The position numbers and the translations under genes were made by a program. Positions 1-34,401 of a stretch of 34,401 nt of DNA are shown here, piece after piece. The stretch covers positions 1 through 34,401 of the forward strand of contig JAADHZ010000098.1 of the NCBI GenBank assembly GCA_013151575.1. The letters are read 5' to 3'. This DNA is from Gammaproteobacteria bacterium (GTDB taxonomy: Bacteria; Pseudomonadota; Gammaproteobacteria; SZUA-152). Positions within the stretch are counted from its first letter, which is position 1. Each line of letters begins with the position of its first letter. The notes below the pieces were generated by a model. That model saw nothing but the letters and a program-made list of their open reading frames with translations, was not told where the DNA came from and did not search any database.

Positions 1-30
1 CTTTCGCAGTCAACAAAAACTTCATCGACT

Positions 31-682
31 CTACCACCAAACCTTCGTGGCCGCTGCCTTCGCTTGACACACAGGTATGGGCAAAGGATTAACATTGAGA
101 TAGCGTTTGAGTCGTTCCCAGGTAAAACTTCGCCGTCCACTGCGTCGATTTAGCCACTTATGCAGCAGCTCCATCGTGTGTTGCAATACAGCGTACAGCC
201 CAGCCAAATTACCCACTACTCCGAAGTAGTTGTAACTTCCTCGTCAAAGATTTCAGCAGCTCAGAGGTCTTCATATGCCGCTTCTCCCTGATATAGTCTG
301 ACAGGTTACGTTTCGCTGTTTGCAGTCTTTTTCTGCCCTTTCGGCGAAACAGATGCAGCTTTCCTTTGCTGCCTGAATCCCAATAGAATTCAAAGTTCAG
401 AAAACAGAATCGATTCTTCAGCCCAGGTTGGAATCGACTAAAGCGCAGGATACGTGTTTTATCCTCTGCCACCTCCAAATTGAATTTCTCCAATCTGCTG
501 GGAAGCACTTTGTAAAATCGCTCTGCATCTCTGGCGTACTGAAATGCGCAAACAAAATCATCGGCAAATCTGCAGATGATCGCATCACCTTCACCGTGGG
601 GTTTAACCACTTTCTCGAACCATTCATCAATAACAGTGTGCAGGTAGATATTCGCAAGTATCGGGGGAGACGCTACCATCTC
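31..682 (-). pseudogene. Group II intron reverse transcriptase/maturase, truncated and frameshifted
   Basis: This is the 3' part of an intron-encoded reverse transcriptase. Reading leftwards, it begins at the palm motif ASPPILANIYLH, continues to the catalytic FADDF box (RT domain 5), and then through the thumb. A second frame carries NYFGVVGNLAGLY and the family's usual ending, LNRRSGRRSFTWERLKRYL, with a stop at 31-33. The frames change near 209-235: the first runs ...LTRKLQLLRSSG-stop, while the second resumes at NYFGVVGN. Intact relatives read roughly LxRKLRGHxxYFGVxGN here, so a few bases appear lost. The 5' half (fingers, RT0-4) is absent: a stop lies near 722, and the residues before ASPP (VGALGEM) do not match the expected GTPQGG. 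Intron domains V and VI would lie left of position 1. Non-functional relic; family call is firm, exact left and right breakpoints are not. Confidence 0.85.
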
Positions 683-683
683 G

Positions 684-712
684 CCTAAAGCGCCTACTTT
701 TGGTGGTTTAGG
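684..712. repeat. Imperfect hairpin at the truncated edge of the intron relic
   Basis: CCTAAAGCGCC and GGTGGTTTAGG form an imperfect inverted repeat (9 of 11 pairs) around a short T-rich loop. Its left 22 bases recur with three mismatches at 27106-27127. It sits exactly where reverse-transcriptase homology stops, so it may mark the recombination or deletion junction. Confidence 0.5.
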
Positions 713-791
713 ACATTTCAGCTAGCGATCCCATCGTCCCGGAATTGATCAGGGGTTCCTTGAGCGCAAACTCTGATTTATCCGTATTATT

Positions 792-815
792 CGTCATTCC
801 GGCGCCGGGATGACG
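792..815. repeat. 24-bp REP-like palindrome
   Basis: CGTCATTCCGGC is followed directly by GCCGGGATGACG, an almost perfect palindrome with one mismatched pair. Short CGTCAT..CCGG..ATGACG palindromes are a common dispersed intergenic repeat type in proteobacteria (general knowledge). It lies about 36 bp past the ampD stop, but no T-run follows on that strand, so a classical terminator is not supported. Confidence 0.55.
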
Positions 816-850
816 GTAGTATTAGGCTTAAAATAAGTGCTATTCACCGC

Positions 851-1399
851 CTACCTCAATAGCTGTCGAAATGCTGCCCAGTCGAACAACGGCCCGGGGT
901 CGGTCTTGCGACCGGGAGCAATGTCGCTGTGGCCGGTGATGCGCGCAGGGGTAATGCCGGGATAACGATGCATTAGCGCCCGGGTCAAGGTTGCCAATTG
1001 TTCGTACTGCACCGGCTCGAAGGCTTGCTGGTCGCAGCCCTCCAGTTCAATGCCGATGGAAAAATCATTGCAGCGTTCCCGACCCTCGAAGCAGGACTGC
1101 CCCGCATGCCAGGCGCGCTGTCCAAAGGGCACGTACTGGACGATCTCGCCATCGCGGCGAATGAACACGTGGGCGGACACGGTAAGTCGGCAAATGTCAG
1201 CAAACTCCGGGTGGGCATTCCCGCCCAGTGTGTTGCAGAACAGCGCGTCGATCCATGGGCCGCCGAACTCGCCCGCAGGCAGGCTAATGGCGTGAATGAC
1301 CAGCAGATCAATAACGCTGCCTAGCGGGCGAGCATCAACATTGGGCGAGGCCACTTGTCGGGCATTTTCCAGCAGGCCGCTGTGTGGGTCGATGCGCAT
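851..1399 (-). CDS. ampD: 1,6-anhydro-N-acetylmuramyl-L-alanine amidase AmpD
   Basis: Cytoplasmic zinc amidase that cuts the stem peptide from anhydromuropeptides during peptidoglycan recycling and so controls AmpR-dependent beta-lactamase induction where AmpR exists. The Amidase_2 fold is clear. VIHAISLP supplies the first zinc His, ITGHSD the second His, and RKTDPGP the zinc Asp; GIELEG carries the conserved Glu of the family. The 182-residue length and the opening MRIDPHSGLLENARQVASPN fit AmpD; the preferred start is the ATG at 1397-1399. An in-frame start five codons earlier (1414) cannot be excluded. The gene diverges from the DUF2835 gene across 93 bp. No ampE follows, since the next sequence downstream is the intron relic. 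No signal peptide, as expected. Confidence 0.95.
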   Translation of the reverse strand: MRIDPHSGLLENARQVASPNVDARPLGSVIDLLVIHAISLPAGEFGGPWIDALFCNTLGGNAHPEFADICRLTVSAHVFIRRDGEIVQYVPFGQRAWHAGQSCFEGRERCNDFSIGIELEGCDQQAFEPVQYEQLATLTRALMHRYPGITPARITGHSDIAPGRKTDPGPLFDWAAFRQLLR

Positions 1400-1492
1400 G
1401 GACGAGGGGTGCATGGCCGCAGTGTCGATGGTCTGCCATCTCCTGTCCAGCCACCTCTGGACTCTCGCCCCTCATTTTCGGACACTGTGCCC

Positions 1493-1717
1493 ATGCGCGC
1501 ATATCGCTTCCGACTCTCCATTCCCGCCGAGGAATATCTGGCTTACTACCAGGGCACCGCAAGCCAAGTGGTGGTGGCTCTGAGCAATGGCGTGAATCTA
1601 CAGTTTCCTGCTGGGAACCTGCGCCCCTTTGTATCGCACGAGGGGGTGTACGGGCGGTTCGTGTTGCGGGTGGATGACAACAACAAACTCCAGAACCTGG
1701 AACGGGTGGGCGACTGA
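1493..1717 (+). CDS. DUF2835 family protein
   Basis: A 74-residue protein with the hallmark pattern of DUF2835: YRFRLSIPAEEYLAYYQG, VVVALSNGVNLQFPAGNLRPFV, HEGVYGRFVLRVDDNNKL. The family is small, cytoplasmic, found mainly in gammaproteobacteria, and has no known function. The ATG at 1493 was chosen because family similarity begins there; the open frame extends upstream to 1355 but that part overlaps ampD and looks unlike any protein. The stop codon overlaps the start of the sugar kinase gene (TGATG), so the two are probably co-transcribed and translationally coupled. No clear Shine-Dalgarno is visible before 1493. Confidence 0.85.
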   Translation: MRAYRFRLSIPAEEYLAYYQGTASQVVVALSNGVNLQFPAGNLRPFVSHEGVYGRFVLRVDDNNKLQNLERVGD

Positions 1718-2634
1718 TGCGCATTGGCATCGACCTCGGCGGCACCAAAATCGAGGGTGTCGGGCTGGGGGAGTCGGGCCAGGTGCTGGCGCGCGTTCGG
1801 GTGCCCACTCCCGCGGGTGATTATCCGGCGACGCTGGCAGCTATCGTAAAACTGGTGGCAGCGCTGGAGTCCAAGGCCGGGCAGATAGGGCGCGTGGGGC
1901 TTGCCATTCCCGGAGCGTTAGAGCCGATCAGTGGGCAGGTTAAAAACGCCAATTCTGTGTGCTTGAACGGGCAGCCGCTACGTGACGATCTGGCGCAGGC
2001 CCTACGGCGTGAGGTGCGGCTAGCCAATGACGCCGATTGTTTTGCTCTGTCTGAGGCCACCGATGGTGCGGGAGCTGGTGCTACTGTAGTGTTCGGAGTG
2101 ATTGTGGGTACCGGGACCGGCGGTGGAGTGGTGGTGAACGGGCGGTTGTTGTCGGGCCCCAATGCCATTGCCGGGGAGTGGGGGCACAATCCCCTGCCCT
2201 GGCCCCGTGCCGACGAGTTGCCGGGGCCAGTTTGTTACTGCGGCAAGCATGGCTGCATCGAAACATTTCTTTCCGGGCCGGGGTTGGCTGCCGATTTTGT
2301 CCGCGCCGGTGGAAGGCAACTGGACGCGGCGGCCATCGGTTTGCTGGCCCGGCGGAGGGAGCCGGAGGCCTTGGCCTGCGTGGCCCGTTACGTGGATCGC
2401 ATGGCGCGCTCGCTGGCTGCGGTGATCAATCTGTTGGACCCGGACGTGATCGTGCTGGGGGGCGGCCTTTCTCAACTGGATATTCTGTACGAGGCCGTAC
2501 CGGCCCGTTGGGGGCGTTACGTTTTTTCGGCGACCGGCTCGGCGGGTGACGATGAGCCGGTGCGCACGCGTCTGCTGGCCCCACGTTTTGGTGATGCCAG
2601 CGGGGTGCGTGGGGCGGCGTGGCTGTGGGACTGA
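1717..2634 (+). CDS. mak: ROK-family fructokinase-like sugar kinase
   Basis: ATP-dependent cytoplasmic hexose kinase of the ROK family, closest by eye to E. coli Mak, which makes fructose 6-phosphate. The 305 residues start with the phosphate-binding DLGGTK (6-11). LANDAD holds the catalytic Asp105, GTGTGGG (131-137) is the second nucleotide loop, and EWGHNPLPW followed by CYCGKHGC gives the ROK zinc site (His157, Cys173, Cys175, Cys180). DPDVIVLGGG and the terminal GVRGAAWLW are also typical of Mak. The ATG overlaps the stop of the DUF2835 gene. Substrate (fructose, mannose, or N-acetylglucosamine as in NagK) cannot be settled from sequence; the Mak-like C terminus favours fructose. Confidence 0.85.
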   Translation: MRIGIDLGGTKIEGVGLGESGQVLARVRVPTPAGDYPATLAAIVKLVAALESKAGQIGRVGLAIPGALEPISGQVKNANSVCLNGQPLRDDLAQALRREVRLANDADCFALSEATDGAGAGATVVFGVIVGTGTGGGVVVNGRLLSGPNAIAGEWGHNPLPWPRADELPGPVCYCGKHGCIETFLSGPGLAADFVRAGGRQLDAAAIGLLARRREPEALACVARYVDRMARSLAAVINLLDPDVIVLGGGLSQLDILYEAVPARWGRYVFSATGSAGDDEPVRTRLLAPRFGDASGVRGAAWLWD

Positions 2635-2650
2635 GTGGTGGCGCAGCCGG

Positions 2651-2938
2651 TCAGGAAATAATCGGAATCAACGGGCGATCACTGCGCACGCCATCAAGTT
2701 TGCAGCCGGTCAAATCGGCCCCGTCCAAGTCAGCGCCGCGCAGGTCGGCCCCGCTGAGGTCGGCCAGTCGCAGGTCGGCATCACGCAGGTTGGCCCTGCG
2801 CAGGTCAGCATCGCGCAGTTCGTATTGCACCAGATTGGCATTTTCCAAATTGCTCTCACGCAGGTCGGCGCCGTTGAGGCTACTCCGTTCTGAGGTCAGC
2901 AATTGGCTGAGGCCTTTGCGGTCGAAGATGACGATCAT
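2651..2938 (-). CDS. Short pentapeptide-repeat protein
   Basis: A 95-residue protein made largely of A(D/N)LxX pentapeptides: about ten consecutive repeats from [16 protein letters not shown] to [14 protein letters not shown]. Such proteins fold as a right-handed quadrilateral beta-helix; roles vary from DNA mimicry (Qnr, MfpA) to unknown. At about ten coils this is shorter than gyrase-protecting members, so no resistance role is claimed. It starts five bases after the stop of the degenerate GGDEF gene on the same strand, so they are probably one operon. The first 20 residues ([14 protein letters not shown]) are not repeat-like. No signal peptide. The DNA itself is repetitive because of the coding repeat (CAGGTCGGC on the + strand). 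Confidence 0.8.
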
Positions 2939-2943
2939 TCGTC

Positions 2944-4473
2944 TTATCCTTTAATGATTTGTTGGCAGGCGGATGCTTCCGCCTCGGCTAGCGCGCCGCG
3001 CGCACGTTCCAGCACCTCGGCCGCATTATTATCGCGGTGGCCATGAATCAGCGTATAACCACAGCAGAAGCCACAGATGTGTTCGTCCTCAATGGCTGGG
3101 TGTTGTTTCTGTTGGTGGAGAAACAGCGCGTGCAGACGTTCCAGACGGGAAGTGGCGCTGTCGGCTTTCATGCCGAACATGAGCAGTACAAATTGGCCAT
3201 CTTCCAGCTGCGCCACATAATCAACTTTGCGGGCATTATCGCGAAGAGTGCGGCCAAGCACCTTGATGGCCTGCTCCCGCTGTTCTGGGGTGAGCGGGTC
3301 CAACCCTGACAGGTGCAACGCGGCGGTGCAAACGTCGGCCCCGCGCCGGGCAAAATCGTAGGCGCGGGTGAAATCGATATCGAACTGACGTTGATTAGGC
3401 AGGCCTGTGAGGGAATCGGTGAGCTGGTGGCGTTCGAGCAGTTGCCGTTTTTTGTCGAGCTTCCGGTGAATGAGGCCGATAGTGGGCAGGATCTCTGCGG
3501 TTTCACGTAGCAGAGGGGTGGGTAGACCGTTATCGGGCAGTGTGTCTTCCGTCAGGCGGTTGAGCAGGCCTTTGACGTTCTCAAAATCCGTGCTCAGTCG
3601 CCGCATGGCGAAACGGAGCAGAAAAATGACCACGCCCACAGCGAGCAGTAGTGCAGAAATATTGAAGGTCACCAAGCTGAAAAAACTGGGCAGAGAGGCC
3701 GGGGCTTTTTCAGTTAAGCTCAATTGCCAGTTGGTACCATCGATGGCCAGTGTGCTGGAGTGGGTGTTGTGCTCACCGTCAAGGTTGATCTGCCGGGCGA
3801 TGATCTCGCCGTGGCCGTCGCGCAAGGTCAGGTTTTGGTTGGCGTTAGCGCTGTTTTTCACCAGTTCGCGTAGGGTGTCAAGTCGAAAGCTGACGATCAA
3901 CGTGCCGATGGGGTTTTCCGCCTCGTCCAACACCGGGGCGGTCAGGTCGTAGTGCTCGTTGCGCGGGTCCTGGCGATGCACAGGCGGCACTGGGACGCCC
4001 CCTCCCTGGCTGATTCGGACCAGATCGGAAAAACATTGCGGACCAAGCTGGTGACCCGCGGGTTCGCCCAGCACCTGTCCATTTTCGGCAAGCAGGGCGA
4101 CGCCGATGGCTTGCGGCAAAAAGCGACGCATTTGTAACGCCCATGCCTGCGCGCCGGAGGTGTCGTTGTACTCCAGAATATCCTGGGTGGTGGGTTGTAC
4201 AGCAACATTGCCGACAATCTGGCGCAGCAGCAGCAGTTGCCCATGAATACTTTCAGCCTTGTCCGACAAATGTTGCGCAACAGCTTCGGAGGGCTGGAAA
4301 TGGTTGCGGGCCAGCAATAGGTTAGCCGCAATGATGGCGAGAAACAGGGCGACAATGACCGCCACACCGACATAAGCCATCAGTTTGACGGACAGGCCTC
4401 TCCGCTGTGTTGAGGTGGGAGGCTGTTCTGCGGAATATACAATGGGGCCGTTATGTTCACTTGCTTGATGCAT
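2944..4473 (-). CDS. Membrane sensor protein with degenerate GGDEF domain
   Basis: A 509-residue inner-membrane protein. Transmembrane helix 1 is near 33-53 and helix 2 near 267-287, enclosing a roughly 210-residue periplasmic region with a Cache-like pattern ([31 protein letters not shown]). A linker follows, then a GGDEF-type domain from [17 protein letters not shown] (349-365). The signature is lost: where active diguanylate cyclases have GGDEF this protein reads EDGQF (424-428), and the first metal-binding Asp (LDxD) is replaced in LHLSGLD. It is therefore probably not a cyclase and may bind nucleotide or act by protein contact; this is inference. No EAL domain is attached. The pentapeptide-repeat gene follows five bases downstream. 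The 4474-4667 spacer separates it from the divergent envelope cluster. Confidence 0.8.
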
Positions 4474-4667
4474 TGGGCTTCGGTTCCTTTATCTGACGAG
4501 GGTGGGTTCGTCGTGGCTACATTTTACGACACATAGGGAGGGGAGTGAAACTGATATTTTTTATGTGGAATTTGTTGTTTTGCCCTCGTCCCGTTGCCCG
4601 CTAGCGTTGGGTTGTGATGGGTGATGGGGTATGCTTGCGGCGTGAAAAAAAGCTTGAGTGGTGCAGT

Positions 4668-5198
4668 ATGAAACAGGTTTGGACAAGGCTGCTGTTGGGC
4701 GGGTTATGTATCGCAGCTACAGCGGCGGCGGCATCGACGCTCGAAGCCACCTTTCAACAGCTGGATGCAGAGGCGGAAAAAGCCCTCGGCGAAGTGCTAG
4801 TGCTGGGGGCCGAAATGGCCTTGCTGGAGGAATCCCGAACGATTCCACTCAATAACCGGTTAGAAGTGCTGGTATCGATTGAGCCCAGCCCTTTTTTTCG
4901 GTTGGAAGCGGTGCAGCTTCAAGTGGACGGCAAAACCGTCAGTTCTTACACCTACACGCTTAATGAACTAACGGCGCTAAGCAGCGGTGGTGCTCATTCA
5001 CTGTTTCGAGGCGAGCTACCGGCTGGTCGGCATCAACTGGTCGCCGTCCTGTTAGGACGTTTCCCCGAGGATGCCGAATTCAAACGCGAGGTGGCATTCA
5101 TACTAGTCTCAGGAAGCGGGCCTCGCGTGATGGAGCTACGGGTGGAATCCGGGGATGAAAAAACCCCTCCCGGGTTTTTCGTGAAAGAATGGAAGTAA
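4668..5198 (+). CDS. Exported protein of unknown function, first gene of the envelope cluster
   Basis: The 176-residue product begins MKQVWTRLLLGGLCIAATAAAAS, a good Sec signal peptide, so it is probably periplasmic. A short helical part (EATFQQLDAEAEKALGEV) is followed by a beta-rich part with the pattern LEAVQLQVDGK, SLFRGELPAGRHQLVAVLLG, and FILVSGSGPRVMELRVES, suggesting an immunoglobulin-like or ligand-binding sandwich (inference). I chose ATG 4668 because it places the charged n-region right at the start; an in-frame ATG at 4614 would add 18 unlikely residues. Its end overlaps the next gene by 10 bp, implying coupled translation. I do not recognise a named family; its place at the head of the TPR/ExbB/ExbD/AgmX run is the best clue. 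Confidence 0.75.
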   Translation: MKQVWTRLLLGGLCIAATAAAASTLEATFQQLDAEAEKALGEVLVLGAEMALLEESRTIPLNNRLEVLVSIEPSPFFRLEAVQLQVDGKTVSSYTYTLNELTALSSGGAHSLFRGELPAGRHQLVAVLLGRFPEDAEFKREVAFILVSGSGPRVMELRVESGDEKTPPGFFVKEWK

Positions 5199-6703
5199 TC
5201 TTGATTGTCCTGAAGTTCAGCAAATCATTGTGCGCGATGCTGATAGTCCCAGCCCTGTGTTTCGGCACGGGTGTGTCTGCTGCCGCAGCGCTGAAAACCA
5301 CCCCGGTGTCTCAAGAGGCTGTTGCCTGGGAAGGAATAAAATCCCCCCTCCTTCGAGCTGCGCAGTTCGAGCTGTTGATGAGGCGCCCCGTTGCTGCGAT
5401 CACCCGTCTGCTGGCCGATCAATCACAGGGATACTTTGCCCGGCATCCGGCTCAGGCCCGGCTAGTGTTGGGGGGTATCTATCTGGCTTACGGCGCCCAC
5501 TACAAGGCCGAGAGTATTTTTCAGGGCTTGACGATAGCGGAGCAGCCCCAGGGCCTTCGCGACATGGCGCGGTATCAACTCGCCCGGTTGCAATTTCAGC
5601 GCGGCCAGCCGGACGAGGCTCTTGACTCCCTGGGGCGCATCGACGGTGAGTTGCCAGCGAAAATGCAACAGGAACGCATGCTGTTGTCCTCACTACTATT
5701 TTTGCAGGACGATCAATTCGACGAAGCTGAGGATAATCTGCGCAGCATGGAGCACCAGGCGCAGAGGGACGACTCGGACGCCACATCGACCTGGGCCGCT
5801 TACGGCCGCTTCAATCTTGGTGTGACCCTGTTCCGACAAGGGCGGGAGCAGGAGGGCCGCAAACTGTTGGAGGCCGTAGGTAAAATGCCCGCAGACAACA
5901 GCGAAATTCGGGCCTTGCGGGACAAGGCGAATCTGACGCTGGCGTTCAGTTATCTCGGTCTGAATGAGCCGGATGCGGCACAGAAATATTTTGCCAAAAC
6001 CCGGCTGGAGGGGCCGTTGTCCAACAAGGCGCTGCTGGGGCTAGGACGGGCGTATGCCGCCCGAGGCGAGTACAAAAAGGCCTTGACGCCATGGATGCAG
6101 CTCACCAAACGTGACGCCAGCGACCCTTCGGTGCAGGACGGGTTGCTGGCAGTGCCTTTTGCTTTTGGCAAATTGGAGGCATTGAAACAGTCACTGGGGT
6201 ACTACCAGTCTGCGCTGAATGTTTATCAGCAGGAAATGAAACAAGTTCACACCGCAGAGGCCGCAGTCAACAACAGAGCGTTGCTGGACAGCTTAGTGCG
6301 AGGGGTCAGCAGTGAGGCGCTGAAGCAGCGCTGGTTTCTCGCAGATTTATCGGATGTGCCAGGGGCCCGGTATTTGTGGCCATTGTTTTCCACCCACGAA
6401 TTTCAGGAAACATTAAAAAACTACACCCGGATATACCGCTCTCGGGACACGCTGACGCACTGGTCTGCACGGCTTGGCAGCGGTGATATCGACCCGCAAC
6501 TGCGTCGTAGCTTGCAAGACCGCATCGATGCGTTGGAGAAAAAACTGAGCACAACGCAACAGCGCCTCGGCACTCACCTCACGCAATTGGCGCTAATGGA
6601 ACTGAACCGGCGCAAACAGCGTCTGGTGAGTTATGCCGCTGAAGTACGATTTTCCATGGCTCAAATTTATGATTACGCCGCCAAGCGCTGGGGAGGAGAG
6701 TAA
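5189..6703 (+). CDS. Exported TPR-repeat protein
   Basis: A 504-residue protein with a signal peptide (hydrophobic SLCAMLIVPALCFGTG, then AAA) and an alpha-helical repeat body. TPR-like pairs recur from about residue 55 to 330, for example ARLVLGGIYLAYGAHYKAESIF, ARYQLARLQFQRGQPDEALDSL, and ALLGLGRAYAARGEYKKAL. The C-terminal 170 residues are different: they contain the YLWPLFSTHEFQETLKNY segment and a probable coiled coil near 430-490 (RIDALEKKLSTTQQRLGTHL). It is probably a periplasmic scaffold. The start ATG lies inside the previous gene; the stop overlaps the next start (TAATG), so all three are coupled. No enzyme motif is visible. Confidence 0.8.
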   Translation: MEVILIVLKFSKSLCAMLIVPALCFGTGVSAAAALKTTPVSQEAVAWEGIKSPLLRAAQFELLMRRPVAAITRLLADQSQGYFARHPAQARLVLGGIYLAYGAHYKAESIFQGLTIAEQPQGLRDMARYQLARLQFQRGQPDEALDSLGRIDGELPAKMQQERMLLSSLLFLQDDQFDEAEDNLRSMEHQAQRDDSDATSTWAAYGRFNLGVTLFRQGREQEGRKLLEAVGKMPADNSEIRALRDKANLTLAFSYLGLNEPDAAQKYFAKTRLEGPLSNKALLGLGRAYAARGEYKKALTPWMQLTKRDASDPSVQDGLLAVPFAFGKLEALKQSLGYYQSALNVYQQEMKQVHTAEAAVNNRALLDSLVRGVSSEALKQRWFLADLSDVPGARYLWPLFSTHEFQETLKNYTRIYRSRDTLTHWSARLGSGDIDPQLRRSLQDRIDALEKKLSTTQQRLGTHLTQLALMELNRRKQRLVSYAAEVRFSMAQIYDYAAKRWGGE

Positions 6704-9591
6704 TGAACCCCAGGATGTGCGCAATAACGGCTGACGTTTTTTCGTTTGGGGAGCGATTTCAAACAAATGCCTTCCGATATTGGCTAACCGCCCTGATTGT
6801 GCTGTCAGTGGTCGGTTGTGCAACAGAGCAAAAAACCCTAGGTGACCTCAGTGAGGTAGAGATCAACATCGAAACTGACGCCCCTATTCTTGGCGCTCGC
6901 GACAAGGCCATGGACAACTATTGGGAATTCATGGCGGGCTCCCAAGGGCAGTCGCAAACAGTGGAGGCCCTGCGCCGCTTGGCGGATTTGGAGCTGGAAC
7001 GTAGCGAAGAACGTTTTCAAAAGCAGATGGAGGTGTTTGGCCAGGGGCAAGGCGAAGTGAATACCGATGTGGACACACTGAGGAGTATCACCTATCGCAG
7101 CGCAATTAAACTGTACGAAGATGCGCTCAAGGCCGCCGTCGGAGGCCCCCTGGAGGCGGCGATTCTGTACCAGGTGTCCAAGGCCTACGAACAGGCTGCA
7201 CAACAGGAAAAGGCCATACTGACGCTGGAAAAATTATTGGCCCTGGAACCGCTGGCCGCGAATCGGGATGAGTTGCAGTTTCGTCGTGGTGAGTTGTTGT
7301 TTGATCTGCGTCGTTTCACCAAAGCAGAGCAGGCCTACCGACAAGCTATGTTGGCCAATCCGAATTCCGCCTATTTCGAGAAGGCCCTGACGAAACATGG
7401 CTGGGCCTATTTTAAGCAGGAAAAATTCGGGCTGGCATTAGAATCATTTTTTCGTCTGGTGGACCGCAAGTTACAGCCGGTGCCGGGCAAACCAAAAAAA
7501 GTCCTAAGCCGTGGCGACAGTGAACTGCTCAATGACGTGTTTCGTGTGGCCATGCTGGGGTTTGACGAATTGGGGGGCGCCAGCGCCATCAAGGACTATT
7601 TTTCCCGGGTGGGGCGGCGCGACTACGAGACACGAGTCTACCGGCAACTGGGGGAATACTATATTGAAAAGGGACGAATTCGTGACGCCGCCGATACCTT
7701 TGCCGCTTTTGCGAGAAATTTCCCCATGCACGAGCAGGCGTTTGAATTTGATCTCAAGGCGATCGACACGTTCACCGCAGCTGGTTTTTCCAGTGTGCTG
7801 ATGAAACTAAAACGTGATTTCGTGAAACGTTATCGCGTCAAAGGGCCGTATTGGACGCACTATCAGGAACAGGAAGACACGGTGCTCGCCCGGTTAAAAA
7901 AAGCCTTGCAACACAATTCCGAAGACGTTGTGCGTGCCGCTCATGCCCGGGCGCAAAAAACCAAATCCGCACAGGACTATCAGAAAACTTTCTTTTTGTA
8001 TCGTCGGCACCTGAGATGGTTTGGGCAAAGTGACACTGCGCAAAAACTGAATTTCCTGTTTGCCGAATTACTGTTCGAGGCTGGCCAGTTTGAGTCAGCG
8101 GCCAAGGAATACGAAAAAACGGCCTATCGATATGTGCGTTTCGGCAAAAATGTGGAAGCTGGCTACGCCGCCCTACTAGCCTATGCCGAACAGGAAAAAC
8201 GTGCCGAAGGAAAACAAAAAACAATCTGGAGCCGCCTAGCCGTCGGCAGTGCTATGCGTTTCGGGAAAACGTTTCCCAACGACAAACGCGCGGCCAACGT
8301 CTTGACTAAAGCCGCTCAGGACATGTTTGCATTAAAAAAATATTCGCAGGCTGCCGTTGCCGCGCGCCAGATTCTGGAATTGTCGGTGGACCCCAGTGCC
8401 GATACTCGGCGCATAGCCTGGAAAATTATCGCCCGCGCAGAATTCGAAAGAGGCGACTACACACGCGCGGAGGTCGCCTACAAAGTCGCCCTGAGTTTGC
8501 TAGGTCCGAATGACAGCAGCCGCAAGAGTCTGGAGGAAGGTCTTGCCGCGGCGGTATACAAGCAGGGTGAATACATGCGGTCCAAGGGCAACATCAAAGC
8601 AGCCATAATGCAATTCGCTCGCGTTGCGCAGGTGTCACCGGATAGCAGCGTGATCATATCGGCAGAGTTTGATATCGCCGCAAGCATGCTGGAAGCCAAA
8701 AATTGGAACGGGGCGATTCAGGAATTTTTGATTTTTCGACAGACCAACCCCAACCATCCCCTGACGGCAAGAATTCCCGGCCTTCTCATCAAGGCCTATC
8801 TTGCCAGCAGCCAGTGGGTGAAGGCTGCCGAAGAATTGCGGGTGATGGAGCAGGTATTGCGCGAGCCCGAGCAAAAACGGGCGGCTATCTGGCAAGCGGC
8901 AGAGCTTTATGAAAAAGTCGACGATACGCCGAAACTTATCGAACTCTACCAGCGTTACGTTCGTCAGTTTCCCGCGCCATTGGAGCAGGCAATGGAAGCA
9001 CGCCAGAAGTTGGTGGTATTGTATGCAGCTGCTGGCCGGAAGCAGGATCGCGAGCATTGGTTAAAAGAAATTGTACACCACAGTAAGGGGAATGCAGGAC
9101 AAAGCACGCCTCGCATCCGTTACCTGGCCGCGAAGGCCGCCTATGAATTAGCCAAGCCGGAGTTGGCATTGTTTCAAGCCATCAAACTGGTGAAGCCATT
9201 GCGGCAAAATTTGAAGCGTAAAAAACAAAAAATGAAAGCCGCGGTCGATGCCTATATGGTGGCCGCCAACTTCGGCATTGCGGACGTCGCTACCGCATCC
9301 GTTTACTGGGTGGCAGAAATATACAATGAGTTCGGTCAGGCATTAATGTCCTCAGAACGTCCCCCGGGGCTGTCAGAAGAAGAGCTTGAACAATACGATA
9401 TTTTACTCGAAGAACAAGCCTACCCCTTTGAAGAAAAGTCTATTAACATTCACGAAACCAATGTTGAGCGTATCGTTGAAGGAACCTATGATAAATGGAT
9501 TAAAAAGAGCCTGGGCAAACTCATGGAGCTGAGCCCGGTGCGCTATGCCAAAACTGAAAAGGGTGAATTGTTTGCGCAACAAATTTACTAA
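6703..9591 (+). CDS. Large TPR-repeat lipoprotein
   Basis: A 962-residue protein, the largest of the cluster. The N terminus has a lipobox VVGC, with Cys39 followed by Ala-Thr; absence of Asp at +2 predicts sorting to the outer membrane. The 38-residue leader is long, with a charged/polar first 24 residues, so a start further in is possible, but the TAATG junction supports 6703. From about 125 to 860 the protein is a chain of tetratricopeptide-like helical pairs (for example AILYQVSKAYEQAAQQEKAI, RRGELLFDLRRFTKAEQAYR, LLFEAGQFESAAKEYEKTA). The C-terminal 130 residues are less regular. Likely a periplasm-facing OM-anchored scaffold, comparable in role to TPR lipoproteins of other trans-envelope motors; this role is inferred from context. 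Confidence 0.85.
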   Translation: MNPRMCAITADVFSFGERFQTNAFRYWLTALIVLSVVGCATEQKTLGDLSEVEINIETDAPILGARDKAMDNYWEFMAGSQGQSQTVEALRRLADLELERSEERFQKQMEVFGQGQGEVNTDVDTLRSITYRSAIKLYEDALKAAVGGPLEAAILYQVSKAYEQAAQQEKAILTLEKLLALEPLAANRDELQFRRGELLFDLRRFTKAEQAYRQAMLANPNSAYFEKALTKHGWAYFKQEKFGLALESFFRLVDRKLQPVPGKPKKVLSRGDSELLNDVFRVAMLGFDELGGASAIKDYFSRVGRRDYETRVYRQLGEYYIEKGRIRDAADTFAAFARNFPMHEQAFEFDLKAIDTFTAAGFSSVLMKLKRDFVKRYRVKGPYWTHYQEQEDTVLARLKKALQHNSEDVVRAAHARAQKTKSAQDYQKTFFLYRRHLRWFGQSDTAQKLNFLFAELLFEAGQFESAAKEYEKTAYRYVRFGKNVEAGYAALLAYAEQEKRAEGKQKTIWSRLAVGSAMRFGKTFPNDKRAANVLTKAAQDMFALKKYSQAAVAARQILELSVDPSADTRRIAWKIIARAEFERGDYTRAEVAYKVALSLLGPNDSSRKSLEEGLAAAVYKQGEYMRSKGNIKAAIMQFARVAQVSPDSSVIISAEFDIAASMLEAKNWNGAIQEFLIFRQTNPNHPLTARIPGLLIKAYLASSQWVKAAEELRVMEQVLREPEQKRAAIWQAAELYEKVDDTPKLIELYQRYVRQFPAPLEQAMEARQKLVVLYAAAGRKQDREHWLKEIVHHSKGNAGQSTPRIRYLAAKAAYELAKPELALFQAIKLVKPLRQNLKRKKQKMKAAVDAYMVAANFGIADVATASVYWVAEIYNEFGQALMSSERPPGLSEEELEQYDILLEEQAYPFEEKSINIHETNVERIVEGTYDKWIKKSLGKLMELSPVRYAKTEKGELFAQQIY

Positions 9592-9631
9592 TACACTTGA
9601 TATGCGGACCAACCTGCCACCATTTCAGGTT

Positions 9632-10285
9632 ATGAAAATTTGCCGACGTTCTATAACGCGACAGTATGGGCGGCAAGCGGCAAGTGTCGTGCTGATCTGC
9701 TCGTTGATGGCATTACTGCTGGCGGGTTGTGCAACACAGGGGCCTTCCGTCGAACCGCAGGAAAAAACCCAAACCGCTGAACAGGCTCTGCCTAAAATAG
9801 ACCCCAAAGCATCGGCGCTTTTTGAAAAAGCGCTGACCGCGATGCGTAAAGATAAGGATGCTGTTGCGGAAAAACAATTATTACAGTTAACCAAACAGTT
9901 CCCGAATTTTTCCGGGCCGCAGGTCAACCTGGGTATTATTTATTACCGGGCGGGAAAGTATGATATTGCGCGCGAAGCCTTTAACAAGGCACTTGAACTC
10001 AATCCCAAGAGTGTCGCAAGCCTGAATCATCTCGGCATTATCAGTCGGAATGAGGGCAAGTTCAAAGAGTCCTCTGAGGACTATGAAAAAGCCTTGCGAA
10101 TCAACCCGGATTATGCTTACGCTCATCGCAACTTTGGTATTCTGCTGGAGCTGTACATGGGTAGGCTGCCGGAAGCGCTGGCGCACTACAAGCGCTATCA
10201 GACACTTGTCAAACAGCAAAATAACGCGGAAGACGGCGAGGTTAGAAAATGGATAGTGGAATTAGGCAGAAGAATAAAAAAATAG
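9632..10285 (+). CDS. Small TPR lipoprotein
   Basis: From ATG 9632 this is a 217-residue protein opening MKICRRSITRQYGRQ and ending its leader with the lipobox LLLAGC (Cys33, then Ala), predicting an outer-membrane lipoprotein. Three clear TPR units lie near residues 65-165: QVNLGIIYYRAGKYDIAREAF, LNHLGIISRNEGKFKESSED, and HRNFGILLELYMGRLPEALA. In-frame ATGs at 9602 and 9545 are alternative starts; 9545 would overlap the preceding gene, and none has a strong ribosome site. Its layout (lipobox, low-complexity spacer, three TPRs) is like PilF/PilW-type pilotins, but here the neighbours are ExbB/ExbD/AgmX, so a similar assembly or docking role in that machine is inferred rather than pilus biogenesis. 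Confidence 0.8.
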   Translation: MKICRRSITRQYGRQAASVVLICSLMALLLAGCATQGPSVEPQEKTQTAEQALPKIDPKASALFEKALTAMRKDKDAVAEKQLLQLTKQFPNFSGPQVNLGIIYYRAGKYDIAREAFNKALELNPKSVASLNHLGIISRNEGKFKESSEDYEKALRINPDYAYAHRNFGILLELYMGRLPEALAHYKRYQTLVKQQNNAEDGEVRKWIVELGRRIKK

Positions 10286-10560
10286 CGGCTATTGCATTGT
10301 TGGTAGTATTGCTGGCTTCTGTGGCCGTTGCGGAAGACCGCTTGAACCTGGAAGGTGATTCCATCGTCGGGAGCCGGGAACTGCCCAAGGTGTTGTACAT
10401 TGTGCCGTGGAAAAGCGCTAGGCTGGGGGCTTTGGCAGGCGGCGCTGGCAGCAGTTCGCTGGACACAAGCTGGGAGGCGCTGGATCGAGATCTGTTTCGG
10501 CGGCAAGTCGGGTATTACGAAATGTTGTATAGCGCCAATGACAAAGAATCATTAAAATAG
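10249..10560 (+). CDS. Small exported protein of unknown function
   Basis: A 103-residue protein overlapping the previous gene by 37 bp; GAGG eight bases before the ATG is a reasonable ribosome site. It has a signal peptide (KKIAAIALLVVLLASVAVA, cleavage probably before EDR). The mature part, about 75 residues, contains the striking segment ELPKVLYIVPWKSARLGAL and ends LFRRQVGYYEMLYSANDKESLK. The segment before the C terminus (SSLDTSWEALDRDLFRRQV) is probably helical. I do not recognise a named family. It is the last gene before a 354-bp gap and then the ExbB-like gene, so it closes the first half of the cluster. Confidence 0.75.
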   Translation: MDSGIRQKNKKIAAIALLVVLLASVAVAEDRLNLEGDSIVGSRELPKVLYIVPWKSARLGALAGGAGSSSLDTSWEALDRDLFRRQVGYYEMLYSANDKESLK

Positions 10561-10914
10561 GCATTACGTGTACACGAGTAAGGGGTACAAATCGGCCATT
10601 TGCTGACATCCGCCGGAATAGGGGGACATGCGGTATACTTGCACTTTCGCGTGCAAGCTTTCGTTATCGCTTCCGATCACTACCCCAGCAATACTCGATT
10701 TAACGAGGTTTTATCCCGCAACACAGGCTTTCCGGCTCTGAATTTGTGAACCCCATCATTCATTTCAAATTGAATATTTGTCATCGTTGGCCGTTACTCA
10801 ATTGATGGCTGAGTTCATGGGCACGCATGTTGAATTAATGGTTTTGAATTGAACAAATATCGGCGTCGGGAGCTGGTTCACGATGCCGTCAATGTATGAG
10901 GTAAGGAGAATAAT
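10561..10914. other. 354-bp intergenic region before the motor genes
   Basis: No coding sequence is apparent. A hairpin with 7-bp arms, CTTGCAC and GTGCAAG, lies near 10637-10656, without a T-run. The right half is A+T-rich, with several TTGAAT-like hexamers between 10770 and 10850, so a promoter for the exbB-exbD-exbD-agmX half is plausible, but no well-spaced -35/-10 pair convinced me. A strong Shine-Dalgarno (AAGGAG) lies 7 bp before the ATG at 10915. Confidence 0.5.
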
Positions 10915-11571
10915 ATGGATGTCTTTAACACAGGCGTAAAGTTTTTCCAGGAAGGTGGCTGGTTTATGTACCCCATCGTATTAGTGTTTGCGTTAGGCGC
11001 GGCCATTGCTTTGGAACGTTACATTTACCTGAGCGCCGCCAAGCGCAGCAATCGCACTATGTGGGAGAAACTCACGCCGCTGGTGAAAGCGAACAACTAT
11101 GACCAGGCGATGGCATTGAGCAGCCGCTCAAAAACCGAAGTGGGGAAAATTCTGTCCTATGGGTTGAGCCGGTTACGCGTCACCCATCGGCGCGATGACA
11201 TCGAAATCGCCATGGAAGAAGGTTTGATGGAAGTGATCCCCCGCCTGGAAAAACGCACCCATTATCTAGCCACCTATGCCAATATCGCCACGCTCTTGGG
11301 TCTGTTGGGCACCATCATCGGCCTGATTCAGGCGTTTACCGCTGTGGCAAACGCCAACCCTGCGGACAAGGCTGATCTCCTGTCAGCCAGTATTTCCGTT
11401 GCCATGAACACCACCGCGTTTGGTTTGATGGCTGCCATTCCCTTGTTGCTGCTATACACCGTGTTACAGACCAAAACCACCGAGTTGGTTGACAGCATGG
11501 AAATGGTCACGGTGAAATTCCTCAACGCCATCACGGAATTTCGTAACGAATCTGCCCGGTCATCGGATTAA
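10915..11571 (+). CDS. MotA/TolQ/ExbB family proton-channel protein
   Basis: A 218-residue inner-membrane protein with the three-helix ExbB/TolQ layout: helix 1 near 16-37 (MYPIVLVFALGAAIALERYIY), a cytoplasmic loop, helix 2 near 120-142 (ANIATLLGLLGTIIGLIQAF), and helix 3 near 158-182 (AMNTTAFGLMAAIPLLLLY). Family members form a pentamer around an ExbD/TolR dimer and convert proton flow into motion. The Thr of helix 3 is present (TTAFGL), but aligning AAIP with E. coli ExbB puts Val where Glu176 should be. The AAGGAG ribosome site is strong. exbD-like gene 1 starts 15 bp downstream. Distinct from the flagellar motA at 27875, which has the longer four-helix form. Confidence 0.9.
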   Translation: MDVFNTGVKFFQEGGWFMYPIVLVFALGAAIALERYIYLSAAKRSNRTMWEKLTPLVKANNYDQAMALSSRSKTEVGKILSYGLSRLRVTHRRDDIEIAMEEGLMEVIPRLEKRTHYLATYANIATLLGLLGTIIGLIQAFTAVANANPADKADLLSASISVAMNTTAFGLMAAIPLLLLYTVLQTKTTELVDSMEMVTVKFLNAITEFRNESARSSD

Positions 11572-11586
11572 ACAGGACCTTCACAA

Positions 11587-12081
11587 ATGTCCGTCAGAAG
11601 TCGCGTCAGACGCTCGGCTACCGAAGCGCCAGAACTAAACATCACTGCCTTCATGAACCTCATGGTGGTATTGGTGCCCTTTTTGCTGCTGTCCGCAGTA
11701 TTTTCCAATTTGGCCATTCTCGAACTGAACCTTCCGCCGGACAGCTCCGCTCAGGCCAATAAAAACCAGAAAAAAGAACGCAATTTTGAAGTGATTGTGC
11801 GTAAAAACAAACTGGTTGTTGCGGACACACTCGGGGGCGTCATCAAAACAATTCCCAACGTCAAAGGAAAACATGATTTCAAAACGCTTTCCGATATTTT
11901 GATGAGACTCAAAGCGCGTTTTCCCAAAAAGCAAAACATTACACTGTTGTTGGAACCACAAATTCCTTACGATTTACTGGTCCAGTCAATGGATACTGCA
12001 CGCTCCGTTGAGGTCATCGAAATGGCGTCAGTGGTCAGGAAAGAACTGTTTCCTCAAATCGCCATCGGTGATGCGCCATGA
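11587..12081 (+). CDS. ExbD/TolR family protein 1, Asn in place of the motor Asp
   Basis: A 164-residue protein with a short cytoplasmic basic N terminus, one transmembrane helix (about 18-44) and a periplasmic domain, the ExbD/TolR plan. The helix begins LNITAFMNLMVVLVPFLL, which aligns without gaps to E. coli ExbD INVTPFIDVMLVLLIIFM; the essential protonatable Asp25 corresponds to Asn24 here. The periplasmic part ends RSVEVIEMASVVRKELFPQIAIGD, as expected for an ExbD/TolR fold. Its stop overlaps the start of the second ExbD (ATGA), so both are made together. The substitution suggests this protomer cannot carry protons itself and works paired with the second protein; that pairing is inference. 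Confidence 0.88.
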   Translation: MSVRSRVRRSATEAPELNITAFMNLMVVLVPFLLLSAVFSNLAILELNLPPDSSAQANKNQKKERNFEVIVRKNKLVVADTLGGVIKTIPNVKGKHDFKTLSDILMRLKARFPKKQNITLLLEPQIPYDLLVQSMDTARSVEVIEMASVVRKELFPQIAIGDAP

Positions 12082-12584
12082 ACAAGTCCCGCCGCGCCAA
12101 GCGGATGTCGCGCCATCACGCGCGCACCAAGCGTGGGGCTTCGCTCAACATGGTGTCGTTAATGGATATTTTTACCATTTTGGTATTTTTTCTGTTGGTG
12201 AGTTCATCGTCGGTAAAGGATTTGCCTAATGCAAAACAGATTCAATTGCCGGAGTCGATTTCTGATCAACTGCCCAAGGAAAATGTCGTCATCATGGTGA
12301 GCGAGACAGATATCGTGGTGCAGGGGCGAAAAGTCGCATCCGTGAAAGATGTGAATAAATCATCGGTGCTGGAAATCAAACCGCTGAGAAAAGAGCTGGA
12401 ACGCCTGGCCAATCGCAGCGTCGTCACGACGCTGCCGGATGGCAAGCCCGTCCCGCGCGAAGTCACCATCATGGGAGACAAAAAAATTCCATTTGAATTA
12501 CTCAAAAAAATCATGTTGACCTGCACCAAAGCCAACTACGGGAATATCTCTTTAGCCGTATTGCGCAAATCAGGCGAAGGGTAA
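12078..12584 (+). CDS. ExbD/TolR family protein 2, motor Asp present
   Basis: A 168-residue protein with a strongly basic N terminus (NKSRRAKRMSRHHARTKRG), a single transmembrane helix LNMVSLMDIFTILVFFLLV and a periplasmic domain. Asp30 sits where E. coli ExbD has Asp25 and TolR Asp23, so this protomer is expected to be proton-competent. The periplasmic domain (VVIMVSETDIVVQG, KKIPFELLKKIMLTCTKANYGNISLAVLRK) has the family's alternating strand/helix pattern. It overlaps exbD-like gene 1 by four bases and is followed six bases later by the AgmX-type gene. Sequence similarity to protein 1 is low outside the helix, so this is not a recent tandem duplicate. Confidence 0.9.
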   Translation: MNKSRRAKRMSRHHARTKRGASLNMVSLMDIFTILVFFLLVSSSSVKDLPNAKQIQLPESISDQLPKENVVIMVSETDIVVQGRKVASVKDVNKSSVLEIKPLRKELERLANRSVVTTLPDGKPVPREVTIMGDKKIPFELLKKIMLTCTKANYGNISLAVLRKSGEG

Positions 12585-12590
12585 CAGGAC

Positions 12591-13559
12591 GTGGCCGCAG
12601 CAACTTATCGTCTTTTCGTTCTACCCTGGACTCGCATTGAGGCCGATGATGGCCTGCTGAAAAAGATCGTGATCGTCACTATGGCGCTGACGTTTTTTTT
12701 CAGTATTGCCATTCCATTCATCTCCCTTCCTGAGCCTGACCGCGATAAAATTGAAAAACTGCCGCCTAGGCTGGCACAGATGTTGTTGGAAAAGAAAAAG
12801 CCCAAACCGGTGCCAAAGAAAAAGGTAGAGAAAAAGAAAGAAGAAAAGAAAAAAGAGAAAAAGAAAGAAAAGAAAAAAGAAAAGCCGAAGGAAAAACCGA
12901 AGCTAAAAAAGGCCAAGCCAAAACCTAAGCCAAAACCAAAAGTTGATCGCGTCGCCGAAGCCCGGAAAAAAGCAGCCAGCGTTGGGTTGTTGGCGTTTTC
13001 CGATGAGCTGGCAGACCTGCGTGATACGCCGTTGACTAAGTCGCTGAATAAAAACAAGCGCTTGTCGAAGGGCGCCACCTCGGCCAAAACATTCAAACGC
13101 AACGTGCTGACCTCGGGCACCACGGGCAGCGGTGGCATTGACACGTCCCGCTTGAGCAGCGGCGTGGGCCGTAGCGCCCTGGCGGGCAGGCAAACGACCC
13201 AGGTGGAGAGCCCAGTAGACATGGTGGCCAAGGCTGCGCCATCGACCTCCGGCAGCGAAAGTTCCAAACCATCCCGCACCTACGAGGAGGTATCGCTGGT
13301 TTTCGACAGAAACAAAGGCGCTATTTATTCCCTGTATAGCCGAGCATTGCGCAAAGATCCGATGTTACAGGGCAAGGTGGTGCTTGAAATTACCATCGCG
13401 CCGTCCGGGAGGGTCACCTCCTGCAAAATTATTTCCAGTGAGTTGAATAACAAACGGCTGGAACGCAAGCTCGTGTCACGCATCAAATTGTTGAATTTTG
13501 GCGCACGGGATGTAGAACAAATGGTGGTAACTTACCCCATCGACTTCCTGCCATCGTAG
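12591..13559 (+). CDS. AgmX/PglI C-terminal domain protein, TonB-like energy transducer
   Basis: A 322-residue protein read from a GTG start. A cytoplasmic N terminus of about 24 residues is followed by one transmembrane helix (about 25-45), then a Lys/Glu/Pro-rich periplasmic linker (65-118: KKKEEKKKEK, then KPKPKPK), a Ser/Gly-rich middle part, and a C-terminal domain from about 235 with NKGAIYSLYSRALRKDPMLQ, GKVVLEITIAPSGRV and a terminal TYPIDFLPS. That C-terminal pattern is the AgmX/PglI domain, related to TonB C-termini and named after Myxococcus gliding proteins (GltJ/GltG). It probably links the ExbB/ExbD motor to outer-membrane or periplasmic partners. Last gene of the cluster; 12 bp separate its stop from the convergent metalloprotease gene, with no obvious terminator. 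Confidence 0.88.
   Translation: MAAATYRLFVLPWTRIEADDGLLKKIVIVTMALTFFFSIAIPFISLPEPDRDKIEKLPPRLAQMLLEKKKPKPVPKKKVEKKKEEKKKEKKKEKKKEKPKEKPKLKKAKPKPKPKPKVDRVAEARKKAASVGLLAFSDELADLRDTPLTKSLNKNKRLSKGATSAKTFKRNVLTSGTTGSGGIDTSRLSSGVGRSALAGRQTTQVESPVDMVAKAAPSTSGSESSKPSRTYEEVSLVFDRNKGAIYSLYSRALRKDPMLQGKVVLEITIAPSGRVTSCKIISSELNNKRLERKLVSRIKLLNFGARDVEQMVVTYPIDFLPS
12828..12878 (+). repeat. Tandem A-rich coding repeat (27 + 24 bp) in the AgmX-type gene
   Basis: A 27-base unit encoding EKKKEEKKK is followed directly by a 24-base copy encoding EKKKEKKK, differing mainly by one GAA codon. The in-frame length change suggests slippage or unequal exchange. It lies in the periplasmic linker, where length changes would alter reach rather than fold. 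Confidence 0.75.
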
Positions 13560-13571
13560 GGGCTTCCGCGT

Positions 13572-14402
13572 TTAAACCGACAAGTCCAGTGGCTTACGAG
13601 TTTGTTCATTACCAGGCAGGACCGCATTTTCGGCCTGCCGATAGACTTCAATGCCCGGTTCAATTGCGCGTGCGGAAGGCCTGTTAGCACCTGGGCTGTC
13701 GTTATTTTCTTCCCTGCTGTTTTTTGCCTCACTGAGCAGGTCCACCTGGGCCTGCACCGCCATTTGTCCGGCCTCGGCCGCAATAGTGCGATCCTGCTCT
13801 GAGGGTTGTGCCGGTGCCAGGGCGGCAACGCGAACCGTGTCTGCTTTTTGCAGGGTCGCCTGCGGATCGCCCTCCACAGCTGAGACATCAATGCTGACTT
13901 CACCGCCCACCGCGTAACGGCGGCCATCTGCCCCCTGCTGATAGCTAAAACTGGCGGAGCCTTGGGCCAGAGCTCCCGCAGCGGCTTTGTGCGCGGCTTC
14001 GTGAGCCTTAACTTCCCGATCGCGGGTTTTGAGTTCATCCAGCTGACGTTGGTCAACCTCGGGCAGGTTATTGCCTCGGGCACCACGGTTTTTTTTCTCG
14101 GCACCGGTCGCCGTTGCACCATCAGCAGCGGCTTTTTCTTCGGGTGCGGTGGTGCTGGTTTCGGTGATGCTGGTTTTTTCACCGGGTTGGACCGGGATAC
14201 TGCGCCGGGCCTCGGCCGAGCCCGCCTTCGATTCCGTGTTCTCTCTCAGCGGGCTGCCCGCCCTGTTGGGCTCGGCGGTGTCTGCAATGGCGACAACCGG
14301 CCCTGCTGAACGGGTTTGCGTCCCCACTTGCGAGTCGAATGGTTGGCGCGGCAGCGTAGATTGAAAAGCGTTAGTTGGGGAAAGTCCGATGGTGTTTATC
14401 AT
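13572..14402 (-). CDS. SprA-family putative metalloprotease
   Basis: A 276-residue protein whose middle carries the SprA-related (PF12118-like) core: LKTRDREVKAHEAAHKAAAG with the zinc-type HExxH motif as HEAAH at 134-138, then SFSYQQGADGRRYAVGGEVSIDVS. The flanks are low complexity: residues 30-110 are rich in Ala, Glu, Thr and Gly, and the C terminus after 200 is polar. Relatives are annotated as CJM1_0395-type putative metalloproteases; function is unproven. No signal peptide is apparent. It lies 15 bp downstream of the short flagellar-rod-like gene and ends 12 bp from the convergent AgmX-type gene. Confidence 0.8.
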   Translation of the reverse strand: MINTIGLSPTNAFQSTLPRQPFDSQVGTQTRSAGPVVAIADTAEPNRAGSPLRENTESKAGSAEARRSIPVQPGEKTSITETSTTAPEEKAAADGATATGAEKKNRGARGNNLPEVDQRQLDELKTRDREVKAHEAAHKAAAGALAQGSASFSYQQGADGRRYAVGGEVSIDVSAVEGDPQATLQKADTVRVAALAPAQPSEQDRTIAAEAGQMAVQAQVDLLSEAKNSREENNDSPGANRPSARAIEPGIEVYRQAENAVLPGNEQTRKPLDLSV

Positions 14403-14417
14403 GGCTACGGAGGCGAA

Positions 14418-14672
14418 TCAGGCCATTTCGTCCAGCAGTTGGCCCAGCAGCTCGTTCACGGAGCCGACCACCTTGGCCGAGGCCTGCACCTGCAAAGCGT
14501 CCACTTTGAGATTCACCAGTGCATCCGTCGCACTGGGTTGAGAAGCGGATCTGTCGGCGGAGGGAGAAACTGCCCGTGCCACCGCCGATGCATCGCGGCG
14601 CATATTGGAAATACCCTGATTGATGCCGTTGAGTCCAGATTGAAGTGCGCCAATGCTCATGGGTGTACTCAT
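14418..14672 (-). CDS. Short flagellar rod/hook N-terminus-like protein
   Basis: An 84-residue protein beginning MSTPMSIGALQSGLNGINQGISNMRRDASAVAR, which resembles the N-terminal amphipathic helix of flagellar rod and hook proteins (ALxxGLxxxxxxxxxxxNxAN) without their downstream domains. The second half (ALVNLKVDALQVQASAKVVGSVNELLGQLLDEMA) is also a helix with hydrophobic heptads, so a small coiled-coil-like protein is likely. The ATG at 14658-14660 is an alternative start. It shares the strand with the SprA-family gene 15 bp further on and may be co-transcribed. The function is not known; a flagellar link is inferred from similarity only. Confidence 0.65.
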   Translation of the reverse strand: MSTPMSIGALQSGLNGINQGISNMRRDASAVARAVSPSADRSASQPSATDALVNLKVDALQVQASAKVVGSVNELLGQLLDEMA

Positions 14673-14804
14673 TAGTCTTTCGTGGTTGTGTGCGATTCAC
14701 CCGCCTAACAACGAAAGAATTGCGCAGGATGTTTGTACCAGCGCCGGAGTCGGGAAGGTCTTGTTAGCGTTATCGGCCCCATTGGCAAAGGCTTTAATTG
14801 GAGG

Positions 14805-15569
14805 TTACGTCACTAAACACAACGTAATCAACGCCACCGTTTCGCTGAGTTCGGTCACCGCGCCGGCAGTATCACCCGTGCAGCCACCGATGCGTTTGAG
14901 CATCAACATGCGCAGCAGCCAAACGCCGACGCTCACCGCCATCAGCGCGGCCAGGCCAGAAATTCCGAGCACAATGACGCTGAGCAGGGCCAACACCAAC
15001 AGAACAATTGCCGCCGGACGACGCGGCAGGTGGTCCCGCAACGTTTGGGCCAGCCCGCCACTGCGAGCGCTGGGGGTGGTGAGCAACAGCGCCAGCGCCG
15101 CGCCGCGACCGATGGTGGGCACCATTATCAGCACAAATACGGTGCTGGCGTCCGGCATACCGCTCAGCAGAAATTCCAGAGCAGCGAATTTTGTGATCAA
15201 TATCAGCGCCACCACGATGACCGCTGCGCTGCCGGTGTGCGGGTCCCGCATAATGGTGAGGCAGCGTTCCCGGTCGGCGCCGCTGAGCCAGCCGTCTGCG
15301 CTGTCTGCCAGGCCGTCAAGGTGAAGCCCTCCGGTCAATCCCACCCACAGAGTGAGCAGAATCGCCGCAAAGACACCAGAGGTTTCGTGCACCGGTGCGG
15401 TTGTCACCCACAGCAACAGCCCGAGGCCCAGCGTCAGCAGCCCACCGATGACCGCGCCCACCAACGGATAATGCAGCCCCGAGCGGCCGATGAGCACATC
15501 ATCGATCCGCTGTGGCCCTGGCAGAGGCAGGCGGGTGAGAAATTGCAGGGCGGTGAGAAAGACCTGCAT
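14805..15569 (-). CDS. cobS: Adenosylcobinamide-GDP ribazoletransferase (cobalamin synthase)
   Basis: Inner-membrane enzyme that joins AdoCbi-GDP with alpha-ribazole (or its 5'-phosphate) to finish the B12 nucleotide loop. The 254-residue protein starts MQVFLTALQFLTRLPLPG, the typical CobS opening. It contains GGLHLDGLADSADGWLSG with the conserved acidic DGLADSADG motif, and has six or seven hydrophobic helices. The start at 15569 forms an ATGA overlap with the stop of cobC; the open frame reaches nine codons further but lacks family similarity there. Final gene of the cobU-cobT-cobC-cobS set. Confidence 0.95.
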   Translation of the reverse strand: MQVFLTALQFLTRLPLPGPQRIDDVLIGRSGLHYPLVGAVIGGLLTLGLGLLLWVTTAPVHETSGVFAAILLTLWVGLTGGLHLDGLADSADGWLSGADRERCLTIMRDPHTGSAAVIVVALILITKFAALEFLLSGMPDASTVFVLIMVPTIGRGAALALLLTTPSARSGGLAQTLRDHLPRRPAAIVLLVLALLSVIVLGISGLAALMAVSVGVWLLRMLMLKRIGGCTGDTAGAVTELSETVALITLCLVT

Positions 15570-16198
15570 CAGTCCGCTACCCGGTGAAACCGCCACGTGG
15601 TTCGGTTGCCCCGCGCGGTGTGGTCAACGCAGAGACGCGATAAACAGGCGTAGGGAATGTTGATGCCGAACATCGCCTGCTGCGGTACGTTTAACACGTC
15701 GTTGAGCAACACCCGCATGACGCCGCCGTGAGTCACCAGCAGAACATGTTTTCCGGCATGGCGGTGTAACAATCGGCCCCAGGCGTCGGCAACGCGGCGT
15801 TGAAATCGCGCCAGGGGTTCCCCGCCGGGCGGCGTCACCGCTTGCGGATTTTCCCAGTAGCGCGGCAACGTGTCCGGGTCCTTCCGCAGGATTTGTGCGC
15901 TGGTTTTTCCCTCCCACTGGCCGAAGTGGATTTCCCTGAGCTGCGGTTCGCGCTCCAGCGTGATGGCGCGCCGCCGCGCCAATTGCTGGGCGAAATCATG
16001 ACAGCGTTGCAGCGGCGAGCTGATGATATGCGACCAGGCGGAGTCCTGCCCGTCCAGCTGTTCGACGGCGTTCGACATTTGTTGCCAACCCCGAGTGGTA
16101 AGCGGGTCATCGCGGTGGCCGCGATAACGCGGGCCGCCGACGGGCTCCCCGTGGCGCAGCAGGTCGATGATGGTGGTCAGGTTTTTATGGCTTGGCAT
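15569..16198 (-). CDS. cobC: Alpha-ribazole phosphatase, histidine phosphatase superfamily
   Basis: A 209-residue phosphatase expected to remove phosphate from alpha-ribazole 5'-phosphate or cobalamin 5'-phosphate. The phospho-acceptor motif is LLRHGEP (His16), with the second catalytic pair in REIHFGQWEGK and LVTHGGVMR; SSPLQRC supplies the usual phosphate-binding Arg. CobC and general phosphoglycerate-mutase-like phosphatases are hard to separate by sequence, but position between cobT and cobS, with a 1-base stop/start overlap to cobS, makes CobC the natural call. ATG 16198 is preferred; an in-frame TTG at 16213 that overlaps the cobT stop is possible. Confidence 0.88.
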   Translation of the reverse strand: MPSHKNLTTIIDLLRHGEPVGGPRYRGHRDDPLTTRGWQQMSNAVEQLDGQDSAWSHIISSPLQRCHDFAQQLARRRAITLEREPQLREIHFGQWEGKTSAQILRKDPDTLPRYWENPQAVTPPGGEPLARFQRRVADAWGRLLHRHAGKHVLLVTHGGVMRVLLNDVLNVPQQAMFGINIPYACLSRLCVDHTARGNRTTWRFHRVAD

Positions 16199-16209
16199 GG
16201 TGCGGCAAA

Positions 16210-17277
16210 TCAATCCGACTTTTCAGAAACACCGGCCTCGGCAAAAGTCGCCATCTCATTGTGCAGCGCACAGGCGAGTCGCAACAAGGGCAGCGCTGCC
16301 GCCGCGCCACTGCCTTCACCCAGGCGCAGCCCGAGATTAAGCAGCGGCCGGGCGTCCAGCGCCTCCAGCAACAGGCGGTGGCCGGGTTCGGCGGAATGGT
16401 GTCCGAACAGCAGCCACTGACGCACCGCCGGGTTGTGTCGCGAGGCCACCAGCGCCGCGCAACCGGCAATGAAACCGTCCACCAGCACCGGCAAACCGAC
16501 TTGCGCACAATGAATAAACGCGCCGGTGAGCGCGGCGATTTCAAAACCGCCGAGACGTCGCAGAGCTTCCAGCGGTGTGTCGGCGAACGGACCGTGTAAA
16601 GCCAACGCGGTGTCGATAACGCGCACTTTGCGTGCGACCCCTTCGTCATCCAGTCCCGTACCGGGGCCAGTGACGGCACGCGCCGGTTGCTCCAGCAGGG
16701 CACAAATCACCGCCGCAGCGGACGCGGTGTTACCGATGCCCATGTCGCCGCCGATGAACAGCTCGCCGTGCTGATGCTGCGCCCGTGACACCGCTTCGCG
16801 CCCGGCGTCGAGAGCGTCCGTTAATTGCTGTTGGGTGAGCGCGGGTTCGCGGGCGGCATTGGCGGTGCCGGCCCCCAATGGGCGATTCACCACGCCGGGC
16901 AGTTCGCCGGGGTCATTGATGCAGCCGAGGTTCACTACCTCAAGATGGGCGTTCAAATGCCGTGCCATCACGCTGATGGCGGCGCCGCCGGTGGCAAAAT
17001 TTTTCACCATTTCGCCAGTCACCGCCTGCGGAAAGGCGGAAGTACCTTCGGCGGCTATGCCGTGATCGGCAGCGAACACCACGATGTGCACGTTGTTGAC
17101 GGCAGGGTCGGCCGCTCCCTGCATGGCGGCCAGTTGCACGGCAATGGTTTCGAGCTGATCCAGCGCGCCCGGTGGTTTGGTCAGCCGTGATTGGCGAGCA
17201 AGGGCATCGCGGTGTGCTTGCGCATCAATGGGATGAACGGCAGCGTTAAGCCAGTCAAGCAGTGCGGAAACGGTCAC
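16210..17277 (-). CDS. cobT: Nicotinate-nucleotide-dimethylbenzimidazole phosphoribosyltransferase
   Basis: Makes alpha-ribazole 5'-phosphate from nicotinate mononucleotide and dimethylbenzimidazole, the activated lower ligand of B12. The length of 355 residues is normal. Diagnostic segments are [64 protein letters not shown], and [17 protein letters not shown] near the C terminus, which contains the family's catalytic Glu. The start codon is GTG at 17275-17277. It begins 11 bp after cobU and ends 11 bp before the preferred cobC start. Confidence 0.96.
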
Positions 17278-17288
17278 GATTATTTTTC

Positions 17289-17840
17289 CTATATTTCAGG
17301 GGGTATTTTTAGAGGGACGGGTTGTTTCAGAGCCATGGGCAGCCCAGCCACCATCAGCGTCACGTGATCGCAAAGTGCGGCCAGCTGCTGATGCAGGCGA
17401 CCGGTCTCATCGACAAAGCGCCGGTTGAGTGGGCCAAGGGGTGTGACGCCGAGCCCCACTTCGTTGCTAACGAGAATAATGTGCCCCGGCAATCGGGGTA
17501 ATACGTCGAGTAGAGCATCCCTTTGAGACATGAAGAGTGCGTCATCAGAATCCTCCCCACCGATGAGGTTGCACAGCCACAGGGTGAGACAGTCCACCAG
17601 CATGCAGCGCTGTGCGGCGGCATGTTGCGACAGCACGTCGGCAAGCGCGACGGGTTCTTCCACGACGGCCCAATGCGTCGGTCGCTCGGCCTGGTGGTGT
17701 TGAATACGGGCGGCCATCTCCGCATCGTCCGCCGTCGCGGTGGCAATAAAGGTAACGTCTTTGCCGGACGCCAGCGCGTGTTGCTGGGCCAGCGCGCTTT
17801 TGCCGGAACGTGCTCCGCCGAGAATGAGTTCTTTGGTCAT
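17289..17840 (-). CDS. cobU: Bifunctional adenosylcobinamide kinase / guanylyltransferase
   Basis: Phosphorylates adenosylcobinamide and then transfers GMP to give AdoCbi-GDP. The 183-residue protein begins [15 protein letters not shown], with the P-loop GGARSGKS at 8-15. [19 protein letters not shown] carries the His region used for guanylylation in the family, and [13 protein letters not shown] plus [20 protein letters not shown] are characteristic. ATG 17838-17840 was chosen since similarity starts there; seven upstream codons lack family similarity. First gene of the cob operon, divergent from the btuF-like gene over 58 bp. That gap is too short for a cobalamin riboswitch. Confidence 0.96.
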
Positions 17841-17898
17841 CGGGTTATACTCGCGATTCAATTCTCGCCAGCCAATAAGACTAATTTGAGGTTTTTAC

Positions 17899-18813
17899 AT
17901 GACTGGATGTCGTTTCGCAGCAGTGCGGATTTTTTTATTTGTATCATGTTATTTTTTTCTCTCAACTAACAGTTATGCTGGACCGAGCGTAGAGGATGAT
18001 GCGGGCAACACCGTGACGTTGACGCAGCCCGCCCGGCGCATTATCAGCCTCGCCCCGCACGTGACAGAATTGTTGTTCGCCGCTGGTGCCGGTCAGCACA
18101 TTGTCGGTGCGGTATCTTACAGCGACTACCCCGACGCCGCGAAAAAATTGCCAAGGGTTGGTGCGTACAACGTCTTTGATCTGGAGGCCATCGTCGCTCT
18201 CAAGCCGGACTTGGTGGTTGCGTGGAAGAGCGCCAACCCGGCAGCCGCCCTGAAAAAATTACAGGCGCTCTCCATCCCAGTATTTTTGAGCGAGCCGCGC
18301 CTGCTGGAAGACGTGGCCAGCAGTCTTGAACGTTTTGGAAAACTTGCCGCCACCGAGGACATCGCTAATGCTGCCAGCGCGGTGTTTCGCCAACAGCTCG
18401 CCGGGCTGCGCGCAACATACAGCACAAAAAAACCGGTGTCCGTGTTTTATCAGGTCTGGCATCAGCCGTTGATGACCATTAACGGCGAACACATTATCAC
18501 TCAGGTGATTGAACTGTGCGGAGGCCGAAACATCTTTGCCAACCTGCCGACGCTGGCCCCAAAAATTAGCCCCGAAGCGGTATTGCAGAAAGACCCGGAG
18601 GTGATTGTGGCGGGAAATTCTGCACTCAATCATCCGGGCTGGAAAGATGACTGGAAGCGTTGGCCTGGTTTGCGTGCGGTGAAAAACGGACATCTGTTTT
18701 ACGTCAACCCAGACATTATTCAACGCCACACGCCGCGTATTTTGCAGGGGGCGGAGGTGCTGTGCAAGCAAATCGAAACGGTGCGCCGAAACAGTTTAGA
18801 CATTATGTATTGA
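17899..18813 (+). CDS. btuF: BtuF-like periplasmic cobalamin-binding protein
   Basis: A 304-residue class III substrate-binding protein of the BtuF/FhuD type. The signal peptide runs to about residue 27 (IFLFVSCYFFLSTNSYA). Typical segments follow: RRIISLAPHVTELLFAAGAG, VGAYNVFDLEAIVALKPDLVVAW, and late GGRNIFANLPTLAPKISPEAVLQKDPEVIV and GHLFYVNPDIIQRHTPRIL. It would deliver cobalamin or cobinamide to a BtuCD importer, neither of which is in the window. GAGG seven bases before ATG is the ribosome site. Divergence from cobUTCS fits a combined corrinoid uptake and salvage unit. Iron-siderophore binding is the main alternative; the cob context makes it unlikely. Confidence 0.88.
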   Translation: MTGCRFAAVRIFLFVSCYFFLSTNSYAGPSVEDDAGNTVTLTQPARRIISLAPHVTELLFAAGAGQHIVGAVSYSDYPDAAKKLPRVGAYNVFDLEAIVALKPDLVVAWKSANPAAALKKLQALSIPVFLSEPRLLEDVASSLERFGKLAATEDIANAASAVFRQQLAGLRATYSTKKPVSVFYQVWHQPLMTINGEHIITQVIELCGGRNIFANLPTLAPKISPEAVLQKDPEVIVAGNSALNHPGWKDDWKRWPGLRAVKNGHLFYVNPDIIQRHTPRILQGAEVLCKQIETVRRNSLDIMY

Positions 18814-19103
18814 CCTGCCCTGCCCAACGTCAAGCGACGTGGATTAAGCTTCGGCTGGATAGATACCCTGTGGTTCAGAGCCACTATTGAGAGGGACAGG
18901 TCATGAATGAGTTTAGCCAATAGCCAACTGGACAGAGCAGGTGAACTCACCTCGGTCTGGAACGCGTGACCAGGCAACGTCTGAATGCCTTTTCCCTGCG
19001 TTATCTCAGGGTATGGAACAGTTAACTTGCCAAGATGCACTGGTCGCTGTTCCACGGTTTTTTCGCTGCTCGTCTTCATTCCATCTCCCCAGCAGCAACC
19101 CAT
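18814..19103. other. 290-bp spacer with a stop-free minus-strand frame
   Basis: On the minus strand one frame stays open from 19103 across the spacer and into the antisense of the btuF 3' end. It would read KTSSEKTVEQRPVHLGKL early and LIHDLSLSIVALNHRV later. I do not recognise it, and there is no good ribosome site. Because it is open throughout non-coding DNA it could be a coding relic of an inserted element. No terminator for btuF is evident here. Confidence 0.35.
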
Positions 19104-20171
19104 TTAAGCCTCTTCAATAACCGGTTTATCTCCCTTAGGCCAGGCGCTGAGCACCGCCTTCACCAGAGTGGCGAGGGGAATGGCGAAAAAAACACCCCAA
19201 AAACCCCATAGCCCCCCAAACAACAGCACTGCCACGATGATGGCCACCGGGTGCAGATTCACCGCTTCAGAAAACAGCAACGGCACCACGATATTGCCAT
19301 CCAAGGCCTGAATAATGCCGTAGGCTAACATCAGGTAGGAAAACTCCGGCCCCCAGCCCCATTGAAAAAAAGCGATCATGGCCACCGGGATGGTCACTAC
19401 CACCGCGCCGATGTAGGGAACAATCACTGACAGGCCCACCAGCACACCCAGCAGCGCCGCATAGTTCAACCCCATCAATACAAAAACGATATAAGTAACA
19501 CCGCCGACAATGAGAATTTCGACAAATTTTCCTCGTACGTAGTTACCGATTTGCTGATCCATTTCCGTCCACACCACCCTAGCCAGATCCCGCTGCTGCG
19601 GCATATACCTCGCGACCCAGTGCAGGATCAAGCGTTTGTCCTTCAGGAAAAAAAACACCAGCAACGGCACCAGGATGAGGTAAATCACGATGGCGATAAG
19701 GCCGGGAATCGAAGCTAATGACAGCGATAACAGGCTCTGCCCGAGAGCCGCGATTTCACTACGAATGGCGCTCATGATTTCGCTCACCTGCTCAGGTGAC
19801 ACCACTCGTGGGTACAGTTCCGGCAGGCGCATCAGCAATTGCTGGCCCGCATCAATTTGGTGTGGGAAATCCTGCGCCAGTTGCGCCATCTGCCCAGCCA
19901 GCACCGGGATCAGCCACAGCATCAAAAATAACAGCGCAACCACGAAAATTAAAAACACCAACAGCACTGCAGCAATGCGCGGCAGCTTTTTTTGTTGCAG
20001 CTTCACCACCACGGCTTCCAGCAGATAGGCGATCACCACACTGGCCAGCAACGGCGCTAACATGCTACCCCAGTAAATCACTAGGGCAAATCCACCCACC
20101 AGCAACAGGGCGAGAATAACAGCCTGGGGATCGGAGAAATTACGCTGAAACCAGACGCGGAAAACGTTCAT
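19104..20171 (-). CDS. AI-2E family transporter (PerM-like permease)
   Basis: A 355-residue integral membrane protein of the AI-2E transporter/PerM family. Two N-terminal helices (AVILALLLVGGFALVIYWGSM, LLASVVIAYLLEAVVVKL) and a third hydrophobic pair precede a soluble-looking region with the amphipathic QLAQDFPHQIDAGQQLLMRLPELYP. The conserved C-terminal core follows: VGGVTYIVFVLMGLNYAALLGVLVGLSVIVPYIGAV, then ALDGNIVVPLLFSEAVNLHPV and GGLWGFWGVFFAIPLATLVKAVL. Members export autoinducer-2 or act as Na+/H+ antiporters; the substrate here is unknown. The start overlaps the stop of the upstream 120-residue protein (ATGA). Confidence 0.9.
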   Translation of the reverse strand: MNVFRVWFQRNFSDPQAVILALLLVGGFALVIYWGSMLAPLLASVVIAYLLEAVVVKLQQKKLPRIAAVLLVFLIFVVALLFLMLWLIPVLAGQMAQLAQDFPHQIDAGQQLLMRLPELYPRVVSPEQVSEIMSAIRSEIAALGQSLLSLSLASIPGLIAIVIYLILVPLLVFFFLKDKRLILHWVARYMPQQRDLARVVWTEMDQQIGNYVRGKFVEILIVGGVTYIVFVLMGLNYAALLGVLVGLSVIVPYIGAVVVTIPVAMIAFFQWGWGPEFSYLMLAYGIIQALDGNIVVPLLFSEAVNLHPVAIIVAVLLFGGLWGFWGVFFAIPLATLVKAVLSAWPKGDKPVIEEA

Positions 20172-20530
20172 GAATCGAGGCCGTTCCTGTTGCTGAACTG
20201 TTGGTCATAAAATCGCCGGAACAGAACTTCCAGCTCGTCTACCACGTCTCCGGCTTCACGTCCCTGCATGACATGCTGAGTCATCAGCACCGATGATTCA
20301 TTGAGCAGCTCCGGCCTATCCAACATGGGATAGGTGGCGGAAAGACGTTTGATGGCGGCCACCACACTCTCGCCTTCGGGGCGGGGAATGGGTTGCGGCT
20401 CGGGAACCGGGCCCGCAGATTCCGCTTTTTCACGGGAACATAGGAATTCGGCAAAAGCCAGCAGGCTTTGCCGGTCCGATTCGACCAATCGCTTAAAAAA
20501 GGTGAGTAGTTTTTTTTCTGCGGGGCTCAT
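20168..20530 (-). CDS. Conserved small cytoplasmic protein
   Basis: A 120-residue protein beginning MSPAEKKLLTFFKRLVESDRQSLLAFAEFLCSR, with an amphipathic helical N terminus, a Pro-rich middle (GPVPEPQPIPRPEG) and a helical C terminus (SVVAAIKRLSATYPMLDR, HVMQGREAGDVVDELEVLFRRFYDQ). No signal peptide or membrane segment. The pattern looks like a conserved gammaproteobacterial hypothetical, but I cannot name a family. Its stop overlaps the start of the AI-2E permease gene, so they are translated together, which suggests a joint role or only shared regulation. Confidence 0.75.
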   Translation of the reverse strand: MSPAEKKLLTFFKRLVESDRQSLLAFAEFLCSREKAESAGPVPEPQPIPRPEGESVVAAIKRLSATYPMLDRPELLNESSVLMTQHVMQGREAGDVVDELEVLFRRFYDQQFSNRNGLDS

Positions 20531-20587
20531 GCTTCATTCACCGTGCTGTTAGCAGTCAAGCGAAATTGTAGCACCCTCGGTCCGGGG

Positions 20588-23500
20588 CTATTTATCGCTA
20601 AAGGCATAAAACATCACGGGGATAATCAGCAGCGTCAACACCGTGGACACCAGGATGCCAAAAATCAGTGAAATAGCCAGGCCGCTGAAGATGGGATCAT
20701 CGAGAATGAACAACGCCCCCAGCATGGCCGCCAGCCCAGTGAGCACGATGGGCTTGGCGCGCACGCTGCCAGCGCGTAGCACCGCCTCCTCCAGCGCCAC
20801 GCCAGCGGCTCGCTGCTGGTTAATGAAGTCCACCAGCAAAATAGAGTTACGCACGATGATGCCTGCCAGCGCGATCATGCCGATCATCGAGGTGGCAGTG
20901 TACTGCGCGCCCAGCAGGGCATGGCCAGGCATGACGCCGATGATGGTCAGCGGGATCGGCGCCATGATGATCAACGGCAGGCCGTAGGAACGGAACTGCG
21001 CCACCACCAGTAAGTAAATGAGAATGATACCCACCGCATAAGCGATGCCCATATCGCGAAAGGTTTCGAAGGTGACCTGCCATTCGCCATCCCATTTCAG
21101 ACTGTAATCATAGGGGTTTTCGGGCGCACTGAAAAAATACTGCGGCATGTTGGCGAGTCGGGCCGAGATATCAAACATGCCATACAGCGGGCTGTCCAAC
21201 TGGCCGGCCATATCACCGGTCACGAAGGTCACCGGCAGCAGGTCCTTGTGATAAATGCTGTGCTCACGCTCGCTGTTCACCACGGTCACCAGTTCGTGGA
21301 GACTCACCAGTCGGCCGTTGTCGGCACGCACTTTCAGCGCCAGCAGAGAATCCAACGTGGCCTTGCGGGACACCGGGAACTCCACTCGGATGGGTAGCGG
21401 AAATTTAAGCTTCGCGTTGTGCAGATAGCTCACATCTTCACCGCCGAGCACGGTGGCCAGCGCCGTCACCACGGTCTGCTGCGAGATGCCCAGCAGCGCG
21501 GCCTTGGTCCGGTCCACGCGCACGATGACCCGGGGTGCCCAGCTTTCCACGCTGTCGTCCACGTCCACTACATCCGGCGTGGTCTCAAACACCGCACGCA
21601 CCGCACGGGCCCGTTCACGCTGCCCCTCATGGTCGATGCCGTAAATTTCCGCCACCAGCGGCGACTGCACCGGCGGCCCCGGCGGCACCTCGACGATTTT
21701 CACATTGGCATTGAAACGTCGGCCGATGGCCGCCAGTGGCGCCCGCACCGCCCTGGCAATCTCATGGCTTTTTCGCTCGCGTTGATGCTTGGGCGCGAGG
21801 TTCACCTGGAGGTCCCCCAGGTTGGCACCGCGCCGCAAATAATACTGGCGCACCAGGCCGTTGAAATTGATCGGCGCGGCCAATCCGGCATAGGCTTGGT
21901 AGTCCGTCACTTCCGGCACTGTGGCGAGAAATGTCCCCAGCTCACGTAACACCCGCGCAGTCTGTTCCAGACTGGTGCCTTCGGGCATGTCCACCACCAC
22001 CTGAAATTCCGACTTGTTGTCGAAGGGCAGCATTTTCAGCACCACCAGTTTGAATACTGGCAACGCCACCGACACCGCGATCAGCAGCAGCACGGCACCC
22101 AGCAGCAGCCAGCGGTTGCGTCGCCCCTGTTTACCGCCCAGCAGGGGGCCCATGACGCGCCGAAAAAAACCGTAGAGTTTGTCATTGCTGTCGTTGCCAC
22201 CCTCCGCGTCTCCAGCCGCCGGATGCGCAGCACGGGACAAATATTTGCAGGCCATCCACGGCGTTACCACAAACGCCACGGCCAGTGAGATCAGCATGCC
22301 CATGCTGGCGTTAATGGGAATGGGGCTCATGTACGGCCCCATCAGGCCGGTGACGAAGGCCATCGGCAGCAACGCGGCGATCACCGCCAGGGTGGCGAGG
22401 ATGGTGGGGCCACCCACTTCGTCCACCGCTTGCGGAATGGATTCCAGCAGGGTTTTCTTGCCCATCTGCATATGGCGATGGATGTTTTCCACCACCACGA
22501 TGGCGTCGTCCACCAGGATGCCGATGGAAAAAATCAGCGCAAATAACGACACTCGGTTAATGGTGAACCCCCAGGCCCAGGAGGCAAACAAGGTGGCCGC
22601 CAGGGTGATCACCACTGCCACGCCGACGATAAACGCCTCGCGCCATCCCAACGTGAACAACACCAGCAACACCACAAACGCTGTGGCGAACACCAGCTTG
22701 CCGATAAGTTTCTGCGCCTTGTCGTTGGCGGTGGCACCGTAGTTGCGGCTCACCAGCACCTGCACGCCGTCGGGGATCACCGTGCCCTTTATTTGCTCCA
22801 CACGGTTGATGAGCTGGTTGGCCACGTCCACCGCATTGACACCGGCCTTTTTGGCCACGGCGATGGTCACCGCCGCGTGCTCGCCCGCCCCTTTTACTGT
22901 GCTCGCCGGGCCAAAGCCGGTCCACACGTAATGCTCAGGCTGGTCCGCGCCCAGGCGCACCGTCGCCACATCGGACAATCGCACCGGCTGGCCGTCGTTC
23001 ACTCCCACCACCAGCTGCGCCACCTCATCAGCAGAAGTGAGAAATTGCCCGGCACGCACCGCGATTTCCCGGTTGTCGGCCACCAAGTTGCCGGCATTCA
23101 TCACTTGATTGCCAACCTGCAACGCACGGCGCAAATCAGCAAGTGTGATGCCGTAACCGGCAAGCCGGGCGGCGTCCGGCAGCACCTGCACCACCGGCTC
23201 GGCACCGCCCACCGTGTAAATGTCCCGAGTGCCTGGCACACGCTTCAGCTCGATTTCCATGGCGTGAGCGACCTTTTCCAGCACCACACCACTGGTATTC
23301 GCATCATCATTCTCTATCCACAGCGTTAAGGTCACGATGGGCACGTCATTGATGCCCTTGGGTTTGATGATGGGTTGGGCCACGCCGAGATTTTTCGGCA
23401 GCCAGTCCTGCTTGGAATAAATGGCGTTGTACAGACGCACGATGGCCTGGGTGTGGTCTTCGCCCACCGCGAACTGCACAGTGAGCACCGACTGGCCCGG

Positions 23501-23776
23501 CTGCGACACCGAGTACACATGTTTGACGCCGGCAATTTCCGATAGGATCTGCTCCGCCGGCGTGCTCACCAGCTGCTCCACTTCCGTGCTGGTGGCTCCG
23601 GGGAAGGCCACAAACACGTTGGCAAAAGTCACGTTGATTTGCGGCTCTTCCTCGCGTGGCGTTACTAGCACCGCAAACACGCCCAGCAACAGGCCCATCA
23701 GCGCCAGCAGTGGCGTGATCTGCGAGGTGAGAAACGTGCGGGCGATGGTGCCGGAGATGCCGAGTTTTTCACTCAT
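20588..23776 (-). CDS. RND efflux permease (HAE1-like)
   Basis: A 1062-residue resistance-nodulation-division pump subunit, full length for the family. The first helix (ITPLLALMGLLLGVFAVLV) is followed by a porter domain, helix 4 with the proton-relay pair in GILVDDAIVVVENIHRHMQ (Asp423 and Asp424), a second porter half, and C-terminal helices (GIALAGIIVRNSILLVDFIN type: IGMIALAGIIVRNSILLVDFI). The VDDAIVVVEN form matches drug/lipophile pumps rather than CusA-type metal pumps, but it opens with an unusual TPREEEPQINVT in place of the AcrB start. An adaptor (HlyD/MFP) and outer-membrane channel are normally adjacent; neither is found within the 520 bp upstream or directly downstream. Substrate unknown. 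Confidence 0.92.
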   Translation of the reverse strand: MSEKLGISGTIARTFLTSQITPLLALMGLLLGVFAVLVTPREEEPQINVTFANVFVAFPGATSTEVEQLVSTPAEQILSEIAGVKHVYSVSQPGQSVLTVQFAVGEDHTQAIVRLYNAIYSKQDWLPKNLGVAQPIIKPKGINDVPIVTLTLWIENDDANTSGVVLEKVAHAMEIELKRVPGTRDIYTVGGAEPVVQVLPDAARLAGYGITLADLRRALQVGNQVMNAGNLVADNREIAVRAGQFLTSADEVAQLVVGVNDGQPVRLSDVATVRLGADQPEHYVWTGFGPASTVKGAGEHAAVTIAVAKKAGVNAVDVANQLINRVEQIKGTVIPDGVQVLVSRNYGATANDKAQKLIGKLVFATAFVVLLVLFTLGWREAFIVGVAVVITLAATLFASWAWGFTINRVSLFALIFSIGILVDDAIVVVENIHRHMQMGKKTLLESIPQAVDEVGGPTILATLAVIAALLPMAFVTGLMGPYMSPIPINASMGMLISLAVAFVVTPWMACKYLSRAAHPAAGDAEGGNDSNDKLYGFFRRVMGPLLGGKQGRRNRWLLLGAVLLLIAVSVALPVFKLVVLKMLPFDNKSEFQVVVDMPEGTSLEQTARVLRELGTFLATVPEVTDYQAYAGLAAPINFNGLVRQYYLRRGANLGDLQVNLAPKHQRERKSHEIARAVRAPLAAIGRRFNANVKIVEVPPGPPVQSPLVAEIYGIDHEGQRERARAVRAVFETTPDVVDVDDSVESWAPRVIVRVDRTKAALLGISQQTVVTALATVLGGEDVSYLHNAKLKFPLPIRVEFPVSRKATLDSLLALKVRADNGRLVSLHELVTVVNSEREHSIYHKDLLPVTFVTGDMAGQLDSPLYGMFDISARLANMPQYFFSAPENPYDYSLKWDGEWQVTFETFRDMGIAYAVGIILIYLLVVAQFRSYGLPLIIMAPIPLTIIGVMPGHALLGAQYTATSMIGMIALAGIIVRNSILLVDFINQQRAAGVALEEAVLRAGSVRAKPIVLTGLAAMLGALFILDDPIFSGLAISLIFGILVSTVLTLLIIPVMFYAFSDK

Positions 23777-24135
23777 GGTGTGTAGGTCCGAGCGTGCTTG
23801 GGAAACAGGGAATCAGCTTATTAGTGCAACATCCTAAATAAATCGCGTATTAACGCCCTACTCTCTAGGTACCATTACGTTATGTAACGGTTATCCGGTG
23901 CAGTAGTTTGGAGGTCTTCTTCTTTACGTCCCTTATCTTTTCCCCATGAGGGGCTAATGATAGACAATGACGCAGAAAAAATTACAGTCTCCGTTATAAA
24001 AAAAGCCTCAACGTATAAAAATCTCGGCCGCAAGCGACCGAGTTTTAAGAACCCAACAGCTCCATCGCTTCGCGATAAAAGCGTGAACAAAATTAGAGAC
24101 CTCTACGTTTATATACATCACAGAGATATCCCAAA
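23777..24135. other. Gene-free region upstream of the RND gene with small hairpins
   Basis: No convincing coding sequence. Features seen: a CGTTA-TG-TAACG palindrome near 23878-23889; a hairpin CTCGG..CCGAG at 24023-24042; and ATCGC-TTC-GCGAT at 24064-24076. The A+T content is visibly higher than in the flanking genes, which together with the missing adaptor gene suggests an inserted or eroded segment. Confidence 0.5.
24023..24046 (+). terminator. Possible rho-independent terminator
   Basis: CTCGGCCGC-AA-GCGACCGAG forms a stem with one mismatch, followed immediately by TTTT on the + strand. The form fits an intrinsic terminator, though the T-run is short and no + strand gene clearly ends here. 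It may instead belong to a structured RNA. Confidence 0.3.
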
Positions 24136-24199
24136 AGCTGGATAGTATCGACTGGGGCACACCCCAGTCACACTATCCAGCTCGGGGGCAAGCCCCCGA
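24136..24199. repeat. Nested double hairpin element
   Basis: An outer perfect 11-bp inverted repeat (AGCTGGATAGT at 24136-24146, ACTATCCAGCT at 24172-24182) encloses an inner 7-bp one (ACTGGGG, loop CACA, CCCCAGT). It is followed at once by a second hairpin, TCGGGGGC-AA-GCCCCCGA (24182-24199). On the minus strand the large stem is followed by TTTT, so it may terminate the dap operon about 105 bp after its last stop. A REP-like or insertion-element end is the alternative. Confidence 0.65.
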
Positions 24200-24302
24200 A
24201 ATTTACGCTACGCGGTTAAATTTGATGACGAAAACTGAATGTCTGCGAGCGATCGGGGTCGGTTTCACCCACACCATCGAGGATGGCAAAATAAGGTTTT
24301 CC

Positions 24303-24644
24303 TCAAAACAACGCCTCGTACTCCATTGATTTGAAACCTACCTGGACGTTGTTATGCTGAACGAGCACTGGCCGTTTGATCAATGTGGGGTGCTCTAACA
24401 TCAATTCGATCGCATGGCTTTCATCGATGGCGTGCTTGTCCGCCTCCGGCAACTGCCGCCAGGTGGTGCTGCGACAATTGAGCAGGTTTTCCCAGCCGAC
24501 GGCGTTCACCCAAGCGGATAATTCCTTTTCATCCAATCCATCACTGCGCACATCGTGAAATCGATATTCGACACCGTGCGCGTCCAGCCACTTGCGGGCC
24601 TTGCGCACGGTGTCGCAGTTTTTGATGCCGAAGAGTGTTGTCAT
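24303..24644 (-). CDS. YffB/ArsC-like thioredoxin-fold reductase
   Basis: A 113-residue member of the ArsC/Spx/MgsR family, near E. coli YffB. It opens MTTLFGIKNCDTVRKARKWL with the single active-site-position Cys (Cys10) and closes HPTLIKRPVLVQHNNVQVGF, containing the RP of the family. True arsenate reductase has additional Arg residues at the arsenate site that I cannot confirm here, so arsenate reduction is not claimed; YffB proteins are thought to be glutathione-dependent thiol reductases. Last gene of the dapC-dapD run, eight bases after dapD, an arrangement also seen near dapD in other gammaproteobacteria. Confidence 0.85.
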   Translation of the reverse strand: MTTLFGIKNCDTVRKARKWLDAHGVEYRFHDVRSDGLDEKELSAWVNAVGWENLLNCRSTTWRQLPEADKHAIDESHAIELMLEHPTLIKRPVLVQHNNVQVGFKSMEYEALF

Positions 24645-24652
24645 CGTAAAAA

Positions 24653-25474
24653 TCAGATGCCGCGCAGCAGCTCGTTAATGCCCACTTTGCTACGGGTTTT
24701 TTCATCGACTTTTTTCACGATCACCGCGCAATACAGCGAGTAGCTGCCGTCCTTGGAGGGCAGGTTGCCGGAAACTACCACGGAACCGGCAGGCACGCGG
24801 CCGTAGCTGAACTCACCGGTTTCGCGGTCGTAAATTTTGGTGCTCTGGCCGATGTACACACCCATGGAAATCACCGAGCCTTCTTCGACAATGACGCCTT
24901 CCACGACTTCTGAACGCGCACCGATGAAGCAATTGTCTTCAATGATGGTGGGGGCGGCTTGCAGTGGTTCCAACACGCCACCGATACCGACACCGCCGGA
25001 CAGGTGCACGTTTTTGCCGATTTGCGCGCAGGAGCCGACGGTGGCCCAGGTATCAACCATCGTGCCACTGTCCACGTAGGCGCCGATGTTGACGTAGGAC
25101 GGCATCAGCACCACGTTGGGCGAAATGTAGGAGCCCCGACGCACGCTGGCGGGCGGCACCACGCGCACACCGGATTCGCGGAAATCACGGGCATTGTAGT
25201 CGGCGTATTTGGACTGCACCTTGTCGAAATAATTGGTGAAACCACCTTTCATGAATTCGTTGTCTTCAATGCGGAAAGATAGCAGAACGGCCTTTTTCAG
25301 CCATTCGTTCACCTGCCATTCGCCGTCGATTTTTTCGGCCACACGCAGTTCGCCGGAGTCCAGTAGGCGAATGGCCTCGCTGACGTATTCCTTCACGTGG
25401 GTGTCCACGGTGCGCGGGGTGATCTCGGCGCGGTGTTCAAAGGCTTCTTCGATGACTTTTTTCAGGTCGGTCAT
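24653..25474 (-). CDS. dapD: Tetrahydrodipicolinate N-succinyltransferase
   Basis: Cytoplasmic trimeric enzyme of the succinylase route to meso-diaminopimelate and lysine. The 273-residue length and sequence are typical: an N-terminal helical part ([18 protein letters not shown]), then the left-handed beta-helix of hexapeptide repeats ([54 protein letters not shown]), and a C-terminal active-site strand ([20 protein letters not shown]). It sits between dapC (85 bp upstream) and the YffB-like gene (8 bp downstream). Confidence 0.97.
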
Positions 25475-25559
25475 TTTTTACTCCACTCAAATGATTTGAA
25501 TTTAATTCTCTATTTTCGTCATCGACGTAGGTCGAAATAACGGTAAACAAGAGATTCCA

Positions 25560-26780
25560 CTAATTTTTCAGTGTTTCCACATAATGGCGAATACGCTTCG
25601 CCGCCTCGATACATTCTTCCAGTGGCGCTACCAGCGCCATGCGCACGCGTCGGCTGCCTGGATTGATGGGGTTACCGTCACAGTCGGTGGTGTCCCGAGA
25701 CAGATAACTGCCGGGCACCACAGTGACGTTCTGTTGCGCGAACAGGTCACGGGCAAAGGTCTGCTCATCGATGGGGGTGTGCGACCACAGGTAAAAACCG
25801 GCGGCAGGGCGTTGCACGTCCAGCACCGGGCTGAGGATTTCCAGAACGGCATCGAATTTCTCCCGGTAACAGTTGCGGTTATCGCGCACATGTTGTTCGT
25901 CGCCCCAGGCGATAATACTGGCGGCCTGTGCTGGTGGCGACATAGCGCTACCGTGGTAAGTGCGATAAAGCAGGAATTTCGCCAGTATATCCGCGTCACC
26001 CGCCACAAAACCTGAACGCAGGCCAGGCAGGTTGGAGCGTTTGGAAAGGCTGTGAAACACCACGCAACGGCGGAAATCGCTACGGCCTATTTTTTCTGCT
26101 ACCTCCAGCAGGCCCACCGGCGGCTGCCCTTCGTCAAAATAAATTTCGGAATAACATTCGTCGGAAGCGATGATGAAATCGTGCCGGTCCGCCAGTTCGA
26201 TGAGTCGGCGCAACGCGGCTTCGCCCACCACCGCGCCGGTGGGGTTGCCCGGCGAGCACAGGTACACCAACTGGCAATCGTCCCACACTGTGGCGGGCAC
26301 AGCGTCGAAATCCGGCTCAAAATCGGTGTTTTGCAGGGTGTTGATGAACCAGGGCTCTGCGCCTGCCAGCAGGGCTGCGCCTTCGTAAATTTGGTAGAAA
26401 GGATTGGGCATCACGACGAGTGGCTGGTCGGCGTTGCGGTCTACCACGGTTTGCGCGAAAGCGAACAGCGCCTCGCGGGTGCCGTTCACCGGCAGCACAT
26501 GGCGTTCCGGGTCCAGATGTTCGGAAGCCACGTGGAAGCGTCGCGTCAGCCACTGGGCGCAGGCCGCGCGTAGTGCCGGGCGGCCTTTAGTCAGTGGATA
26601 ATTTTCCAGTCCGCTCAGGTGGGTGATGAGTTCTTCCACCACCTGGCTGGGGGCGGCATGTCGAGGCTCACCGATGGACAGTGCGATGTGCGACAGCGCC
26701 GCTGGCGGTTGCACGCCATCTTTCAACGCCTGTAGTTTTTCGAACGGGTACGGTTGCAGCCGATTGAGGTCCGGATTCAT
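25560..26780 (-). CDS. dapC: Succinyldiaminopimelate transaminase
   Basis: PLP-dependent class I/II aminotransferase, the step after DapD. The chosen start is the ATG at 26778-26780, giving 406 residues beginning MNPDLNRLQPYPFEKLQALK, the usual DapC opening. Visible motifs include SIGEPRH, YPLTKGRPALRAACAQW, the PLP-binding SLSKRSNLPGLRSGF (Lys of SLSK), CSPGNPTGAVV and the C-terminal RVRMALVAPLEEC. The frame remains open upstream to 26957 but that stretch has no family similarity. DapC and ArgD-like enzymes can overlap in function; the fold-type I aspartate-transaminase pattern and dapD neighbour support DapC. Confidence 0.93.
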   Translation of the reverse strand: MNPDLNRLQPYPFEKLQALKDGVQPPAALSHIALSIGEPRHAAPSQVVEELITHLSGLENYPLTKGRPALRAACAQWLTRRFHVASEHLDPERHVLPVNGTREALFAFAQTVVDRNADQPLVVMPNPFYQIYEGAALLAGAEPWFINTLQNTDFEPDFDAVPATVWDDCQLVYLCSPGNPTGAVVGEAALRRLIELADRHDFIIASDECYSEIYFDEGQPPVGLLEVAEKIGRSDFRRCVVFHSLSKRSNLPGLRSGFVAGDADILAKFLLYRTYHGSAMSPPAQAASIIAWGDEQHVRDNRNCYREKFDAVLEILSPVLDVQRPAAGFYLWSHTPIDEQTFARDLFAQQNVTVVPGSYLSRDTTDCDGNPINPGSRRVRMALVAPLEECIEAAKRIRHYVETLKN

Positions 26781-27244
26781 GTCACACTCGTTGGGAAAAC
26801 GTGTTGGAAAAACTAGCCCGGAAAACCGTCCCGGCCATGAGTCCAATTTGTCAGAAAGCGAAGGCCGTACGTCGGCCAGGAAAAACAGGCTGTGCAGTAT
26901 AACGAAGAAACACGGCGGCTTCACCCAAGAGGGTGCGGGCGCGCAAGGCGATCGCATATAAATTAACGGGGAAACATGATCTTAGCGCAGTTTTCATCAT
27001 CCCATGCAGAGATGACGAATGCTGACTATGACGGCCGAACCATTGCCTTTGGGACGGAAATTAAATAACTCATACAATTGACATCCCTGCTTCAGCCCGT
27101 CTTTTCCTAAAGCACCTACTGTTGGCGCCCGTTCTTCAATCGTAAAAGCTCGAAATAAGAGCGACTATTCCTGCACTTTTACTCAATCAAAACAAAAACA
27201 AATACGGACTAAATCAGAGCGCCACTTAATATAAGTTATTAAAT
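26781..27244. other. Intergenic region with an ORF relic and a shared 22-bp motif
   Basis: No complete gene is apparent. On the minus strand from about 27130 to 27000 one frame is open and reads VGALGKDGLKQGCQLYELF, then NGSAVIVSIRHLCMG and a stop. The 22 bases at 27106-27127 match 684-705 with three differences, and both encode VGALG(E/K) in the minus-strand reading. This suggests the same mobile or repeated sequence once lay at both places. Confidence 0.45.
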
Positions 27245-27345
27245 TTCCATCCCTTGCAGATACGGCTTGCCTTAACTCACCCAACACAACATCCAGCCGC
27301 CAATGCAGAGGCATTTTCAATGCCCACGCACTACGTGAGCGAAAG
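27245..27345 (-). pseudogene. ISAs1-type transposase remnant, multiply frameshifted
   Basis: Reading right to left on the minus strand, three frames in turn give GIENA (27311-27325), LHWRLDVVLGE (27276-27308) and ASRICKG (about 27251-27270). ISAs1-family DDE transposases carry these consecutively near the C terminus as HWxIENxLHWxLDVxFxED..SRIxxGN. So this is a roughly 90-bp shard of such a transposase with at least two frameshifts. No terminal inverted repeats are left that I can see. It lies about 225 bp from the tRNA-Ser gene. Confidence 0.7.
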
Positions 27346-27566
27346 GCTTTTCCTGCGCAGGAACAAAACAAACTATCCCGCAACAAGCTGTGGGGAATTC
27401 AACCCGTAAATGAGTGAAAGTACAAATGGGCACAGTAATGATTTAGATGCGTAAGCGTTGCTATGTGAAAGTGGCAGTTTGTCCCTAGGAGCCTGTCGGA
27501 CTTAGGATGAATCTACTGTGGACCACGATTCGAGTCATATTGTTTTAGAAAACAATAACCTACAAA

Positions 27567-27656
27567 TGGCGGAGAGAGAGGGATTCGAACCCTCGATACG
27601 CGTTAACGTATACACGCTTTCCAGGCGTGCTCCTTCAACCGCTCGGACACCTCTCC
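27567..27656 (-). tRNA. tRNA-Ser (anticodon GGA)
   Basis: The minus strand reads GGAGAGG for the 5' acceptor arm, paired with TCTCTCC at the 3' end, then discriminator G and encoded CCA. The anticodon stem CACGC/GCGTG encloses the loop CTGGAAA (anticodon GGA, complement of 27620-27622). The long variable arm and the T arm GAGGGTTCGAATCCCTC are class II tRNA-Ser features. Confidence 0.97.
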
Positions 27657-27874
27657 AGTTATTTCCATCCCGGACCGGGCGGAAAAACAGCGCGCAAGGA
27701 TAAATCAATTTTTCGGCCGGTGCAATGTGGCCATGCGATTTTATAGTCCAAACCCAGATGCGGTTAAAGGGGAGTTATTTGCCACACCCTCCTCAAGCTG
27801 CGGGGGATGTTGTCGATAGCTGTAGCGTCAATGGCGCTGAGAAGTTTGGGCAGGCAAGGAAGAATTTTGCAGAT

Positions 27875-28736
27875 ATGAAATTTATTATCGGAGTTATCAC
27901 GGTGGTGGGTTGTGTGGCGGGGGGATTTGTCCTGTCGCACGGTAATCTGATGGCGCTGTGGCAGCCTTTTGAATTGCTTGCTGATTATCGGCGGCGCAGC
28001 CTTCGGGGCATTCGTGATTTCCAATCCCGGCACGGTGATTAAGGGTGCATTGGGTTCCATCGGTAAACTCCTGTCTGGTTCAAAACATAATAAGCAGAGC
28101 TTCATGGAGTTGCTGTCACTGATGTACGACCTGTTTACCAAGGCGCGCAAGGAGGGCTTGATGGCGCTGGAGGCCGATATCGATGAGCCTGAAAACAGCC
28201 CCATTTTTCAGAAATATCCCAAAATCCTCAAAAATCACCACGCGCTGGAATTCATTGCCGATTACCTGCGCCTGATGGTGGGGGGCAATATGAACCCTTT
28301 TGAGATCGAAAATCTGATGGATGTAGAGCTGGAAACCCACCACCATGAAGCGGAAAAAATCCCGGGCGCGATCACGGCTGTGTCAGATGCACTGCCTGGT
28401 TTTGGCATTGTAGCCGCAGTGCTGGGCATCGTGATTACCATGGCCTCCATCGGCGGTCCTATTGAAGAATTGGGGCATCACGTGGCCTCAGCCCTGGTGG
28501 GCACCTTTCTGGGTATTCTGCTGGCCTACGGTTTTGTAGGGCCCATGGCCACCAGTTTGACGAATATGAACGAAGATGACAGCAAAGTGTTTGAATGCAT
28601 CAAGGTATGTTTGTTGGCCACGTTGAATGGTTATGCTCCGCAGATTGCCGTGGAATTTGGGCGTAAGACCTTGTATTCCCACAATCGTCCGGGTTTTCAG
28701 GAGCTGGAAGATTTTGTCAAAGGCAAGGCCGAATAA
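27875..28736 (+). pseudogene. motA: Flagellar stator motA, broken by a 4-bp tandem duplication
   Basis: Inner-membrane stator protein of the flagellar motor. The N-terminal frame reads MKFIIGVITVVGCVAGGFVLSHGNLMALWQPFELL and then leaves the family; the next frame continues IIGGAAFGAFVISNPGTVIKGALGS to a normal C terminus (ELEDFVKGKAE). At 27974-27981 the DNA is TTGCTTGC; removing one TTGC gives GAA TTG CTG ATT ATC (ELLII), exactly the MotA sequence, and a 285-residue protein close to the usual 295. The cytoplasmic charged loop (KARKEGLMALEADIDEPENS) and stator helices (GFGIVAAVLGIVITMASIG) are intact. Either a recent mutation, slipped-strand variation, or a sequence error. The C-terminal part alone would lack helix 1. 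motB follows 48 bp downstream. Confidence 0.9.
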
Positions 28737-28784
28737 TCCCCGCGAGACAGGCGCCTTGACAGCGTATTAGCCTGGAAAAACCCC

Positions 28785-30050
28785 ATGGACAACCAGACGA
28801 TTGTCGTCAAAAAGATAAAGAAGGGTGGGCACGGCCATCATGGTGGCGCGTGGAAGGTGGCCTTTGCCGATTTTGCCGTGGCCATGATGGCGTTTTTTTT
28901 ACTGCTGTGGCTTATCGCTTCCACCACCAAGGAAGAAAAAGCGGGGTTGTCCGAGTATTTCAGCCCACCCACCCAGGGTTTTGCCGATGGCAGCGGCGTC
29001 AGCAAAGATATTATCGATATGGGAGGGGGACAGAAAATTTCCCAAGGTGATGATTCCAGCGAGAATGCCCGGGAGGCCCGCGCGCCTAACGAGGCGGAAA
29101 TTCAGCAAGCCGTCGAGATGGAAAAAGAACGGCTGGAATCGTTGATGGAAGACCTGAAAAAGGCCATTGAGGCCAGCCAGGCCCTCAAACCTTTCAAGGA
29201 CCAATTGTTGCTGGACATTACAGCGGAAGGTTTGCGCATCCAGATTGTCGATAAAGAAAACCGCCCCATGTTTGACAGTGGAAGCGCGGAGCTGAAGGAC
29301 TACACCAAGGTCATTCTGCACGAACTCGCCAAGAGCATTAACACGGTGCCCAACAAAGTCAGCCTCACCGGCCATACGGATGCGACGCGTTTTGTGGGGC
29401 GAAAAAATTACAGCAATTGGGAATTGTCGGCGGACCGTGCCAACACCTCCCGCCGCGAGCTGATTACCGGTGGGCTCAAGGATGGAAAAATAGTCAAGGT
29501 GATGGGGCTGGCATCCACGGTATTATTTAACAAAGCGGAACCGCGTAGCCCCATCAACCGACGCATCGCGATCATCGTGATGAACAAGGCTGCCGAGGAG
29601 GCCCTGCTGAGTCCGGTACAGCCAGTATCCGACGGTGAAGAGGCCAGGGTATTGATAGAGCAGGGTGTGGGTGGCGCAACGGTGCAGAAACCCGTTGAGA
29701 AAATCGCCCGCGAACAGGATGGAAAAAATGAAGGGCAACATGCGCACGATACTGAAGTCGCCGCTGATGCCAAGGCAAAACATCCGTTAGAACCGGTGCC
29801 GACGGAAACTCCCGCCGCAGAGCTGAAGGCGACTCAGGACATTCCACCACCCCCAGTGTCAGAAGGCCACCACGAAGCTGGGGGTGAGCCCGCAGGAAAA
29901 CATGCTCAAGGCAACAAAAAAACGGCCAAAAAACGCCCACCGACGGCAGAGCCTGGCGAGCCCGACTACACGGGCATGAGCATTGCGGAGCGTATCAAAG
30001 CGCGGCGAGAATGGAATCGCCAACGCAGCAAAGCGGCCAAAAACCGGTGA
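28785..30050 (+). CDS. motB: Flagellar stator protein MotB with long C-terminal tail
   Basis: A 421-residue stator partner of MotA. The N terminus GGHGHHGGAWKVAFADFAVAMMAFFLLLWLI holds the transmembrane helix with the proton-binding Asp29. The plug/linker region follows, then an OmpA-like peptidoglycan-binding domain (LRIQIVDKENRPMFDSGSAEL to SLTGHTDAT, NWELSADRANTSRREL, EPRSPINRRIAIIV, ending about 270). The remaining 150 residues are low complexity: Glu/Ala/Pro/His-rich, then Lys/Arg-rich (GNKKTAKKRPPTAEP, RIKARREWNRQRSKAAKNR). E. coli MotB has 308 residues, so the tail is an extension. Translation does not depend on the motA frameshift, but stator function would. Confidence 0.95.
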   Translation: MDNQTIVVKKIKKGGHGHHGGAWKVAFADFAVAMMAFFLLLWLIASTTKEEKAGLSEYFSPPTQGFADGSGVSKDIIDMGGGQKISQGDDSSENAREARAPNEAEIQQAVEMEKERLESLMEDLKKAIEASQALKPFKDQLLLDITAEGLRIQIVDKENRPMFDSGSAELKDYTKVILHELAKSINTVPNKVSLTGHTDATRFVGRKNYSNWELSADRANTSRRELITGGLKDGKIVKVMGLASTVLFNKAEPRSPINRRIAIIVMNKAAEEALLSPVQPVSDGEEARVLIEQGVGGATVQKPVEKIAREQDGKNEGQHAHDTEVAADAKAKHPLEPVPTETPAAELKATQDIPPPPVSEGHHEAGGEPAGKHAQGNKKTAKKRPPTAEPGEPDYTGMSIAERIKARREWNRQRSKAAKNR

Positions 30051-30071
30051 ATCGGTAGTGCAGTTTCTGCG

Positions 30072-30086
30072 CCGGGTGTAACCCGG
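30072..30086. repeat. Short hairpin before aroC
   Basis: CCGGGT-GTA-ACCCGG lies between motB and aroC. No T-run follows, so a terminator is not supported; it might affect aroC translation, since it sits 13 bp before the preferred start. Confidence 0.4.
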
Positions 30087-30099
30087 TACAATGCCGGGC

Positions 30100-31203
30100 A
30101 TGTCTGGAAATACCTTTGGTAAACTTTTTTCTGTCACCTCCTTTGGAGAAAGTCACGGCCCGGCCATCGGTTGTATCATCGACGGCTGCCCGCCCGGGCT
30201 GGCCCTCAGCGAAGCTGATTTACAGGGCGACCTGGACCTGCGCAAGCCTGGCACCTCGCGCCACACCACCCAACGCCGTGAGGCCGATGAGGTGCAGATT
30301 CTCTCCGGCGTGTTCGAAGGCCAGACCACTGGCACGCCCATCGCGCTGCTCATTCACAACACCGACCAGCGCTCCAAAGACTATTCCAACATCCTGGACC
30401 GCTTCCGGCCTGGTCACGCGGATTACACCTACCAGCAAAAATACGGCCTGCGCGATTATCGCGGCGGCGGGCGTTCCTCAGCGCGGGAGACCGCCATGCG
30501 CGTGGCGGCCGGCGGCGTCGCCAAAAAATATCTGGCGGAAAAATACGGCATTGCTATTCGTGGTTATCTCAAACAACTCGGCCCGATTGTGGCCGAAATG
30601 CTGGATTGGGACGAGGTGCACAATAACCCGTTCTTTTGCCCCGACAGCAGTAAAATAGAGGAGCTGGAAGCCTACATGGACGCCCTGCGTAAATCCGGCG
30701 ATTCCATCGGCGCGCGTATTAACGTGGTGGCCAGCGGCCTGATGCCCGGTCTCGGTGAACCCATTTTTGACCGCTTGGATGCTGATATCGCTCACGCCAT
30801 GATGAGCATCAACGCGGTGAAAGGCGTAGAAATCGGCGCCGGTTTCGAGAGCGTGGTGCAAAAGGGCACCGAGCATCGCGACGAAATCACCCCGGACGGT
30901 TTTCTCAGCAACCACGCTGGCGGCACCCTTGGTGGTATTTCCTCGGGGCAGGATATTTTGGTGAGCATGGCGCTCAAACCCACTTCCAGCCTGCGCCTGC
31001 CAGGCAGAAGCGTGAACCTGCAAGGCGAGCCCATTGAGGTGATCACCAAGGGCCGCCACGACCCCTGCGTCGGCATCCGCGCCACGCCTATCGCCGAGGC
31101 CATGCTGGCCATCGTGCTGATGGATCACCTACTGCGCCATCGTGCGCAGAATGCGGATGTGGAGAGCGGAGTCTCCGTCATTCCGGCAAGCCCCAAGTCG
31201 TAA
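30100..31203 (+). CDS. aroC: Chorismate synthase
   Basis: Converts 5-enolpyruvylshikimate 3-phosphate to chorismate using reduced FMN; last step of the shikimate pathway, cytoplasmic tetramer. The 367-residue protein begins [20 protein letters not shown]. Signature segments are [50 protein letters not shown] (in two parts along 105-140), [17 protein letters not shown] and [20 protein letters not shown] 30100 is preferred to the in-frame ATG at 30091 because it gives the family's exact [10 protein letters not shown] start. No good Shine-Dalgarno at either. Downstream is a 170-bp gap with a large inverted repeat. Confidence 0.97.
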
Positions 31204-31243
31204 CTGTATTTTAGACAAGGCGGCTTTTTCTTGTTTGGGCAAT

Positions 31244-31333
31244 TAAACGCAGAGATCACAAAGGCGCAGAGGCACAGCGTTTTCCAAATGTTTTTTCTCT
31301 GCGCCTCTGTGTCTCCGCGACCTCTGTGTTATT
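31244..31333. repeat. Large imperfect inverted repeat (about 36-bp arms)
   Basis: The left arm (31244-31279: ACGCAGAGATCACAAAGGCG and onward) and the right arm (31296-31333: CTCTGCGCCTCTGTG and onward, ending CCTCTGTGTT) are imperfect inverse copies separated by about 16 bases. Repeats of the form ACGCAGAG..GGCGCAGAG are scattered in many environmental proteobacterial genomes (general knowledge). It lies between aroC and the MFS gene on one strand and could also fold as a long RNA hairpin. Confidence 0.7.
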
Positions 31334-31373
31334 TACGGGGCTGTTTTAAAACTGCCCCCTTTCCCCTGCTGTA

Positions 31374-32516
31374 ATGCCTTACTGGCGCCTGTCCGGCTTT
31401 TACCTGTTTTATTTTGCGCTGGTGGGTGCGCTGATCCCCTATTGGTCACTGTACCTCAAAGAGCTGGGTTTTTCCGCGCGTGACATTGGCACGCTGATGG
31501 CGCTGGTGATGGCCACTAAAATCGTCTCCCCCAATGTGTGGGGCTGGATCGCCGACCACACTGGCAAACGCATGTTGATCGTGCGTCTGGGTTGCCTGCT
31601 GGCAGCAATGGCTTTTGCCGGTGTGTTTTTGGGAAATGGCTACTGGTGGTTAGTTTTGGTAATGCTGGTGTTCAGTTTTTTCTGGAATGCCACCCTGCCG
31701 CAGTTCGAAGCCACCACGCTTAATTATCTCGGCGAACAAAGTCACCGCTACAGCGGCATTCGCCTGTGGGGTTCCGTTGGATTTATCGTCGCCGTGGCGG
31801 CATTAGGGCCGGTGCTGGATACACAGGGCGTCACCATCCTACCGGTAATTTTGATGGTGCTGTTTGTGGCCATGTGGTTGTCCAGCCTGCTGGTGCCGGA
31901 GCGGGTCGTGCAGCATCTGCCGTTAACCCACGAACCCCTGCTCAAGGTACTGCGTCGACCGGAGGTACTGGCGCTGCTGGTGGTGTGTTTTTTATTGCAG
32001 GCCAGCCACGGGCCGTACTACACCTTTTACACCCTTTATCTGGAAGACCACGGCTATTCGCGCTCGTTGATCGGCCAGTTATGGGCGTTGGGCGTGGTCG
32101 CCGAAGTCGGAGTGTTCCTGCTGATGCACCGCTGGGTGCCGCGCTTCGGGTTGCGCAATCTTCTTTTGTTTAGCCTGGGGCTGACGGCCCTGCGTTGGGT
32201 GTTGATCGGCCAGTTCCCCGAGCTAACTTCAGTGATAGTTTTTGCGCAGCTATTGCATGCCGCCAGCTTCGGTATTTATCACTCAGTCGCCATCCAACTG
32301 ATTCATCGCTATTTCACCGGTCGTAATCAGGGGCGCGGGCAGGCCCTGTACAGCAGCGTGAGTTTCGGTGCCGGTGGCGCAGTGGGTAGTTTTGCCAGTG
32401 GACTGGGTTGGGACACGATCGGTCCCGCCAATGTTTATTGGTTGGCAGCATTGCTCGCAGTGTTGGCGCTGGGCGTCGCCGCGGTGTGGATACGACCTGT
32501 TGCGTGCGAGAAGTGA
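31374..32516 (+). CDS. MFS transporter, HcaT/PPP-like
   Basis: A 380-residue major facilitator protein with about 12 hydrophobic helices. It begins MPYWRLSGFYLFYFALVGALIPYWSLYLKELGFSA, and the loop 2-3 motif WGWIADHTGKRMLI is the GxxxD(R/K)xGRR-type signature. The short length and GAxxPyWsLYLkxxGxSa opening place it in the MFS_1-like/3-phenylpropionate permease (HcaT) group. Substrate is unknown; no aromatic-degradation genes are nearby. Start at ATG 31374 is followed by the first helix without delay. The stop lies 14 to 29 bp before the Sel1/ankyrin gene, so the two may be one operon. Confidence 0.88.
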   Translation: MPYWRLSGFYLFYFALVGALIPYWSLYLKELGFSARDIGTLMALVMATKIVSPNVWGWIADHTGKRMLIVRLGCLLAAMAFAGVFLGNGYWWLVLVMLVFSFFWNATLPQFEATTLNYLGEQSHRYSGIRLWGSVGFIVAVAALGPVLDTQGVTILPVILMVLFVAMWLSSLLVPERVVQHLPLTHEPLLKVLRRPEVLALLVVCFLLQASHGPYYTFYTLYLEDHGYSRSLIGQLWALGVVAEVGVFLLMHRWVPRFGLRNLLLFSLGLTALRWVLIGQFPELTSVIVFAQLLHAASFGIYHSVAIQLIHRYFTGRNQGRGQALYSSVSFGAGGAVGSFASGLGWDTIGPANVYWLAALLAVLALGVAAVWIRPVACEK

Positions 32517-32545
32517 AATTTTCTTTGAAAATGGGAAAAATGGTG

Positions 32546-34401
32546 ATGCGGCTTAGAAAGTTGTATTTATTGATGTTGTCGGTGGCTTTGTTGCTGGCGT
32601 CCATGGGAACGGCTCTGGCAGATGACGCCGCACAGACGGCTTATGATAATGGCCAATACGAGCAGGCGGTAAAGCAGTGGCGTAAACGCGCCAACAATGA
32701 TGACACCGAGGCACAGAATCGGCTTGGGGAGCTGTATCGCAAAGGTCATGGTGTTGAACGCAACTATAAAAAGGCGGCACAGTGGTTCAGGCGAGCCGCC
32801 AGGCTGGGAAATGCCGAGGCACAGTTCAACCTGGGTGCATTGTATCGTGTGGGCAAAGGTGTAAAAAAAGATTCCAAACTGGCTGCTCAGTGGTATCAGC
32901 GAGCGGCAAAAAAAGGTTATGCCAAAGCGCAGTTTAGTTTTGGCTTGATGTTAGAAAATGGTCGTGGTGTTGAACATGACCATGTTGCTGCTCGCGAGTG
33001 GTATGTCAAAGCTGCTACGCAAGGCCATCGCAAAGCCGTGAAACGGCTGAAAATTCTCAAGGTAGATTCAAAAAAACGCATTGCAGGTAATCCCGCTGAG
33101 GTTTTGCGCAGAGCCGCGCGTAACGGAAACCTGGAAAGTGTGCAGCGTCTCGCCAAATATGCAAATAAAGCCGCAGATGGACAAGGCACTACACCTCTGA
33201 TGGTGGCGGCTGAAAAAAATTATCATGCGGTGGTTGCGGCACTGCTGTCTGCAGGTGCCAAAGTGGATGTGCGCAACAAACAAAAGGAAACGGCTTTGTT
33301 ATTGGCCAGTAAAACCGGTGCCTTGGAAACCGTGAACTATTTGTTGAAGGCCGGTGCACGTGTTGCCCATTCGGACAGTTTTACACGCACGCCGTTGATG
33401 GTGGCAGTCGATAAAAATCACCCTGCGGTTATCCAGCGTTTGTTAGACGCCAGGGCCGACCCAAATCGTCGTGACAAACGCGGCGAATCGGCATTTAGCC
33501 GAGCAGTGAAACGTAGTAAGCCCAAATTGGTCACATTGTTGTTGAAACACGGCGCCAACGTCAACCAACGCGATAACAGCGAAGTACCGCTATTGATGGT
33601 GGCGATAAACCATCGGCAAACCGGGATCATTCAAACATTATTGGCTGCGGGAGCTGATGTGTCCGCTAAAACAGATGATGGTCGCACGGCTTTGCTGAAC
33701 GCGGCTAACAACGGTTTTTCTGAAGGGCTGTCTTTGTTGTTGCAGAAAGTGTTGCCGCAGGGGCTTGCGGTAAATCAAACAGACCAGCGAGGCTGGACCG
33801 CGTTGATGTTGGCAGTAAAAAATGGTCATATAAAATCAGTGGATGTGTTACTGAAAGCCAAAACATTTTCTAATAAACAGATCAATGCACAAAACGAATA
33901 CGGCGATACCGCTTTGATGATTGCCAGTAACGTGGGGCAGGTTGAGGTGGTTAAACGCCTGTTGCAGGCTGGTGCAGATGTGCAGCGACGAAACAAACAG
34001 ACCTGGACTGCATTAATGTTTGCGGCTGCCAAGGGTTATTTGGCGATCACCGGAGAGCTTATTACCGCGCGTGCCAAACTCAATGCACGCAATCGCATGA
34101 ATGAAACTCCACTGATGTTTGCAGCAGAACAGGGGCACCTGAAAACGACAACGTATTTGTTGGACAAAGGCGCACGCATCAACTTGCGTAATCGCGCTGG
34201 ACATTCCGCGCTAAGTTTAGCGCGACAAAACAAAAAAACTACGGTGGTCGCCTTGTTGAAAAAGCGTGGCGCACAAACACATGCAATACCGGCGGCACCT
34301 AAATTTACACCGGCAAAAAACAAAAAAATCCGCAAATTGTATCAAGGCTGGACGCCGTTGATGGAAGCCGCTTGGGAAGGTCGTCTCGGCGTAGTGAAGC
34401 A
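32546..34401 (+). CDS. Secreted Sel1-repeat plus ankyrin-repeat protein, partial
   Basis: The frame stays open to the window end, so at least 618 residues are seen and the C terminus is missing. A signal peptide (KLYLLMLSVALLLASMGTALA) is followed by three to four Sel1-type repeats (AQNRLGELYRKGHGVERNYKKA, AQFNLGALYRVGKGVKKDSKLA, AQFSFGLMLENGRGVEHDHVAA) and then at least nine ankyrin repeats with the usual TPLMVAAEKNYHAVVAALLSAGA rhythm. Both are protein-binding scaffolds; in the periplasm the combination is rarer than cytoplasmic ankyrins. No enzyme motif seen. In-frame ATGs at 32531 and 32540 are alternative starts. The last visible residues (GWTPLMEAAWEGRLGVVK) are mid-repeat. Confidence 0.85.
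   Translation, partial: MRLRKLYLLMLSVALLLASMGTALADDAAQTAYDNGQYEQAVKQWRKRANNDDTEAQNRLGELYRKGHGVERNYKKAAQWFRRAARLGNAEAQFNLGALYRVGKGVKKDSKLAAQWYQRAAKKGYAKAQFSFGLMLENGRGVEHDHVAAREWYVKAATQGHRKAVKRLKILKVDSKKRIAGNPAEVLRRAARNGNLESVQRLAKYANKAADGQGTTPLMVAAEKNYHAVVAALLSAGAKVDVRNKQKETALLLASKTGALETVNYLLKAGARVAHSDSFTRTPLMVAVDKNHPAVIQRLLDARADPNRRDKRGESAFSRAVKRSKPKLVTLLLKHGANVNQRDNSEVPLLMVAINHRQTGIIQTLLAAGADVSAKTDDGRTALLNAANNGFSEGLSLLLQKVLPQGLAVNQTDQRGWTALMLAVKNGHIKSVDVLLKAKTFSNKQINAQNEYGDTALMIASNVGQVEVVKRLLQAGADVQRRNKQTWTALMFAAAKGYLAITGELITARAKLNARNRMNETPLMFAAEQGHLKTTTYLLDKGARINLRNRAGHSALSLARQNKKTTVVALLKKRGAQTHAIPAAPKFTPAKNKKIRKLYQGWTPLMEAAWEGRLGVVK

Follow-up and report, generated by a model that had tools for sequence, protein, structure and literature searches.

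Genomic context of the paired axle genes

The window, meaning the whole 34,401-nucleotide stretch of gammaproteobacterial DNA that was analyzed, carries on its forward strand an operon in which two neighboring genes code for ExbD/TolR-like axle proteins, here termed P1 (11587–12081) and P2 (12078–12584). The well-conserved part of the operon is headed by a gene for a 504 amino acid protein with Pfam TPR matches (5189–6703), which also lies upstream in 42 of the 52 long relative loci. The operon then continues with a TPR lipoprotein-like protein of 962 amino acids (6703–9591; Pfam TPR; 50 of 52 loci); judged by position and TPR content alone, the two products are GltC-like and GltD-like, respectively. 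They are followed by a GltE-like TPR lipoprotein (9545–10285; 51 of 52 loci) matching the NCBIfam GltE model NF033758 at 1.1e-15, below its curated cut-off, and by a predicted small secreted protein (10249–10560; 50 of 52 loci). An AglR-like ring subunit of the MotA/TolQ/ExbB type (10915–11571) was identified from Pfam MotA_ExbB (1.2e-29) and a PDB TolQ alignment, and precedes P1 and P2 at the positions of AglQ and AglS. The gene after P2 (12591–13559; 52 of 52 loci) encodes a GltG/TonB-like transducer with an AgmX/PglI C-terminal domain, scoring above the cut-off of NCBIfam NF033768 (1.4e-19) and sub-threshold against the GltG model NF033760 (9.3e-17).

The gene order TPR-TPR-GltE-small protein-AglR-P1-P2-GltG was kept in approximately 50 of the 52 long relative loci. 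Gammaproteobacteria, Marinobacter and Saccharophagus among them, are reported to carry the Agl/Glt core clustered in one region, and an extra core gene absent from the Myxococcales has been mentioned for the class (Luciano et al., 2011; PMC3169522); the product of 10249–10560 is probably this additional protein. Its RELPxVxxIVPW motif is conserved and the protein occurs in nearly all Agl/Glt core operons examined. The aglR-aglQ-aglS order with adjacent gltE and gltG genes, recognized through the GltE, GltG, and AgmX/PglI model matches, places P1 and P2 in an Agl/Glt core operon related to the gliding motor AglRQS of Myxococcus and not in a Ton/ExbBD system, a context that the first-pass annotation had missed.

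Other features were observed downstream in the window. A gene for a SprA-related family protein (PF12118, 3.6e-32) lies on the reverse strand at 13572–14402, convergent with the operon end. A second ion-motor stator pair occupies 27969–30050 on the forward strand, comprising a 255 amino acid open reading frame at the MotA place and a MotB-type protein with MotB_plug and OmpA domains (28785–30050).

Proton-site residues of P1 and P2

Both proteins scored above the Pfam ExbD cut-off (PF02472; 5.5e-11 for P1 and 3.3e-17 for P2) and are members of the ExbD/TolR family, consistent with PDB profile matches to ExbD and TolR. Single-chain structure prediction gave each protein one membrane helix and a periplasmic alpha/beta domain, which is the PF02472 architecture of a single N-terminal helix followed by a periplasmic ExbD domain, and a Foldseek search with the P1 model returned weak matches only. 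The P1 transmembrane helix, NITAFMNLMVVL, spans residues 19–42 in the AlphaFold2 model (11641–11712) and places Asn24 (codon AAC, 11656–11658) at the ExbD/TolR proton-site position, aligned with Asp25 of Escherichia coli ExbD. The P2 helix, NMVSLMDIFTIL, has Asp30 (codon GAT, 12165–12167) at that position, the sole transmembrane carboxylate of the pair. The first-pass annotation had reported the two open reading frames, their helix motifs, and the Asn24 versus Asp30 difference, and all of these agreed with the sequence. Of the two proteins, P2 thus carries the mid-helix proton-carrying Asp typical of PF02472 and P1 has Asn in its place. A compensating carboxylate within P1 was considered and rejected, as no acidic residue was found elsewhere in the hydrophobic stretch of its helix. 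The three other ExbD/TolR proteins of the same genome all have Asp.

Conservation of Asn in P1

Among 238 distinct P1-P2 pairs from Gammaproteobacteria, a tally that reflects sampling and not natural frequencies, 196 had Asn, 40 had Asp, and two had Ser at the P1 site, while the P2 residue was Asp in every pair, a distribution far beyond chance. In 57 related genomes, Asn was present in all P1 orthologues adjoining P2 except in genome G040. A scan of genome contigs for which P2 served as the query, to avoid favoring Asn in P1, gave Asn/Asp (P1/P2) at 80 of 80 loci. Sampling 274 Gammaproteobacteria genomes evenly yielded approximately 69 strong P2 places, and those that were read and intact were Asn/Asp with the exception of G040. 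Within the family of G040, the best 30 operons were all Asp/Asp, and 10 of 20 among its other members were Asn/Asp. Class and phylum samples contributed more Asn/Asp pairs plus two Ser/Asp pairs. In the latter (loci L226 and L293), Ser replaces Asn24 and the P2 Asp is kept.

The P1 proteins with Asn are diverse, with a median identity of approximately 46% between random pairs in the final set and a tree of 183 sequences amounting to 60.5 substitutions per site. Only T20, N24, L33, L34, K109, and Y128 were invariant among these 183 proteins. The Asn codon was AAC in 89 cases and AAT in 65, indicating synonymous turnover, and a single base change would turn it into an Asp codon; the invariance of Asn24 together with this turnover and the proximity of Asp codons therefore argues that selection keeps Asn itself. 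A local mutation or sequencing error was rejected, since Asn is fixed across many families. The first-pass annotation had proposed checking whether P1 orthologues retain Asn, and had stated that Asp in P1 orthologues, or an Asn confined to this genome, would speak against a design feature. Retention held for the 196 Asn pairs and failed in the one clade of 40 Asp pairs, and the breadth of the Asn pairs mainly favors a design feature.

Pairing of P1 and P2

Exactly one P1 and one P2 gene were present in all 287 loci holding P1. The P1 stop codon and P2 start codon overlap by four bases (ATGA, 12078–12081), which is likely to allow translational coupling. Across 223 operons, a spacing of −4 was found in 50% and a spacing between −10 and +20 bases in 93%, and such close coupling of the genes suits equal synthesis of two partners. 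P1 and P2 formed separate clades (SH-aLRT 99 and 94, respectively). No natural P1-P2 fusion that could prove the pairing was found among the loci examined; in the degenerate cluster at locus L183, a long frame was rejected as a fusion because it is simply extended from stop to stop. That cluster has P2 and a GltG-like fragment, with AglR and P1 absent. The similarity between the P1 and P2 helices was likewise discarded as a marker of operon type, differing little when the trait column was left out (0.34 versus 0.36).

Ring subunit and putative proton path

Alignment with PDB TolQ placed AglR T133 at TolQ T145 and T167 at T178, the two residues named as proton-transport residues in TolQ (PMC12965293). 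Both threonines were invariant in 223 of 223 AglR sequences of both operon types, so that AglR has the proton-path threonines of a 5:2 motor ring subunit. The adjoining T166 is type-specific: the N165-T166-T167 segment is nearly invariant and T166 shifts with the Asp/Asp type. Unlike TolQ with Glu173, AglR has V162 at the corresponding position (11398–11400), and this residue was always Val, Thr, Ile, or Leu across the Asn/Asp operons. Loss of the TolQ Glu173 counterpart was rejected as a specific partner of the P1 Asn, since Val also dominates the Asp/Asp operons (36 of 39, with Glu in three).

The Asp/Asp clade

The 40 Asp/Asp operons are one clade within one family, and the partial sequence of one of them (locus L184) has most of the Agl/Glt core gene order, including the small secreted protein. 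In a concatenated AglR, P1, and P2 tree from which the helix columns had been removed, this clade (support 94) had as its neighbor the Asn/Asp operons from its own family (95). When TolQ/ExbB relatives were used to root AglR trees, Asp/Asp was nested inside Asn/Asp, although a monophyletic Asn/Asp group was not rejected by an approximately unbiased (AU) test (p = 0.37). On these phylogenies, the direction of change was likely from Asn/Asp to Asp/Asp.

The differences that accompany this change affect all three proteins: T20V, A21P, F22M, N24D, L25I/V/M, and P31F/T in P1; S27P, L28M, M29I, F32L, F37V, and S42H/Y in P2; and T166N/C and T142A in AglR. A joint change of P1, P2, and AglR residue 166 is what a single AglR ring shared by P1 and P2 would lead one to expect, and as the co-variation stems from a single transition it counts as one piece of evidence whatever the number of sequences.

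Two further operons have mixed helices. Locus L292 keeps the P1 Asn with a P2 helix reading VPMID, making the P2 proline motif compatible with Asn in P1, while locus L286 keeps the P1 Asn with a P2 helix (ISMID) that is partly towards the Asp/Asp pattern; the proline at P1 position 31 is missing in both. L292 and, in part, L286 are possible intermediates of the switch.

A candidate heterodimeric axle with one proton carboxylate

The reading we favor, and hold to be somewhat probable, is that P1 and P2 are two different axle subunits in one Agl-type proton motor, AglR5-P1-P2, with an obligate heterodimeric axle (a 5:1:1 stoichiometry) and a single proton carboxylate. Proton binding and release would be carried out by P2 alone via Asp30, and Asn24 of P1 would act as a permanent mimic of the protonated, neutral state. 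A proton would enter by the AglR Thr133/Thr167 path and neutralize Asp30, upon which the ring would turn and the proton leave. As each AglR subunit would meet one titratable site per turn, approximately five protons would be used per revolution in cycles of about 72 degrees, instead of ten in cycles of 36 degrees. The fixed asymmetry may also present a defined face of the periplasmic shaft to GltG. Pairing as a heterodimer with an asymmetric or half-frequency stroke, as suggested by the first-pass annotation, fits all the evidence. That annotation had also called alternating proton transfer by two Asp residues established, which is overstated as it is a model. In this turnstile model, two equivalent sites alternate with one proton per 36 degrees and a permanently neutral site is restricted to one set of angles, so that an Asn/Asp motor would need altered gating; a changed gating rule for neutral sites fits the remodeled helices.

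The chief rival to this reading, considered unlikely, is that the working motor is built from P2/P2 homodimers with two Asp residues and that P1 is a non-conducting relative, either forming inactive P1/P1 or P1/P2 units that tune motor number or acting as an adaptor to peptidoglycan or GltG. It would account for the ordinary axle-protein features being retained by P2 alone and for the non-conducting character of Asp-to-Asn versions such as AglQ D28N, and contact between P1 and P2 is something we infer. However, an adaptor or brake has no obvious need for an invariant Asn in its helix or for changing together with P2 and AglR residue 166, intact operons never lose P1, and the P1 carboxylate of the Asp/Asp clade makes most sense with P1 inside the ring.

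It is distinctly improbable, in our estimation, that Asn24 itself takes part in ion handling, for instance in a hydrogen-bonding relay with AglR N165/T166/T167, such that the Asn/Asp pair would be one composite site with altered pKa or ion choice. The near invariance of the N165-T166-T167 segment with its type-dependent T166 would agree with such a relay, as would the hydrogen-bonding capacity of both replacements of Asn24, Ser and Asp; however, the two axle helices in 5:2 motors are turned towards different subunits of the ring, making a shared site geometrically uncertain. A relaxed remnant, in which the P1 site drifted functionless once P2 carried the proton, would suit a neutral site and the two occurrences of Ser (L226 and L293), but can hardly be credited: drift would yield many residues, whereas across 183 diverse proteins Asn24 is one of only six positions that never vary, and its codon turns over synonymously.

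Comparison with known motors

The AglR-P1-P2 set shares with AglRQS, the motor for gliding and sporulation in Myxococcus xanthus, the R-Q-S order, in which a single MotA/TolQ-like protein is followed by two of the ExbD/TolR type, and GltE- and GltG-like partners (PMC3169522). M. xanthus requires all three of aglR, aglQ, and aglS (PMC3858216), indicating that its two TolR-like proteins are not interchangeable. The AglQ D28N substitution abolished conductance and motility there (PMC3858216), which tells against our reading in that a motor evolved with Asp does not tolerate Asn at this site. A review gives Asp for both AglQ and AglS and lists their assembly as homodimers or heterodimers as unknown. 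P1 is the AglQ counterpart as judged by gene order and length only; in contrast to AglQ with its functional Asp28, P1 natively has Asn, whose introduction into AglQ inactivates the Myxococcus motor.

Likewise, P1 and P2 share the ExbD/TolR family with the axles of ExbB5-ExbD2 and TolQ5-TolR2, and AglR keeps the TolQ T145/T178 threonine pair. In those motors the axle is a homodimer carrying two Asp residues, whereas the operon studied here encodes two diverged axle proteins with one Asp. Two adjacent ExbD genes by ExbB are also found as ExbD1/ExbD2 in Xanthomonas and other Ton systems, but in the two paired ExbD loci compared (L186 and L187) both proteins have Asp. The operon is of a known kind, and the native Asn/Asp division of its axle proteins appears to be new for an Agl-type motor; no description of such a division was found in the open-access literature searched.

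We tentatively propose, with somewhat less confidence than the heterodimeric axle itself, that 5:2-type motors include a large, naturally occurring class, represented by these operons, whose heterodimeric one-site axle uses five protons per turn, and that the switch from one site to two occurred once, in a single family, through joint remodeling of the two axle helices and a residue of the ring. An axle partner that natively lacks a carboxylate offers a natural test system for the question of AglQ/AglS heterodimers versus homodimers, and the Asp/Asp sister clade provides a built-in comparison for the Asn/Asp motors. Instead of the two proton sites usually taken for granted, the motor may operate with a single one across a large bacterial group.
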